Positions 1 to 64,000 of a stretch of 64,000 bases of DNA are shown piece after piece. Numbering within the stretch: position 1 is the first letter of the stretch; each line of letters opens with the position of its first letter. The translations under genes and the position numbers were made by a program. The stretch covers positions 682,001-746,000 of the forward strand of contig NZ_CP077084.1 of the NCBI RefSeq assembly GCF_014268275.3, in the 5' to 3' direction. Under the pieces are notes generated by a model that made no database searches, had not been told where the DNA came from, and saw only the letters and a list, made by a program, of their open reading frames with translations. The stretch is from Pseudomonas tritici. Its GTDB lineage: Bacteria; Pseudomonadota; Gammaproteobacteria; Pseudomonadales; Pseudomonadaceae.

Positions 1-223
1 TGAACTGGCCAAACTGCCGGTGCCTCAGGACGTGTGCGATGCCTACGGTGGCGCCAAGCTGGAATTCGGTCGCGAGTACATCATCCCGAAACCAATGGAT
101 AAGCGCCTGATCACCCTGATCTCCGATGCCGTGGCCAAAGCCGCCATCGAGACCGGTGTGGCTACCCTGCCGTATCCGAAGAACTACCCGCTGCAAAGCG
201 TGGATGATGTGTTCAACGGCTAA
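1..223 (+). CDS. maeB: Malic enzyme, C-terminal end (5' truncated by window)
   Basis: Only the last 73 codons are present, running from the window edge to a TAA stop. The tail (ELAKLPVPQDVCDAYGG through SVDDVFNG) resembles the C-terminus of short Pseudomonas malic enzymes, which convert malate to pyruvate and CO2 with NAD(P)+ reduction in the cytosol. Its place beside ponA matches the usual Pseudomonas gene order, where malic enzyme precedes penicillin-binding protein 1A. A clear terminator follows the stop. Cofactor preference cannot be judged because the nucleotide-binding domain lies outside the window. Confidence 0.8.
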   Translation, partial: ELAKLPVPQDVCDAYGGAKLEFGREYIIPKPMDKRLITLISDAVAKAAIETGVATLPYPKNYPLQSVDDVFNG

Positions 224-242
224 GCCGTTGTAGCGCACCAAC

Positions 243-277
243 AAAAAGCCCCGGCTCTCGCGAGTCGGGGCTTTTTT
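243..277 (+). terminator. Rho-independent terminator after malic enzyme
   Basis: An 11-bp stem (AAAAAGCCCCG paired with CGGGGCTTTTT) closes a GC-rich loop and ends in a run of six T. It starts 20 bases after the malic enzyme stop. Confidence 0.9.
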
Positions 278-311
278 GTGGCGATTCACTTGAGCCCTGT
301 GGAGATACAAG

Positions 312-401
312 TGTGGGAGCGGGCTTGCCCGCGATAGCGATGGGTCAATCAGCTCATGTGGCGCCTGACACACTGCAATCGCGGGCAAGCCCGCTCCCAC
401 A
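312..401. repeat. REPIN (paired inverted REP sequences)
   Basis: A 90-bp palindromic element: TGTGGGAGCGGGCTTGCCCG at one end, its reverse complement at the other, and a short variable spacer. It lies between the malic enzyme terminator and the 3' end of the convergent ponA gene. Eight elements of this family occur in the window, most of them 90 bp long, as expected for RAYT-mobilised REPINs of the P. fluorescens group. Confidence 0.9.
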
Positions 402-429
402 TTGGATCTGTTTCAGGCCATAAATCTCA

Positions 430-2892
430 CTAGAACAGGTCGATCGGCGCTGCCTCATCCGCCGGCAGCGGGCTGCCCGGTGCAACGCCATTGCCCAGCT
501 CATTGACCGACGGCGGCGTGTCTTCGCTCTTGAACAGTTCGAAGTACGCATTCGGTGTGCTTGGCGAGGCCGCGCGGCCGCTGACCGGATCGATGCGCAG
601 GCTGAGGATGCCTTCCGGCTCAGGCTGCGTGTGCGGCGGCTTGTCCTTCAAGGCCGCGCCCATGTAGCTCATCCAGATCGGCAGTGCGACGGTGCCCCCG
701 AACTCGCGGCGGCCCAGGCTTTCCGGCTGGTCATAACCGGTCCATACGGTGGTCACGTAGTCGGCGTTGTAGCCGGAGAACCAGGCGTCCTTGGACTCGT
801 TGGTGGTACCGGTCTTGCCGGCGATGTCCGGACGGTTCAGCGCCAGTGCGCGGCGGCCGGTACCTTTCTTGATGACGTCTTCCAGGATGCTGTTGAGGAT
901 ATAAGTGGTACGGCCGTCGACGATGCGCTCGGCGACTGCAGGCGTCTGGGGCTCAGCCGGCGTGCCGTTGGCCGCAGGCGTTGTGCCTGGGGTCGGCTCG
1001 ATGGTGATGCCTCCGTTGCTCGGGGCTGCCAGGCCATCAGTCGCCGCCACGCCGTTGACCACATCCCCCGGCACGCGCGGCGGGTTGGCCGTGAACAGGG
1101 TGTCGCCATTGCGGCTTTCGATCTTGTCGATCAGGTACGGCGCGATCTTGTAGCCGCCGTTGGCAAACGTGCTCCAGCCGGTGGCGATTTCCATCGGTGT
1201 AAGGGTCGCCGTACCCAAGGCCAGGGACAGGTTCGGCGGCAGGTCCGACTTGGCAAAGCCAAAGCGCGTCATGTAATCGATGGTCTTGCCCACGCCCATC
1301 GCCTGCAGCAGGCGGATCGACACCAGGTTACGCGACTTGTACAGCGCCTCGCGGATGCGGATCGGACCGAGGAACGTGTTGGTGTCGTTCTTCGGGCGCC
1401 AGACCTTGTCCAGGTACTCGTCGACAAACACGATAGGCGCATCGTTGACCAGGCTGGCGGCGGTGTAGCCGTTGTCCAGTGCGGCGCTGTAGATGAACGG
1501 CTTGAAGCTCGAACCGGGCTGGCGCTTAGCCTGGGTCGCACGGTTGTAGTTGCTCTGCTCGAACGCGAAGCCGCCGACCAGGGCGCGGATTGCACCGTTC
1601 TGTGGGTCCAGCGAAACCAGCGCGCCTTGGGCCAGTGGCACCTGGCTGAATTTGAGGCTGTCGTCCTTCTGGCGTTGCACGCGGATCAGATCGCCCACTT
1701 GCGCCACGTCCGAAGGCTGCTTAGGCATCGCGCCCATGCTGTTGGTATTCAGGAAAGGGCGCGCCCATTTCATGCTGTCCCACGCCACATGGGCTTCGCC
1801 GGTACGGGTCAGCACCTGCACGCCATCTTTCTTCACCTGGGTGACGATGGCCGGCTCCAGGCCGCTGATCGGGCGTTGTTTGCCAAGCTCTGTGGTCCAG
1901 GCGCTCAGCGTTTTGCCCGGCAGGCGCGATTCAGGGCCGCGGTAGCCATGGCGCTGGTCGTAGGTGATCAGGCCGGAATGCACCGCCTCATTGGCGATGT
2001 CCTGCAGGTTGCTCGGCACGGTGGTGGTCACGCGGAAACCTTCGGTGTAAGCCTCGCTGCCGTAACGGCCGACCATCTCGGCGCGCGCCATTTCGGCGAT
2101 ATAGGGTGCGTTCACTTCCGGCGTCGGCACGTGGTAGCTGGCGTTCAGTGGTTCGGCGATGGCGCTTTCGTAAGCGGCCTGGTCGATCTTGCCCAGCTTG
2201 TACATGCGCCCCAGGATCCAGTCGCGGCGTTCTTTGCTGCGCGCCGGGTTGGCCAGGGGGTTGAAGCGTGATGGGGCCTTTGGCAGGCCGGCAATCATGG
2301 CCATCTGCGCCAGGCTGGCATCACGAATTGACTTGCCGTAGTAGACCTGCGAAGCCGCCTCGATTCCGTAGGCGCGGTTGCCCAGGTAAATCTTGTTCAC
2401 GTACAGCTCGAGGATCTCGTCCTTGGTCAACTGGCGCTCAATCTGCAGTGCCAAGAGGATCTCCGTGGCCTTGCGCGAAAAGCTGCGCTCGCTGGTGAGG
2501 AAGAAGTTCTTCGCCACCTGCATGGTGATGGTGCTGCCGCCGGATTGAATGTGTCCGCTTTTTACCAATTGTGTCGCCGCACGCACCAAGCTGCTGGGGT
2601 CGACGCCATAGTGGTTGGCAAAATTATCATCTTCGGCCGACAGCAAGGCGCTGATGAAATTGGGTGGAATATCGGCAAAACGAATCGGTGTGCGGCGCAT
2701 TTCGCCGAACTCCGCGATTAATTTTTCATCGCTGCTGTAGACCCGCAAAGGAATCTGCAACTGGATACTTCTAAGAGCCTCTACGGAGGGTAAACCCGGA
2801 CTAAGGTAGAGGTAGGCCCCGCTGAGCACGAGCAGCAGCCCGCAAACGATGGCGACAATGGAGTACCCGAAAAACTTCAGCAGACGAATCAA
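430..2892 (-). CDS. mrcA: Penicillin-binding protein 1A (bifunctional murein synthase)
   Basis: An 820-residue class A PBP (also called ponA) that polymerises lipid II and cross-links peptidoglycan at the inner membrane. One N-terminal transmembrane anchor spans about residues 8-30. The glycosyltransferase domain carries catalytic Glu87 in AEDDNF. The transpeptidase domain shows the SxxK motif at 461-464 (PGSSFKP), SxN at 520-522 (KSRN) and KTGT at 693-696. The best start is TTG at 2892, placing the basic IRLLK segment directly before the membrane anchor. Length is normal for the family. The gene diverges from pilM across a 217-bp gap, the same arrangement as mrcA and hofM in enterobacteria. 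Confidence 0.96.
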   Translation of the reverse strand: MIRLLKFFGYSIVAIVCGLLLVLSGAYLYLSPGLPSVEALRSIQLQIPLRVYSSDEKLIAEFGEMRRTPIRFADIPPNFISALLSAEDDNFANHYGVDPSSLVRAATQLVKSGHIQSGGSTITMQVAKNFFLTSERSFSRKATEILLALQIERQLTKDEILELYVNKIYLGNRAYGIEAASQVYYGKSIRDASLAQMAMIAGLPKAPSRFNPLANPARSKERRDWILGRMYKLGKIDQAAYESAIAEPLNASYHVPTPEVNAPYIAEMARAEMVGRYGSEAYTEGFRVTTTVPSNLQDIANEAVHSGLITYDQRHGYRGPESRLPGKTLSAWTTELGKQRPISGLEPAIVTQVKKDGVQVLTRTGEAHVAWDSMKWARPFLNTNSMGAMPKQPSDVAQVGDLIRVQRQKDDSLKFSQVPLAQGALVSLDPQNGAIRALVGGFAFEQSNYNRATQAKRQPGSSFKPFIYSAALDNGYTAASLVNDAPIVFVDEYLDKVWRPKNDTNTFLGPIRIREALYKSRNLVSIRLLQAMGVGKTIDYMTRFGFAKSDLPPNLSLALGTATLTPMEIATGWSTFANGGYKIAPYLIDKIESRNGDTLFTANPPRVPGDVVNGVAATDGLAAPSNGGITIEPTPGTTPAANGTPAEPQTPAVAERIVDGRTTYILNSILEDVIKKGTGRRALALNRPDIAGKTGTTNESKDAWFSGYNADYVTTVWTGYDQPESLGRREFGGTVALPIWMSYMGAALKDKPPHTQPEPEGILSLRIDPVSGRAASPSTPNAYFELFKSEDTPPSVNELGNGVAPGSPLPADEAAPIDLF

Positions 2893-3109
2893 GGCTTTTG
2901 GATTTCCAGAGAAAAGAATGAGTTAGGCGTCGGGGCATGCATGGCAAACGATGGATCGACCCGAGCTGCAGATAAAAGCGGGAAAAAACGCTGGGCATTA
3001 AAGCATTTTTCGACTTGGGGCGTCATTCGCGCCGGTTCAACAAGTCGACCGAATGCATGGTGCACAACGGCAATCAGGCGGTATGACAGACAAAGTTTTA
3101 GGGAGTTTT

Positions 3110-3763
3110 ATGAGAAAGGGATTTTTCACGCGAAAAGCCGACACCTTGCTAGGTGTCGACATCAATGACACGACCATCCGGCTGATCGAGCTGGGTCGCT
3201 CAGTTTCGGGGTTCAACGTTCAAGGCTATGTTACACAGGCGTTGCCTGCGCACACGGTGGTCGACGGCACATTCCTCGATCTCGAGGGTGTAGGGCGCAC
3301 CTTGCGCAGTGCGTTGTCGCGGTTATCGACGTCGGCCCGTGGTGCCGCCGCCTCTGTGGCCGGGCCTTCGGTGATCACACGGATGATCGAAATGGAAGCG
3401 GGGCTCACAGACGATGAGATGACCTGGATGATCCAGATGGAGGCAGACCAGTACATTCCTTATCCATTGGATGACGTGGCCATCGACTTTCAGGTGCGCG
3501 GGCCGACGGCACTTGACCCAGGCCGTGTCGAGGTACTGCTCGCTGCATGCCTCAAGGATCAGGTGGAAGCCCGCGAGGCAGTTTTGGCCCTGGCGGGGCT
3601 GGTGCCGAAGGTGGTCGATGTCGAAGCGTTTGCATTGGCGCGCGCTTGCAGTCACGATTTCGCCAGCTTCACGCCGAGCCATCGAGTGGATAGTGCACAA
3701 TGGGCCGTGGATGCCCAAGGGATGGGAATTGCTTGCGGGTTGGCCCTGAGGAGTTTCGCTTGA
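3110..3763 (+). CDS. pilM: PilM/HofM-like actin-fold protein, short form
   Basis: PilM is the cytoplasmic actin-like ring protein that binds the PilN N-terminus in type IV pilus or DNA-uptake machines. The product is 217 residues from ATG 3110, preceded by AGGGAG at 3100-3105; an ATG at 3083 would add nine residues. The first 180 residues align well with PilM (TLLGVDINDTT phosphate-loop region, EADQYIPYPL, KVVDVEAFAL). The family's usual second half is missing, yet the typical end IACGLALRSF is kept, so about 130 internal residues are absent relative to the roughly 354-residue P. aeruginosa PilM. E. coli HofM (about 259 residues) is also short, so this may be a DNA-uptake type rather than a decayed gene. 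The stop overlaps the pilN start (TTGA). Confidence 0.85.
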   Translation: MRKGFFTRKADTLLGVDINDTTIRLIELGRSVSGFNVQGYVTQALPAHTVVDGTFLDLEGVGRTLRSALSRLSTSARGAAASVAGPSVITRMIEMEAGLTDDEMTWMIQMEADQYIPYPLDDVAIDFQVRGPTALDPGRVEVLLAACLKDQVEAREAVLALAGLVPKVVDVEAFALARACSHDFASFTPSHRVDSAQWAVDAQGMGIACGLALRSFA

Positions 3764-4314
3764 AGACACGAATCAACCTACTGCCTTGGCGCCAGGCGCT
3801 GGCAGAGCGGCGTCGCAAGAATTTGCTGGCGTGTTTGCTGGTGTTCGCTTGTGCGGCGCTGGCGACGGTGTGGCTGGCGGATCAGGTGATCGACCAAGCC
3901 ATTGATCGTCAGGTGACTCGCAATGACCACCTGGGCAAGGAAATCACCGGCCTGGATTCACGCATCAAGACCATCGATGACCTGCAGGAGCAAAGCCAGC
4001 AACTGGCGCAGCGCATGAAAGTCGTGCAAGACCTGCACGATGCCCGCTCGAATGGTGCTCAGCTGTTGGATCAGTTGGCGCGTGCGGTCCCTGACGGTGT
4101 GCACCTGCATGAAGTGGTGGCGAAGGGCGATACGGTGAGTATCAGCGGCAGCGCTGAATCCAGCCAGGACATCGCCCAGTTGATGCGCCGCCTGGAGGCC
4201 GCGGAAGGCGCCCATTCGACGCGGCTGCAACATGTGCGGACGGATGGCGCGCGCGGCAACAATGAGTTCCAGCTGATGGTCCGTCAGGGAGAGTCCACCG
4301 AGGCTCAACCTTGA
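3760..4314 (+). CDS. pilN: PilN-like inner-membrane assembly protein
   Basis: A 184-residue bitopic protein. The start is taken as TTG 3760, because it overlaps the pilM stop by four bases, sits behind TGAGGAG at 3747-3753, and yields the family's signature N-terminus KTRINLLPWR, the segment that docks into PilM. A transmembrane helix follows at about residues 22-42 (LLACLLVFACAALATVWLA), then a periplasmic coiled coil and a ferredoxin-like domain. It works with PilO in the periplasmic alignment subcomplex. The length is normal, unlike its neighbours PilM, PilO/P and PilQ. Confidence 0.9.
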   Translation: MKTRINLLPWRQALAERRRKNLLACLLVFACAALATVWLADQVIDQAIDRQVTRNDHLGKEITGLDSRIKTIDDLQEQSQQLAQRMKVVQDLHDARSNGAQLLDQLARAVPDGVHLHEVVAKGDTVSISGSAESSQDIAQLMRRLEAAEGAHSTRLQHVRTDGARGNNEFQLMVRQGESTEAQP

Positions 4315-5270
4315 GCCTGCTGAGGCTCAATCTTTCTGCACTCACTCACAACGCTGCAAAATGGCCCTTACCCGGCAAGGCCCTGTTGGGCTGTGCGCTG
4401 GCGGGTCTGGTGTTTGTGGTGGGCGACCTTGCGTACCTGAGTCCTTCGCGGGCGCGGTTACATCAGGTCGAGGCGCGGGAAGTGGCCCTGCAGCAGCAAG
4501 TCGCACAAAAAACTGTCCTGGCTGCCAGCCTTGAGGCGCGCACGCAACAGCTTCAGTTGATGCAGGCGAAGGTCGATGAGCTTTTGCAGGCGTTGCCGAG
4601 CGAGTCAGAAATGCCCGGCTTGCTGGAAGACGTTGCGCGTCTGGCACTGGCCAATGGTTTGTTGGTTGAGAGCGTCACCCCGTTGGATGCGTTGTCTCGG
4701 CCGTTCTATCACGAACAACCTGTGCAGATCGGCGTCGCGGGCGCTTATCACGACCTGGCGATGTTCCTGAGTGGCCTGGGTAACCTGTCGCGCATCGCCA
4801 CGGTGCACGATGTGGCCTTTAGGCGTGATGGCAAGCTTTTACGCCTTGACCTGCTGGCCAAGACTTACTGGCATGCCCAGGGCGGTGGGCGAGGCGGGCA
4901 AGGGCTGCCGTTTGTCTACGACTCATTGGGGCTGCGCGATCCTTTTCAATTGCTTGCCGTTCAGGTTGACCACGTGTCTGGTCGGCCAGCCCGCGCGCCA
5001 GACCTCGGCCGGCCACGTGGTGTACTGGAAAGCCTCCCGATGGAGCAGTTTGAAATGGTCGGCACGCTGTCCCGTGGGGTGCGAGCTTTCGCCCTGCTGC
5101 GTGCGGCATCCAAGGTGCACCGCCTGGCGGTCGGTGACTACCTGGGGCCGGACCATGGGCGGATCACTGCCATCCATGAACGTTACATAGAACTGGTCGA
5201 GCTGTTTCCTGATGGTCAGGGCGCCTGGCTCGAGCGCCCACGAACGCTGGTGTTAAACCTCAATTCATAA
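4311..5270 (+). CDS. PilO-PilP fusion protein
   Basis: One 319-residue frame covers two proteins that are normally separate. Residues 1 to about 190 are PilO-like: short cytoplasmic tail, membrane helix near 24-44, coiled coil, and periplasmic domain with MPGLLEDVARLA and PVQIGVAGAYHDLAMFLSGL. Residues from about 195 are PilP-like: a proline-free linker, then LRDPFQ, MEQFEMVGTL, VHRLAVGDYLGPDHGRI and WLERPRTLVL, all PilP landmarks. The lipoprotein signal and flexible N-terminus of a free PilP are absent, as expected if PilO's helix now anchors the PilP beta-domain. The start is TTG 4311, overlapping the pilN stop (TTGA). The PilP part should contact the PilQ N-domain encoded next. Confidence 0.85.
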   Translation: MSLLRLNLSALTHNAAKWPLPGKALLGCALAGLVFVVGDLAYLSPSRARLHQVEAREVALQQQVAQKTVLAASLEARTQQLQLMQAKVDELLQALPSESEMPGLLEDVARLALANGLLVESVTPLDALSRPFYHEQPVQIGVAGAYHDLAMFLSGLGNLSRIATVHDVAFRRDGKLLRLDLLAKTYWHAQGGGRGGQGLPFVYDSLGLRDPFQLLAVQVDHVSGRPARAPDLGRPRGVLESLPMEQFEMVGTLSRGVRAFALLRAASKVHRLAVGDYLGPDHGRITAIHERYIELVELFPDGQGAWLERPRTLVLNLNS

Positions 5271-5282
5271 TGGAATCAAGCA

Positions 5283-6665
5283 ATGAAAAGGACTTTTTCG
5301 TCCGTCGGTGTGGCGCTATGGATAGCGTTCACGGCACCGATGGCTACTGCTGTGCCCAATCGTGTGGATCTGATCCAGTTGCCGCCTCCCGGCAGCGCCA
5401 CGTCAAGCGCCTACACAGGCGACAAGCTGAACCTTAACTTCCAGAGCATCGAGTTGCGTACCGCGTTGCAGCAAATTGCCGATGTGGCAGGCCTCAACCT
5501 GGTAGCGAGCGACGACGTGCAGGGCTCGATCACGCTGCGCCTCAAGGATGTGCCCTGGGACCAGGCGCTGGACCTGGTATTGCAAGCCAAGGGATTGGAT
5601 AAGCGGGTAAAGGCCGGCGTATTGCTGGTGGCGCCTGCCGAGGAGTTGGCCGCGCGTGAGCTGCTGACCCTTGAGTCGCGCAAGCAAATGGCCGAACTGG
5701 CGCCGTTGCGCCGTGAGCTGTTGCAAGTCAATTACGCCAAGGCGGCGGACCTGGCCAAGCTGTTCCAATCGGTCACGGGCCTCGAGGGCGTCACCGATGA
5801 GCGAGGCTCGGTGGCGGTCGATGATCGCACCAACAACATCATTGCCTACCAGACCGGGGAGCGGCTCGAGGAGCTGCGGCGGATCGTGGCTCAGCTGGAT
5901 ATTCCGGTGCGCCAGGTCATGATCGAGGCGCGGATTGTCGAGGCCAATGTCGATTACGACAAAAGCCTGGGCGCGCGCTGGGGTGGCCGGCTGAATCGCG
6001 GAAACTGGGGCGCGGGGGGTATCCCCAAGCCTCAGTCTGAGGGCGCGGAACCACCAGAGAACCCACCCAGCTCACCCTTTGTGGATTTGGGTTCGCTGAC
6101 CGGCACCTCGGGCCTGGGCATCGCCTTTATCACCGATAACTTGCTGCTGGACCTGGAACTCACCGCCATGGAGAAAACCGGCAACGGCGAAATCGTCTCG
6201 CAACCCAAAGTGGTCACCTCCGACAAGGAAACCGCGCGCATCCTCAAGGGCACCGAGATTCCTTATCAGGAATCCAGTTCCAGTGGCGCCACTTCGGTGT
6301 CGTTCAAGGAAGCGTCGCTGTCGCTGGAGGTCACCCCGCAAATCACCCCCGACGACCGCGTGATCATGGAGGTCAAGGTCACCAAGGATGAGCCCGATTA
6401 CCTGAACAAACTCAACGACGTGCCGCCGATCAAGAAAAACGAGGTCAATGCCAAGGTGTTGGTGAAGGATGGCGAGACCATTGTTATCGGCGGGGTTTTC
6501 TCCAATACCCAAAGCAAAGTGGTAGATAAAGTGCCATTTTTGGGCGATGTGCCGTATCTTGGCCGCCTTTTCCGGCGCGATGTGCTGGCGGAGAAAAAAT
6601 CCGAGCTGCTGGTATTCCTGACTCCGCGTATTATGAATAACCAGGCGATTGCTGTGAGTCGTTGA
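5283..6665 (+). CDS. pilQ: PilQ/HofQ-type secretin, short form
   Basis: An outer-membrane secretin of 460 residues with a Sec signal peptide (cleavage near ATA/VP at 22-24). An STN/N0-type domain ([25 protein letters not shown]) begins around residue 45, an N1 domain spans about 140-205, and the secretin barrel runs from about 245 to the end ([58 protein letters not shown]). P. aeruginosa PilQ is about 714 residues because of N-terminal AMIN domains; none is present here. The size is close to E. coli HofQ (412) and Haemophilus ComE (445). It closes the pil operon, four bases before aroK. Confidence 0.92.
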
Positions 6666-6669
6666 TTCT

Positions 6670-7188
6670 GTGCGAAATTTGATTCTTGTAGGACCGATGG
6701 GGGCTGGAAAAAGCACCATCGGCCGTTTGCTGGCCAAAGAGCTGCGCCTGCCGTTCAAAGATTCCGACAAGGAAATTGAATTGCGCACGGGTGCCAATAT
6801 CCCATGGATCTTCGATAAGGAAGGCGAGCTGGGCTTTCGTGACCGCGAGCAGGCGATGATCGCCGAGCTGTGTGGCTGCGATGGCGTGGTATTGGCGACT
6901 GGCGGTGGCGCGGTGATGCGCGACGAAAACCGCCGCGCGCTGCATGCCGGTGGTCGGGTGGTCTATCTGCATGCGTCAGTCGAGCAGCAGGTGGGCCGCA
7001 CCGCCCGCGATCGCAATCGCCCATTGCTGCGTACGGCCAACCCGGAGAAAACCCTGCGGGACCTGCTCACGCTGCGCGATCCGCTGTACCGGGAGATCGC
7101 CGATCTGGTGGTGGAAACCGATGAGCGGCCCCCACGGATGGTGGTCCTCGACATTCTCGAGCGTCTGCAACGGCTGCCACCCCGTTAA
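6670..7188 (+). CDS. aroK: Shikimate kinase
   Basis: A 172-residue cytosolic P-loop kinase that phosphorylates shikimate at the 3-hydroxyl in aromatic amino acid biosynthesis. Seen: Walker [10 protein letters not shown] at residues 7-15, the shikimate-binding region with FRDRE, GGGAV (Walker-B-like strand region), and the lid segment with [11 protein letters not shown] at 6670 is the only start that leaves the whole Walker A intact. It sits four bases after pilQ and is followed by aroB, the conserved aroK-aroB pairing of gammaproteobacteria. Confidence 0.97.
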
Positions 7189-7313
7189 AGCCGGGCCCGA
7201 AATGCGCTATTCTCGGCGGCGCGCTATCACCCTGCGGGGTGTGGCGTAGAGCCATCAGGTGATGTCAGATCTTGGCGTTGCCGGTCGTCAATACATCTCT
7301 AACGCGGGGACAC

Positions 7314-8414
7314 ATGCAGACACTTAAGGTCGATCTAGGCGAGCGCAGCTACCCGATCCATATTGGCGAAGGTCTGCTGGACCAGCCCGAGTTGCTCGCA
7401 CCGCACATTGCCGGGCGGCAAGTGGCGATCATCTCCAACGAAACGGTCGCGCCGCTGTATCTTGAGCGTTTGAGCCGAAGCCTGTCGGCGTACTCGGTTA
7501 TCTCTGTGATCTTGCCCGACGGCGAAGCCCACAAGAACTGGGAAACCCTGCAACTGATCTTTGATGGCTTGCTGACCGCACGCCATGACCGCCGCACCAC
7601 TGTGATTGCTTTGGGCGGCGGCGTGATCGGTGATATGGCCGGCTTCGCAGCCGCCTGTTACCAGCGTGGCGTGGACTTTATCCAGGTGCCGACCACTCTG
7701 TTGTCCCAAGTCGATTCGTCGGTGGGCGGCAAGACCGGGATCAACCACCCGCTGGGCAAGAACATGGTGGGCGCGTTCTATCAGCCTCAAGCCGTGCTGA
7801 TCGACACCGCGACCCTCAACACCCTGCCACCGCGCGAGTTGTCGGCGGGCCTGGCGGAAGTCATCAAGTATGGGTTGATCTGCGACGAGCCGTTCCTGAC
7901 CTGGCTGGAAGAACATGTAGACGCATTGCGCAACCTCGACCAGGTGGCACTGACCGAAGCGATTTCCCGTTCCTGCGCCGCCAAGGCGCTGGTGGTGAAT
8001 GCCGACGAACGGGAGTCCGGTGTGCGGGCCACGTTAAATCTGGGCCACACCTTCGGCCATGCGATCGAAACGCACATGGGCTATGGTGTGTGGCTACATG
8101 GCGAGGCCGTGGCTGCTGGCACGGTGATGGCGTTGGAGATGTCGCAACGCTTGGGCTGGATCAGCGCCCAGGAGCGTGATCGCGGTATCCACCTGTTCCA
8201 GCGCGCCGGTTTGCCGGTCATTCCGCCTGAGGAGATGACTGAGGCGGACTTCCTCGAACATATGGCGATAGACAAGAAAGTGATCGACGGTCGACTGCGA
8301 CTGGTGCTGCTGCGCCACATGGGCGAAGCGGTAGTGACCGACGATTATCCAAAAGAGATTTTACAAGCCACGCTGGGAGCGGATTACCGTGCCCTGGCTC
8401 AGCTGAAAGGTTAA
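7314..8414 (+). CDS. aroB: 3-dehydroquinate synthase
   Basis: A 366-residue NAD- and metal-dependent enzyme that cyclises DAHP to 3-dehydroquinate, the second step of the shikimate pathway. Recognisable segments: [10 protein letters not shown], the NAD-binding [20 protein letters not shown], the phosphate/substrate strand [20 protein letters not shown], and metal ligands in GHTFGHAIE. An upstream in-frame start at 7272 would add 14 residues unlike the family, so ATG 7314 ([15 protein letters not shown]), which gives the usual length, is preferred. The 125-bp gap from aroK leaves room for its own promoter, though none is obvious. Confidence 0.97.
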
Positions 8415-8424
8415 TCAGATCCCG

Positions 8425-9981
8425 ATGACTAGTTTGCATGCCGACGAGGCGTTCCTCGGCCACTACCAGTTAAGCCACGACCCCTTTGCTCCACGGGTGC
8501 CTGGTTTCAAATTTTTCCCGGCCCAGCGCAAGCCGGTGCTTGGTCAGTTGCATCACCTCGCGCGCTACAGCCAACTGCTGCTGGTCGTGACCGGCCCGTT
8601 GGGCAGCGGCAAGACGCTGCTGCGCCAGGCCCTGGTGGCCAGCACCAACAAGCAATCGGTACAGAGCGTGGTGGTGTCAGCCCGTGGTGCCGGTGATGCG
8701 GCGGGCGTGTTGCGCCAGGTTGCCCAGGCGCTGGACGTGGCCACAGCCGAGCCGAACGCGATCCTCAAGCAGGTTGTGCAACTCGGTCTGACCGGCCAGG
8801 AAGTCTACCTGCTGGTGGATGACGCCGAGCAGCTTGACGAATCGGCGCTGGAAGCGCTGTTGGCGCTGGCGGCGGGCACGCCGGAAGGTCGCCCGCACGT
8901 GTTCCTGTTTGGTGAGTCGTCGTTGATCGCCGACCTCGAGCAGATCAGCGGTGATCAGGAGCTGTTCCACGTCATCGAGCTGCAGCCGTACGAAGAGGAA
9001 GAAACCCGCGAATACCTGGCTCAACGCCTGGAAGGCGCCGGGGCGGGTATCGAACTTTTCTCCGCTGCGCAGATCTCTGATATTCACGAAAGCTCCGACG
9101 GCTGGCCTGGCAACATCAATCAGGTTGCCCGCGATGCCATGATCGAAGCCATGATTGCCAGCCGCACCGCGGTCAAGCGTCCAAAGATGGGGTTCACTAT
9201 GCCTAAGAAGCACGTATTGGCGATTTCCGCCGTTGTCGTGGTCGCTGTAGCGGCTGCCTGGTTGATCCCAGGTCGCAGCAAAGCACCGACCACTGCCGGC
9301 GCGCCAACCGAACAGGCGCAGTTGCCACTGGGCAAGCCCACGCCAAACGTTGAATTTGCCAACTCCGGCCAACCGACCAATTTGCCGATGGTCGGCCAAC
9401 CGGTAATGCGCGGCCCGCTCGCTGAAGAAGCGGGTGGCATTTCCGAAGGTGACGACGGTGTACCGGTGGAAGGTTCCAGTGCTACGCCGCCGACCGTGAC
9501 CACCACCGCACCCCCTGCGGGCGTGCCAGCGGGCCAGCCGGCTGCCAAGCCAACACCTGCGCCTACGGCGGTCGCCACTGCCAAGCCTGCGCCAGTGACC
9601 AAGCCGGTCGTGCCTGCGCCTGCCGCCAAGCCAGCTCCGGCTGCCAAGCCTGCTGAAAAACCAGCCGCCACTGTTGCCAAAGCCGGCGCCGCTGGCAGCA
9701 GCTGGTACGCCAGCCAGCCAACCGGCAACTTCGTGGTGCAGATCCTTGGCACCAGCTCCGAAGCCAATGCCCAGGCGTTCGTGAAAGAGCAGGGCGGCGA
9801 GTACCGTTACTTCAAGAAAGTGCTCAACGGCAAGCCTCTCTACGTGATCACCTACGGCAACTTCTCCAGCCGTGCAGCCGCAGATTCCGCGATCAAATCC
9901 TTGCCAGCGAAGGTTCAGGCTGGTAAACCTTGGCCTCGCACTGTTGCCAGCGTTCAACAAGAACTCGCAACAACTCGCTGA
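8425..9981 (+). CDS. DamX-like AAA-ATPase/SPOR-domain protein
   Basis: A 518-residue inner-membrane protein. Residues 1 to about 250 form an ExeA-type AAA ATPase (Walker A GPLGSGKT near 57-64, Walker B VYLLVDD near 130). A single transmembrane helix lies at about 263-283 after a basic PKK, followed by a long Ala/Pro/Lys-rich periplasmic linker (about 300-425) and a C-terminal SPOR domain (from about 433, NFVVQILGTSSEANAQAF). SPOR domains bind denuded glycan at the division septum. It follows aroB by ten bases, as damX does in E. coli, but here the full ATPase domain is kept, as is usual in Pseudomonas. A cell-division role is inferred from the SPOR domain. Confidence 0.88.
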   Translation: MTSLHADEAFLGHYQLSHDPFAPRVPGFKFFPAQRKPVLGQLHHLARYSQLLLVVTGPLGSGKTLLRQALVASTNKQSVQSVVVSARGAGDAAGVLRQVAQALDVATAEPNAILKQVVQLGLTGQEVYLLVDDAEQLDESALEALLALAAGTPEGRPHVFLFGESSLIADLEQISGDQELFHVIELQPYEEEETREYLAQRLEGAGAGIELFSAAQISDIHESSDGWPGNINQVARDAMIEAMIASRTAVKRPKMGFTMPKKHVLAISAVVVVAVAAAWLIPGRSKAPTTAGAPTEQAQLPLGKPTPNVEFANSGQPTNLPMVGQPVMRGPLAEEAGGISEGDDGVPVEGSSATPPTVTTTAPPAGVPAGQPAAKPTPAPTAVATAKPAPVTKPVVPAPAAKPAPAAKPAEKPAATVAKAGAAGSSWYASQPTGNFVVQILGTSSEANAQAFVKEQGGEYRYFKKVLNGKPLYVITYGNFSSRAAADSAIKSLPAKVQAGKPWPRTVASVQQELATTR

Positions 9982-9987
9982 AGGTCC

Positions 9988-10008
9988 GGCGGCCTTACCC
10001 AGGCCGCC
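9988..10008 (+). other. GC-rich stem-loop after the SPOR-protein gene
   Basis: GGCGGCC and GGCCGCC form a perfect 7-bp stem around a 7-base loop seven bases after the stop codon. No T-run follows, so it is only a possible terminator or mRNA-stabilising hairpin. The rest of the 349-bp gap to gltB holds the gltB promoter and leader listed separately. Confidence 0.4.
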
Positions 10009-10190
10009 CTCCCAGCACCTCAAAAAAACGACAACAGCGTGCAGCCCTGAAGGCCGCGCGCTTTGTGGTGTCTGCGTCACGTAGCTTTTGAGTCGTAGCG
10101 GTCAGAATTAAAAAAGTTTTGACTAGCACAGCATATCGCTTTAAACCTTTCATAAATGCGACATAGATTTGCGACATTTCGTCGCTAAAT

Positions 10191-10219
10191 TTGTGAGCGT
10201 CTGTGTCGGTGTGTACAAT
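10191..10219 (+). promoter_or_regulatory. Sigma70-type promoter for gltBD
   Basis: A -35 box TTGTGA (10191-10196) and a -10 box TACAAT (10214-10219) are separated by exactly 17 bp, downstream of an AT-rich stretch. Transcription would start near 10226, giving a leader of about 105 bases before the gltB ATG. Confidence 0.65.
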
Positions 10220-10292
10220 GACCTCCCTTTTGCCCCCGCTAAGCCGGCGTACGTTCGGCGTGGAAGGTAACCGGTTGAATTGAAAAGAAATT

Positions 10293-10311
10293 TGCCTCGG
10301 TATAAGAGGCA
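10293..10311 (+). promoter_or_regulatory. Leader hairpin just upstream of the gltB ribosome-binding site
   Basis: TGCCTC and GAGGCA pair around a 7-base loop in the gltB leader, ending a few bases before the GGTGAG that serves as Shine-Dalgarno sequence. It could affect translation initiation. No T-run follows, so it is not a simple terminator. Confidence 0.35.
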
Positions 10312-10330
10312 GCCTGGTGAGAAAGTGTCT

Positions 10331-13300
10331 ATGAAAGCAGGTCTGTATCAACCCGATGAATTCAAGGATAACTGTGGTTTCGGCCTGATAGCCCATATGC
10401 AGGGCGAGCCCAGTCATACCCTTCTGCAAACGGCCATCGAGGCCCTGACCTGCATGACCCACCGCGGTGGGATCAACGCCGACGGCAAGACCGGTGACGG
10501 TTGTGGCTTGCTCATTCAAAAGCCCGACCAGTTCCTGCGCGCCATCGCCCAACAGCATTTCGCGGTCGACCTGCCCAAGCAGTACGCCGTGGGCATGGTG
10601 TTTTTCAACCAGGACCCGGTCAAAGCCGAGGCCGCTCGCGAGAACATGAACCGCGAGATCCTCGCTGCCGGCCTGCAACTCGTTGGCTGGCGCAAAGTGC
10701 CGATCGACACCAGCGTGCTCGGCCGCCTGGCCCTTGAGCGCCTACCGCAGATCGAACAAGTGTTCATCGCCGGCGACGGCCTGAGCGACCAGGACATGGC
10801 GATCAAGCTGTTCACCTCTCGTCGTCGTTCGTCCGTGTCCAACGCCGCCGATACCGAGCACTACATCTGCAGCTTTTCGCACAAGACCATCATTTATAAA
10901 GGCCTGATGATGCCGGCGGACCTCACCGCCTTTTATCCAGACCTGAGCGATGAACGCCTGCAAACCGCAATCTGCGTGTTTCACCAGCGTTTCTCCACCA
11001 ACACCCTGCCGAAATGGCCGCTGGCCCAGCCATTCCGCTTCCTCGCCCACAACGGCGAGATCAACACCATCACCGGCAACCGCAACTGGGCCGTGGCCCG
11101 TCGCACCAAGTTCGCCAACGACCTGATGGACCTGGAAGAGCTCGGCCCGCTGGTCAACCGCGTAGGTTCCGACTCTTCCAGCATGGACAACATGCTCGAG
11201 CTGATGGTCACCGGCGGCATCGACCTGTTCCGTGGCGTGCGCATGATCATTCCGCCAGCGTGGCAGAACGTCGAGACCATGGACCCCGATCTGCGGGCGT
11301 TCTATGAGTACAACTCGATGCACATGGAACCGTGGGACGGCCCGGCTGGTGTGGTAATGACCGACGGCCGCTACGCGGTGTGCCTGCTCGACCGTAACGG
11401 TCTGCGCCCGGCGCGTTGGGTCACTACCACCAACGGTTTCATTACCCTGGCGTCGGAAATCGGCGTGTGGAACTACAAACCGGAAGACGTCATTGCCAAA
11501 GGCCGCGTAGGCCCTGGCCAGATCCTCGCCGTGGACACCGAAACCGGGCAGATCCTCGACACCGACGCCATCGACAACCGTTTGAAGTCCCGTCACCCCT
11601 ACAAGCAATGGCTGCGCAAGAACGCCCTGCGCATCCAGGCGACCATGGAAGACAACGACCACGGTTCGGCTTTCTACGACGTCGACCAGCTCAAGCAGTA
11701 CATGAAGATGTACCAGGTCACGTTTGAAGAGCGCGACCAGGTGCTGCGTCCGCTCGGTGAACAAGGCTACGAGGCGGTCGGCTCCATGGGCGATGACACG
11801 CCAATGGCCGTGCTGTCCCAGCGCGTGCGTACGCCGTACGACTATTTCCGCCAGCAGTTCGCCCAGGTGACCAACCCACCGATCGACCCGCTGCGCGAAG
11901 CCATCGTGATGTCCCTGGAAGTGTGCCTCGGTGCCGAGCGCAATATCTTCCAGGAATCGCCTGAGCACGCCTCCCGCGTCATCCTCAGCTCGCCTGTGAT
12001 TTCCCCGGCCAAGTGGCGCTCGTTGATGACGCTGGATCGCCCAGGCTTCGACCGCCAGATCATCGACCTGAACTACGACGAAAGCCTCGGCCTTGAAGCT
12101 GCTGTGCGCAACGTCGCCGACCAGGCCGAAGAAGCCGTGCGCGCCGGTCGTACCCAGATCGTGCTGACCGACCGTCACATCGCGCCGGGCAAGCTGCCGA
12201 TCCACGCCTCCCTGGCGACCGGTGCGGTACACCACCGCCTGACCGAAAAAGGCCTGCGTTGCGACTCCAACATCCTCGTGGAAACTGCCACCGCCCGCGA
12301 CCCGCACCACTTCGCGGTGCTGATCGGTTTCGGCGCCTCGGCGGTGTACCCGTTCCTCGCGTACGAAGTGCTGGGTGACCTGATCCGCACCGGTGAAGTG
12401 CTGGGCGACCTCTATGAGGTGTTCAAGAACTACCGTAAGGGCATCACCAAGGGCCTGTTGAAGATCCTGTCGAAGATGGGCATTTCCACCGTCACCTCGT
12501 ACCGTGGCGCTCAATTGTTCGAAGCCATCGGCCTGTCCGAAGAAGTGTGCGATTTGAGCTTCCGTGGCGTGCCAAGCCGCATCAAGGGCGCGCGTTTCGT
12601 CGACATCGAAGCCGAGCAAAAAGCCTTGGCAGCCGAAGCCTGGAGCGCGCGCAAGCCGATCCAGCAAGGCGGCCTGCTCAAATTCGTACACGGTGGCGAA
12701 TACCACGCCTACAACCCGGACGTGGTCAGCACCCTGCAAGCCGCCGTGCAGCAGGGCGACTACGCCAAGTTCAAGGAATACACCGCGTTGGTGGATAACC
12801 GCCCGGTGTCGATGATCCGCGACCTGTTCAAGGTGAAAACCCTGGACACGCCGCTGGCCATCAGTGAAATCGAGCCGCTGGAGTCGATCCTCAAACGCTT
12901 CGACTCTGCTGGTATTTCCCTGGGCGCCTTGTCGCCTGAGGCTCACGAAGCCCTGGCCGAAGCCATGAACCGCCTGGGCGCGCGTTCCAACTCCGGCGAA
13001 GGCGGCGAAGACCCGGCGCGCTACGGCACCCTCAAGAGCTCGAAAATCAAACAGGTGGCGACCGGCCGTTTCGGTGTAACCCCGGAATACCTGGTCAACG
13101 CCGAAGTGCTGCAGATCAAGGTTGCCCAGGGCGCCAAGCCCGGTGAGGGCGGCCAACTGCCCGGTGGCAAGGTCAACGGTTTGATCGCCAAGCTGCGTTA
13201 CGCAGTGCCGGGCGTGACGCTGATCTCGCCTCCGCCGCACCACGACATCTACTCGATTGAAGATTTGTCGCAGCTGATTTTCGACCTGAAACAAGTCAAC

Positions 13301-14776
13301 CCACAGGCCCTGGTCTCGGTGAAGCTGGTAGCAGAAGCCGGCGTGGGCACCATCGCCGCTGGTGTGGCGAAGGCCTATGCCGACCTGATCACCATCTCCG
13401 GCTACGACGGCGGCACCGGCGCATCGCCGCTGACCTCGATCAAGTACGCCGGCGCACCGTGGGAACTCGGCCTGGCTGAAACCCACCAGACCCTGCGCGG
13501 CAACGACCTGCGCGGTAAAGTCCGTGTGCAGACTGACGGCGGCCTGAAAACCGGCCTCGACGTGATCAAGGCTGCAATCCTCGGCGCTGAAAGCTTCGGC
13601 TTCGGCACCGCGCCAATGATCGCGCTGGGCTGCAAATACCTGCGCATCTGCCACCTGAACAACTGCGCCACCGGTGTGGCGACGCAGAACGAGAAGCTGC
13701 GCAAGGATCACTACATCGGCACCGTCGACATGGTGGTGAATTTCTTCACCTACGTCGCCGAAGAAACCCGTGAGTGGCTGGCCAAGCTGGGCGTGCGCTC
13801 CCTCGAAGAGCTGATCGGCCGCACCGATCTGCTGGACATTCTCGAAGGCCAGACCGCCAAGCAAAACCACCTGGACCTGACGCCGTTGTTGGGCAGCGAC
13901 CACATCCCGGCAGACAAGCCACAGTTCTGCCAAGTGGACCGCAACCCGCCGTTCGACAAAGGCCTGCTGGCTGAAAAGATGGTCGAAATGGCCGGCGGCT
14001 CGATCAACGACGCCAGCGGTGGCGAATTTGCCCTGGATATCTGCAACTGCGACCGCTCCATCGGCGCACGCGTCTCCGGCGAAATCGCGCGCAAGCACGG
14101 CAACCAAGGCATGGCGAAGTCGCCAATCACCTTCCGCTTCAAGGGCACTGCGGGCCAGAGCTTTGGCGTGTGGAACGCCGGCGGCTTGCACATGTACCTG
14201 GAAGGCGACGCCAACGACTACGTGGGCAAGGGCATGACCGGCGGCAAGCTGGTGATCGTTCCGCCTAAAGGTAGCGTTTACAAGACCCAGGACAGTGCCA
14301 TCATCGGCAACACCTGCTTGTATGGCGCCACCGGTGGCAAGCTGTTCGCCGCCGGTACCGCCGGTGAGCGTTTCGCCGTGCGTAACTCCGGTGCTCACAC
14401 CGTGGTGGAAGGCACTGGCGATCACTGCTGCGAGTACATGACCGGGGGCTTTGTCGCCGTATTGGGCAAGACCGGTTACAACTTCGGTTCAGGCATGACC
14501 GGCGGTTTTGCCTACGTGCTCGACCAGGACAACACCTTCGTCGACAAGGTCAACCACGAATTGGTCGAGATCCAGCGGATCAGCGGCGAAGCCATGGAAT
14601 CCTATCGGAACCACTTGCAGCACGTGCTGGACGAGTACGTTGAGGAGACCGGCAGCGAATGGGGTCGTAACCTCGCCGAAAACCTCGATGATTACCTGCG
14701 TCGTTTCTGGCTGGTCAAGCCCAAGGCTGCCAACCTGAAATCGTTGCTTTCCAGCATCCGTGCCAACCCGCAGTGA
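10331..14776 (+). CDS. gltB: Glutamate synthase (NADPH) large subunit
   Basis: A 1481-residue large subunit that hydrolyses glutamine and channels ammonia to 2-oxoglutarate, making glutamate with GltD. Starting at ATG 10331 ([11 protein letters not shown]) gives normal family length; the frame is open upstream to 10280, but those residues are not conserved. Cys15 in KDNCGFG should become the N-terminal nucleophile of the class II amidotransferase after propeptide removal. The central and FMN domains include [12 protein letters not shown] and the GGTGASPL phosphate loop. The 3Fe-4S cysteines lie in [12 protein letters not shown]. The C-terminal GXGXG beta-helix repeats ([22 protein letters not shown]) are present. 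gltD follows after 32 bases. Confidence 0.98.
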
Positions 14777-14799
14777 TATGCGCCTGAAGAGTTTGATGA

Positions 14800-16227
<1,428 letters not shown>

Positions 16228-16244
16228 TCTGAAATACGCTCAAA

Positions 16245-16334
16245 TGTGGGAGCTGGCTTGCCTGCGATAGCGGTGTAACAGTCACAGGATGTATCGACTG
16301 ATCCACCGCAATCGCAGGCAAGCCAGCTCCCACA
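16245..16334. repeat. REPIN between gltD and hemE
   Basis: A 90-bp inverted-repeat element with arms starting TGTGGGAGCTGGCTTGCCTG and ending in the matching reverse complement. The arm is the GGAGCTGG variant also found at 47378 and 51835. It sits between the gltD stop and the gltD terminator. Confidence 0.9.
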
Positions 16335-16382
16335 TTGGTTTCCAGCGTGTTCAAGAGATTGCGACAAATTGACCCGATAGAC

Positions 16383-16410
16383 AAAAGGCACGGCTCACTC
16401 CGTGCCTTTT
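16383..16410 (+). terminator. Rho-independent terminator for gltBD
   Basis: AAAAGGCACGG and CCGTGCCTTTT pair perfectly over 11 bp around a six-base loop, ending in TTTT. It precedes hemE by 47 bases. Confidence 0.85.
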
Positions 16411-16457
16411 GCGTCCGGCTCTGAGAAAATGCCCGCACTTTTTTTGCGGATGCCGAC

Positions 16458-17525
16458 ATGACTGCCCTCAAGAACGACCGTTTCCTTCGTGCCCTGCTCA
16501 AGCAACCCGTGGACGTCACCCCCGTGTGGATGATGCGCCAGGCCGGTCGCTACCTGCCGGAATACCGCGCCAGTCGCGCCCACGCCGGCGACTTCATGAG
16601 CCTGTGCATGAACCCGGAGTTCGCCTGCGAAGTCACGATGCAGCCGCTGGACCGCTATCCGCAACTGGATGCGGCCATCCTTTTCTCCGACATCCTCACC
16701 ATCCCTGACGCCATGGGGCAAGGCCTGTACTTCGAAACCGGCGAAGGCCCGCGTTTCAAGAAAGTCGTCAGCACGTTGGCCGACATCGAAGCCCTGCCGA
16801 TCCCGGACCCGCACAAGGACCTGGGCTACGTGATGGACGCCGTCAGCACCATCCGCCGTGAACTCAACGGCCGCGTGCCGCTGATCGGCTTCTCCGGCAG
16901 CCCATGGACCCTGGCCACCTACATGGTCGAAGGCGGTTCGTCGAAAGACTTCCGCAAGACCAAGGCCATGCTCTACGACAACCCGCACGCCATGCACCTG
17001 CTGCTGGACAAGCTCGCTCAGTCGGTCACTTCCTACCTTAACGGCCAGATCATGGCCGGCGCGCAAGCGGTGCAGATCTTCGACACCTGGGGCGGCAACC
17101 TGTCGGCGGCGGCCTACCAGGAGTTCTCCCTGGCCTACATGCGCAAAATCGTCAGCGGCCTGATCCGCGAACACGAAGGCCGCAAGGTTCCGGTCATTCT
17201 GTTCACCAAGGGCGGCGGCCTGTGGCTGGAAAGCATCGCTGACGCAGGTGCCGATGCCCTGGGCCTGGACTGGACCTGCGACATTGGCGAAGCACGCCGT
17301 CGTGTCGGCAACCAAGTCGCGCTGCAAGGCAACATGGACCCGACCGTGCTGTACGCCAAGCCGGAAGCGATCCGCACCGAAGTCGGCCGAATCCTGGCCA
17401 GCTACGGCAAGGGCACCGGGCACGTGTTCAACCTGGGCCATGGCATCACCCCGGAAGTGAACCCGGAACATGCCGGTGCGTTCCTGCGTGCGGTGCACGA
17501 GCTGTCGGCGCAGTATCACGAATAA
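16458..17525 (+). CDS. hemE: Uroporphyrinogen decarboxylase
   Basis: A 355-residue cytosolic enzyme that removes the four acetate carboxyls of uroporphyrinogen III to give coproporphyrinogen III in heme synthesis. The family signature [14 protein letters not shown] lies near the N-terminus, followed by the ILFSDIL motif with the catalytic Asp, [13 protein letters not shown], and [16 protein letters not shown] at the C-terminus. Length is normal. Monocistronic: a terminator lies upstream, and a REPIN separates it from the convergent MFS gene. Confidence 0.98.
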
Positions 17526-17537
17526 ACGCAAAACCAA

Positions 17538-17627
17538 TGTGGGAGGGGGCTTGCTCCCGATAGCGGTGTGTCAGTCACCAGATTCATTGGCTGACACACT
17601 GCAATCGGGGGCAAGCCCCCTCCCACA
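17538..17627. repeat. REPIN between convergent hemE and MFS genes
   Basis: A 90-bp palindrome of the GGGAGGGGGCTTGC subtype. The arms differ slightly (TTGCTCCCGA versus TTGCCCCCGA when read inward). It fills the space between two convergent stop codons and may act as a bidirectional transcript end. Confidence 0.9.
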
Positions 17628-17644
17628 TTAAAAGCAAGATCGCG

Positions 17645-18919
17645 TCAGGCCCGCACATTCCCCAACGGCGGCAACTTCGCCAACTTCAACGCCACCAGCA
17701 ACGCGCCGATCAGCAGCGCGATGATGAACGCTCCAATCCCATTCCACCCGGCAAAATGCCAGAAGAACCCGCCTGCCGTCCCGGCAATACTCGACCCCAC
17801 GTAGTAGCAGAACAGGTACAGCGACGACGCCTGCCCCTTGGCCTTCACCGCGCGTCGGCCGATCCAGCTGCTGGCCACTGAGTGGGCGCCGAAGAAGCCG
17901 AAGGTGAAGATCAGCATGCCCGGCACGATCAGCCATAGCGGTGTGAGCAAGGTCAGCGTCATGCCCGCGAGCATCAGCACGATAGTCGCCCAGAGCACGC
18001 GACGGCGCCCGAGGCGGTCGGCCAGGGAACCGATCTTCGCCGAGCTGTAGATCCCCGAGAGGTATACCAGCGACAGCAGGCCGACCACGGCTTGGCTGAG
18101 GTCGTAGGGATCGGCCAGCAGGCGGTAGCCGATGTAGTTGAACATCGTCACGAACGCACCCATCAGCAGGAACGCTTCAAGGAACAGCCACGGCAGGCCC
18201 GCGTCCTTGAAGTGCATGACAAAACCGTCCACCAGGCTGCGCGGCTTGAGGCTGCTGGCGCGGAAGTTGCGCGATTCGGGGAGGATTTTCCAGAACACCG
18301 TGGCGGCGATCAGCGCCAGGGCGCCAATGATCAGCATTGCGGTGTGCCAACTGACGAAGTCGATCAACACGCCGATGATCAGGCGCCCGCTCATGCCGCC
18401 AATCGCGTTGCCACCAATGTACAGGCCCATGGCCAGGCCGATGTGCTGCGGGTGGATCTCTTCGCTCAGGTAGGTCATGGCCACGGCGGCCAGGCCGCTC
18501 AGCGACAGGCCCACCAGTGCACGCATGAATAAAATCCCTTCCCAGGACGGCATCAAACCACTGGCAATCGTCGCGAGCGCTGCGCAGAACAACGCGGCGA
18601 CCATCACCGGTTTACGTCCCAGGGTGTCGGAAATCGGCCCGGTAATCAGCAGGCCCAGCGCGAGCATCGCGGTGGACACGGACAGGATCAGGCTGCTTTG
18701 CGCTGCATTGATGGAAAACTCGTGGGACAGCGCCGGCATCATCGGTTGCACGCAATACAGCAGGGCAAAGGTGGCGAAACCACCGGAGAACAGCGCCAGT
18801 ACCGTGCGCATGAACATCGGCGTGCCCTTTTCGATGTACGCGTCATTGAGCTGGGCCACCACCTCATCCAGGGCAGTGGGCGGGACCTCTTGAGCGAGTG
18901 GAGCGACAGCAGAATTCAC
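17645..18919 (-). CDS. MFS transporter (YnfM-like efflux permease)
   Basis: A 424-residue major facilitator with about twelve hydrophobic helices and the loop motif GPISDTLGRKPVM between helices 2 and 3. The start is taken as GTG 18919, because GAGG stands five bases upstream; the frame extends to 18958 without a better ribosome-binding site. It diverges from a LysR regulator, the same architecture as ynfM/ynfL in E. coli, to which the protein looks related. The substrate is unknown; drug or sugar-analogue efflux is the usual guess for this branch. Expression is probably controlled by the divergent LysR protein. Confidence 0.85.
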   Translation of the reverse strand: MNSAVAPLAQEVPPTALDEVVAQLNDAYIEKGTPMFMRTVLALFSGGFATFALLYCVQPMMPALSHEFSINAAQSSLILSVSTAMLALGLLITGPISDTLGRKPVMVAALFCAALATIASGLMPSWEGILFMRALVGLSLSGLAAVAMTYLSEEIHPQHIGLAMGLYIGGNAIGGMSGRLIIGVLIDFVSWHTAMLIIGALALIAATVFWKILPESRNFRASSLKPRSLVDGFVMHFKDAGLPWLFLEAFLLMGAFVTMFNYIGYRLLADPYDLSQAVVGLLSLVYLSGIYSSAKIGSLADRLGRRRVLWATIVLMLAGMTLTLLTPLWLIVPGMLIFTFGFFGAHSVASSWIGRRAVKAKGQASSLYLFCYYVGSSIAGTAGGFFWHFAGWNGIGAFIIALLIGALLVALKLAKLPPLGNVRA

Positions 18920-19043
18920 GGGGACCTCGTGGAGGAAGAACGTGCCAGGACCGGCCATGCAAAAAAGAATATAGCTGGCTAATGATTCTTTCCAATATAT
19001 TGTTCGACCTGTTTGATAGCTTTTGCGACCTAATGAGGCTTGT

Positions 19044-19937
19044 ATGGAATTGCGTCACTTGCGGTACTTCATTGCCGTGGCCGAAGAACTGCACTTTGGC
19101 CGGGCTGCGCAGGTGCTGGGCATCTCGCAGCCGCCGCTGAGCCAGCAGATACAGGCGCTGGAACAGGAAGTAGGGGCACGCTTGTTTGAGCGTACCAATC
19201 GTCGGGTCGAGCTGAGCGAGGCGGGGCGGTTGTTCCTGAATGAGGCGCGATTGGTGCTGGCTCAGGTCGACAAAGCGGCGGACGTGGCGCGCCGGGCGCA
19301 GTTGGGTGAGCTGGGCGAATTGAAGATCGGCTTCACGTCATCGGCACCGTTTAACTCCAGCATTCCCCAAGCGATCTTTGCGTTTCGCCAGGCATTCCCG
19401 GCGGTGCACCTGAGTCTGCAGGAGATGAGCAGCACCGAAGTGGCTGACTCGCTGGTGGATGAGTCGATTCAGGTCGGACTGATGCGGCCATTACCGTTGC
19501 CGGATTCACTGAGTGTGGTCGAGCTGATGCGCGAGCCATTGGTGGCCGTAATGAACGCTGGCCACCCGTTGGTAGCAGGCAGTGAGCGTGGCCTGCACCT
19601 GGCGCAGCTGGCGGAAGAGCCATTCGTGTTTTTCCCGCGCAGCTACGGCAGTGGGCTCTACGCGCAGTTGCTCAGCCTGTGCCGTGACGCCGGGTTTAGC
19701 CCGCACTTTGCCCAGGAAGCGGGGGAGGCGATGACCATCATTGGCCTGGTTGCGGCGGGGCTGGGCGTGTCGGTGTTGCCGGCCTCTTATCAGCGCATAC
19801 GGATAGACGGGGTGGTGTATCGCACGCTGCTGGATCAGGAGGCGGTGACGGCGGTGTGGCTGGTGCAGCGAAAAGGCGCGCAGACGCCGATGGCTGCGGC
19901 GTTTGTGGAGTTGTTGACGCGCAAGGCGGTAGTGTAG
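19044..19937 (+). CDS. LysR-family transcriptional regulator
   Basis: A 297-residue regulator. The N-terminal winged helix-turn-helix (MELRHLRYFIAVAEELHFGRAAQVLGISQPPLSQQIQ, residues 1-37) is classical, followed by a linker helix and a periplasmic-binding-type effector domain from about residue 90. ATG 19044 is preferred over 19023 because GAGG lies five bases upstream and the product then begins at the conserved MELRHL. Divergent from the MFS gene across 124 bp, where its operator presumably lies. The effector is unknown. Confidence 0.93.
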   Translation: MELRHLRYFIAVAEELHFGRAAQVLGISQPPLSQQIQALEQEVGARLFERTNRRVELSEAGRLFLNEARLVLAQVDKAADVARRAQLGELGELKIGFTSSAPFNSSIPQAIFAFRQAFPAVHLSLQEMSSTEVADSLVDESIQVGLMRPLPLPDSLSVVELMREPLVAVMNAGHPLVAGSERGLHLAQLAEEPFVFFPRSYGSGLYAQLLSLCRDAGFSPHFAQEAGEAMTIIGLVAAGLGVSVLPASYQRIRIDGVVYRTLLDQEAVTAVWLVQRKGAQTPMAAAFVELLTRKAVV

Positions 19938-20024
19938 GCACCGTCACATATCAGGTAACGCAACCGGCTTAGTTATTCGCCGGAAAGTTACGCAGAATCG
20001 CTTTTTCTCAAGCGAGTGATATGG

Positions 20025-20411
20025 ATGGCACTTCTCTATCAGCCCAAGGAGGGCAGCGTGTTGATCTGTGATTTCCGAGGTTACGAAGTACCGGAAATCA
20101 TCAAGATCCGCCCGGTCATTGTGATACGCAAGCACCGAACCAATAAGTTGCTGGTGACGGTTGTACCCTTGAGTACCACTGCCCCGCAGACGATTCTGGA
20201 TCACCATTTGCAACTCGATAGTCATCTTCAAGGAGCGAGCCCTATCTGCTGGGCAAAATGTGACATTGTGGCGACCGTCAGCCTGGGCAGGCTCGACCGA
20301 ATCAAAAGCAAAGACCGTCATGGCAAACGAACTTACAAAATCGCTGAACTCACCTCTGATCAGTTTCTAGCGATAAAAGCGGCGGTGCGCAGTGCGCTGG
20401 GGTTGCGCTGA
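20025..20411 (+). CDS. PemK/MazF-like toxin-family protein, no antitoxin gene adjacent
   Basis: A 128-residue protein with the layout of the PemK/MazF fold: an N-terminal GSVLICDF strand, the IRPVIVI strand that carries the family's conserved Arg-Pro, VTVVPLSTTAP, and CWAKCDIVATVSLGRLDRI near the C-terminus. Such proteins are usually mRNA endoribonucleases neutralised by a small upstream antitoxin. Only 87 bases separate it from lysR and no antitoxin frame is visible there. The start is ATG 20025 or GTG 20016; the ribosome-binding site is weak. A structured noncoding segment follows. The activity is inferred from the fold only. Confidence 0.7.
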   Translation: MALLYQPKEGSVLICDFRGYEVPEIIKIRPVIVIRKHRTNKLLVTVVPLSTTAPQTILDHHLQLDSHLQGASPICWAKCDIVATVSLGRLDRIKSKDRHGKRTYKIAELTSDQFLAIKAAVRSALGLR

Positions 20412-20465
20412 GGGATGAGCGGCACTCTGCCACGGGTTGCTGGGAAACTGTTTTCAGGCATACTG

Positions 20466-20627
20466 CACAAGTTCCCGAAAGGGGCTTGTGAGACTCTGAG
20501 GATCCTGGGCAACCAGCCATCGCAGAGCCGGGCAGGAAGCGGCGATGACAAGCCAACCTGTTTGTGAAGAGGGCGCCGAAAGGCGCCCTTTGTCGTTTCT
20601 GGAGCGCAGCGAGCTCCAGTTTTATTT
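20466..20627 (+). ncRNA. Candidate structured small RNA with tandem terminator hairpins
   Basis: The segment packs several hairpins: CACAAG/CTTGTG (20466-20490) capped by a GAAA tetraloop on a CCC/GGG stem, CTGG-GCAA-CCAG near 20503-20514, CATCGC/GCGATG near 20517-20546, GGGCGCC-GAAA-GGCGCCC at 20571-20588, and CTGGAGC/GCTCCAG at 20599-20619 followed by TTTTATTT. Three loops are GNRA tetraloops. A possible promoter (TTGCTG at 20437, 16-bp gap, CATACT at 20459) lies just upstream. No known RNA family was recognised, and no convincing reading frame explains the region. It could also be a trailer of the toxin mRNA. Confidence 0.4.
20571..20627 (+). terminator. Tandem terminator hairpins
   Basis: A perfect 7-bp GGGCGCC/GGCGCCC stem with a GAAA loop is followed by a second 7-bp stem, CTGGAGC/GCTCCAG (20599-20619), and TTTTATTT. 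The second is a good rightward terminator. The first may also end the leftward APE operon transcript, although its T-run on that strand is poor. Confidence 0.6.
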
Positions 20628-21065
20628 CGAAGTGCCCGTCTGCTCAAACAACTGCGCCGCAGTCCCAGACTCATTCACGCCAGTGTTGCGCAACGCCGCC
20701 ATGATGTCGCGGTCCAGCATGCTCACCCAGCGGTTGTAGTTGCGATGGATCTTGCCATCCTTGTAGCCCAGTTCGCGGCTGTCGCGGTAGGTGATGGCGT
20801 AGCTGTTGCGGGTGTAGCGGATGTCGATGGCGGCGTAGTACTGGTTGCGCACGGTGATCTCGGCCTGCACCAGTTGTGGGCTCAGGCGTTGTACCGTCCA
20901 TTCGCGCTTTTGCAGGGCGTTGACGATCACCGTTTTCATTTTCTCTTCGCTGACCTGGGCAGTGGCCGGCAGGTCGTGCTGGGTGTTGAGCACCGGTTTG
21001 CTGGTGCAGCCAGCGGTGGTCAGCAAGGCCAGGGTGATCAGGGTCGCGCGTAGCAAGGAAGACAT
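20622..21065 (-). CDS. Small lipoprotein at the end of the APE operon
   Basis: A 147-residue protein with a lipoprotein signal (hydrophobic ATLITLALLTTAGC, lipobox Cys near residue 20). The mature part has many Tyr and Arg residues (IDIRYTRNSYAITYRDS) but no domain I can name. It is the last gene of the leftward pigment operon, 26 bases after the terminal ketosynthase. Small lipoproteins of this kind commonly accompany aryl polyene clusters, whose product is placed in the outer membrane, so a role in localisation is plausible but inferred. Confidence 0.75.
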   Translation of the reverse strand: MSSLLRATLITLALLTTAGCTSKPVLNTQHDLPATAQVSEEKMKTVIVNALQKREWTVQRLSPQLVQAEITVRNQYYAAIDIRYTRNSYAITYRDSRELGYKDGKIHRNYNRWVSMLDRDIMAALRNTGVNESGTAAQLFEQTGTSK

Positions 21066-21091
21066 TCCGTATTCTCCAATCGATTAAAAAG

Positions 21092-22318
21092 TCAGGACCA
21101 GCGGCGGAAGATCAGCGAGGTGTTGACGCCGCCAAAGGCAAAGTTGTTGTTCATCACGTAATCGTTGTGCATCTCGCGGAATTCACCTTGCAGGTAATCC
21201 AGCTCGCCGCATTGTGGGTCGACTGAATCCAGGTTGAAGGTGTGTACGTACTGGTTGCGGTTCATCATCTCGATGCTGAACCACGACTCCAGTGCGCCGC
21301 ACGCACCCAAGGTGTGACCGAGAAAGCTCTTCTGCGAACTGATGGGCATGCGGGCGCCGAACAGGCTGCTGGTGGCCTGCGTCTCGGCAATGTCGCCCTG
21401 GTCGGTGGCAGTACCATGACCGTTCACGTAGCCGATAGCGGAAGGCTCAAGCCCGGCATCTTCAAGAGCCAGCTCCATCGCGCGGCGCATGGTTTTCTGC
21501 TCCGGACGGGTGGTGTGCTGGCCGTCGGCGTTACTGCCAAAGCCGACAATCTCGGCGTGGATATGCGCACCCCGCGCCAAGGCGTGTTCCAGTTCTTCGA
21601 GCACCAGCATGCCGCCACCTTCGCCGATCACCAGGCCATCGCGGCCGCTGTCATAGGGGCGTGGGCTGGTTTGCGGCGCGTCGTTTTTCAGGCTGGTGGC
21701 GTAGAGCGCGTCGAACACCATGGCTTCGGTGGGGCACAGTTCCTCGGCGCCGCCCGCGAGCATCAATGGCAGGCGGCCGAACTTGATCGCTTCATAGGCA
21801 TAGCCGATGCCCTGGCTGCCGCTGGTGCAAGCGCTCGACGTAGGGATCAGCCGCCCGGTGAGGCCAAAGAAGATGCTGATATTCGCCGCCGTGGTGTGCG
21901 GCATCATGCGCACGTAGGAGTTGGCATTCAGCCCCTCGGCGACCGAGTTCAGCAGCATGTTGCCGAACGCCTTGATCTCGTCGGTGCTGCCGGTGGACGA
22001 GCCGCAGGCCACGCCCATGCGCCCGTCCTTGATCGACTCATCGCCGAGCAAACCGGCGTCCTGCAACGCCTGCTCCGCGGCCCACACCGCCAGGCGCGAC
22101 ACCCGGCCCATGCTGCGCAGTTGCTTGCGCGTCCAGTGCGCGGGCACGACAAAATCGTCGATCGGTCCGGCCAGGCGCGTGTTCAATTCAGTAAAGCGGT
22201 CCCACTCGTCCATGCGCCGGATGCCGCTGCGGTTGGCGCGGAAGTTGGCGGAAATGGTCGCCCAATCCCCGCCCAGGGAGGTCATGCCGGCCATGCCGGT
22301 GACGACGACGCGTTTCAT
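21092..22318 (-). CDS. apeR: Aryl polyene beta-ketoacyl synthase (ApeR-type)
   Basis: A 408-residue FabF-like ketosynthase. The catalytic Cys is in SSACTSGSQG and the two His are in GHGTATDQGD and FLGHTLGACGALE, so the triad is complete. It begins with MKRVVVTGMAG at ATG 22318, which overlaps the ketoreductase stop by one base (TGATG). In characterised APE systems one ketosynthase (ApeO) pairs with the chain-length factor and the second (ApeR) acts early in chain building. Assignment as R rather than O rests on order after the ketoreductase. Confidence 0.85.
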   Translation of the reverse strand: MKRVVVTGMAGMTSLGGDWATISANFRANRSGIRRMDEWDRFTELNTRLAGPIDDFVVPAHWTRKQLRSMGRVSRLAVWAAEQALQDAGLLGDESIKDGRMGVACGSSTGSTDEIKAFGNMLLNSVAEGLNANSYVRMMPHTTAANISIFFGLTGRLIPTSSACTSGSQGIGYAYEAIKFGRLPLMLAGGAEELCPTEAMVFDALYATSLKNDAPQTSPRPYDSGRDGLVIGEGGGMLVLEELEHALARGAHIHAEIVGFGSNADGQHTTRPEQKTMRRAMELALEDAGLEPSAIGYVNGHGTATDQGDIAETQATSSLFGARMPISSQKSFLGHTLGACGALESWFSIEMMNRNQYVHTFNLDSVDPQCGELDYLQGEFREMHNDYVMNNNFAFGGVNTSLIFRRWS

Positions 22319-23046
22319 CAGCACAGGCCTCCATTCACCGCCAGGACCTGGCGCGTGATATAGCCGGCTTCGGCCGACATCAGGAAGTTCACTGCGCCGG
22401 CCACCTCTTCAGGCGTGCCCATGCGCTGCGCCGGGATCATCTTCATCAGCTCTTCCACCGGTACGTTTTCATCCAGCATCGCGGTGTCGATCAAGCCGGG
22501 TGCGACGCAGTTGACGGTGATCTTGCGCTTGCCCAGCTCGATGGCCAGGGCCTTTGCCGCGCCGATCAACCCGGCTTTGGAGGCACTGTAGTTAACCTGG
22601 CCACGGTTGCCGATCAATCCGGAAACCGAGGTGATGCACACAATGCGCCCGGCGGCGCGACGACGAATCATCGGCATCATCACCGGGTGCAGGACGTTGT
22701 AGAAACCGTCGAGGTTGGTGCGCATCACCACGTCCCAATCGTCTTCCGACAACGCCGGAAACGCACCGTCACGGGTCAGACCTGCGTTGAGCACCACGCC
22801 GTAATAGGCGCCGTGTTGCTCTACGTCGGCCTCAAGGATTTCCTTGCACGTCGCGCGATCCGCCACATCGAATTGCAGCACCCGCGCCTGGCGGCCCAGG
22901 GCTTCAATCTCGGCCTGTACCGCCTCGGCGTCGCTACGGCCACTGCGGCAATGCAGCACGATGTCATGCCCGGCCTGTGCCAGGCGCAGCGCGATGGCGC
23001 GGCCGATGCCACGGCTGGAGCCGGTGACCAGTACGGATTCAGTCAT
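22318..23046 (-). CDS. apeQ: Aryl polyene 3-ketoacyl-ACP reductase
   Basis: A 242-residue short-chain dehydrogenase of the FabG family. It shows the NADPH-binding TGSSRGIGRA at residues 7-16, the NAG-type motif LNAGLTRDG, and catalytic Ser, Tyr and Lys in ITSVSG and NYSASKAG. It reduces the beta-keto group during polyene extension on the carrier protein. The start overlaps the dehydratase stop (ATGA), indicating translational coupling. Confidence 0.92.
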   Translation of the reverse strand: MTESVLVTGSSRGIGRAIALRLAQAGHDIVLHCRSGRSDAEAVQAEIEALGRQARVLQFDVADRATCKEILEADVEQHGAYYGVVLNAGLTRDGAFPALSEDDWDVVMRTNLDGFYNVLHPVMMPMIRRRAAGRIVCITSVSGLIGNRGQVNYSASKAGLIGAAKALAIELGKRKITVNCVAPGLIDTAMLDENVPVEELMKMIPAQRMGTPEEVAGAVNFLMSAEAGYITRQVLAVNGGLC

Positions 23047-23504
23047 GGCGATACGTCCTTCGATTCATCTAAATAGGTGGCCGCCTGGGGCGGTCGAAAT
23101 ACATTCAAGCGGGCGCTGGCCTGGATACCGCTGCCGGTAAGGTGGCATTCGAACACACCCATGCCGTTGTCGTCTTCCAGGGAGCGCAGGCCGTGGATCG
23201 TCAGCTCGGCGTCTGCCGGGAAGTGCTCCACGTTACACTCGAACTTACGTGTGCCGAGCAGGAAGCCCAGTTCCACCGCTTCGCCTTTCTGGCGGGCGCG
23301 GCAACCGGCATAGGCGGCGACGCTTTGTGCCATCAACTCGATGCCGACCCAGGCCGGGAGGCTGCCGTCCGGGCGGTTGAACAGGCCGCCGGGCTTGATA
23401 GTGGCACGGGTACGAATCTGCTCTTCATCGAACGACAGCACCTGGTCGATCAGGATCATGTCGCCGGCATGAGGCAGCAGTTCGGCGAGTGGCCAATCAA
23501 TCAT
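23043..23504 (-). CDS. apeP: Aryl polyene dehydratase (hot-dog fold, ApeP-type)
   Basis: A 153-residue 3-hydroxyacyl-ACP dehydratase. The catalytic His is in LLPHAGDM and the acidic partner in WVGIELMAQSVAAYAG, the FabA/FabZ arrangement. The start is ATG 23504, overlapping the preceding ketosynthase stop (ATGA); the upstream open frame is a shadow. Together with the dehydratase domain fused to the AMP-ligase at 33781-35451, the operon encodes two dehydratase activities, as expected for ApeI plus ApeP. Confidence 0.88.
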   Translation of the reverse strand: MIDWPLAELLPHAGDMILIDQVLSFDEEQIRTRATIKPGGLFNRPDGSLPAWVGIELMAQSVAAYAGCRARQKGEAVELGFLLGTRKFECNVEHFPADAELTIHGLRSLEDDNGMGVFECHLTGSGIQASARLNVFRPPQAATYLDESKDVSP

Positions 23505-24667
23505 GGGGCCTCTCCGATAATCAGGCTGACATTGTTGCCGCCGAAGGCAAATGAATTGCTCATCAGGCAGCGTTTTTCCAGGGCTTGCGCGGCCTGCGCC
23601 CACTGCAGGGCGGGCAGTGCCGGGTCGGCCTGGCCGTCCCATACATGCGGTGGCACCCGCTTATGGACCAGGCTCAACCAACAGAACGCCGCTTCCAGGG
23701 CGCCGGCTGCGCCCAGGGTATGCCCGCTCATGGGTTTGGTCGACGAGCAGGCCACGCCTTCCGGGAACAGGCCGGCGACTGCCAGGCTTTCCATGGCGTC
23801 GTTATGCTGGGTGGCGGTGCCGTGCAGGTTCAGATAACCGATCTGTTCGGGCTGCAACTTTGCGCTGGCGAGCGCCTTGCGCATCGACTGCAACGCACCT
23901 TTGCCGGAGGGCTCGGGCGCGGAAATATGGTGCGCATCGCAACTCGCGCCGCTGCCTAACAGGGCGATCGGCGCCGGTTTCTTGCTCATCAGGAACAACA
24001 CCGCTGCTTCGCCGATATTGATGCCGTTGCGGTTCGCCGAAAACGGGTTGCAGCGCTGGTTCGACACGGCATCCAGCGCGGTAAAGCCATTGAGGGTCAA
24101 CTTGCACAAACTGTCGACGCCGCCGCAGATCACCGCATCGCACACGCCCAGGTCCAGCAGGCGCTGGGCACTCATCAGCGCGCGGGCGCTGGAGGTGCAG
24201 GCGGTGGAGATCACGTAGGCCGGGCCACTCAGTTGCAGCCAGTCGGCGAGGAAGTTTGCCGGGGCACTGAGTTCCTGTTGCTGGTAGTCGTAGTCGCCGG
24301 GGAACTGGTTTTCCCGAAGGTAAAGGGCAATCCCGCGACTGGCTTCGTCGATGCCCGAGGTGCTGGTGCCGAGCACAATACCAACCCGTGATGCGCCGTG
24401 GGTATTGATCGCCTGGCGGAGCTCGTCTTCGATCTGCAACGCTGCTTCCAGCAGCAACTGGTTATTGCGGCTGCTCTGCTGGCCCAGTTCTACCGGGATG
24501 GTTGCGAGTTCGCCGCGCACACCGGCCACCGGCAGCACGCGCTCCGGCACCCAGCCGCTTTCGGCGCGCATGCCCGAGCAGTCACCGGCAAACAGGCTGC
24601 GGCTGACTTCGGCCTGGCCACGGCCGAGGGCGCAGATGATGCCCAGGGCGTTGAGGTAGGCGGTCAT
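23501..24667 (-). CDS. apeO: Aryl polyene beta-ketoacyl synthase (ApeO-type)
   Basis: A 388-residue ketosynthase with catalytic Cys in ISTACTSSARAL and His in LHGTATQHND and MSGHTLGAAGALEA. By analogy with Xenorhabdus, this subunit should form the elongating heterodimer with the chain-length factor encoded at the far end of the operon. ATG 24667 overlaps the upstream lipoprotein stop (ATGA). It ends SFAFGGNNVSLIIGEAP, a typical KAS tail. Confidence 0.88.
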   Translation of the reverse strand: MTAYLNALGIICALGRGQAEVSRSLFAGDCSGMRAESGWVPERVLPVAGVRGELATIPVELGQQSSRNNQLLLEAALQIEDELRQAINTHGASRVGIVLGTSTSGIDEASRGIALYLRENQFPGDYDYQQQELSAPANFLADWLQLSGPAYVISTACTSSARALMSAQRLLDLGVCDAVICGGVDSLCKLTLNGFTALDAVSNQRCNPFSANRNGINIGEAAVLFLMSKKPAPIALLGSGASCDAHHISAPEPSGKGALQSMRKALASAKLQPEQIGYLNLHGTATQHNDAMESLAVAGLFPEGVACSSTKPMSGHTLGAAGALEAAFCWLSLVHKRVPPHVWDGQADPALPALQWAQAAQALEKRCLMSNSFAFGGNNVSLIIGEAP

Positions 24668-25146
24668 CGGGCAGCCCCGAGCGGCGTAATGCGGTAGCTC
24701 AAGGGCTGCCCGGTCATGTTCACGCTGAAGACCTCGGACGATTGATACACGATCTGCCAATGCCCCGGCAGGGTGCGCGTCAGGTCCATCGCCTGCGCGC
24801 TGGGGTAGAGCGCGCGCACGTCATTTGCCGATGTCAGCGCAAACAGCAATGCGGCAAACAGCTCTCTGGCCTGCGGATTGGGCGGCAGCAAGCCATCGGC
24901 CTGCCACTCGCCATTGATCAGCTTTTGGCGGGCCTGTGGGATGCCCAGCGGGTCCATCATCGACCACCGAATCGCCGCGCCTTCGTGCTGGATCACCAGC
25001 AGCCAGTCCTGGCTCTGGCCGTCGGCCAGGCGCTGCACATGCAGTTGCAGCGGCAGGGCCAGGGCCGGCGTTTTCTCGGGCAGCGGTGGCTGGCTGGCGC
25101 AGGCGCTCAGCAGCAACAGACAGCCGATCAAGAGCATGCGCATCAT
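24664..25146 (-). CDS. DUF3261-type lipoprotein of the APE cluster
   Basis: A 160-residue lipoprotein starting MMRMLLIGCLLLLSAC, with the lipobox LSAC ending at about residue 16. The mature part (LQLHVQRLADGQSQDWLLVIQHEG, RWSMMDPLGIPQARQKL) resembles the DUF3261 family that accompanies APE genes. It may help place the lipidated polyene in the outer membrane. ATG 25146 overlaps the methyltransferase stop (ATGA). Confidence 0.8.
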   Translation of the reverse strand: MMRMLLIGCLLLLSACASQPPLPEKTPALALPLQLHVQRLADGQSQDWLLVIQHEGAAIRWSMMDPLGIPQARQKLINGEWQADGLLPPNPQARELFAALLFALTSANDVRALYPSAQAMDLTRTLPGHWQIVYQSSEVFSVNMTGQPLSYRITPLGAAR

Positions 25147-25877
25147 GGGGCAGTACTCGCCAGGGGTTTGCGGGCCACGCAGTTGACCAGGGTTTCTTCG
25201 CGCTGGCCCACTGGCGGCGCCTTGCGCAGGCCCCAGCGCTCGAGCAGGCCGAAGTCGCTGGAGCGGCTCCACCACAAATACGGGTACGAGACGTTCTGCG
25301 GGCCAAACTCGAAGCCCTGCTCGCGGAGCATCTGCAGGTACGCTTCGGCGCTTTTCTGCACGTGCATGGGGTGGCGAAACAGCCAACGGATGACCCAGGT
25401 ATCGATATAGGCTTCGGTGGACTCGGCAAACAGCAGATAGCCGCCGGGCTTGAGTACACGGTAGAACTCTTTGAGGGCGCGGTGCTGTTCAACCAAATGG
25501 TGGAAGGTCTGGTGGCAGAACAGGATGTCGACGCTGGCGTCCGGCACGTCGAGGGTGGCGCAGTCGCTGCCGATCAGTTCGACGCTCAAGCCTTGGCGCG
25601 TGGCCTCAACCTGGCTCAACTCCAGGCTGTGGGGGTCAGCGTCCAGGCCGATCAACCGTGAAGGCGCAAATACCTGCTGCAACAGCGTGAAGGATTTGCC
25701 CTGCCCGCAACCGGCATCCAGCAATACCGGCGCCTCAGGCAATGGCTCCGTGAACAGGCTGCGCAAGTCGTTGATCGCCACGCGTAACACGCGATGCTGC
25801 CAGGTGTGACTGCGCAGGAACCAGAGGCCGAATTTGGTTTCTTCGACGTAGTGCTTACTTAAATACTGGCTGCTCAT
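25143..25877 (-). CDS. SAM-dependent methyltransferase of the APE cluster
   Basis: A 244-residue class I methyltransferase. SAM motif I is LLDAGCGQGKS near residues 53-63, followed by IGLDADPHS, DILFCHQTFHHL and YRVLKPGGYLLF. Aryl polyenes often carry a methyl or methoxy group on the aryl head, so head-group methylation is the likely job, inferred from context. It overlaps the flavoenzyme stop by four bases. Confidence 0.85.
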   Translation of the reverse strand: MSSQYLSKHYVEETKFGLWFLRSHTWQHRVLRVAINDLRSLFTEPLPEAPVLLDAGCGQGKSFTLLQQVFAPSRLIGLDADPHSLELSQVEATRQGLSVELIGSDCATLDVPDASVDILFCHQTFHHLVEQHRALKEFYRVLKPGGYLLFAESTEAYIDTWVIRWLFRHPMHVQKSAEAYLQMLREQGFEFGPQNVSYPYLWWSRSSDFGLLERWGLRKAPPVGQREETLVNCVARKPLASTAP

Positions 25878-27121
25878 ACCGGTTCACTCGCACAAATCTC
25901 CGACAACATCCGCAGCCGCCGTTTGGGCTCACTCACAAACGGGTTGCGCTCATCCCACGCGTAACCGGCGAGGATCGCACTGATCATCCGACGAATCTCC
26001 GGCGAGCTGCTCGGATGGAAAATCACATCCTGGAAGGTCCCGGCGTACCAGCCTTCGACGTAGCAGCGAAACGTGTCGACACCCCGTTTCAACGGGGCGG
26101 CGAACTCGGTTTGCCAGTCGACGGTTTCGCCTTTGAGCTGACGGTGCAGCACACCGGCGGCCATGCTCGCCGAACGCATGGCGATGGTCACACCCGAGGA
26201 GAACACCGGGTCGAGGAACTCCGCCGCGTTGCCCAGCAGCGCAAAGCCCGGGCCGTGCAGGGTTTTGACGTTGGCCGAATAGCCGCCGATGGTGCGCGCC
26301 GGCGTATCCCACACAGCGTTTTGCAGCACGCCGGACAGGCTTGGGGTTTCATCGATAAAGCCGCGCAGACAGGCATCGAGGTCGCCGTCGCGGCCGTCGA
26401 AATGCTCCTTGGCCGCAACCACGCCCACCGAGCAGCGGCCGTTGCTGAACGGGATGGTCCAGAACCAGATATCGCGCTGGGTCGGGTGGGTGGTCACGAG
26501 GATCTTGGTGCGGTCGAAGCCTGGGTGTTCGATGTGGTCTGCAACATGCGTGAATACGGCCTGGCGCACCGGAAAAGTCGACGGTACGTCCAGGTCCAGC
26601 AGGCGCGGCAACACACGGCCATAGCCGCTGGCGTCGAGCACGAACTTGGCCTTGAGGTGGTACTCGCTGCCGTTTTCGCGACGTACGTGCAGGTAGCGGC
26701 ACTCGCCGCTGAAATCCACACCGACGATGGTTTCGCCGTAGCGGATCTCTACGCCCTGCACGGCTGCCTGATCCGCCAGCAACTTGTCGAACTCGCCGCG
26801 CTGCACCTGAAAGGTGGTGGGCTTGCCGTTGCTGAACGTATCGCTGAAATCAAACGCGCTGTAGCGCTCGCCCCAGGCGAATGCGGCACCTGTTTTCACC
26901 TGGAAACCCGCCGCCTGTACGGCGTCGAGCATGCCGGCTTCTTCGATAAAGTCGATGCAGTGGGACAGCAGGCTTTCGCCAATCGAGAAGCGTGGAAAAT
27001 GCTGGCGCTCGATGATCAATACATCATGCCCTTTGCGCTTTAACAGCGCGGCGGCGATGGCCCCGGACGGACCGGCACCGATCACCACCACCTGGCGACG
27101 TTCCATTTCAACTGTGGGCAC
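25874..27121 (-). CDS. FAD-dependent halogenase-like oxidoreductase of the APE cluster
   Basis: A 415-residue flavoprotein. GTG 27121 is taken as start because AAGGAG lies five bases upstream. FAD-binding VVIGAGPSGAIAA spans residues 12-24, FSIGESLL lies near 45-52, Lys76 is in FQVKTGAAFAWG, and a WxWxIP motif (WFWTIP) is at 219-224. WxWxIP and a Lys at this position are hallmarks of flavin-dependent halogenases, and halogenated relatives of APEs (xanthomonadins, flexirubins) exist. Hydroxylation or another oxidation remains possible. It lies between the MMPL exporter and the methyltransferase. Confidence 0.8.
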   Translation of the reverse strand: MPTVEMERRQVVVIGAGPSGAIAAALLKRKGHDVLIIERQHFPRFSIGESLLSHCIDFIEEAGMLDAVQAAGFQVKTGAAFAWGERYSAFDFSDTFSNGKPTTFQVQRGEFDKLLADQAAVQGVEIRYGETIVGVDFSGECRYLHVRRENGSEYHLKAKFVLDASGYGRVLPRLLDLDVPSTFPVRQAVFTHVADHIEHPGFDRTKILVTTHPTQRDIWFWTIPFSNGRCSVGVVAAKEHFDGRDGDLDACLRGFIDETPSLSGVLQNAVWDTPARTIGGYSANVKTLHGPGFALLGNAAEFLDPVFSSGVTIAMRSASMAAGVLHRQLKGETVDWQTEFAAPLKRGVDTFRCYVEGWYAGTFQDVIFHPSSSPEIRRMISAILAGYAWDERNPFVSEPKRRLRMLSEICASEPV

Positions 27122-27154
27122 GAGGGCTCCTTGCCACATTGGCATTAATCACAT

Positions 27155-29467
27155 TCATAAGGCGTGCTTCTGTTGCCCGGCCCAGGGTGCCAGCATAAAG
27201 CTGAATGCCAGGCCCAGGCTGACCGATAAGCCGAAATTACTCACTGCCGGTGTACTGGACACGGCCAGCAGGCCAAACGACAACCAGGTCGTCAGCGCCG
27301 CCAGCAGTGTGCCTAGCAGGCTGACCGCCGGCCCGCCGATCTGCTCGCGCATCAGGATCGCGTAGTCGACGCTGATCGCCGTGACCAGCAGCAAGCCGAA
27401 CAGGCTGAACAGCGTCAGCGGCTGGCCCAGCCAACCGAGGCTGGCCAGGCTGCACAGCGCCGCCAGCAGCGGCAGGGCGACAATGCGCAAGGCACCGCCA
27501 AAACCGAACGGCAGGATCAGCAAGAGCACGATCAGCACGCAGGACATCAATTTCAATTCGGCGGCGCTGATTTGCGTGTCGGCGAACACCCGGTTCAAGT
27601 CGCCCAGGCGGTCCACCAGTTGCACGCCGGGTAAATCCACTGCTTGCACCCGCAGCAGCGCCGGGTTGTTCAAACCTTGCAGGCTAACCATTGCCGCCAC
27701 GCCGCCGTCCACCGGGCCCAGCCACAGGGTGCGCCAAGGCTCGGCCAATGGGCCTGCCAGTGCGGCGTCGATATCCTGCGTAGGCAACGCTTGCAGTTGC
27801 GTCACCTCGGCTTGCAGGGCGCTGGCCGGTACGCCAAGGTCCAGCAATGGCTGCCAGTGCTGCGGCAGTTTATTCAATGCGTCGCGCACTTGTTGCTGCT
27901 CGGCGGGCAGGCTGACCAGTTGATTGAGCGCCAGATAGCCCTTGAGCTTATCCATGTTCACCAATTGATCCAGGCGCTGCGCCAGTGCGCGCTGGCGCTC
28001 CAGCAACTGCTGCTGATCCTGCGCCCGCACCAGGAAAAACTGGCTGGTGGGTTGGAACCCGGTAATCCGCGCGACGGCCTGTGCTTCTTCCAGCAATTGC
28101 GGCGGCGCGCCGATCCACTGGCGGATATCGTTTTTGCTGTTCAACTGCCACAAGCCACCGGCGCAAAACAGCACCAGCAGTGCCAGCAAGACCGGGCTCG
28201 GCACACGCTTGAGCAGCGAGGCGCGCAGCCGCCACAGGCCTTCGGCGATCCGCAGCGGCCATTGCGCCGGGCGCAGCTCGACGCCCTTGAGCAGTGCCGG
28301 CAACAAGCATACGGCGGACAAATAAGCGCCCACCAGGCCGGCGGCGGAGAACACCGCGATCTGTGTCAACGCCGGGAACGGCGTCCACGCCAGCGCCAGG
28401 TAACCGATGCAACTGGTCGCCAGGCTCAGGCTCAGGCCGGGCAAGGTCAGGCGCAACGCCGGCCAGCTGCGCCATGGGCGCATGCTCCAGCTTTTCGACA
28501 GGTAGTGCAGCGGGTAATCCACCGCCACGCCGATCAGGCTGGAGCCGAGCACCAAGGTCATCACATGCATGTGCCCGAACAGCGCCACACAGGCCACCGC
28601 GCCAAACAACATGCCCACCAGCACCGGTACAAAAGACAGCAACACGCGCCAGCGTCGGAACGCCAGCAACAGCAGTAACAGGATGCCGACGGTAGCGCCG
28701 CCGCCGACCCAGGTGATTTCCCGCGTGGCTTGCTGCTGACCATTGGCCGCATACAGCAAGCCACTGGCGGCGAGCAGTTGCGCGCCTTGCTGACTGGCCT
28801 GCTCGCGGCTGGCCTGGAGCAAGTCCGCCACTTGCAGCGGCAGGTTCATGTCAAAGGCGTTGCCGGTGGTGCTCGCACGCAGCAGAACCCAACGCTTGCC
28901 GTCGGCGTCGGCGACCAACGCGCCGCTGCCGATATCCAATTGCACGGCGCCTTGTTGCGGCTGGCTGTTTTGGATACGCCCGGTCAGCCCCAGCCAGTCA
29001 TCCTGGCTCGGCACCAGGCTGAACCCGGTAAAGGGGTCGAACAGGGCTTGCACGCGTTGCTGGATAAACGCGTCGGGCTGGTTGATCAGTTGCTCGCGGT
29101 CCTTGGCCGAGAGCATCGCCAGGCGACCGCGCAGCAATTGCTCGCGTAGCGCCGGCAAGTCGGCTTGCAGGTTCCACTGCACCTTTTCAAACAACCCGCT
29201 GGCCTGCCAGCGCTCGCCCAATTGTTGCGCCACGGCGACCGCTTGTTGGCGGTCGGCATGGCCCACCAGCACGAGTATTTGGCGGTTAAGCGGTTCCTGC
29301 ATGCGCTGTTCGGCTTGTTGCTCCAGGGCGTCCGGCGTGTTGCCCGGCACCAGCTCCATCAGGTTGGCGGACAACGGCGCGCCGTGGCGCCACTGCCAGC
29401 CGGCCAGCGCAAGCACCGCCACCAGCAGGATCAGGAAAAGGCGCGGCAGCAGGCGCTCACTGGGCAA
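27155..29467 (-). CDS. MMPL/RND-family exporter of the APE cluster
   Basis: A 770-residue membrane protein with an N-terminal helix (LFLILLVAVLALAGW), a large periplasmic loop, a block of about five helices near residues 250-400, a second loop, and another helix block near 630-765. This is the duplicated RND/MMPL layout. The start is probably TTG 29467, overlapping the LolA-like stop by eleven bases. In APE clusters this exporter is thought to move the finished lipid-like polyene across the inner membrane and hand it to the LolA-like protein encoded immediately upstream. Confidence 0.85.
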   Translation of the reverse strand: MPSERLLPRLFLILLVAVLALAGWQWRHGAPLSANLMELVPGNTPDALEQQAEQRMQEPLNRQILVLVGHADRQQAVAVAQQLGERWQASGLFEKVQWNLQADLPALREQLLRGRLAMLSAKDREQLINQPDAFIQQRVQALFDPFTGFSLVPSQDDWLGLTGRIQNSQPQQGAVQLDIGSGALVADADGKRWVLLRASTTGNAFDMNLPLQVADLLQASREQASQQGAQLLAASGLLYAANGQQQATREITWVGGGATVGILLLLLLAFRRWRVLLSFVPVLVGMLFGAVACVALFGHMHVMTLVLGSSLIGVAVDYPLHYLSKSWSMRPWRSWPALRLTLPGLSLSLATSCIGYLALAWTPFPALTQIAVFSAAGLVGAYLSAVCLLPALLKGVELRPAQWPLRIAEGLWRLRASLLKRVPSPVLLALLVLFCAGGLWQLNSKNDIRQWIGAPPQLLEEAQAVARITGFQPTSQFFLVRAQDQQQLLERQRALAQRLDQLVNMDKLKGYLALNQLVSLPAEQQQVRDALNKLPQHWQPLLDLGVPASALQAEVTQLQALPTQDIDAALAGPLAEPWRTLWLGPVDGGVAAMVSLQGLNNPALLRVQAVDLPGVQLVDRLGDLNRVFADTQISAAELKLMSCVLIVLLLILPFGFGGALRIVALPLLAALCSLASLGWLGQPLTLFSLFGLLLVTAISVDYAILMREQIGGPAVSLLGTLLAALTTWLSFGLLAVSSTPAVSNFGLSVSLGLAFSFMLAPWAGQQKHAL

Positions 29468-30149
29468 AGTCGTGTTGCTCCGCGTCGCTCAACGGCTGGT
29501 TGGCAGTGCTGTCCTGCATGCGCAGCACGGTGCTGTCGCCTTGGGTTTCCAGCAGTTCGATGGTGTGTACCAGCTCACTACCGTCGATATTGATCTGGGT
29601 GAATACCTGTTTGAGCAGCAGTGAACGCGGGATCAGCGTGAGCTTCCATTGCTTGGCTTCACCTTGCAGTTGCAGCTCAAAGTCACGCTGCAAGCCGCTG
29701 CTGTCGCCCTGGAGCACGGCGAGGAACAAGCGGTTCTGCTCGGCGCCGGCACTCTTGTTTGGCAGCAGTTGCCAGCCATTGGCGTCGCGGCGGGCAATGC
29801 CTTGGGCGCTGATGCGGTAGTCCTGTTGCAGCGGGGTTTTCAGCAGCCACAGCAGGCCGTGGTCCTTGGCGAGGACGAAGGTGCCTTTGCTGACCAGCGG
29901 TTGGGGCAGCGCACGCAGGTGTTTTTCCTGGGTGAAGCTGCCGTGGATCACTGAGGGTTTTGCAAGCTGGTCGCTGAGTTGTTGCAGGTCGAAGGCGTGT
30001 GCCGCCCCCGAAAAACCAAACAACACAAACACTGTAGGAGCGAGCTTGCTCGCGAAAAACCCGAGAGCGCCGCGTGGTATCAGGAAACCCGCGTTATCGT
30101 TGACGATCTTCGCGAGCAAGCTCGCTCCTACAAAGAACGGGGTCAGCAT
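29457..30149 (-). CDS. LolA-like carrier of the APE cluster, with a REPIN inside its signal region
   Basis: A 230-residue protein whose mature part (FDLQQLSDQLAKPSVIHGSFTQEKHL onward) is LolA/DUF-type: a periplasmic lipid carrier. ATG 30149 overlaps the thioesterase stop (ATGCTGA), so this is the native start. Codons from about 6 to 39 are encoded by a 100-bp REPIN inserted in frame. The hydrophobic run APTVFVLFGFSGAAHA and a cleavage site after AHA (residue 52) remain, so the leader is about 52 residues instead of about 20. Export is plausible but unproven. It acts between the MMPL exporter and the outer membrane. Confidence 0.82.
   Translation of the reverse strand: MLTPFFVGASLLAKIVNDNAGFLIPRGALGFFASKLAPTVFVLFGFSGAAHAFDLQQLSDQLAKPSVIHGSFTQEKHLRALPQPLVSKGTFVLAKDHGLLWLLKTPLQQDYRISAQGIARRDANGWQLLPNKSAGAEQNRLFLAVLQGDSSGLQRDFELQLQGEAKQWKLTLIPRSLLLKQVFTQINIDGSELVHTIELLETQGDSTVLRMQDSTANQPLSDAEQHDFAQ
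30033..30132. repeat. REPIN inserted in a coding sequence
   Basis: A 100-bp element with arms TGTAGGAGCGAGCTTGCTCG and the matching reverse complement ending CTCGCTCCTACA. Unlike the other repeats in the window, it lies inside a gene, the signal-peptide region of the LolA-like carrier. The host frame stays open across it, without a stop. Confidence 0.9.
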
Positions 30150-30571
30150 TTCAGGGCCCTTTCTACGGCGTCGGTGAATATTTTGGGCGAGGCCAATTGC
30201 ATCTCACGGCTGGTAACTTCCACCGCCACTTGCACAGTACTGGCACGGGTCAAACGCTCGCCGCTGGCGAGGTCGGTGATCAGGTAATTGACCTTCAAGC
30301 GGTTCTCCCACTCCACCAGGCTGGCGCGCACGTTAATGGTCTGGCCGAACACAGCACCGCGCACGTAACGCAGTTGCATGTCGATCACCGGCCAGGCGTA
30401 GCCGGACTCGAGCATCGCCGTGTAGTTATGGCCGATCTGGTCCAGCAGCGCGCAGCGCGCCACTTCCAGGTACTTCACGTAATGCCCGTGCCACACGACA
30501 TTCATGGTGTCGACGTCAAAAAACGGCACGAGGATTTCAGTGTCGCAATGCAGCACACCGGGGCTACGCAT
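30143..30571 (-). CDS. apeK: Aryl polyene acyl-ACP thioesterase (ApeK-type)
   Basis: A 142-residue hot-dog thioesterase of the 4HBT/YbgC type: VPFFDVDTMNVVWHGHYVKYLEVAR carries the catalytic Asp and the HGHY element. ATG 30571 is chosen because it begins a family-like N-terminus and overlaps the ammonia-lyase stop by eight bases; the long upstream frame is a shadow. It likely releases acyl chains or proofreads the carrier protein during polyene assembly. Confidence 0.87.
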   Translation of the reverse strand: MRSPGVLHCDTEILVPFFDVDTMNVVWHGHYVKYLEVARCALLDQIGHNYTAMLESGYAWPVIDMQLRYVRGAVFGQTINVRASLVEWENRLKVNYLITDLASGERLTRASTVQVAVEVTSREMQLASPKIFTDAVERALKC

Positions 30572-32105
30572 GCAGCCTCCAGTGTTGCTCGGCGATGCGT
30601 TGCAGGCACAGGCGCAGTTCACCTTCCAGGGCACGGTCTTCGATGACCGGCGGGAAGTCTTTGGCGAGTGCTTCGTGCATCGCCGCCAATGCCGGTGGCA
30701 GCGCGCGCGCATCCTCAGCCTGGGCACGCAGCCAAACGCCTTGGTTGGCAGCGAGCAAGGTAGCGGCGGCGACCTGTTCGGTCAGCTCCAGCACGCGGAT
30801 CGCATCGCGTGCGGCGATGGTGCCCATGCTCACCTTGTCCTGGTTATGGCACTCGGTGGAGCGCGAGAACACGCTGGCCGGCATGGTGTTTTTCAGCGCT
30901 TCGGCGGTCCAGGCGCTGGTGCCGATCTGCACGGCCTTGAAGCCATGGTTGATCATCGCGCGGTCCGCCGGGGCGCCGGACAGGTTGCTCGGCAGGCCGT
31001 GGTTGTAGCGCACGTCCACCAGCAGCGCGAGTTGGCGGTCGAGCAGGTCGGCAACGTTGGCCACCAGGGTCTTGAGGCTGTCCATGGCGAAGGCGATATG
31101 CCCGCCGTAGAAGTGCCCGCCGTGCAACACGCGTTCTTCTTCAGCGTCGATGATCGGGTTGTCGTTGGCGCTGTTCAGCTCGATCTCGATGAACGAACGC
31201 AGCCAGTTCAGGCTGTCGGCCAGCACGCCAAGCACGTGGGGCGCGCAGCGCAGCGAATAACGGTCTTGCAGGCGATGCAGGGGGGCGGTAGGCGCATCAA
31301 TCGCCAGGTCTTTGCGCAGCCAGGCGGCGACTTGCATCTGGCCTGGATGCGGCTTGGCGGCGAACAGGCGCTCGTCGAAGTGTTCCGGGTTGCCTTGCAG
31401 CGCCACCACGTTCAGCGCCGTGATGCGCGTGGCCAGTTGCAGCAGGTAGTCGGCGCGGGCGAAGGCCAGGCAAGCCAGGCCGGTCATCACAGCGGTGCCG
31501 TTCATCAGCGCCAGCGCTTCCTTGGGCCGCAGTACCAGCGGTTCCCAGCCCAGCTCACGGTGCACGTCGGCAGCCTGGCGGCGTTCGCCACGGAACATCA
31601 CTTCGCGCTCGCCGGACAGGGTCGCGGCCACGTAGGACAGCGGTGTCAGGTCACCGCTGGCGCCCACCGAGCCCTCTTCCGGGATCAGCGGCAGCACGTC
31701 GTGTTCAAGGAAGGCATGCAGGCGCTCGAGCAGTTCCACGCGCACACCGGACACGCCGTGGCACAGCGACTGCAAACGCGCGGCCAGCACGGCGCGGGTC
31801 GCTTGGGCGTCGAGCAACTTGCCCAGGCCACAACCGTGAAAGGTGTACAGGTGACGCGGCAGCGCCTCGACGTGCTGCAACGGCACCGCTACCACGCAGG
31901 AATCGCCGTAGCCGGTGGTCACGCCGTAGATCACGCCTTCCTTGTCCAGCAGCGAGTCGAGGAACTGCGCGCCCTTGGCAATGCGCTGGCGATACGCGGC
32001 ATCGTCTTGCAATTGGGTGGGCGCCTGACGATTGGCCAGGGCCAGCACGTCTTCGATGCGCAAAGCGCGTTCGCCAAAGGTTACTGGCTCAAGATGCGTC
32101 GTCAT
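30564..32105 (-). CDS. Aromatic amino acid ammonia-lyase (HAL/TAL family) of the APE cluster
   Basis: A 513-residue MIO-dependent lyase. The cofactor triad Ala-Ser-Gly is at 149-151 in SVGASGDLTPLSY and the catalytic Tyr60 is in IYGVTTGYG. The substrate-selectivity pair is Phe89-His90 in YTFHGCGLG; histidine lyases typically have Ser-His, the Rhodobacter tyrosine lyase His-Leu and phenylalanine lyases Phe-Leu. In this setting it most likely deaminates tyrosine to 4-coumarate, or another aromatic amino acid, to supply the aryl starter that the AMP-ligase loads on an ACP. The start overlaps the acyltransferase by 17 bases. Confidence 0.87.
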   Translation of the reverse strand: MTTHLEPVTFGERALRIEDVLALANRQAPTQLQDDAAYRQRIAKGAQFLDSLLDKEGVIYGVTTGYGDSCVVAVPLQHVEALPRHLYTFHGCGLGKLLDAQATRAVLAARLQSLCHGVSGVRVELLERLHAFLEHDVLPLIPEEGSVGASGDLTPLSYVAATLSGEREVMFRGERRQAADVHRELGWEPLVLRPKEALALMNGTAVMTGLACLAFARADYLLQLATRITALNVVALQGNPEHFDERLFAAKPHPGQMQVAAWLRKDLAIDAPTAPLHRLQDRYSLRCAPHVLGVLADSLNWLRSFIEIELNSANDNPIIDAEEERVLHGGHFYGGHIAFAMDSLKTLVANVADLLDRQLALLVDVRYNHGLPSNLSGAPADRAMINHGFKAVQIGTSAWTAEALKNTMPASVFSRSTECHNQDKVSMGTIAARDAIRVLELTEQVAAATLLAANQGVWLRAQAEDARALPPALAAMHEALAKDFPPVIEDRALEGELRLCLQRIAEQHWRLHA

Positions 32106-33024
32106 CAGTCTTCCAGAAAGGGTAAAAGTTGAACCATTGTTGGGGCGCTTCCAGGCAAAACTGGCCCAGGCGTGCAGCGTAGCGTGCAGTCCACAGGGCT
32201 ATGACCTGCTCGCGGGTGTTGCGTTTCCATTCGACCCGTTCGGTGAAAGGTTCAATGCTCAGGCGATAGCGGTTGTTGTGCTTGAGGCACATCAGCAGGT
32301 TCACCGGGCACTTGAGCAGGCCGGCCAGCAGCCAGGGGCCTTGGGGGAAGGCGGCGTCATGGCCGAGGAAATCCACGCGCACCGTGCGCCCACCGTGCAG
32401 CGGCACGCGGTCGCCGGCAATCGCCAGCCACTCGCCGTCGTCCAGGCGCTGGCTGAGCAGCAGCATGGTGGCCGGGTCCAGCTCGCTGACCTGGATCAGG
32501 CGCAAGTGGCTCGCGCCGGCTTCGCCCAGCAGGCGGTTGAATTGTTCGGCGTGCTTGGTGTGCACCAGCACGTTCATGGTGACTTTTTCACCGATCTCCG
32601 CGAGGGCGCGGCACACTTCGAGGTTGCCCAGGTGCGCGCCCACCAGCATCTGCCCACGTTCACCGCGCAGTTGCCCGCGCAATTGCGCCGGGTCGTTGAT
32701 GTCGATCTGCTCCAGGCGCAATTTGCCGTTCCACACGTCGAGCTTATCGAGCATTGAGTCCGCAAACGCCATGAACTGACCGAAGACTTTCCTGTGGGTG
32801 GGGCGCAGGTCATCACGCCCGCTCCAGTCGGCCAGGCGTTGCTGGTATTGCCAGGCACTCTGGCGCGCCGTGCGGCCGAACAGGAAGAAGTACAGGACGA
32901 TCCCGTACAGCAGCGGGCTCAACACCCGACGGCCGAGTACTTTGGCGGCGAAGGCCGTGAGCTTCATCAGCCAATAGCTGCCGCGTTCCTCACGGTCAGC
33001 CCAGTGTTTATTGCTGTCGCTCAT
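32089..33024 (-). CDS. LpxL-like lysophospholipid acyltransferase
   Basis: A 311-residue member of the lipid A/lauroyl-type acyltransferase family: N-terminal membrane segment (LSPLLYGIVLYFFLFG), the HX4D-like motif in GAHLGNLEVCRAL, and GDRVPLHGGRTVRVDFLG. In E. coli-type APE clusters a glycosyltransferase and this acyltransferase occur in one polypeptide (ApeJ, as I recall); here they are two genes overlapping by four bases. It probably acylates the glycosyl or lipid moiety attached to the polyene. Confidence 0.83.
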   Translation of the reverse strand: MSDSNKHWADREERGSYWLMKLTAFAAKVLGRRVLSPLLYGIVLYFFLFGRTARQSAWQYQQRLADWSGRDDLRPTHRKVFGQFMAFADSMLDKLDVWNGKLRLEQIDINDPAQLRGQLRGERGQMLVGAHLGNLEVCRALAEIGEKVTMNVLVHTKHAEQFNRLLGEAGASHLRLIQVSELDPATMLLLSQRLDDGEWLAIAGDRVPLHGGRTVRVDFLGHDAAFPQGPWLLAGLLKCPVNLLMCLKHNNRYRLSIEPFTERVEWKRNTREQVIALWTARYAARLGQFCLEAPQQWFNFYPFWKTDDDAS

Positions 33025-33755
33025 GCCTGCCACCGTCGCCACAGGATCATCGGTGCACGGATCAGCATGCCGAAGAACAGCCGGGTGTGCATGGCCGAGA
33101 TACGGACGTTGTCGCGGAACAAACGAAAGTGCGACAAGCCGTCGGCGGGGTAGTGCACCTGGGTGGGCAGCCAGCGCATTGGCTGGTTGCGCCAGGCCAG
33201 GCGCACCAGGATGTCGGAGTCGAAGTCCATGCGTGTGCCGATGTAGGCCGAGTCCATCAGCGTCAGCACCGGCGCCAGTGGGTACACGCGAAAGCCGCAC
33301 ATCGAGTCGCGAATCTGCAGCGACAAGGTGTTGATCCACACCCACACGTGGGTCAGGTAGCGCGCGTACAAACGGCCCTTGGGCACGCTGTCGTCGTATT
33401 CGGGGTAGCCGCAGATAATCGCATCGGGGTGCCTGCGCGAGGTGTCGATAAACGTCTCGACTTCGCGCAGGTCGTGCTGCCCGTCGGCGTCCACTTGCAG
33501 CGCGTGGCTGAAGCCCAGGCGTGCGGCTTCGCGAAAGCCGGCCATCACCGCGCCGCCTTTGCCCTGGTTGTGGGGCAGGGTGAGCAGGGTGACGTTATCC
33601 AGGGTGGCAAGCTGCGCCAGCACGGCCGCGCAGGCCGCGCTGCTGCCGTCGTCGACCAGCAGGCAAGGCAGGCCGCTGTTCAACAGGCTGTGGACCACGG
33701 CGGGTACGGCGGCTTCGTGGTTGTAGACCGGGATCAGGGCGCAGGGGTTATGCAT
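33021..33755 (-). CDS. Family 2 glycosyltransferase of the APE cluster
   Basis: A 244-residue GT-A enzyme resembling polyprenyl-phosphate-type GT2: ALIPVYNHEAAVPAV at the N-terminus, LLVDDGSS, and the DXD region VDADGQHD. GTG/ATG alternatives upstream lack conservation; ATG 33755 follows AGGGAG at a suitable distance. It starts 25 bases after the ligase-dehydratase stop. The sugar donor and acceptor are unknown; the context suggests building the glycolipid anchor of the pigment. Confidence 0.85.
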   Translation of the reverse strand: MHNPCALIPVYNHEAAVPAVVHSLLNSGLPCLLVDDGSSAACAAVLAQLATLDNVTLLTLPHNQGKGGAVMAGFREAARLGFSHALQVDADGQHDLREVETFIDTSRRHPDAIICGYPEYDDSVPKGRLYARYLTHVWVWINTLSLQIRDSMCGFRVYPLAPVLTLMDSAYIGTRMDFDSDILVRLAWRNQPMRWLPTQVHYPADGLSHFRLFRDNVRISAMHTRLFFGMLIRAPMILWRRWQA

Positions 33756-33780
33756 GACTTTGCTCCCTCGCCACAGAAGC

Positions 33781-35451
33781 CTACTCACTTGGCATCTCCA
33801 GCATTATTCGGCCGCTGGAGCAGGCGGCGACGCCGTTGCGGTAGGCGAAGTACAACTTGCCGCGCTCCCGGTCGAAGCGCAGGTGCAGCTCGATTGCGTC
33901 GCCGGGGCGTACCAGTTGCTGGAACTTGAGCACTTCCATTCCGGCAAAGGTCGGCGGCAAATCGAGCAGTTGCTGGCCCAGGTTGAACGCCCATTCCACC
34001 TGCACCACGCCCGGCAACACCGGCGTGACCGGGAAGTGCCCGCTGAAATAGGCCAGGTCCGGCGGGACGCTCAGTTGTGCGGTCCATTCGCCGTTGGCTT
34101 CGACTGTCTCCAGTACTTCTGGCGCCTTTGGGCGCGGCGCCAACAGCAGCGCCTCGACGTCGGCCTGGGGCAGTTTGCCTTGGCTGTTCAGCGGTAACTG
34201 CCTCAGCAAACGCCAGCGACGCGGCAGAGCCAGCGCTTCGCAATGTTGGCTCAAGTGTTGGCGCAGGGTTTGGGTGAGCGTACGCCGCCCCTGATTGCGC
34301 AGGGCATGCAGGCCCTCGTCGCTCAGCACCACCAGGGCGCCGAGGGAGGCGCGGTTTTCCTGCACCACGCCCAGGCGGGTTTCGGCGACCCACGGATGGG
34401 CCATCAGTGCGTGTTCCAGCATGGGCAGGGAAATACGTTTTTCTTCCAGTTTGACGATGCGATCCAAGCGGCCCAGCAGTTCGAAACGGCCATCGGCGTG
34501 AATGCGCGCGGCGTCGGCGGTCTGTTCGATATGCCCGTCAGGCAGGTACTTCGAGGCGATGCGCAGCGCGCCGTCTGCATCCTGGCTCAGTTGCACGTCG
34601 GCAAACGGCTGCCAAGGCTGCGCACCCTGGCGCCAGGCGATGCCGCCGGTTTCCGAGCTGCCGAGGATTTCCGTGGGCCACTGCTGCAAGCGGTCGTAAA
34701 GGCTGCCGGCAGCGTCCACGGGCAGCGCGCCGCCGGAGGAAAACACCCGCGACACCTGGCTCAGTGCCGGCCAGTCGAGGTTATCGCCCATGCGCTTGAG
34801 CAGCGCCGGGCTGGCGACCCAGGCAAATTGTCCGTGCTCGCGGCTGGCGCGCTGCATGTCTTCAGGGAAAGCCAACTGCTTGCGCACAAAGGTGCGCCCG
34901 GCGCACAGCGGCCAGAGCACGCGGAACAGCAAACCGTAGATATGTTGAGTGGCCACGCTGCCGATGATGCAGGCGTCTTTAAGGTCCGGGCCCCATAGGG
35001 TTTCCAGCGCCTCAACTTCGTTAGCCAGCTGGCGCAGCGTCTTGTCGATGCGCTTGGGTTCGCCGCTGGAGCCGGAGGTGCACAGGCTCAGTTGGCAGGT
35101 GTCCAGATCGAGGGCGGCTGGGTTCAGCGGTGTTTGAAACAGCGCGTCCAGGTCAGCCGCGTCGGTCAGCCAGGCATCAACGGCCTTGTCCCAGCGTTGG
35201 CGGGTCTGAGGTTGCAGGTCGGCGGGCAGCAGCACGCTGACCCCGGCCCGCCAGGCGCCCAGCAGGGCAATTGCCAGCAGGCCGGCATCTTCCAGGTACA
35301 CGGCCAGGCGCTGGGTACCCCGCGCTTGCAGGCCCGCCGCCAGGCTCAGGGACTGCTCCCACAGCTGTGCATGATTCATCTCAGGTTCGGTGGTGACCAA
35401 ACGCTGTTGCAGCGGCTCAAGCAGCAAGTGCTCAAGTTTCAACCCATTCAT
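33781..35451 (-). CDS. Aryl-acid AMP-ligase fused to a dehydratase (ApeH-ApeI)
   Basis: A 556-residue two-domain protein. Residues 1 to about 440 are an acyl/aryl adenylating ligase with the phosphate-binding loop [11 protein letters not shown] and the C-terminal lysine region LNSQGKLPQ. From about 460 a FabZ-like hot-dog dehydratase follows, with [21 protein letters not shown] containing the catalytic His. In Xenorhabdus the ligase ApeH and the dehydratase ApeI are separate; fusion would bring aryl-starter loading and dehydration together. The start ATG 35451 overlaps the upstream membrane-protein stop (ATGA). Confidence 0.87.
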
Positions 35452-35993
35452 ACGCGGCCTCGAACCCTTTGTCGTACCAGCCATTCCACGGCAAACAACA
35501 GCCCCATCAGCCCGTAGGCGATCAAGCCGTTGTACAACGTCCACCAGCTCAGCGGCGCCCACAGGGTGAGGGCGGCGGCGAGCAGGCCATTACACAGAAA
35601 AAACACGCTCCATACCACGGTAACCTGGCGGGTATACACAATGGCGTGGGGCGGCAACACCGGATCGGTCATGCGCGCCAGGCGCTCGACCATCGGTGGG
35701 CCGTATTTCAGGCTCAAACCGAACAGCGACAACATGAACGCGCTGACCAGGCTCGGGTACCAGCGCAACAGTTGCGGGTTATCGAACCAGGCCAACGCTA
35801 AACAAAACACGATGATCGCCAACGCCATCCAGCGGCTGCCGGGGCGTCGGGCACCGGTCAGCCCACGCAACAGCCACAGGCTGCCGAGCAGCAGGCCGAA
35901 TTGCCACGGTGCAAAGTGCTCGGTGCCGTAATACACCGCAAATGGGTACAGCAGCCCCGCCAGCAACAGGCCAAGGCCGATCAGCCGGCTCAT
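35448..35993 (-). CDS. Integral membrane protein of the APE cluster (COG4648-like)
   Basis: A 181-residue protein with about five hydrophobic segments (LIGLGLLLAGLLYPFAVYYG, FGLLLGSLWLLRGL, LAIIVFCLALAWF, VVWSVFFLCNGLLAAALTLW and one near the C-terminus). Proteins like this are found at the apeG position in APE operons; the function is unknown. It overlaps the second ACP gene upstream and the ligase gene downstream by four bases each. Confidence 0.78.
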   Translation of the reverse strand: MSRLIGLGLLLAGLLYPFAVYYGTEHFAPWQFGLLLGSLWLLRGLTGARRPGSRWMALAIIVFCLALAWFDNPQLLRWYPSLVSAFMLSLFGLSLKYGPPMVERLARMTDPVLPPHAIVYTRQVTVVWSVFFLCNGLLAAALTLWAPLSWWTLYNGLIAYGLMGLLFAVEWLVRQRVRGRV

Positions 35994-36244
35994 GCGGCCG
36001 GCTGGACCAGACGGTACACCGCCTCAACCACGTCGTTCACAGTCCGCACCGCCTTGAATTCTTCGGCGGCGATCTTCTTGCCGGTCTGGCGCTTGATATG
36101 GTCGATCAAGTCGACGGCGTCGATGCTGTCGATTTCCAGGTCCTGGTACAGGTTGGCGTCCAGGGTGACGCGTTCCGGCGGCAGTTCAAACAGTTCCACC
36201 AAGGCATCGCGCAAGGTGTTGAAGATATCGTCACGAGTCTGCAT
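35990..36244 (-). CDS. apeF: Acyl carrier protein 2 of the APE cluster
   Basis: An 84-residue ACP. The phosphopantetheine attachment serine lies in DLEIDSIDAVDLI, and the surrounding acidic helix is typical. It carries growing polyene intermediates. Which ACP corresponds to ApeE and which to ApeF is assigned by gene order. The stop overlaps the membrane-protein start (ATGA). Confidence 0.87.
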   Translation of the reverse strand: MQTRDDIFNTLRDALVELFELPPERVTLDANLYQDLEIDSIDAVDLIDHIKRQTGKKIAAEEFKAVRTVNDVVEAVYRLVQPAA

Positions 36245-36253
36245 GGTCCGGTC

Positions 36254-36523
36254 TCAAGCTGCCTGTCTGTCCGTGACGTACGCCGCAAGGCTGGCCACGT
36301 TGGTGAAGTGATTACGGGTGTCCTTGGCGTCGGCATCGATCTTGATGCCGTACTTTTTCTGGATCGCCAGGCCCAATTCCAGGGCGTCTACCGAATCCAG
36401 GCCAAGGCCTTCGCCGAACAGGGTTTGCTCGCTACCGATGTCGTCGACGCTGATGTCTTCCAGGCCCAGTGCCTCGATGATCAGCATCTTTATGTCGTGC
36501 TCAAGGCGGTGTCTGTCGCTCAT
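36254..36523 (-). CDS. apeE: Acyl carrier protein 1 of the APE cluster
   Basis: An 89-residue ACP with the attachment serine in GLGLDSVDALELG. It differs clearly from the adjacent ACP, so the two probably have distinct partners (starter loading or elongation). It overlaps the acyltransferase gene by 23 bases. Confidence 0.87.
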   Translation of the reverse strand: MSDRHRLEHDIKMLIIEALGLEDISVDDIGSEQTLFGEGLGLDSVDALELGLAIQKKYGIKIDADAKDTRNHFTNVASLAAYVTDRQAA

Positions 36524-37313
36524 CTTCGGCGAGCTCCTTAAAAAAATAGTGGTGCAGGTAATCGTTGAGCTTGCGTGAGGCTTGGGGCGCGGGGCCCAGT
36601 GATGCGAACGCCTGTGGTTCTATATCGGCACCCACCCGCAAACTGAAGTGCACGCGGCATTTTGGGATGCGATACCAGGGTTCGGCCTTGGTCAGCGTCG
36701 TGGGGCTGACCTTGATCACCACGGGGGTGATGATTGTCGCACCCCGCAGCGCAATGGCGGCGCCGCCGCGATGAAAGGCAGGCGCCGCGCCGGGTGTGGT
36801 GCGGGTGCCCTCGGGGAAAATGATCAGGGTCTGGCCTGCGCGCAGGGCATCGGCGGCGGCATCGAGCATTTCAGCGCTGCCGTCGTTGCTGATGTAGCCC
36901 GCGTCGCGCACCGGCCCGCGGGTAAAGGGGTTCTGCCACAGGCTCTGCTTGACCACGCAATTGGCCTGGCGCACCAGGCCGATCAGAAACACCACATCGA
37001 TCAGCGACGGGTGGTTGGCGATGATCATCTGGCCCGGGCGCCCAAGTTTTTCCGCGCCGTCGACGCTATAGGTGAGCACGCCGGCGCGTTGCATCAAGCG
37101 AATAAAGAACCAGAACAGCCAGCTGATGGTGTGGCGGGCGCGGCGTCGGTGGCTTGCCGCGCTGCCCGGCAGGCAACTGAGCAGGGGAAACACCAGCAAC
37201 CGCAGGCACAGCCCACCGAAGCCAAACAGCGCGAAGCTGGCGGCGGTGGCGAACAGGCGCCAATAGTAGGCGTCCCGCGGTTTATCGTTCAGGGTTTGCG
37301 TTGCCAGTTCCAT
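36501..37313 (-). CDS. 1-acylglycerol-phosphate-type acyltransferase of the APE cluster
   Basis: A 270-residue PlsC-like acyltransferase: N-terminal hydrophobic segment (FALFGFGGLCLRLLVFPLL), the HX4D motif in ANHPSLIDVVFLIG, and FPEGTRT. ATG 37313 is preceded by GGAAGAA. It corresponds to the apeD position and probably attaches an acyl chain or the polyene to a glycerol- or sugar-type anchor. It overlaps the chain-length-factor gene by 25 bases. Confidence 0.85.
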   Translation of the reverse strand: MELATQTLNDKPRDAYYWRLFATAASFALFGFGGLCLRLLVFPLLSCLPGSAASHRRRARHTISWLFWFFIRLMQRAGVLTYSVDGAEKLGRPGQMIIANHPSLIDVVFLIGLVRQANCVVKQSLWQNPFTRGPVRDAGYISNDGSAEMLDAAADALRAGQTLIIFPEGTRTTPGAAPAFHRGGAAIALRGATIITPVVIKVSPTTLTKAEPWYRIPKCRVHFSLRVGADIEPQAFASLGPAPQASRKLNDYLHHYFFKELAEDERQTPP

Positions 37314-38008
37314 ACGCGGTTCTTCCAGGCATGTTGGCAGGCGACCTGTTCGTTGAGCAGGGTGCGCAGCAGGTTCAGGGCGTGGGGCCACTGGGTTTGA
37401 GTGAGTTGGACAGTGCTGGTGCTGAGTTCCAACTGCCACTCGTCGCCCGGTGTCAGCAACAGGCCGAGGGCGTAAGGAAAGGGTACGTCAACGATCCAGC
37501 TGGCGTAGGCCTCGGGCGGCTGTTCTTCGGTAATCACCAGCAAAACGGCCGGCGCGCCTTCGTTGAGCAGCGCGGCGGCCTCGAGCATGCCGTGTTCCAG
37601 GCCATCGCCCGCGGCCGCGAGGGCGGTCATTTCGCTGGTTTCATTGCGCAGGATCGACCACAGGCCAATCACCGCGTTATGCACCGACAGGCTGAACTGG
37701 GTTGGCGACAGTGGCTGGTCGTTGGCCAGGTCGCTGAGAATATCGAGGGTGCGCGGCGTCTCGCCATGCCGGGAAACAAACACCAGTGGCAAGTCCTGCA
37801 GGCCCTCGGCCAGCGGCCAGCCTACGCTGAACGCCATGCGCGCCAGGCGGCTCAGGCGGCGACGTTGCATGGCTGGCAGGAACGAGACGTCGGGGCAGGC
37901 TTCGCTGGCAGGCAGAGACACCGGTGCCTGGCACCAGGCACGCCATTCATCCGCGCTTTCCAGGCCAGGGGCCCAAGCGCGCCATTGGGCGATGTTGAAA
38001 GTGATCAC
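37289..38008 (-). CDS. apeC: Ketosynthase-like chain-length factor (ApeC-type)
   Basis: The first gene of the operon, 239 residues, starting at GTG 38008. It resembles the N-terminal half of a ketosynthase; the stretch where the catalytic Cys should sit reads SLSVHNAVIGLW, with no Cys, and the His motifs are missing. This fits the short non-catalytic chain-length factor that pairs with ApeO. The C-terminal 60 residues are not recognisable. No strong Shine-Dalgarno sequence is seen; a CCCGC/GCGGG hairpin precedes the start. Confidence 0.8.
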   Translation of the reverse strand: MITFNIAQWRAWAPGLESADEWRAWCQAPVSLPASEACPDVSFLPAMQRRRLSRLARMAFSVGWPLAEGLQDLPLVFVSRHGETPRTLDILSDLANDQPLSPTQFSLSVHNAVIGLWSILRNETSEMTALAAAGDGLEHGMLEAAALLNEGAPAVLLVITEEQPPEAYASWIVDVPFPYALGLLLTPGDEWQLELSTSTVQLTQTQWPHALNLLRTLLNEQVACQHAWKNRVWNWQRKP

Positions 38009-38094
38009 TGAGAAGGTATCCCGCCCCTGCGGGCTTCCATGTGCGACTTTTGGCCCCGAATACCGGGACAGGGAGCAATAGCCGAATGGCGCGC

Positions 38095-38123
38095 ATTATC
38101 CGGGTGCCGTGGGGTTCTAGCAA
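38095..38123 (-). promoter_or_regulatory. Sigma70-type promoter of the APE operon
   Basis: Read leftward, TTGCTA (38123-38118) and GATAAT (38100-38095) are separated by exactly 17 bp. Transcription would start near 38088 and leave a GC-rich leader of about 80 bases containing two small hairpins before the apeC-type gene. The rest of the 304-bp divergent gap up to parA shows no obvious operator. Confidence 0.6.
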
Positions 38124-38312
38124 ATATTGGTAAAAAATTGTTCACGGCTGATTACAGTTGGGCGGGAAAGATTTACAGATTGTCCTTCACCGGGCGCTGG
38201 GTTGGGTTGTCGGACCGGTCCTGTTCGTTTGTCGGGGATGGATGAACGAGGTAGCGAACATTCGCTTAAGCCCTCTACACTCGGGCATTCATTGATACAC
38301 GGAGGTTTTTCC

Positions 38313-39083
38313 ATGCGGCGCGTGGTGTTCAATCAAAAAGGCGGCGTTGGCAAGTCCAGCATTGCCTGCAACCTGGCGGCGGTCAGCGCCAGTGAAGGCT
38401 ATCGAACCCTGTTGGTGGACCTCGATGCACAAGCCAACTCAACCCAATACCTCACCGGGCTGACCGGCGACGACATCCCCATGGGTATCGCGGATTTTTT
38501 CAAGCAAACCCTGTCTTCCGGGCCGTTTTCCAAGAAAAACAAAGTCGATATCTACGAAACCCCCTTCGACAACCTGCATGTGATCACCGCCACTGCGGAA
38601 CTGGCAGACCTGCAGCCCAAGCTTGAAGCCAAGCACAAGATCAACAAGCTGCGAAAGCTGTTGGACGAACTGAGCGAAGACTACGACCGGATTTACCTGG
38701 ATACGCCGCCGGCGCTGAATTTTTATGCGGTTTCGGCGCTGATTGCTGCCGATCGCGTGCTGATCCCGTTTGATTGCGACAGCTTCTCCCGTCAGGCACT
38801 GTACGGCCTGCTGGCTGAAATCGAAGAATTGAAGGAAGACCACAACGAAGGCCTGGAAGTGGAAGGTATCGTGGTCAACCAGTTCCAGGCGCGAGCGAGC
38901 TTGCCGCAGCAGATGCTCGATGAGTTGATTGCAGAAGGGTTGCCGGTGCTGCCGGTGTACCTGACCAGCTCCGTGCGCATGCGTGAGTCGCATCAGGAGA
39001 ACAAGCCGCTGATCCATCTGGACCCACGGCATAAGCTGACGCAGCAGTTTGTGGAATTGCATAACCTGCTGGAAAACGCGTGA
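38313..39083 (+). CDS. Orphan ParA-family ATPase
   Basis: A 256-residue ParA/MinD-type ATPase. The deviant Walker A KGGVGKSS is at residues 10-17, with signature Lys at its start, [12 protein letters not shown] and [11 protein letters not shown] (Walker B region). GGAGG seven bases upstream selects ATG 38313 over the longer open frame. No parB or parS-like partner is adjacent, so this is not the oriC-proximal soj/spo0J pair. A similar solitary ParA occupies this place in P. aeruginosa next to the LysR gene (as I recall), which makes this the right-hand border of the inserted island. The cargo is unknown. Confidence 0.88.
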
Positions 39084-39106
39084 CCTGAAAGACAACACAA
39101 AACCCC

Positions 39107-39196
39107 TGTGGGAGCGGGCTTGCTCGCGAAAGCGGTGGTTCAGTCAGCTAATGCAGCGACTGACACACCGCTTTCGCGAGCAAGCCCGCTCCCACA
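39107..39196. repeat. REPIN, left copy of a near-identical pair
   Basis: A 90-bp palindrome with the TGTGGGAGCGGGCTTGCTCG arm. It is the same length as the copy at 39799 and differs at only two positions, one in each arm, which pair with each other. Confidence 0.92.
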
Positions 39197-39275
39197 TTTG
39201 CATTGCATTCCTGCAGGGGGATTTGGATTTGTCCCACAGAGGCTGTAGGAAGGGTCTGGCAATAGGGGGGGTGCC

Positions 39276-39569
39276 TTGTAACGTTGCCTACAGGTAAGCC
39301 AGAATCGCCCGGCTTGTGCGTCTGGATGGGCGTCTCTAAGGTTCTCGGGCCGCTGAATTCTCAGTGGCCGGGTTTAGTAGCCCAAACAGACGAAAGTATG
39401 TGCACTGCTCCTAAAGCATGGCGTTTTCTCGCCTATCTGATGGTGGCTGTGCGCAGGGCACCTTCGGGTGCGCCGGTTTTTGCTTTCGTTCCCGGTCTAC
39501 TAACCTGCGTACAGCTGCCGCCCTCGTTTAGTAGCGAATAGGTGGTGGCCCTATCAGAGAACGAAAAGC
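39276..39569 (+). other. Structured noncoding leader upstream of the DUF6124-like gene
   Basis: This gap holds no convincing gene but much structure. It contains a GGCC-GCTGA/TCAGT-GGCC hairpin (39348-39369), a GCACC-TTCG-GGTGC hairpin with a cUUCGg tetraloop (39458-39471), and the motif GTTTAGTAG twice on the + strand (39372, 39526) plus its near-inverse CTACTAAC (39497). A weak promoter (TTGTAA at 39276, 18-bp gap, CAGAAT at 39300) could start a leader of about 255 bases. An open frame at 39284-39541 looks accidental. It may be a cis-regulatory RNA or a separate small RNA. Confidence 0.45.
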
Positions 39570-39785
39570 ATGTTATTCACCGTCACCCCCAACCTCCCCA
39601 CCGAAACCCTCGTCCTCAACAGCTACGAAACCTTCTCCTCCGTCCGCACCCTATTACTCAACCTGTCCAACGACCTCAGCGGCGAACACCGTGACGTAGC
39701 CCTGGCCATCCACCAATTGAGCGAACTCGGCGTAATGCTCGTCGGCCAGATGATCGACCGAGAAGCACCCGTGGCCTCAAGGTAA
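39570..39785 (+). CDS. Short DUF6124-like protein
   Basis: A 71-residue acidic-to-neutral protein. It begins MLFTVTPNLP, like the N-terminus of Pseudomonas DUF6124 proteins, and passes directly into the family's C-terminal part (TETLVLNSYETFSSVRTLLLNL, VALAIHQLSELGVMLVGQMID). The usual family length, as I recall it, is about 110-125 residues, so the middle part seems missing. The function is unknown. It lies behind a long structured leader and is bracketed by two near-identical REPINs. Confidence 0.65.
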   Translation: MLFTVTPNLPTETLVLNSYETFSSVRTLLLNLSNDLSGEHRDVALAIHQLSELGVMLVGQMIDREAPVASR

Positions 39786-39798
39786 AACGCGATCCAAA

Positions 39799-39888
39799 TG
39801 TGGGAGCGGGCTTGCTCGCGAAGGCGGTGGTTCAGTCAGCTAATGCAGCGACTGACACACCGCCTTCGCGAGCAAGCCCGCTCCCACA
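39799..39888. repeat. REPIN, right copy of a near-identical pair
   Basis: A 90-bp element 692 bp from its twin at 39107, in the same orientation. The two differences (CGAAAGCGG versus CGAAGGCGG in one arm and CCGCTTTCG versus CCGCCTTCG in the other) keep the hairpin paired. Confidence 0.92.
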
Positions 39889-39915
39889 TTGGCCGGTGAT
39901 GTTTTGACGATTTGG

Positions 39916-40350
39916 TTATACCCCCTGGCTACGCAACCAACTCATCAACTGCGGCAACGGAAACGCCCCGCTCTGACGCGCCACTTCGCGGCCATTCTTG
40001 AACAGAATCAGGCTGGGAATCGAACGAATCCCCAACTGCGCCGACAACTGCTGATTGGCCTCGCTGTCGAGCTTGGCCAACCGGCACTTGCCCTCCAACT
40101 GCCCAGCCGCTTGCTCAAACACCGGCGCGAACGACTTGCACGGCCCGCACCAGTCGGCCCACACATCCACCAGTAACGGCAGGTCGCCCTTGATCTGGCT
40201 GGCGTAGTCGCCCTGCTTCAGCTCGAAAGGCTTGCTCAACAACACCGGCTGCTTGCAACGCCCGCATTTGGGCGCGTCACTCAGGCGTTCGCCGGGGATG
40301 CGGTTGAGGCCGTTGCAATGTGGGCAGGGGATTACAAGCGATTCGGACAT
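39916..40350 (-). CDS. trxC: Thioredoxin 2
   Basis: A 144-residue cytosolic thioredoxin with the N-terminal zinc ribbon of TrxC (Cys9, Cys12, Cys29, Cys32 in CPHC and CGRC) and the active site WCGPC at 67-71. Thioredoxin 2 reduces protein disulfides and is often induced by oxidative stress. The cis-proline region (SIPSLILFKNG) is intact. Monocistronic, between a REPIN and a 134-bp repeat. Confidence 0.95.
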   Translation of the reverse strand: MSESLVIPCPHCNGLNRIPGERLSDAPKCGRCKQPVLLSKPFELKQGDYASQIKGDLPLLVDVWADWCGPCKSFAPVFEQAAGQLEGKCRLAKLDSEANQQLSAQLGIRSIPSLILFKNGREVARQSGAFPLPQLMSWLRSQGV

Positions 40351-40424
40351 CAGGGGCTCCTAGGGTGTGGCCAATGGGTTCAATCTGGAGCCGGCGCTGA
40401 CGTTTATCAAGGTAAGCGCAGGCC

Positions 40425-40558
40425 TGTAGTGAGCGGGCTTGCCCCGCGCTGGGCTGCGAAGCAGCCCTAAACCCAAGCACCGCGATCTTCATGAAACACC
40501 GTGGCAGCTCTATTGGGGCGGCTTCGCCACCCAGCGCGGGACAAGCCCGCTCACTACA
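40425..40558. repeat. 134-bp inverted-repeat element (second REP-like family)
   Basis: The ends read TGTAGTGAGCGGGCTTG and the reverse complement CAAGCCCGCTCACTACA. Each arm contains an inner GC hairpin (for example GGGCTGC-GAA-GCAGCCC). Exactly the same length as the element at 63018, with a different middle. It lies between trxC and the 3' end of selO. Confidence 0.85.
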
Positions 40559-40562
40559 GTGC

Positions 40563-42074
<1,512 letters not shown>

Positions 42075-45000
42075 TTAGTCGAGTTTGCTCGGCGGAGGCT
42101 CCGGCGCATCTTCGACTTTGGCGGCTGGCGGCTCGGGGGTGTCCTGCTCAGGGGCCGGCCCGACGATGGTCTTGCGCTCGTCTTCGACCGGCACCAGCTT
42201 GTACTCCTGGCCGTGCATGTTCTTGAGGTACACCTCCATCTGCCGGAACGAGATGTTGATGTGCTGCTTCTTGAACTCACGGTTGATGTAGCGGTTGACC
42301 TCATCCAGCACGGGGTTGCGGTCGCCCAGGTCGCGCACGTGCATGCGCAGCTCGTGGTCGAGGGTGCTTTCGCCGAAGTTGAGGAAGTACACCAGCGGTT
42401 CCGGTTCCTTCAACACGCGTGGGTTTTCCCTGGCAGCCTTGAGCAACAATTCCTTCACCAGGTCCAGATCGGAGCCGTAGTCCACGCCCAGCTTCAGGGT
42501 GACCCGGGTGATGGTATCGGTCAGCGACCAGTTGATCAGTTGCCCGGTAATGAAGGTTTTGTTCGGGACAATGATGTCCTTGCGGTCAAAGTCGGTGATC
42601 GTCGTGGCGCGGATGCGGATCTTGCTCACCGTGCCCGACAGGTTGCCGATGGTGATGGTGTCACCGATGCGCACCGGGCGTTCGAACAGGATCATGATGC
42701 CGGAGATAAAGTTGGCGAAGATCTCCTGCATACCAAAGCCCAACCCCACCGACAGCGCCGCCACCAGCCATTGCAACTTGTCCCAGCTCACGCCGAGGGT
42801 GGAGAGGGTGGAGACAAAACCGATGCCGGCAATCACATACGACAACAGCGTGGTCGTCGCGTAGGCGCTGCCCTGGGCCAGCTCCAATTTGGACAGCACC
42901 AGCACCTCGAGCAAACCGGGCAGGTTGCGCGCCAGTGCGAAGGTAATGCCGATGATGATCAACGCGCCGAGGAAATCGCCGATGCTGATCGGCACCATGC
43001 TGATATTCGCTCCGGTGCCGCTGGTGTATTCGTACAGGGTGACGTTGTCCAGGTAGGAAAATACCGAGATCAGGTCCGACCACACCCAGTACAGCGCCGC
43101 GATGAAGCCGCCGAGCAAGGCCAGGCGGATCAGGCGCATCGACTGCTCGTTAACCTGCTCGATGTCCAGGGTCGGCTCTTCGATCACCGCTTCGCCATCA
43201 CCGGCTTCCTTGGCGGCCTGGCGTTTAGCCAGTGCCCGCGCATAGGCCAGTCGCCGTGCCGCAACACCCAGGCCGCGTACAAAGGTGGCTTCGATCACCA
43301 GCCAGAACATCAGCAGGTACAGGGTGTTGATCAGGCGGTCGCTGAGCTTGAGCGCGGTGTAGTAATAGCCAAAGCACACGGCGATAAACAGGGCGACGGG
43401 CAGGGCGGTAAACAGCAGGCCGATCGCCTTGCGAAACAGTGAGGCTTTTTCATGGGTTGGGCTGTTGAGCAGCAGGCGACCCAGCAACCAGGCCATCAGC
43501 GCGTAGCACGTGAGCACCACGCCAATGCCCAGCACATCGTCCGCCAGCGCCGCCGGCTGGTGCTCGGCGATCGCCACAACGGCCACCAGCGCCAGCACCA
43601 CCAGCCCGAGCTTGCGTATCCAGCCTTGCAGGAATTCGACCTGGGGTTTTTCCCAGCGGAAGTGCAATTCCGCCACGCCACCCGGCGCCAGGATGCGATA
43701 AGCGGTGTAGAACACCAGCCAGGCCTGGGCGATTTGCAGCAACGCAGCGCCGAGGTTGGCGTTCTGCCCACGGGCGTCGATTTGCAGTGCATAGCCGCAC
43801 AGCGCCAGGCCCAGTGCTACCGGCATCGCCAGCAGGATGTTGATCAGGATGGCCTGCGGCGTGTGCCACTGGCTGTCGCGTTTGAAGTGGCCGATATCCA
43901 GGTGGACCTTGCTCAGGCGCTGATACAGGGCTTTACGTCGCCACAGCAGGGCACCGATCACCAGCAGCAGCGGCAGGAACAGCAGCGGGCGCTGGGTCAG
44001 GCCGTCATAAAGTTCGCTGACGCTGGAGGCCCACGGCAGTGTGGCAACTTGCTTGCTCAGGTGCGCCGGGACCGTTTCCAGCCACTCGGTGTCCAGCGGC
44101 TTGTTGCTGGGGATCCAGAACATCTGCTCATCCAACGTCGCCCGCAGGGTGGTGGCGGTGCTGAGCAGTTGTTTCTGGTTCAGTTGCAACGTGATGGATT
44201 CATTCAGCAGCGAGCTCAGCTCTCGGCTCAGGCGCTCCAGCAGGTCGCTGCGGGTGATGGCCAGTTCCAGCAACGTGCGGCGCAGTTGCGGGGTGACATC
44301 CTCCGGCGCCTGGTTGGCCAGCAAGTTATCCACATAGGCGCTGGGCGAACTGATCAGCTCGCGCTGCTGGTTGACCTCAAATTGGTACAGGCGAATGTTG
44401 GCGATGTCGTCTGCCAGGTCGCGGTCTACCGTCAGGCGCGGCAGCGCCTGTTTCTGTTTGTAGAGGATCTTGGACAGCAGCAGGCTGCCCTTGAGCACGT
44501 TGATCTGCTCGTCCAGGGCCGAGTCGCTCTGGCTCACGGTGTCCAGCTGCTGCTTGGTTTGCAGGTTTTTCTGGGTCAGGTCGTTGAGGCGGTCAGTGCT
44601 TTTAAGCAGGTAGTCGGAGAGCTTGAGGTTGGCCGCGCTTTCCGTGGCCAGCAGGCTGCTGCCGCCAGCTTTTTGCGCTTCGATGGACTGCTGGGTGACG
44701 GTCTGCTGGGATTGGGCCAGGCGCTTCTGGTTGATCAGGGTTTGCAGGTCCTGGATTTCTTGCTCCAGGCGCGCGGTTTTTTCCTGAATCAGGTCGTGCT
44801 GGCTGTTGCCCAGGTCTTGCAGTTGGCTGTTGCCCGCCAGTTCCTGGCGGCGCAAGGGGATCAGGGCGTTCAGGGCGGCCAGTTCGGCGTTGAGCTGGTT
44901 GCGCTGGTCGGCATTGAGGGTTTTGCCGTTGTCTTTGCCAGCCTTGAGGATCGAATTGATCTGCAGGATGCGCGTCTGGCTGCTGCTGATTTCGGTCTGG

Positions 45001-45458
45001 GCGCGCTCGGGCCGGGTCTGTGCGGCGATGGACAGGCTGTTGGCGTCGGCCAGTTCTTTTTGCAGGTCGCCCTGCTGGGTGCTGCGCTGCACTAATAGTT
45101 GCTCAAGCTGCGGCACAGGCAGGGTGGCGTAGCGTTGGGCCACCGGGATGACTTTGGTGGCCTTGAGCCGGGTCAGCTCGCGCTGGTTCTCGGTGGTCTG
45201 GCGCGGGGCGTCTTCCAGTTGGCGCTTCAGGTCGACGAGGCGCTGCTCATAGTCCTGCTTGTTGCCCAGGTACGTCAGGGTCTGTTGCAGGATCGCCTGC
45301 AACGCCTTCATGTCGGCGTCGGGCAGCTTACGGTCGGGCAGCTTGTCCAGGGTTTGCTGGATGGCGTCGGCGTTGGGCGGGTCGGCCGCGTGGACGGTGC
45401 CGACACAGAGGGTCAAGCCCAGCAGGGCAGTGGCGAGAAATGTGCGCAGAGTTGGCAT
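42075..45458 (-). CDS. mscK: MscK/KefA-type mechanosensitive channel
   Basis: A 1127-residue inner-membrane channel. A signal peptide (TFLATALLGLTLCVGTVHAAD) is followed by a long Gln/Leu-rich periplasmic coiled-coil region to about residue 480, then about eleven transmembrane helices, and the MscS core near 870-1080 (SVGLGFGMQEIFANFISGIMILFERPVRIGD, the Gly/Ala-rich pore helix plus beta domain). The C-terminal tail is rich in Pro and Glu. ATG 45458 is chosen over the longer frame because the signal peptide starts there. Such channels release solutes on osmotic downshift; the K+/H+ antiporter gene lies immediately upstream. Confidence 0.92.
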   Translation of the reverse strand: MPTLRTFLATALLGLTLCVGTVHAADPPNADAIQQTLDKLPDRKLPDADMKALQAILQQTLTYLGNKQDYEQRLVDLKRQLEDAPRQTTENQRELTRLKATKVIPVAQRYATLPVPQLEQLLVQRSTQQGDLQKELADANSLSIAAQTRPERAQTEISSSQTRILQINSILKAGKDNGKTLNADQRNQLNAELAALNALIPLRRQELAGNSQLQDLGNSQHDLIQEKTARLEQEIQDLQTLINQKRLAQSQQTVTQQSIEAQKAGGSSLLATESAANLKLSDYLLKSTDRLNDLTQKNLQTKQQLDTVSQSDSALDEQINVLKGSLLLSKILYKQKQALPRLTVDRDLADDIANIRLYQFEVNQQRELISSPSAYVDNLLANQAPEDVTPQLRRTLLELAITRSDLLERLSRELSSLLNESITLQLNQKQLLSTATTLRATLDEQMFWIPSNKPLDTEWLETVPAHLSKQVATLPWASSVSELYDGLTQRPLLFLPLLLVIGALLWRRKALYQRLSKVHLDIGHFKRDSQWHTPQAILINILLAMPVALGLALCGYALQIDARGQNANLGAALLQIAQAWLVFYTAYRILAPGGVAELHFRWEKPQVEFLQGWIRKLGLVVLALVAVVAIAEHQPAALADDVLGIGVVLTCYALMAWLLGRLLLNSPTHEKASLFRKAIGLLFTALPVALFIAVCFGYYYTALKLSDRLINTLYLLMFWLVIEATFVRGLGVAARRLAYARALAKRQAAKEAGDGEAVIEEPTLDIEQVNEQSMRLIRLALLGGFIAALYWVWSDLISVFSYLDNVTLYEYTSGTGANISMVPISIGDFLGALIIIGITFALARNLPGLLEVLVLSKLELAQGSAYATTTLLSYVIAGIGFVSTLSTLGVSWDKLQWLVAALSVGLGFGMQEIFANFISGIMILFERPVRIGDTITIGNLSGTVSKIRIRATTITDFDRKDIIVPNKTFITGQLINWSLTDTITRVTLKLGVDYGSDLDLVKELLLKAARENPRVLKEPEPLVYFLNFGESTLDHELRMHVRDLGDRNPVLDEVNRYINREFKKQHINISFRQMEVYLKNMHGQEYKLVPVEDERKTIVGPAPEQDTPEPPAAKVEDAPEPPPSKLD

Positions 45459-45510
45459 AGAGACCGGTCGAGCAAAATGAAAAAAAGGGGGCGAACTGTC
45501 GCCCCGCAGT

Positions 45511-47253
45511 TTAGAGGAAGAGTCCGGGGCCCGGGCGACTTCCTTCGGGGAATCTGACGCCCACTTTGCCAATCTTGTTCCCGTCCATGACCGCGACGGT
45601 CCAGATGGTGTTGTTCCACTCCACCTGGTCGCCTACGACTGGCGCACCGCCGACTTTCTGGGTGATGAAGCGGCTCAGCGGCATGTCCGGGTCAATGCCC
45701 TCCAGCTTCAAGCCGTACAGGGCGGAAACCGCGCCCAGCTGGGCGTCGCCTTCCAGTACGAAGTCGCCGAAGAAGCGCAAATCCAAACCGCGTTGCGGTG
45801 CCTGGCTGAACAGTTTGCCCAGGGCTGGCAGGTTGTGTTCGTGACCGATCACGCAGAGCAAATCATCCACCTCCAGCACCGTACTACCCGACGGATGGAG
45901 CAGTTGCTGGCCACGGAACAACGCCGCGATCCGCGTACCTTCGGGCATTTTCAGCTCACGCAGGGCGGCGCCGATGCACCATTTTTCTGCGCCCAGGCGG
46001 TAGACGAACAGCTCCCACTCGCTGGTGACATGCACTTCCAGGGCCGCACGGGAGATCGGCGCCGGGTCCGGCGGTACGGTGACTTTGAGCAGCTTGGCCA
46101 CCCACGGCAGGCTCGTGCCCTGCACCAGCAGCGAGACCAGCACGATAAAGAACGCCAGGTTGAAGTACAGCTGTGCATGGGGCAGGCCGGCCATCAGCGG
46201 GAACACCGCCAGAATGATCGGGACCGCGCCGCGCAGGCCGACCCAGGCGATAAAGGCTTTTTCGCGGCCATGAAACGCCTTGAACGGCAGCAAGCCGACC
46301 ATCACCGACAGCGGCCGAGCAAACAGGATCATCCACAGTGCCAGGCCCAACGCCGGCAGGGCAATGGGCAGCAAATCATGGGGCGTGACCAACAGGCCCA
46401 GCACCAAGAACATGCCGATCTGCGCCAGCCACGCCATGCCGTCGAGCATATGCAAAATGCCATGACGGCTACGCACCGGGCGGTTGCCGATCACCAGGCC
46501 GCACAGGTACACGGCGAGGAAGCCGCTGCCATGCAGGGCGTTGGTCAGGGCGAAGACGAACAGGCCGCCGGCAATCACCAAAATCGGGTACAGGCCGTTG
46601 GCCAGGTTGATCCGGTTGACCATCTGCAGCATCAGCCAGCCGCCGCCCAGGCCGACGATACCGCCGATGCCGAACTCGCGGAGCAGGTGAGTGAGCAGGC
46701 TCCAGTGCAGGCCGGTCTGGCCACTGGCAATCATGTCGATCAACGTGACCGTGAGGAACACGGCCATCGGGTCGTTGCTGCCGGATTCAATTTCCAGGCT
46801 GGCGGTCACCCGTTCGTTCAGGCCCTTGCCGCCGAGCAGCGAAAACACCGCGGCGGCGTCCGTCGAACCGACGATGGCGCCAATCAACAGGCCCTGGATG
46901 ATATTGAGGTCAAACAGCCAGGCCGCAGCCATACCGGTGAGGCCGGTGGTAATCAACACCCCCACCGTGGCCAGCGACAAGGCCGGCCAGAGTGCCACGC
47001 GGAAACTCGCGACCCGGGTGCGCAAACCGCCGTCGAGCAGGATTACGGCCAGGGCGAGGTTGCCCACCAGGTAGGCGGTCGGGTAGTTATCGAAGATGAT
47101 GCCGCCGCCATCCACGCCGGCGACCATGCCCACGGCCAGGATGATCACCAGGATCGGAATACCCAGGCGGGACGAAAGAGAACTCACCAGAATGCTCGCA
47201 CTCACCAGCAACGCGCCGATCAAGAACAGGCTGTTGATGGTCGTCGCATTCAA
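45511..47253 (-). CDS. nhaP2: K(+)/H(+) antiporter NhaP2 (CvrA)
   Basis: A 580-residue CPA1 antiporter. About twelve helices occupy residues 1-385, including [22 protein letters not shown] and [12 protein letters not shown] with the transport-site Asp. They are followed by a TrkA_C regulatory domain (about 405-485) and a C-terminal CorC_HlyC-like domain (GVRFPEGS near the end). TTG 47253 ([15 protein letters not shown]) is chosen: GGAG lies seven bases upstream and the resulting length equals the P. aeruginosa protein. It exports K+ in exchange for protons and sits 52 bases upstream of the MscK-type channel gene. Confidence 0.93.
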
Positions 47254-47377
47254 AGGCAGTACTCCATGAGCAAACAAGACAGGGCGCAAACTGACCATGC
47301 AGTCTGCGTGCCAGCGATTCTAACCTGTTGAATTGCTGCGCTGTCAAAAAGGTTTTTCTGATTTGCGCAAAGCCAAA

Positions 47378-47467
47378 TGTGGGAGCTGGCTTGCCTGCGA
47401 TGGCGGCGTGTCAGGCGCTAGAGGCGCTGGCTGACACATTGCTATCGCAGGCAGGCCAGCTCCCACA
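47378..47467. repeat. REPIN between NhaP2 and chemoreceptor genes
   Basis: A 90-bp palindrome of the GGAGCTGGCTTGCCTG subtype between the chemoreceptor stop and the nhaP2 start, on the upstream side of nhaP2. The two arms differ by one base (GGCAGG versus GGCAAG type). Confidence 0.9.
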
Positions 47468-47496
47468 GGGATAGGCGTCGTCAGGCGAATCTTATT

Positions 47497-49122
47497 TCAG
47501 AGACGGAACCGCCCCACCATCCCGTTCAAATCCACCGCCAACCGTGACAGCTCACTGCTCGCCGCACTGGTCTGGCTGGCGCCGGTCGCTGATTGCACCG
47601 ACAGGTCGCGGATGTTCACCAGGTTGCGGTCCACTTCACGCGCCACTTGCGCCTGTTCTTCCGCCGCGCTGGCGATCACCAGGTTGCGTTCGTTGATCTC
47701 GATGATCGCGGTATTGATGGTATCCAGCGACATCCCCGCGCCTTTGGCGATGTTCAGCGTCGACTCAGCGCGTTCGGTGCTGTTGCGCATCGAATCCACC
47801 GCATGCTCTGTACCCGCCTGGATACTTCCGATCATCCGCTCGATTTCGCTGGTCGACTGCTGGGTACGATGGGCGAGTGCGCGTACTTCGTCGGCAACCA
47901 CCGCAAAGCCTCGTCCGGCTTCACCGGCGCGCGCCGCTTCAATCGCGGCGTTAAGGGCCAGCAGGTTGGTCTGGTCGGCCAGGCCGCGAATCACGTCGAG
48001 CACCTTGCCGATATCGCGCGACTCATTGGCCAGGTCGCCGATCAGCGTGGCGGTGGCCTGTACGTCGCCGCTCATGCGTTCGATGGCGCTGACGGTTTCC
48101 TGCACCAAGTCACGGCCATCACCGGCGGAGGTGGTGGCGTTGCGCGAAGCTTCGGAGGTGCTCACCGCATTGCGTGCGACTTCTTCGACAGCGCTGGTCA
48201 TCTCATTCACCGCAGTGGCGGCTTGTTCGATTTCGTTGTTTTGCTGGGTCAGGCCACGGGCGCTTTCGTCGGTGACCGCGTTCAGCTCTTCGGCAGCTGA
48301 CGCGAGCTGGGTAGCGGAACCGGCGATGCGTTGCAGGGTGTCGCGCAGCTTGTCCTGCATCTTGGCCATGGCGGCCAGCAGGCGCCCGGCTTCGTCGTTG
48401 CCGTCGACTTTGATCGGGCGAGTCAGGTTGCCTTCGGCCACTTCTTCCGCCGCTTCCAGTGCCTGGGAAATGGGCAGGGTGATGCTGCGGGTCAGCAGCC
48501 AGGCGAACAGGAGGGTCAGCAGCGTGGCGATCACCAAGAGGCTCACCACCATGTTGAAGGCCATTGTGTATTGGTCTTCCGCCTCCTTGTTAGTCGCCAG
48601 GGCCATCTTGTTATTGATGTCCAGCAGGCGCGTGAGCACGGCGTTGACCTGTTCGGAGTTGCTCAGCAATTCGTTATTGAGCAGGCTGCGCAGCTCTTCC
48701 ACCTGATTGGCCCGCGACAGGCTCTTCATGCGTTCTTCAATCTGATGGTACTGGCCAAGCAAGCGCACGTAGTCGTCGTAGGCCGTACGCTCTTCGCTGC
48801 TCTCGATCAGTTTTTCGTAGATGCCCTGGGCCGTGCGAATCTGCTGATTACGCACTTCAAAGGCTTCCAGCGTCTTTTGCTGAACCTCCGGCTCACGGTT
48901 AGTCAGCAAGCGGTACGACAGCACCCGTAGGCGCAACGTCAGTTGGGTGAACTCATCGAGGGCGCGAATGCTCGGCACGCTGGCCAGGGTGATGTCTTCG
49001 GTAGCGGCTCGTATCTTGCTCATCTGGTTCAGGGCGAACACGCCAAGAAACAACATCAACGCGCCGATAAACGCGAAGCCGAGGAAGGCCCTCGGAGCGA
49101 TATTCATATTACGAAGCGACAT
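47497..49122 (-). CDS. Methyl-accepting chemotaxis protein
   Basis: A 541-residue chemoreceptor. TM1 spans about 11-31, a periplasmic four-helix-bundle sensor about 32-188, TM2 about 189-211, HAMP about 212-265, and the signalling domain follows with the hairpin tip [41 protein letters not shown]. Methylation-region glutamines and glutamates flank it. There is no C-terminal CheR-binding pentapeptide; it ends NGMVGRFRL. The ligand is unknown; four-helix-bundle sensors often detect organic acids or amino acids. Monocistronic. Confidence 0.95.
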
Positions 49123-49324
49123 GGGGGAATCCTGGGGGAGAGCGCGATCCGTGCGGCCATGAGACGGTGTGTCCCTCTCTATCGGTCGTACGACTAAAGT
49201 CTAAAGGGGCGTGTGCGTTTTTGTCGCACCTGACGAGGGGCTTGGTCGATTCAGGAACCAGATCGGGTAAATGCAGTCACTAAGGCTCGAAAGTGCGGCC
49301 CGGCCCTTAAAAATCGGGCTGCGC

Positions 49325-49342
49325 GCCAGGGATAACCCTGGC
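49325..49342 (+). other. Perfect stem-loop in the zapB-like 5' region
   Basis: GCCAGGG and CCCTGGC pair over 7 bp around ATAA, 57 bases upstream of the zapB-like ATG. The rest of the 276-bp divergent gap with the chemoreceptor gene shows no motif I can name. Confidence 0.35.
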
Positions 49343-49398
49343 ATCCGAGGTGAATTTTCTTTATCGTCACCGCCCTTTGAAAAGCCAGAGAAATCAAA

Positions 49399-49629
49399 AT
49401 GTTAGAAGCATCCCTCAGCCAATTGGAACAACTCGTCAGCGACTTGGTACAACAAAATCAGGATCTGCTGGGCACCAACGAATCCCTCAAGGCGGAATTG
49501 GCCCGCGCCAAGGATGAGAACGACAGCCTACAACTGAACCTGATGGAGCAGGAAGAAAAGCACGGCGCTACCGCCGCCCGTATCCAGGCGCTGGTTGAGC
49601 GTGTGAGCGCAGGGCCTGTCAGCGCATGA
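49399..49629 (+). CDS. ZapB-like small coiled-coil protein (TIGR02449-like)
   Basis: A 76-residue protein that is one long heptad-repeat coiled coil (LEQLVSDLVQQNQDL, LKAELARAKDENDSLQLNLMEQEEKH). Such proteins are encoded next to zapA in Pseudomonas and are thought to serve in the division-ring network, like ZapB. The stop overlaps the zapA start (ATGA), so the two are translationally coupled. Confidence 0.82.
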   Translation: MLEASLSQLEQLVSDLVQQNQDLLGTNESLKAELARAKDENDSLQLNLMEQEEKHGATAARIQALVERVSAGPVSA

Positions 49630-49919
49630 GTGAAGGGATAAAGGTCGTTTCGATTCTCGGAGAGGATTACTCGATCAAGGCACCGGCCGGGGAAGACAAA
49701 ACCCTGATGCACGCCGTGACCCTGCTCAAGGCGTCCCTTGCCACCACCAAGAAAAAGTACCCGACCCTGATCGGTGACAAATTACTGGTGCTGGCGGCGC
49801 TGAACCTGTGCGCCGAGCAGATCGAAATGCAGCAGGCTCACCAGCAGGAACTCGACCGTTACCAAGAGCAAGTCAGCGCCACGGTCGATGTGATTGCCAA
49901 GGCGATCGGAACGCCTTAG
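49626..49919 (+). CDS. zapA: ZapA-family cell-division protein
   Basis: A 97-residue ZapA-like protein: an N-terminal beta domain (KVVSILGEDYSIKAPAGEDKTLMHAVTLL) and a C-terminal coiled coil (EIEMQQAHQQELDRYQEQ region). ZapA cross-links FtsZ filaments at the Z-ring. The usual Pseudomonas zapA locus is followed by 6S RNA and the 5-formyl-THF cyclo-ligase gene; here it runs tail-to-tail into an acyl-CoA dehydrogenase, overlapping by four bases. It may therefore be a second zapA copy. Confidence 0.82.
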   Translation: MSEGIKVVSILGEDYSIKAPAGEDKTLMHAVTLLKASLATTKKKYPTLIGDKLLVLAALNLCAEQIEMQQAHQQELDRYQEQVSATVDVIAKAIGTP

Positions 49920-51718
49920 AACCACTCATCCTGCATGCCGAGGCACGTGTCATCGCGTGCCTCCAGAATTGCCAGTTCATGATGGCAGCTCGGTACTTCC
50001 CAGGTCAGGAAGTACCGGGCGGCCTGGAGCTTGCCTTTATAAAAGGCCACATCCGCCGCATTGCCCCTGGCCAATCCTTCTTCGGCGCGAATCGCCTGCT
50101 CCAGCCAGCGCCAGCCAATCACCGTATGCCCGAACACCTTCAAGTACAGCGCCGAATTTGCCAGGCTGCTGTTGACCTTGCCTTGGGCGAGATCCGTCAG
50201 CAGGCCGATGGTGACGCTTTGCAGGCGGTTGACCAACTGTTCCAGCGGTTCCCTTAGTGCGGTCAGGCTTGGGTATTCCTGCGCCCGTGCACCGGTTTCG
50301 GCAATCAGTCGTATGAGTTGCTTCAACCCCGCGCCGCCGTTCTGCGCGAGCTTGCGCCCCAGCAAATCCAGGGACTGGATGCCGTGGGTGCCTTCGTGGA
50401 TCGGGTTCAGGCGGTTGTCGCGGTAGTACTGTTCCACCGGGTACTCGCGGGTGTAGCCATGGCCGCCGAGAATCTGGATTGCCAGTTCGTTGGCCTTGAG
50501 GCAGAACTCCGAAGGCCAGGATTTGACGATGGGCGTGAGCAGGTCCAGCAGTTCGTGGGCGTGCTTGCGCTCGGCTTCGGTTTCCAGGGTGGTGGTGTCG
50601 TCGAACAGTCGTGCAGCGTAGAGGCCAAGGTCGAAGGCGCCTTCCACGTAGGATTTTTGGGTCAGCAGCATGCGCTTTATATCCGCGTGCTGAATGATCG
50701 AGACCGGCGCCGTTGTGGGGTCTTTGCTGTCGGGCAGGCGACCTTGTGGGCGTTCGCGGGCGTATTCCAGCGAGTAGAGGTAGCCGGCATAACCGAGCAT
50801 CACCGCACCCATGCCGACGCCGATGCGTGCCTCGTTCATCATCTGGAACATGCAGCTCAGGCCCTGGTGCGGTTTACCTACCAGATAGCCGACGCAACTA
50901 CCGTTATCGCCGAAGTTGAGCGCGGTGGACGTCGTCCCGCGCCAGCCCATCTTGTGGAACAGCCCCGCCAGCAGCACGTCGTTGCGCTCGCCCAGGCTGC
51001 CATCGTCGTTGACCAGGAACTTGGGCACGATAAACAGCGAAATGCCCTTCACCCCGGCGGGCGCATTCGGCAGCTTGGCCAGCACCATGTGCACGATGTT
51101 TTCCGACAGCGGGTGATCGCCACCGGAGATGAAAATCTTGTTGCCCTTGAGCCGGTAAGTGCCGTCCGCCGCAGGTTCTGCGCGCGTACGAATATCCGAC
51201 AGCGAAGAGCCCGCATGGGGTTCGGTCAGGGCCATGGTGCCGAAGAAGCGGCCGTCGATCATCGGTTGCAGGAAGCGTTGTTTCTGATCATCGGTGCCGA
51301 AACTTTCGATCAGGTTGGCGGCGCCCATGGTCAGGAACGGATAGGAAGTGGACGCCGCGTTCGCTGACTGGAAATGCGCAAAACACGCTTGAGAGAGCAG
51401 GGTGGGCAGTTGCATGCCGCCCGCTTCGAAGCTTCGGGCTGCGTTGAGAAACCCGGCTTCAAGGAAGGCATCCACCGCCGGTTTGACTTCCGGAATCAGG
51501 ATGGCTGCACCGTTCTCGTAGCGCGGTTCGTTCTCGTCGTTCTTGCGGTTGTGAGGGGCGAAATACTTTTCGGCGATGTTGCGCGCGGTACTGATGGCCG
51601 CATCGAAGGTTTCGCGGTTGTGCTCGGCAAACCGCTCGCGCTGGGTCAGGCCCTCGGCATCGAGGACTTCGTACAGCTCGAAAGCCAGATTGCGGGAACT
51701 GAGCAGCGTCTCGGACAT
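49916..51718 (-). CDS. Acyl-CoA dehydrogenase (large, DmdC-like)
   Basis: A 600-residue FAD enzyme: N-terminal helical domain, FAD/substrate strand MALTEPHAGSSLSDI, GNKIFISGGDHPL, FMMNEARIGVG-type helix and catalytic Glu in NPIHEGTHGIQSLDLLG. A C-terminal extension of about 120 residues is typical of the long subgroup that includes 3-methylthiopropionyl-CoA dehydrogenase and relatives. The substrate is unknown. The same gene stands near mscK and nhaP2 homologues in P. aeruginosa. Confidence 0.9.
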   Translation of the reverse strand: MSETLLSSRNLAFELYEVLDAEGLTQRERFAEHNRETFDAAISTARNIAEKYFAPHNRKNDENEPRYENGAAILIPEVKPAVDAFLEAGFLNAARSFEAGGMQLPTLLSQACFAHFQSANAASTSYPFLTMGAANLIESFGTDDQKQRFLQPMIDGRFFGTMALTEPHAGSSLSDIRTRAEPAADGTYRLKGNKIFISGGDHPLSENIVHMVLAKLPNAPAGVKGISLFIVPKFLVNDDGSLGERNDVLLAGLFHKMGWRGTTSTALNFGDNGSCVGYLVGKPHQGLSCMFQMMNEARIGVGMGAVMLGYAGYLYSLEYARERPQGRLPDSKDPTTAPVSIIQHADIKRMLLTQKSYVEGAFDLGLYAARLFDDTTTLETEAERKHAHELLDLLTPIVKSWPSEFCLKANELAIQILGGHGYTREYPVEQYYRDNRLNPIHEGTHGIQSLDLLGRKLAQNGGAGLKQLIRLIAETGARAQEYPSLTALREPLEQLVNRLQSVTIGLLTDLAQGKVNSSLANSALYLKVFGHTVIGWRWLEQAIRAEEGLARGNAADVAFYKGKLQAARYFLTWEVPSCHHELAILEARDDTCLGMQDEWF

Positions 51719-51834
51719 GGCGGCTTACCTTTGGAGGAATTGGCCTGAGTCTAAGTGCGCGAATGGAGGCTGGATAGCAAGATTGATCTGGGTGATGGAG
51801 GGGCAAAACAACAGCGCAAGGCGTGCACAGTCCA

Positions 51835-51921
51835 TGTGGGAGCTGGCTTGCCTGCGATGGCATCGCTACGGTCTGTCAGTAGCACCGCGTCGCTTGCATC
51901 GCAGGCAAGCCAGCTCCCACA
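51835..51921. repeat. REPIN between acyl-CoA dehydrogenase and putA
   Basis: An 87-bp palindrome with GGAGCTGGCTTGCCTGCGATGGC arms, three bases shorter than the usual 90. It lies 12 bases beyond the putA stop. Confidence 0.88.
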
Positions 51922-51932
51922 GGGGGAAGGGT

Positions 51933-54900
51933 TTAGCCGATGGTCATCAAACTGGCGTTACCGCCCGCTGCAGCAGTGTTGACACTCAGCGCACGCTCAA
52001 TCACCAAACGCTCCAGCGCAATCGCCGTTTCGCCTTGCGACAAACCATGCACCCCAACAATCGCGCCACCACGCTGGGCCACTTGCTGGCACACCGCACG
52101 CAGCTGGTCGGAATCACCGTGATGCAGAACCGCGTCAAACACCACTTCATCCTTGGTCCAGTCGGCCACGCGCTTGATCTTCGCCTGAATTTCTTTAGGC
52201 AGGCGTGAGAACAACGCCTTGGTCAGCTCGGTTTCCGGCCATACCGCCGAACCGCCCACCGCCAATACCGCCGCCAGTTGAGTCAACAAATCGCCTTCCA
52301 CGTCCGCCAGGCACAGTACGTGCTCGCGGGGCAGGATGGCGTAGCTGTTGCGCTCGCCGGTCGGCCCGGCCAGTTGGCGGGTGATACCGCTTTGCGATTG
52401 CGCGGCGAACTGGCTGCACAAGGCACTCAGTTCGCTGAACTTATTGCTGTCGGCCCAGGTTTTCAGGGCGGTCAGCGGCTGGCTCATGGCGTCGCGCAGG
52501 CGCACGTCCGGTGCAGCCAATGCGTCGCCACGTACGAAGGATTGCTCGATGGCATCCGTAGGACGCATTGACAGCAGGCGGTACAGGTACAGTGGGCCGC
52601 CGGCTTTCGGGCCAGTGCCCGACAGGCCTTCGCCGCCGAAGGGTTGCACGCCGACCACAGCGCCAACGATGTTGCGGTTCACATAGACGTTACCGGCATT
52701 GACGTTGTCGATCACCTTGGCGATGGTCTCGTCGATACGCGTGTGCACGCCCAGGGTCAGGCCATAGCCGGAAGCGTTGATCTGGCCGATGAGCTGGTCG
52801 ATCTCTTTGCGCTTGTAACGCACCACGTGCAGTACCGGGCCGAAGATCTCGCGTTGCAGCTCGTCGAAGCTTTCCAGCTCGATCAGGGTTGGCATCACGA
52901 AGGTGCCGCGCTTGATTTCTTCGCCGTCGGCAATCGCCACTTGGTAAACGTTGCGGCCTTTGTCGCGCATGGCCTGGATGTGTTTCTCGATGCCGGCCTT
53001 GGCTTCGGCGTCGATCACCGGGCCGATGTCGACGGACAGACGTTCCGGGTTACCCAAGCGGCATTCCGCCATGGCGCCCTTGAGCATTTCGATCACACGG
53101 TCTGCCGAATCTTCCTGCAGGCACAGCACGCGCAGGGCCGAGCAACGTTGGCCGGCGCTGTCGAAGGCCGAAGACACCACGTCGATGACCACTTGTTCGG
53201 TCAGCGCCGAGGAGTCGACGATCATCGCGTTCTGGCCGCCAGTTTCGGCGATCAGCGGGATCGGACGGCCCTGGGCATCCAGGCGACCGGCGACATTGCG
53301 TTGCAGCAGGCGCGCCACTTCAGTGGAGCCAGTGAACATCACGCCTTTGACGCGATCATCACCGACCAGGCGCGCACCCACGCTCTCCCCCTGACCCGGC
53401 AGCAATTGCAGCACGCCTTCCGGAATACCGGCTTCGAGCAGGATGCGCACGGCTTGGGCGGCCACCAGCGGCGTTTGCTCGGCAGGCTTGGCCAGTACCG
53501 GGTTACCGGCGGCCAAGGCCGCGGCGACTTGGCCGCTGAAAATCGCCAGCGGGAAGTTCCACGGGCTGATGCACACCACCGGGCCCAGTGGGCGGTGGGC
53601 GTCATTGGTGAAATCGTTGCGCGCCTGCACGGCGTAGTAACGCAGGAAGTCCACGGCCTCGCGTACTTCGGCGATGGCGTTGGCGAAGGTCTTGCCGGCT
53701 TCGCGAGCCAGCAGGCCCATCAGCGGTTGGATCTCGCCTTCCATCAGGTCGGCGGCGCGTTCCAGGATCGCGGCGCGTTCGGCGGGCGGGGTGGCCTGCC
53801 AGATCGGACCCGCGTTGATGGCGCACTGGATAGCGTTGTCGACGTCTTCGACAGTGGCTTCCTGCACATGGCCGACCACATCACGCAGGTCGGACGGGTT
53901 CAGTACCGGTGCCGCTGCTTCATTGCTGGAAGCGCAACCGAGCATCGGCACCGCTTTCCAGTTGTTGTGAGCGGTGGCCAGCAGGGCGCAGGACAAGGAG
54001 GCCAGGCGATGTTCGTTGGCCAGGTCGATACCGGCCGAGTTGGCGCGGTCGCTGCCATACAGGTCACGCGGCAAAGGGATGCGCGGGTGCGGCAGGCCGA
54101 AGCCGCCTTCCAGCGTAGCCATTTGCTCGATGCTGGCCACTGGATCGGCCACCAGCTCCTGAATCGAGATGGACTGGTCGGCGATACGGTTGACGAACGA
54201 GGTGTTCGCGCCGTTTTCCAGCAGGCGACGTACCAGGTAAGCCAGCAATGTTTCGTGGGTGCCGACTGGTGCGTACACGCGGCACGGACGGTTCAGCTTG
54301 CCTTCGGATACTTTGCCTACAACCTGCTCGTACAGCGGTTCGCCCATGCCGTGCAGGCATTGGAACTCGTACTGGCCGGGGTAATAGTTCTGACCGGCGA
54401 TATGGTAGATGGCCGACAGCGTGTGGGCGTTGTGCGTGGCGAACTGCGGGTAGATGACTTCCGGCACCGACAGCAGCTTGCGTGCGCAGGCAATGTAGGA
54501 AACGTCGGTGTAAACCTTGCGGGTGTACACCGGGTAGCCTTCCAGGCCTTCAACCTGGGCGCGCTTGATCTCGCTGTCCCAGTACGCGCCTTTTACCAGT
54601 CGGATCATCAGGCGATGGCGGCTGCGGCGTGCCAGGTCGATGACGTAGTCGATCACATACGGGCAACGCTTCTGGTAGGCCTGGATCACGAAACCGATGC
54701 CGTTCCAGCCGGTCAGTTGCGGCTCGAAGCACAGGCGCTCCAGCAGATCCAGCGACAGCTCCAGGCGGTCGGCCTCTTCGGCGTCGATGTTCAAACCGAT
54801 GTCGTATTGCTTGGCCAGCAGCGTCAGGGACAGCAGGCGCGGGTACAGCTCATCCATCACGCGTTCGTACTGCGCACGGCTGTAACGCGGGTGCAGTGCC

Positions 54901-55886
54901 GACAGCTTGATGGAGATGCCCGGGCCTTCATAAATCCCACGGCCGTGGGAGGCTTTGCCGATTGAGTGAATGGCTTGTTCGTACGAGGCCAGGTACTTCT
55001 GCGCATCGTGCTCAGTCAGCGCGGCTTCACCGAGCATGTCGTAGGAGTAGCGGAAACCCTTGGCTTCGAACTTGCTCGCGTTAGCCAGGGCTTCGGCGAT
55101 GGTTTCGCCGGTGACGAACTGCTCGCCCATCAGGCGCATGGCCATGTCGACGCCCTTACGGATCATCGGCTCGCCGCTTTTGCCGATGATGCGGCTCAAG
55201 GACGAGGTCAACCCTGCTTCGTTATGCGTGGCGACCAGTTTGCCGGTCAGCAACAGGCCCCAGGTGGCGGCGTTGACGAACAGCGATGGGCTGTTGCCCA
55301 AGTGCGGGTGCCAGTTGCCGGTGCTGATCTTGTCGCGGATCAATGCGTCACGGGTGCCTTTGTCCGGGATACGCAGCAGCGCTTCGGCCAGGCACATCAG
55401 CGCCACGCCTTCTTGGGAAGACAGGGAAAATTCCTGCAGCAGGCCCTGAACAATCCCGGCACGGCCGCCGGCACTTTTCTGGTTACGCAGTTTTTCGGCG
55501 ATCGAGGCGGCGAGCTTGTTGGTGGCTTCGGCCATCGAGGCCGGCAGGCGAGCCTGCTCGATCAGCATCGGCACCACTTCCGGCTCAGGGCGGCGGTAAG
55601 CGGCGGTGATCGAGGCGCGCAGTACGGACTGCGGCAGGATGCTCTCGGCGAACTCAAGGAAGCACTGGTGGGCGTGGTCGTTCTGGACCTCGCCTGCGTC
55701 GTCTGCCTCCTTGCTGCTCAAGCCATTGAGTTCAGTCAGGGTTGCACCACCCTCCAGTTTCTCCAGGTAATTGAAAATCGCCTGCTTGATCAGCCAGTGC
55801 GGCGTGCGATCAATGGAGGTCGCGGCAGCCTTGAGGCGCTCGCGGGTTGGGTCGTCAAGTTTGACCCCAAGGGTGGTCGTAGCCAT
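51933..55886 (-). CDS. putA: Trifunctional PutA: regulator, proline dehydrogenase and P5C dehydrogenase
   Basis: A 1317-residue enzyme that oxidises proline to glutamate. Residues 1-47 form a ribbon-helix-helix DNA-binding domain (TTTLGVKLDDPTRERL), so this is the self-regulating type. Proline dehydrogenase occupies about 260-570 (GPGISIKLSALHPRY, RLVKGAYWDSEIKRAQ). P5C dehydrogenase occupies about 650-1120 (CISPWNFPLAIF, FTGSTEVA, ETGGQNAMIVDSSA, catalytic Cys in DSAGQRCSALRV), followed by a C-terminal domain. ATG 55886 follows GAGGATAAGAAA; the longer frame lacks support. Divergent from putP. Confidence 0.97.
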   Translation of the reverse strand: MATTTLGVKLDDPTRERLKAAATSIDRTPHWLIKQAIFNYLEKLEGGATLTELNGLSSKEADDAGEVQNDHAHQCFLEFAESILPQSVLRASITAAYRRPEPEVVPMLIEQARLPASMAEATNKLAASIAEKLRNQKSAGGRAGIVQGLLQEFSLSSQEGVALMCLAEALLRIPDKGTRDALIRDKISTGNWHPHLGNSPSLFVNAATWGLLLTGKLVATHNEAGLTSSLSRIIGKSGEPMIRKGVDMAMRLMGEQFVTGETIAEALANASKFEAKGFRYSYDMLGEAALTEHDAQKYLASYEQAIHSIGKASHGRGIYEGPGISIKLSALHPRYSRAQYERVMDELYPRLLSLTLLAKQYDIGLNIDAEEADRLELSLDLLERLCFEPQLTGWNGIGFVIQAYQKRCPYVIDYVIDLARRSRHRLMIRLVKGAYWDSEIKRAQVEGLEGYPVYTRKVYTDVSYIACARKLLSVPEVIYPQFATHNAHTLSAIYHIAGQNYYPGQYEFQCLHGMGEPLYEQVVGKVSEGKLNRPCRVYAPVGTHETLLAYLVRRLLENGANTSFVNRIADQSISIQELVADPVASIEQMATLEGGFGLPHPRIPLPRDLYGSDRANSAGIDLANEHRLASLSCALLATAHNNWKAVPMLGCASSNEAAAPVLNPSDLRDVVGHVQEATVEDVDNAIQCAINAGPIWQATPPAERAAILERAADLMEGEIQPLMGLLAREAGKTFANAIAEVREAVDFLRYYAVQARNDFTNDAHRPLGPVVCISPWNFPLAIFSGQVAAALAAGNPVLAKPAEQTPLVAAQAVRILLEAGIPEGVLQLLPGQGESVGARLVGDDRVKGVMFTGSTEVARLLQRNVAGRLDAQGRPIPLIAETGGQNAMIVDSSALTEQVVIDVVSSAFDSAGQRCSALRVLCLQEDSADRVIEMLKGAMAECRLGNPERLSVDIGPVIDAEAKAGIEKHIQAMRDKGRNVYQVAIADGEEIKRGTFVMPTLIELESFDELQREIFGPVLHVVRYKRKEIDQLIGQINASGYGLTLGVHTRIDETIAKVIDNVNAGNVYVNRNIVGAVVGVQPFGGEGLSGTGPKAGGPLYLYRLLSMRPTDAIEQSFVRGDALAAPDVRLRDAMSQPLTALKTWADSNKFSELSALCSQFAAQSQSGITRQLAGPTGERNSYAILPREHVLCLADVEGDLLTQLAAVLAVGGSAVWPETELTKALFSRLPKEIQAKIKRVADWTKDEVVFDAVLHHGDSDQLRAVCQQVAQRGGAIVGVHGLSQGETAIALERLVIERALSVNTAAAGGNASLMTIG

Positions 55887-55956
55887 TTTCTTATCCTCAT
55901 GGGTGCCACTACCGAGTGGCATCAGCTGGCGGCAAGATTAGCTTTGCGCATGCATA

Positions 55957-56199
55957 GGTGCAACCGGGTGCAACCCTTTTTATGCATGAAATTTTCGCAC
56001 GGGTACCTGAAATAAAATGGACCTCAATGGAATCGGCTCTGCCTTGGTGCGTTTGCTTCTGAGTTTGGCTGTTCTTGCTCCGAAAAGTAGCAAAAACGGG
56101 GTGTTTTGCACTTTTCACATCAAGGTGCAACTTATTCTCACGAAACTGGTTGCACCTTATTTGCTTTGTTGAATAGCATTCGCGGCCAAGGTGCAACCA
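55957..56199. promoter_or_regulatory. put control region with five GTTGCA-type PutA operators
   Basis: The 461-bp putA-putP gap contains no credible gene. It has five copies of GTTGCA or its complement TGCAAC: 55959-55964, 55969-55974, 56126-56131, 56149-56154 and 56192-56197. Four read TGCAAC on the + strand; the fourth is inverted, so the third and fourth form an inverted pair GGTGCAAC/GTTGCACC. GTTGCA is the published E. coli PutA operator core, and PutA here has the required ribbon-helix-helix domain. The first two sites are spaced ten bases apart, on one helix face. Repression of putA and putP without proline is inferred. Confidence 0.75.
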
Positions 56200-56347
56200 C
56201 TCCCGCGAGTCGGTTCATCGGCTGACGGCTTTCCTGGGGAAACGTCAGTCATAAATGCGCGGCACGCAGCTACGTCTAACCTACTTGCAGTGGGTGGCCG
56301 TCTGACAGACCGTCGCTACATAAAAACAAAGCCAGGGCGTCACTCCT

Positions 56348-57832
56348 ATGAGCGTTAGTAATCCAACCCTGATCACGTTCGTGATCTATATCGCAGCAAT
56401 GGTGCTGATCGGCTTCATGGCCTATCGATCCACCAATAACCTTTCCGATTACATCCTGGGCGGCCGTAGCCTTGGTAGCGTAGTGACTGCCTTGTCGGCC
56501 GGCGCCTCAGATATGAGCGGCTGGTTGTTGATGGGCCTGCCGGGCGCGATCTACATGTCCGGCCTGTCGGAAAGCTGGATCGCTATCGGCCTGATCGTCG
56601 GTGCCTACCTCAACTGGCTGTTCGTCGCCGGTCGCCTGCGGGTCCAGACCGAGCACAACGGTGACGCCCTGACCCTGCCGGATTACTTCTCCAGCCGTTT
56701 CGAAGATAAAAGCGGCCTGCTGCGGATCATCTCCGCCGTGGTGATCCTGGTGTTCTTCACCATTTACTGCGCCTCCGGCATCGTGGCCGGTGCTCGCCTG
56801 TTCGAAAGCACCTTCGGCATGTCCTACGAGACCGCGCTGTGGGCCGGTGCTGCAGCGACCATTGCCTACACCTTCGTCGGTGGTTTCCTGGCAGTGAGCT
56901 GGACCGATACCGTACAAGCCACGCTGATGATCTTCGCGCTGATCCTGACGCCGATTATCGTGCTGCTGGCTACCGGTGGTGTTGACACCACCTTCCTGGC
57001 CATCGAAGCCAAGGACCCGACCAACTTCGATATGCTGAAAAACACCACCTTTATCGGCGTCATCTCGCTGATGGGTTGGGGCCTGGGTTACTTCGGCCAG
57101 CCGCACATCCTCGCGCGTTTCATGGCGGCGGACTCGGTGAAGTCGATTGCCAAGGCGCGTCGCATCTCCATGGCCTGGATGATCCTGTGCCTGGGTGGCA
57201 CTGTGGCCGTGGGCTTCTTTGGTATCGCCTACTTCTCGGCGCACCCGGAAGTGGCCGGCGCAGTGACTGAAAACCCTGAGCGCGTGTTTATCGAGCTGGC
57301 AAAAATCCTGTTCAACCCATGGGTTGCCGGTGTTTTGCTATCGGCCATTCTCGCTGCCGTCATGAGCACGCTGAGCTGCCAGTTGCTGGTGTGCTCCAGC
57401 GCCCTGACCGAAGACTTCTACAAAACCTTCCTACGCAAAAACGCCTCCCAGCTCGAGCTGGTGTGGGTCGGTCGCCTGATGGTGCTGCTGGTTGCCCTGA
57501 TTGCCATCGCCATGGCCGCCAACCCGGAAAACCGCGTACTGGGCCTGGTGAGCTATGCATGGGCCGGTTTCGGCGCCGCGTTCGGTCCTGTGGTGCTGAT
57601 TTCGGTCATCTGGAAAGGCATGACCCGCGACGGCGCACTGGCTGGCATCCTGGTCGGCGCGATCACCGTGATCGTGTGGAAACACTTTGAGTTGCTGGGC
57701 CTGTACGAAATCATCCCAGGCTTCATCTTCGCCAGCCTCGCGATCTACTTCGTAAGCAAGATGGGCGCACCGACTGCTGGTATGGTCGAGCGCTTTGACG
57801 CGGCGGAAAAAGACTACAACCTCAATAAGTAA
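56348..57832 (+). CDS. putP: Sodium/proline symporter
   Basis: A 494-residue sodium:solute symporter with about thirteen helices. Family landmarks are the first helix and loop LGGRSLGSVVTALSAGASDMSGWLLMGLPGAIY, and GWGLGYFGQPHILARFMA in the middle. Length is typical (E. coli PutP 502). It imports proline for PutA. Divergent from putA, with a control region rich in PutA operator motifs, and followed by a strong terminator. Confidence 0.96.
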   Translation: MSVSNPTLITFVIYIAAMVLIGFMAYRSTNNLSDYILGGRSLGSVVTALSAGASDMSGWLLMGLPGAIYMSGLSESWIAIGLIVGAYLNWLFVAGRLRVQTEHNGDALTLPDYFSSRFEDKSGLLRIISAVVILVFFTIYCASGIVAGARLFESTFGMSYETALWAGAAATIAYTFVGGFLAVSWTDTVQATLMIFALILTPIIVLLATGGVDTTFLAIEAKDPTNFDMLKNTTFIGVISLMGWGLGYFGQPHILARFMAADSVKSIAKARRISMAWMILCLGGTVAVGFFGIAYFSAHPEVAGAVTENPERVFIELAKILFNPWVAGVLLSAILAAVMSTLSCQLLVCSSALTEDFYKTFLRKNASQLELVWVGRLMVLLVALIAIAMAANPENRVLGLVSYAWAGFGAAFGPVVLISVIWKGMTRDGALAGILVGAITVIVWKHFELLGLYEIIPGFIFASLAIYFVSKMGAPTAGMVERFDAAEKDYNLNK

Positions 57833-57862
57833 TTCGCTGGGCGTGAAGCGCCCTACGAACTG

Positions 57863-57902
57863 AAAAAAAGGCCCGCGTCCTACCGATGGCGGGCCTTTTT
57901 TT
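57863..57902 (+). terminator. Rho-independent terminator of putP
   Basis: An A-run and GGCCCGC pair with GCGGGCC and a run of seven T, around a 12-base loop. It begins 30 bases after the putP stop. Confidence 0.9.
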
Positions 57903-58036
57903 GTGTGTGGTTTACGTGGGACTGAAGAAAGTTCTGGCGCGTGCGTGTAGGGTTTTACTGATTTGTTTGGGGTGTGCTCAGCAGGGTGAAACGTTGGTGC
58001 AGAATCTGCCACCTATCCCTCGCAGAGAAACACCGG

Positions 58037-60013
58037 ATGTTCGCTCCTGCCAATCAAAGTGCCTTCACCCTGACCCTCGATGGGGAGCCCAGTGAACTCA
58101 AGGTGTTCGAGTTCAGGGGTGTTGAGTCCATCAGCCAACCCTACTGTTTTGAACTCGAACTGGTCGCCGAGCAACCCGATCTCGACCTGGAAAGCCTGCT
58201 GCATCACCCGGTGTATCTTGGGTTTGATGATCGGGGCCATGGTGTTCATGGTCTGGTTCACCGAGTGGCGCAAGGTGATTCAGGACGCCGACTGACGCGT
58301 TATCAAATGACGCTTGTACCGCAGCTGGCCTATCTGGCGCACAGCAGTCACCAGCGTATTTTCCAGCACAAGACCGTACCGCAGATTGTTGCGCAGGTGC
58401 TGGAGGGGCAGGGGATCCAGAGCGACCGCTTCGAGTTCCGGCTCAGCGGCACCTACCCCGAGCGCGAGTATTGCGTGCAGTTTGGCGAAACTGATCTGGC
58501 CTTCATTCAGCGGCTTTGTGCCGAGTTGGGCATTCACTATCACTTCCAGCATTCCGCCGAGGGGCATTTGCTGGTATTCGGCGATGACCAGACGGTGTTT
58601 GCCCAAGCGGATCAGCCCACTCCTTACACTCCCGGTTCAGGGATGGTCGCGGACACCCCGGCGATCAAGCGGTTTACGGTGCAGGTGCAGACCCGCGCCA
58701 CGGCAATCAACCTGCGCGACTATGACTTTCGCAAACCCAGCCTGGCGCTGGAAAGCGCGGTGTCTGGCGAGCAGTTACCCAAGCTCGAAGCGCAGGATTA
58801 TCCCGGCCACTTCAGCGACCGTGCCCATGGCAAATACCTCGCACAGCGTGGCCTGGAGCGTCATCGCAGCGACTATCGTGTCGCCTGTGGCAGTGGTGAT
58901 GAACCTGCTCTGGTCAGCGGGCGGTTCCTCAGGCTGGCCGGTCACCCGCGCGAAGACTGGAACGCCTTGTGGTTGGTGACGAAAGTAACCCATGAGGGCA
59001 AGCAGCCCCAGGTACTGGAAGAGCTTGTAACCGAGGTGTCGGGCGGGGATTTTCGCCAGGGCTATCGCAACGAATTCGCCGCCGCCCCGTGGGATGTGGT
59101 TTTCCGGCCGCCAATGCCAGAGCAGCCTCGCCCGAGCATTGCTGGCTATCAAAACGCAACGGTGACCGGCCCCGTCGACAGTGAAATTCATTGTGATGAA
59201 TACGGCCGGGTCAAGGTGCAGTTGGCGTGGGATCGCGCCGGAGAACATAACGACCATTCCAGTTGCTGGCTGCGGGTTGCCAGCGCTTGGGCGCATGACC
59301 GTTATGGTTCGGTCGTGATCCCGCGAGTCGGGATGGAAGTGCTGGTGGGCTTCGTCAATTGTGATATGGATATGCCGCTGGTGGTGGGCTGCTTGGCTAA
59401 CGCGGCAACCCAGGTGCCCCTCGACTTGCCGGCGGACAAGACCCGCAGCATTTTCCGCAGCCAAAGCAGCCCAGGCGGGGGTGGCTACAACGAGCTACGC
59501 ATTGAGGATCGCAAGGGGGCCGAGGAAATCTACCTGCGTGCCCAGCGTGATTGGACGCAGCATGTGCTGCATGACCATCGGGTGAAGGTGGGCGGTGAGT
59601 CGCACCATGAACTGCAGGGCGAAGAGCAGTGCATAACCCATGGCAACCGCTTGACCGACCTCAAGCAAGACGACCATCTGGTGGTTGGCGGCTCGCAGCA
59701 GGTGCGCGCCGGGCAGACCATCCAGATCGGTGCAGGGCAAAGCGTTGTCATCGATGCAGGCGCGACCGTCACGATTCAGGCCGGTGGGCAGTCGATCACG
59801 CTGTCTGCGGGCGGCATTTTCAGCAGCGTACCGATTCAGCTCGGCGGCTCGGCTGTTCCGACGTCCGCGCCGTTGATTCCTGGCGTGAAAGAGAAGTTGC
59901 TGGCCGTGATTCCTGCACCGCTGAGCCGCGTACAGATCGCGAGTCTGAAGCGCAGCGCGCCGTTTTGCGAAGAGTGTGAGCGTTGTAAAAACGGCCAGTG
60001 TGATCTCACCTGA
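58037..60013 (+). CDS. vgrG: Type VI secretion tip protein VgrG (orphan)
   Basis: A 658-residue VgrG. The N-terminal gp27-like region runs to about 370 (FEFRGVESISQPYCFELELVAEQ, GETDLAFIQRLCAELGIHYHF), followed by a gp5-like OB domain (VTGPVDSEIHCDEYGRVKVQLAWD, PRVGMEVLVGF) and the C-terminal spike helix (HGNRLTDLKQDDHLVVGGSQQV, AGQSVVIDAGATVTIQAGGQSI). It then adds a short tail ending in a CxxCxxCxxxxC cluster (FCEECERCKNGQC). ATG 58037 is preferred to the upstream 57974 start, as it begins near the conserved FTLTLDGE. No T6SS structural genes are in the window. Confidence 0.93.
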   Translation: MFAPANQSAFTLTLDGEPSELKVFEFRGVESISQPYCFELELVAEQPDLDLESLLHHPVYLGFDDRGHGVHGLVHRVAQGDSGRRLTRYQMTLVPQLAYLAHSSHQRIFQHKTVPQIVAQVLEGQGIQSDRFEFRLSGTYPEREYCVQFGETDLAFIQRLCAELGIHYHFQHSAEGHLLVFGDDQTVFAQADQPTPYTPGSGMVADTPAIKRFTVQVQTRATAINLRDYDFRKPSLALESAVSGEQLPKLEAQDYPGHFSDRAHGKYLAQRGLERHRSDYRVACGSGDEPALVSGRFLRLAGHPREDWNALWLVTKVTHEGKQPQVLEELVTEVSGGDFRQGYRNEFAAAPWDVVFRPPMPEQPRPSIAGYQNATVTGPVDSEIHCDEYGRVKVQLAWDRAGEHNDHSSCWLRVASAWAHDRYGSVVIPRVGMEVLVGFVNCDMDMPLVVGCLANAATQVPLDLPADKTRSIFRSQSSPGGGGYNELRIEDRKGAEEIYLRAQRDWTQHVLHDHRVKVGGESHHELQGEEQCITHGNRLTDLKQDDHLVVGGSQQVRAGQTIQIGAGQSVVIDAGATVTIQAGGQSITLSAGGIFSSVPIQLGGSAVPTSAPLIPGVKEKLLAVIPAPLSRVQIASLKRSAPFCEECERCKNGQCDLT

Positions 60014-60040
60014 CCTCCACCTTAAAAGGACTTTACGTCG

Positions 60041-60724
60041 ATGCATCAACCCTTGCTTGCTGGTGAACAACTCTTCGCGGTATTGGGCGCTGCCAGCGAC
60101 GCCAAGCCTTTGGAGGCTTGGCGGGCGCTTGCCGTCGGCGCCCCACTGCAACCCGTTTGGGCCGGCACCGCCTATGCGACATGGGAAGAGGTAATGCCCT
60201 ACTTGGGTATCGTCGAACCGGGCAGCCCTTTCCTCGATTGGGCCGCCTCCACTGACGCAACGGATTGGGGGTGGCTGGCCATATCGTCGAGCCCGTTGGA
60301 AAGGGTGGTGGCACATCTGCAAGGCTTGACCAAGGTGTACCTGCCCGATGGCCAGGAGGTGTTTTTGCGTTTATGGGATGGCGATCAGATGCTACCGATC
60401 CTCCAGCAAGTAGGGGGGGAGGTGTTGCCGGTATTCCAGCGTTACCTGATCAATGGCCAGTCGCTGACCGTTGCGACTGGCCCGGTCACGGCGGCTAAAG
60501 CCAGCCCGTGGTGGCGGGTGCCTGCACCGTTATTGGAGCACCTGGCCGGGCAATCGCCGCAAACCCTTATCGGCAACTTGCTGCAGTGGCTGGAAGAGCA
60601 GCGCCCCGACCTCTACACCGCTTTCCCGCCGACGACCTTGCAGCACAAGGTCGCCTACTTCTCGCGCGGTCCGGATGTCAGCCATCAGGCGCTGGCCGAC
60701 TATCTGGCCTCAGAGCTGAGTTGA
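60041..60724 (+). CDS. DUF4123-type T6SS effector adaptor
   Basis: A 227-residue protein with DUF4123 character: YATWEEVMPYLGIVEPGSPFLDW, LERVVAHLQGLTKVYLPDGQEVFLRLWDGDQMLPIL. DUF4123 chaperones (Tap/TEC) load a cognate effector onto VgrG and normally lie between vgrG and the effector gene. Here the gene lies 27 bases after vgrG, but no effector follows; the stop overlaps the convergent metY stop by 15 bases. Confidence 0.82.
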   Translation: MHQPLLAGEQLFAVLGAASDAKPLEAWRALAVGAPLQPVWAGTAYATWEEVMPYLGIVEPGSPFLDWAASTDATDWGWLAISSSPLERVVAHLQGLTKVYLPDGQEVFLRLWDGDQMLPILQQVGGEVLPVFQRYLINGQSLTVATGPVTAAKASPWWRVPAPLLEHLAGQSPQTLIGNLLQWLEEQRPDLYTAFPPTTLQHKVAYFSRGPDVSHQALADYLASELS

Positions 60725-61987
60725 CCCCAGTGCCTGCTGCAGATCTTCGATCAGGTCTTCAATCGCCTCGATACCGACTGACAGGCGAATCATCTCCGGC
60801 TTCACGCCGGCCTTGGCTTGTTCCTGCTCGTTCATCTGCCGATGGGTGGTAGAGGCGGGGTGACAGGCCAAGGATTTGGCATCGCCGATGTTTACCAATC
60901 GCTTGAAGATCTGCAGCGCGTCGTAGAAGCGCACACCGGCCTCGTAACCACCCTTTAGGCCAAACGACAGGATCGCCGACGGTTTACCCTGCATGTATTT
61001 CTGCGCCAATACGTGATGTGGATGGTCTGGCAGGCCGGCGTAGCTGACCCACTCGACATCCGCGTGGTCTTGCAGGAATTGCGCAACTTTCAGGGCGTTT
61101 TCGGTATGGCGCTCCATGCGCAGGGCCAGGGTTTCCAGGCCCTGTAACAGCAGGAAAGCATTCATCGGTGCCAGCGCCGCGCCGGTGTTGCGCAGCGGCA
61201 CGGTGCGAGCGCGGGCGATAAAGGCGGCGGGGCCGAATTTTTCCGTGTATACCACGCCGTGATAGGCCGGCTCGGGGGTGTTGAGGCCGGGGAATTTTTC
61301 TGGGTAGTCGGTCCAGGGGAAGGTGCCACTGTCGACGATCACACCGCCCAGGGAATTGCCGTGGCCACCGATGTACTTGGTCACCGAGTGCACCACGATA
61401 TCGGCGCCGAACTGGATCGGCTTGCACAGGATCGGCGTGGCGACGGTGTTATCCACCATCAGCGGCACGCCACGGGCGCGGGCCACCTTGGCCAAGGCTT
61501 CCAGGTCGACGATATTGCCGGCTGGGTTGCCGATGCTTTCGCAGTACACCAGCTTGGTGTTGTCGTCGATCAGCGCGGCGATGGCTTCTGCAGAGTCATC
61601 CCGGGCGAAACGTACATCGACGCCGAAGCTCGGCAGCAAGTGCGCGAACAAGGTGTAGGTGCCGCCGTAGAGTTGCGGGGTGGTGACGATATTGTCGCCG
61701 GCACGGGTGAGGGTCTGGATCGCATAATGGATCGCCGCGCTGCCGGCCGACACCGCCAGGGCGGCAATACCCCCTTCAAGGGCGGCAATGCGCTGCTCCA
61801 GCACATCGTTGGTGGGGTTCATGATCCGTGTGTAGATATTGCCGGGTACGTCCAGGTTGAACAGGTCGGCGCCGTGCTGGGCGTTATCGAATTCGAAAGC
61901 GACATTCTGATAGATCGGCACGGCGACGGCCTTGGTAGTCGGATCGGACTTGAAGCCGTGATGCAGCGCGATGGTGGCGTCTTTCAT
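60710..61987 (-). CDS. metY: O-acetylhomoserine sulfhydrylase
   Basis: A 425-residue PLP enzyme of the Cys/Met metabolism family that makes homocysteine from O-acetylhomoserine and sulfide. The PLP lysine lies in VVHSVTKYIGGHGNSLGG, with SAGSAAIHYAI and YGGTYTLF at the cofactor phosphate site and CHPASTTH near the C-terminus. ATG 61987 (MKDATIALHHGFKSDPTTKA) matches the family start; GGGAGG lies about 12 bases upstream. It diverges from rlmJ across 174 bp. Confidence 0.95.
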   Translation of the reverse strand: MKDATIALHHGFKSDPTTKAVAVPIYQNVAFEFDNAQHGADLFNLDVPGNIYTRIMNPTNDVLEQRIAALEGGIAALAVSAGSAAIHYAIQTLTRAGDNIVTTPQLYGGTYTLFAHLLPSFGVDVRFARDDSAEAIAALIDDNTKLVYCESIGNPAGNIVDLEALAKVARARGVPLMVDNTVATPILCKPIQFGADIVVHSVTKYIGGHGNSLGGVIVDSGTFPWTDYPEKFPGLNTPEPAYHGVVYTEKFGPAAFIARARTVPLRNTGAALAPMNAFLLLQGLETLALRMERHTENALKVAQFLQDHADVEWVSYAGLPDHPHHVLAQKYMQGKPSAILSFGLKGGYEAGVRFYDALQIFKRLVNIGDAKSLACHPASTTHRQMNEQEQAKAGVKPEMIRLSVGIEAIEDLIEDLQQALGSTQL

Positions 61988-62058
61988 GATTGTTATTGAC
62001 CTCCCTGGATAGTGGATGGCCACAATAAATCTGCTCCAGTGCTGACATTTAGATTTTT

Positions 62059-62087
62059 TTCAACCAGCTTCCTGTCTTTACGATATA
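62059..62087 (+). promoter_or_regulatory. Possible promoter of rlmJ
   Basis: TTCAAC (62059-62064) and GATATA (62082-62087) are 17 bp apart within the AT-richest part of the metY-rlmJ gap. A start near 62094 would give a leader of about 68 bases. Both boxes match the consensus only partly. Confidence 0.35.
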
Positions 62088-62161
62088 AGCACCGCCCGGC
62101 ACGCCACCCTGCACCTGAGCCTGCGTAAAAGGTAAACTTCGCCCCCTGCGCAGGAGCAACC

Positions 62162-62998
62162 ATGAATTATCGTCACGCCTTTCACGCCGGCAACCACGCC
62201 GATGTCTTCAAACACCTGACCTTGACCCGCCTCATCGCCCTGATGTCGCGCAAGGAGCAGCCGTTCGCCTACCTCGACACCCACGCCGGCATCGGTCTGT
62301 ACGACCTGCAAGGCGACCAGGCCAACCGCACCGGTGAATACCTGGAAGGCATCGCGCGCCTGTGGGGCGAAAGCGACCTGCCGCCGCTGACCGCCGATTA
62401 CATGCGTGTATTGCACGAAATGAACCCGGATGGCGAGTTGCGCTACTACCCGGGCTCGCCGGAGCTGGCGCGGCGCCTCACGCGTCCACAGGACCGCGTA
62501 CTGCTCAATGAAATGCATCCGGAAGACGGTCTACTGCTCAAGGACAACATGAAAGGTGATCGCCGGGTCAAGGTGCACTTGGGCGAAGGCTGGCATGTGC
62601 CACGTGCCTTGCTGCCGGTGCCGGAAAAGCGCGCGCTGATGCTGATTGATCCGCCGTTCGAGAAACTCGACGAGATGCAACGTTGCGCGGCGTCCCTCAA
62701 AGAAGCCGTGAGCCGCATGCGCCAGACCGTCGCGGCCATCTGGTACCCGGTGAAGGACCAGCGCCTGTTGCGCCGTTTCTACCAAGACCTGGCCGGCACC
62801 GGTGCGCCGAAGTTGCTGCGTGTGGAGTTGCTGGTGCATCCGCTGGACACGCCCAACACCCTGACCGGCTCGGGCCTGGCAATCGCCAACCCGCCGTGGG
62901 GGCTGGAGGAGGAGTTGCGTGAGCTGCTGCCGTGGTTGTCCAAAAAACTTGGGCAGACCCAGGGTGGGTGGCAGATGGATTGGCTGATCGCTGAATAA
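62162..62998 (+). CDS. rlmJ: 23S rRNA (adenine-2030-N6)-methyltransferase
   Basis: A 278-residue RlmJ: MNYRHAFHAGNHADVFKH at the N-terminus, the SAM-binding YLDTHAGIGLYDL, and the catalytic DPPFE in LMLIDPPFEKLDE. It methylates A2030 of 23S rRNA. CAGGAG stands five bases before the ATG. Length is normal. It ends 20 bases before a 134-bp repeat. Confidence 0.95.
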   Translation: MNYRHAFHAGNHADVFKHLTLTRLIALMSRKEQPFAYLDTHAGIGLYDLQGDQANRTGEYLEGIARLWGESDLPPLTADYMRVLHEMNPDGELRYYPGSPELARRLTRPQDRVLLNEMHPEDGLLLKDNMKGDRRVKVHLGEGWHVPRALLPVPEKRALMLIDPPFEKLDEMQRCAASLKEAVSRMRQTVAAIWYPVKDQRLLRRFYQDLAGTGAPKLLRVELLVHPLDTPNTLTGSGLAIANPPWGLEEELRELLPWLSKKLGQTQGGWQMDWLIAE

Positions 62999-63017
62999 CT
63001 GCAGTGAAGGGCGTTGG

Positions 63018-63151
63018 TGTAGTGAGCGGGCTTGCCCCGCGCTGGGTTGCGTAGCGGCCCCAATAAATCCACTGAGATGTTTCAGGTAAACCGCAGTGTG
63101 AGGTTGTGGGGCTGCTACGCAGCCCAGCGCGGGGCAAGCCCGCTCACTACA
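63018..63151. repeat. 134-bp inverted-repeat element (second REP-like family)
   Basis: The ends TGTAGTGAGCGGGCTTGCCC and the matching reverse complement are shared with the element at 40425; length is identical (134 bp), while the middle differs. It fills the gap between the convergent rlmJ and msrA stops. Confidence 0.87.
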
Positions 63152-63169
63152 ATAACCCTAGATATAGCG

Positions 63170-63817
63170 TCAGATCGGGCAGCTCACGCCCGTACCGCCG
63201 ATCCCGCAATAGCCCTGCGGGTTCTTCGCCAGATACTGCTGGTGATACGTCTCGGCGAAGTACACCGTCGGCGCTTCTTCGATTTCCGTCGTGATCTCAC
63301 CCAGGCCGGCCTTGGTCAATTCAGCCTGATAGGCATCAGCACTGGCCTGCGCCGCCGCCAACTGCTCCGGCGTGGTCGCATAGATCACCGAGCGGTACTG
63401 GCTGCCAATGTCATTCCCCTGGCGCATGCCCTGGGTTGGGTTGTGCAGTTCCCAGAACATCTTCAGCAGGTCTTCGTATTTCACTTTGGCTTGGTCATAC
63501 ACCACCAGCACCACTTCACTGTGGCCGGTCAGGCCCGAGCAGACTTCTTCATAGGTCGGGTTCGGCGTGTAACCGCCGGCGTAACCCACCACGGTACTGA
63601 CCACGCCATCGCGCTCCCAGAACTTGCGCTCGGCGCCCCAGAAACAACCCAGGCCGAAGATCGCAAAGCCGACGTCATCGAGGAACGGCCCCAGCAGCGG
63701 GTTGCCGTTGACGAAATGAGTCTCTGGCAGCGTCATTGGGGTTTCACGACCAGGCAACGCTTGTTCTTGAGTTGGCAGCACGTTTTTGTTCACCAGAATT
63801 TCCGAGCGCAAGACCAT
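63170..63817 (-). CDS. msrA: Peptide methionine sulfoxide reductase A
   Basis: A 215-residue MsrA that reduces the S-epimer of methionine sulfoxide in proteins. The catalytic Cys is in [11 protein letters not shown] (around residue 57), with [20 protein letters not shown] and HQQYL of the active site; a resolving Cys lies in the C-terminal [14 protein letters not shown]. The N-terminal extension of about 45 residues is normal in Pseudomonas. Confidence 0.96.
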
Positions 63818-63889
63818 GATCAGTCCTCTCAGTCAGGTTGAGTTAGATGCGAATTCAGACCGCCAGTGTGCCCGAGTGTTACAACGCTG

Positions 63890-64000
63890 TCAGGCGATTG
63901 GCCCGCGCGGATAGCGTTTGAGCTTATCAAGCAGCTCTGCGCCGGGGATTGGGCGGTCAAACAGGTAACCCTGGCCGACATCGCAACGGTGCCGGCGCAG
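63890..64000 (-). CDS. C-terminal end of an EAL-domain protein (partial)
   Basis: The last 36 residues of a leftward gene that enters the window from the right. The sequence (CDVGQGYLFDRPIP, then a short basic tail) is the typical C-terminal end of an EAL cyclic-di-GMP phosphodiesterase domain. In P. aeruginosa the gene beside msrA is, as I recall, dipA, so this is probably its homologue; the catalytic residues lie outside the window. Confidence 0.75.
   Translation of the reverse strand: MRRHRCDVGQGYLFDRPIPGAELLDKLKRYPRGPIA

Follow-up and report, generated by a model that had tools for sequence, protein, structure and literature searches.

REPs and REP dimers of the GTAG and CGTC families have been described as translated in frame within ORFs, where they usually code for 20-30 residues (excerpts of PMC3733652, BMC Genomics 2013). 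According to the same excerpts, many intragenic REPs lie near N-termini, and in two Xanthomonas species recB contains REPs at roughly matching positions. The N-terminal REPs of P. putida, C. koseri and S. maltophilia, with the genes listed per species, were mostly judged non-coding. The Rickettsia palindromic elements (RPEs) are mobile palindromes kept in frame within proteins; some of them stand at the NH2 terminus of a protein that is expressed (excerpts of PMC3733652). The REPINs of P. fluorescens consist of two inverted REPs of about 100 bp in total, are multicopy and were analysed in extragenic space (excerpts of PMC3116915, PLoS Genet 2011).

We have studied a REPIN in the leader of a LolA-like gene of Pseudomonas tritici, in a window of 64,000 nucleotides (the whole stretch of DNA analysed). 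Autotransporters have extended signal-peptide regions, in which a long extra n-region with a conserved motif stands before an ordinary core; the LolA leader has a similarly long extra n-region, whereas its sequence is whatever repeat landed there, with no conserved motif. As described for the intragenic REPs in the excerpts of PMC3733652, the repeat is translated in frame and near the N-terminus. In contrast to those, translation of the LolA repeat is unavoidable in half of the cases or more, and several repeat kinds occupy one site across a genus; LolA is absent from the genes named in the section of that paper on REPs inside ORFs (section 15, as excerpted). The RPEs, known here by their description in the same paper, are likewise palindromic mobile DNA surviving in frame, but they are other repeats in another host and occur in many genes, whereas LolA is one gene hit repeatedly. 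The P. fluorescens REPINs share the build, the size of about 100 bp and the multicopy state, while the LolA copy is intragenic; the excerpts of PMC3116915 contain neither "intragenic" nor "LolA". Intragenic REPs and RPEs are already known, and a REP/REPIN hotspot in the LolA leader was not found in full-text searches of openly available journal articles.

Results

A complete REPIN lies within the LolA-like gene of the pigment operon

The LolA-like gene of the APE/flexirubin-type pigment operon occupies 29457..30149 on the minus strand (230 codons, translated as MLTPFFVGASLLAK...FFASKLAPTVFVLFGFSGAAHA-FDLQQ). The profile search matched Pfam LolA (E 3e-09), with 37.3 and 31.5 bits for PF03548 and PF19574, above the curated cut-offs of 23.6 and 23; the match to NCBIfam LolA2_flexi (NF053544; 1.9e-18, 66.6 bits) fell under its cut-off of 125. 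Judged from the operon context (ammonia-lyase, thioesterase, MMPL), the gene behaves as the LolA2 of flexirubin/APE clusters. Profile matches identified the upstream gene as a thioesterase (4HBT; 30146..30571, minus strand) and the downstream ORF as an MMPL-family exporter (27155..29467, minus strand), whose start overlaps the LolA end. The initial annotation placed the LolA ATG over the thioesterase stop: the coding regions do overlap by 7 bases (30143..30149, minus strand), although the two codons (ATG 30149-30147, stop 30145-30143) share no base. An SD-like GAAAGGG can be read before the start codon (30157..30163, minus strand).

The REPIN (30033..30132, minus strand) codes for VGASLLAKIVNDNAGFLIPRGALGFFASKLAPT. 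It is preceded by the start codon and followed by the hydrophobic core, VFVLFGFSG, and the cleavage region, which together read VFVLFGFSGAAHA (29994..30032, minus strand). The first arm in the transcript (30109..30132, minus strand) and the second (30033..30056, minus strand) have 24 nt each, are 52 nt apart and are complementary at 24/24 positions (100%); the second arm codes for FASKLAPT, with the Lys closest to the core. Inverted repeat and ORF therefore agree with the earlier claim of a complete, in-frame 100-bp REPIN between the start at 30149 and the core, and the translation bears out that it adds about 34 residues with the frame open through both arms. The used reading frame is the only open one of the three, the other two containing stops. 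From the sequence alone, the REP lies wholly inside a translated ORF, as in the in-frame intragenic class of PMC3733652.

The element has two inverted REP arms at fixed spacing and a GTAG/GTGG head followed by a palindrome (GTAGGAGCGAGCTTGCTCGCGA), and it is multicopy, the general REPIN pattern having 184 forward and 186 reverse matches in its own genome. Only five places there resemble the window's REPIN over ~100 nt, and the exact 22-mer of its REP arm has 7 copies genome-wide, two of them within this REPIN. The extragenic position is absent, since the element sits inside the LolA ORF; we have filed it as a REPIN by sequence at an atypical intragenic place. Its arms belong to the REP subtype GAG/CTC, with 7 exact genome copies vs. 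43 for GGG/CCC, and form a perfect relic in the leader. In the window, REP-arm matches (up to 3 mismatches) numbered 8 vs. 0.01 expected. Among the window's 8 REPINs, the LolA one alone lies within a credible gene as called by a simple ORF caller; another, at 39107-39196, shares bases with an ORF of 82 codons whose GC3 is low and which was not counted as a credible gene.

Long leaders recur across the genus

We have scanned named genomes for related loci and used 78 of the best 80 of 507, a set biased by the REPIN stretch having been part of the query; two loci were left out as duplicates within a single P. costantinii assembly (L077, L078 and L079 represent the same locus on three contigs, a probable assembly duplication). 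REP arms were present in the LolA leader of 68 of these 78 loci, which are close kin and a biased set, with 141 arms in the leader and 0 in the other 505,714 bases around the loci. For a less biased set, 298 Pseudomonas genomes were searched; 241 gave a match, and the leader was read in 210, including the window's own genome (the other 31 matching genomes, 5 of them with weak matches only, fall outside this reading). Leader lengths were bimodal: 111 leaders had up to 30 residues, 99 had at least 34, and none fell in between. Counting back from the end of the upstream stop, the LolA start lay at 4 nt in 195 of the 210 genomes (185 ATG, 10 GTG) and at 7 nt in 10, and an SD-like stretch preceded the overlapping start in 72/99 long and 92/111 short leaders.

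The nearest kin of the window by mature part (94%) have a short leader, MKLITFLGALLLSLQAQA, and the window's insert can be aligned to the one in P. veronii. At least 34 long/short changes of either direction were required on a gene tree with 230 rows, at least 17 of them forced by well-supported branches; support for this tree is weak, 81 of its 221 inner branches being open, and it does not distinguish gain from loss. The lengthened leader is thus recurrent across the genus and no accident of one strain. REPIN-free relatives sharing the same long leader would have spoken against an insertion, and theirs measured 18-22 residues. The alignment with such relatives recovered the short form; the insertion ends and a target duplication could not be defined, because the leaders of the closest REPIN-free relatives have diverged too far. 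Separately, in leader L074 a REP arm is reduced to its first bases before the core, a scar of loss.

Different repeats occupy the same site

The repeats in the leaders were classified with motifs written by hand from the leader sequences, counting each kind by its best motif. A repeat motif was matched by 94 of the 99 long leaders, compared with 12-22 of 99 after dinucleotide shuffling. Motif A (GTRGGAGC..GCTTGC, the window's kind) accounted for 66 long leaders, motif B (with a variant) for 16, C for 5, D (CCCTCTCCC...), E and F (GTAGCCCGGAT..ATCCGGG) for 2 each, and G for 1. Motifs A and B are loose and produce the 12-22 matches in shuffled leaders, C-G matching none in ten rounds; motif A also occurred in 3/111 short leaders, so a few A or B assignments may be due to chance. 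The stricter test for long inverted repeats was positive in 65/99 long, 0/111 short and 0/99 shuffled leaders. Exact copies of kind F numbered 193, 94 and 21 in the three genomes bearing F in the leader, with none in the two others tried. Kind A itself was present in at least two reading frames and as inverted pairs, an opposite-order pair (L327, L333) or single. Overall, the repeats at the site are of six or more kinds and differ in reading frame and in arrangement.

The start of the repeat varied from ~5 to 45 nt after the ATG, and these differing distances argue against a single target site. Tandem arrays generated leaders of 213 residues in P. proteolytica (L006, five REPIN units with a 123-bp period, open throughout) and 184 residues in P. 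brenneri (L033, four units, in which the end of the thioesterase gene, the SD-like stretch and the ATG recur as well). The leaders of P. lactis and P. libanensis have the REPIN loop inverted and are still open; an inverted loop between the arms with an open frame, seen in L059, L061, L171 and L174, suggests recombination between arms. Leader L343 combines two repeat kinds (GTAGGTTGGG... and CCCGGAT..ATCCGGG).

Seven genomes hold 100 or more exact CCGG arms, counting both strands, and a CCGG-type left arm was found in 3 of them, compared with 0 of 47 others (Fisher p 0.0014); two of the three positive genomes are close kin. Concerted exchange of arms with genomic REPs, considered as a candidate process, is suggestive only, and the window opposes it with an arm subtype of 7 exact copies. 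A regular 125-bp array of CCGG-type REPs with at least 16 consecutive arms was also seen (G208:C1:760651-762553).

The repeats are in phase and translated

All 99 long leaders were in phase. Among the 111 short ones two were out of phase, L118 and L232; in L118, a short tandem duplication at the thioesterase/LolA junction covers this junction together with most of the signal peptide. Away from this gene, 7 of the 77 REPINs of the 100-bp kind listed in genome G188 had a length change, none by a multiple of three. The 100-bp kind found elsewhere was open in LolA's frame in 20/24 strand readings, the next frames being open in 0 and 11.

No in-frame ATG, GTG or TTG was present within 15 codons before the core in 51 of the 99 long leaders, and the repeat must therefore be translated in these. 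A start in this stretch that is accompanied by a basic residue before the core as well as by an SD-like stretch was found in 1/99. A downstream start, which would have contradicted the annotated translation of the REPIN as part of the leader, fails on these counts.

Comparison of the LolA leader with other sites

We have compared the site with others in the same genomes. The genuine LolA of 30 of these had no lengthened leader, with 1 REP arm in 108 kb; it was matched in one piece in 29/30, the G052 match being split into two frames around residue 114-119 (L375 and a second G052 place), either by a frameshift or by an assembly error. The neighbouring MMPL start, which also overlaps and is followed by a membrane helix, had no REP in the 78 loci, and neither had the other overlapping junctions of the pigment operon.

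A protein search with the REPIN-coded stretch, covering one repeat kind, one frame and 127-402 residues, returned 43 matches in that size range: 35 with LolA domains, 7 without a domain and one PfkB kinase, in which the repeat precedes the likely true start. Six non-LolA matches (those besides P0033 and P0043) look spurious or over-extended at the start, and P0033 is spurious-looking too. REP loci elsewhere lay outside ORFs in 31 of 42 usable cases as judged by a crude ORF script, the set omitting L266, holding some duplicates and counting the LolA leader among its 11 overlaps. Two REP-rich genomes, G156 and G167 (more than 550 first-look candidates each), have short leaders of 22 and 20 residues.

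Constraint, signal-peptide features and RNA structure

The 55 leaders of the window's class that were compared codon by codon gave 42 nearest-neighbour pairs. In repeat-coded codons, changes at positions 1/2/3 numbered 218/214/240 (pN/pS 0.69), compared with a pN/pS of 0.39 for the rest of the leader and 384/190/1259 changes (pN/pS 0.11) for the mature part. The frame is kept and the peptide hardly so, the repeat-coded codons being only weakly constrained. The same part read in two other frames gave pN/pS of 1.00 and 1.08; the raw value of 0.69 against these hints at a weak constraint on the peptide. An export-dead or export-impaired gene is unlikely, as strong purifying selection acts on the mature part in genomes that bear the repeat.

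The Lys or Arg nearest to the core was past residue 6 and at most 12 residues from the core in 99/99 long leaders. In every case it sat in the inserted part, most commonly at a distance of 5 residues (42/99). AxA at -3/-1 was present in 95/99 long and 102/111 short leaders, with TxA in 4 long ones, and the core hydropathy of long leaders was as in short leaders.

The window leader was predicted to fold with -83.3 kcal/mol (z -5.3). For the first 150 nt, long leaders had a median z of -4.19 and short ones of -0.25. Arm pairing had become poor in 34/99 long leaders (median z -1.62), and z was above -1 in 11/99, with the frame open.

Discussion

We favour, with moderate confidence, the interpretation of the REPIN as a translated, repeat-made n-region of the signal peptide, maintained by tolerance and lock-in rather than by selection for the peptide. 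The overlapping operon genes would leave no intergenic room for a landing repeat. One that lands just behind the thioesterase stop would become the LolA leader, and for this reason only open, in-phase repeats would survive there. As a Sec n-region would make few demands on sequence or length, any open repeat could be tolerated and serve, and the 100-bp REPIN kind, given its mostly open readings in LolA's frame, would arrive nearly ready for one phase. The original core and the AxA site would still direct export and cleavage, the leader then being discarded.

Lock-in could follow from the charge. The native charge would be displaced some 40 residues away, with FASK of the arm supplying charge near the core. 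Since the repeat's own Lys/Arg would replace the native charge beside the core, precise loss would need an in-frame deletion leaving a working n-region, a ratchet that would make loss rare and keep the repeat in place. The retained repeat may then stay, decay or be swapped for other REP subtypes.

Certain observations fit this interpretation less well. Tolerance alone leaves the choice of this signal peptide unexplained, because the MMPL start is empty in the 78 loci and hardly any other real proteins were matched. The short leaders of the REP-rich G156 and G167 count against tolerance, the lower pN/pS in the used frame counts against pure tolerance, and the perfect arms of the window, of a subtype nearly gone from the genome, are unpredicted by simple decay.

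That this signal peptide is hit while others nearly always escape keeps alive a second, rather unlikely reading, in which a stable stem-loop at the lolA start is useful and selected, and can be supplied by any palindromic repeat. The stem-loop might throttle the translation of LolA/MMPL or shield the upstream message, and would be translated itself because of the gene overlap. The very stable window fold and the difference in median z between long and short leaders agree with this, as do the many gains or losses on the gene tree, the filled site in most of the named close kin (a biased set), the differing repeat families, which have little in common except the palindrome, and REP arms that by eye remain self-complementary via paired changes in many leaders. 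However, 111 of the 210 genomes manage without the hairpin and without structure there, a third of the long leaders keep the frame open with poorly pairing arms, and palindromic arms come with any REP. An exaptation can also be envisaged, in which the pigment carrier and its MMPL partner are made and exported with a delay or at a throttled rate owing to the stem-loop and the long n-region at the lolA head, these having been built repeatedly from whichever palindromic repeat was active in each Pseudomonas lineage. We regard it as speculative and unlikely; if true, mobile palindromes would be interchangeable regulatory parts within a coding sequence.

It is quite improbable that the pattern reflects an insertion hotspot, with REP movers preferring this junction, for example beside the thioesterase stop. 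REPs between co-directional genes are generally close behind the upstream stop (excerpts of PMC3733652), likewise here, and the rest of the 506 kb had no REP arm, but the repeats (kinds A-D, E, F, G) are seemingly unrelated in sequence with differing offsets from the ATG, and the operon's other overlapping junctions are empty. A start behind the repeat, leaving the REPIN as mere 5' structure, as the excerpts of PMC3733652 propose for most REPs at the 5' ends of ORFs in P. putida, C. koseri and S. maltophilia, is most improbable: GTG/TTG codons do exist within the window's core (VFVLFGF) and 48/99 long leaders have some in-frame start codon up to 15 codons before the core, but the others have none, hardly any combines it with a basic residue and an SD-like stretch, the frame is kept throughout, and the overlapping start is retained in long and short forms.

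With the translated, tolerated n-region as the preferred interpretation, the locus bears on how REPINs are viewed. They are treated as extragenic by definition, and here one signal peptide has been entered independently by several kinds, always in frame. Start-site correction rules that trim REP-coded N-termini would remove real protein here. The leaders form a natural insertion series at one site with empty-site relatives, which shows how far a Sec n-region stretches and makes directly testable whether such a repeat is a tolerated passenger or a useful part.
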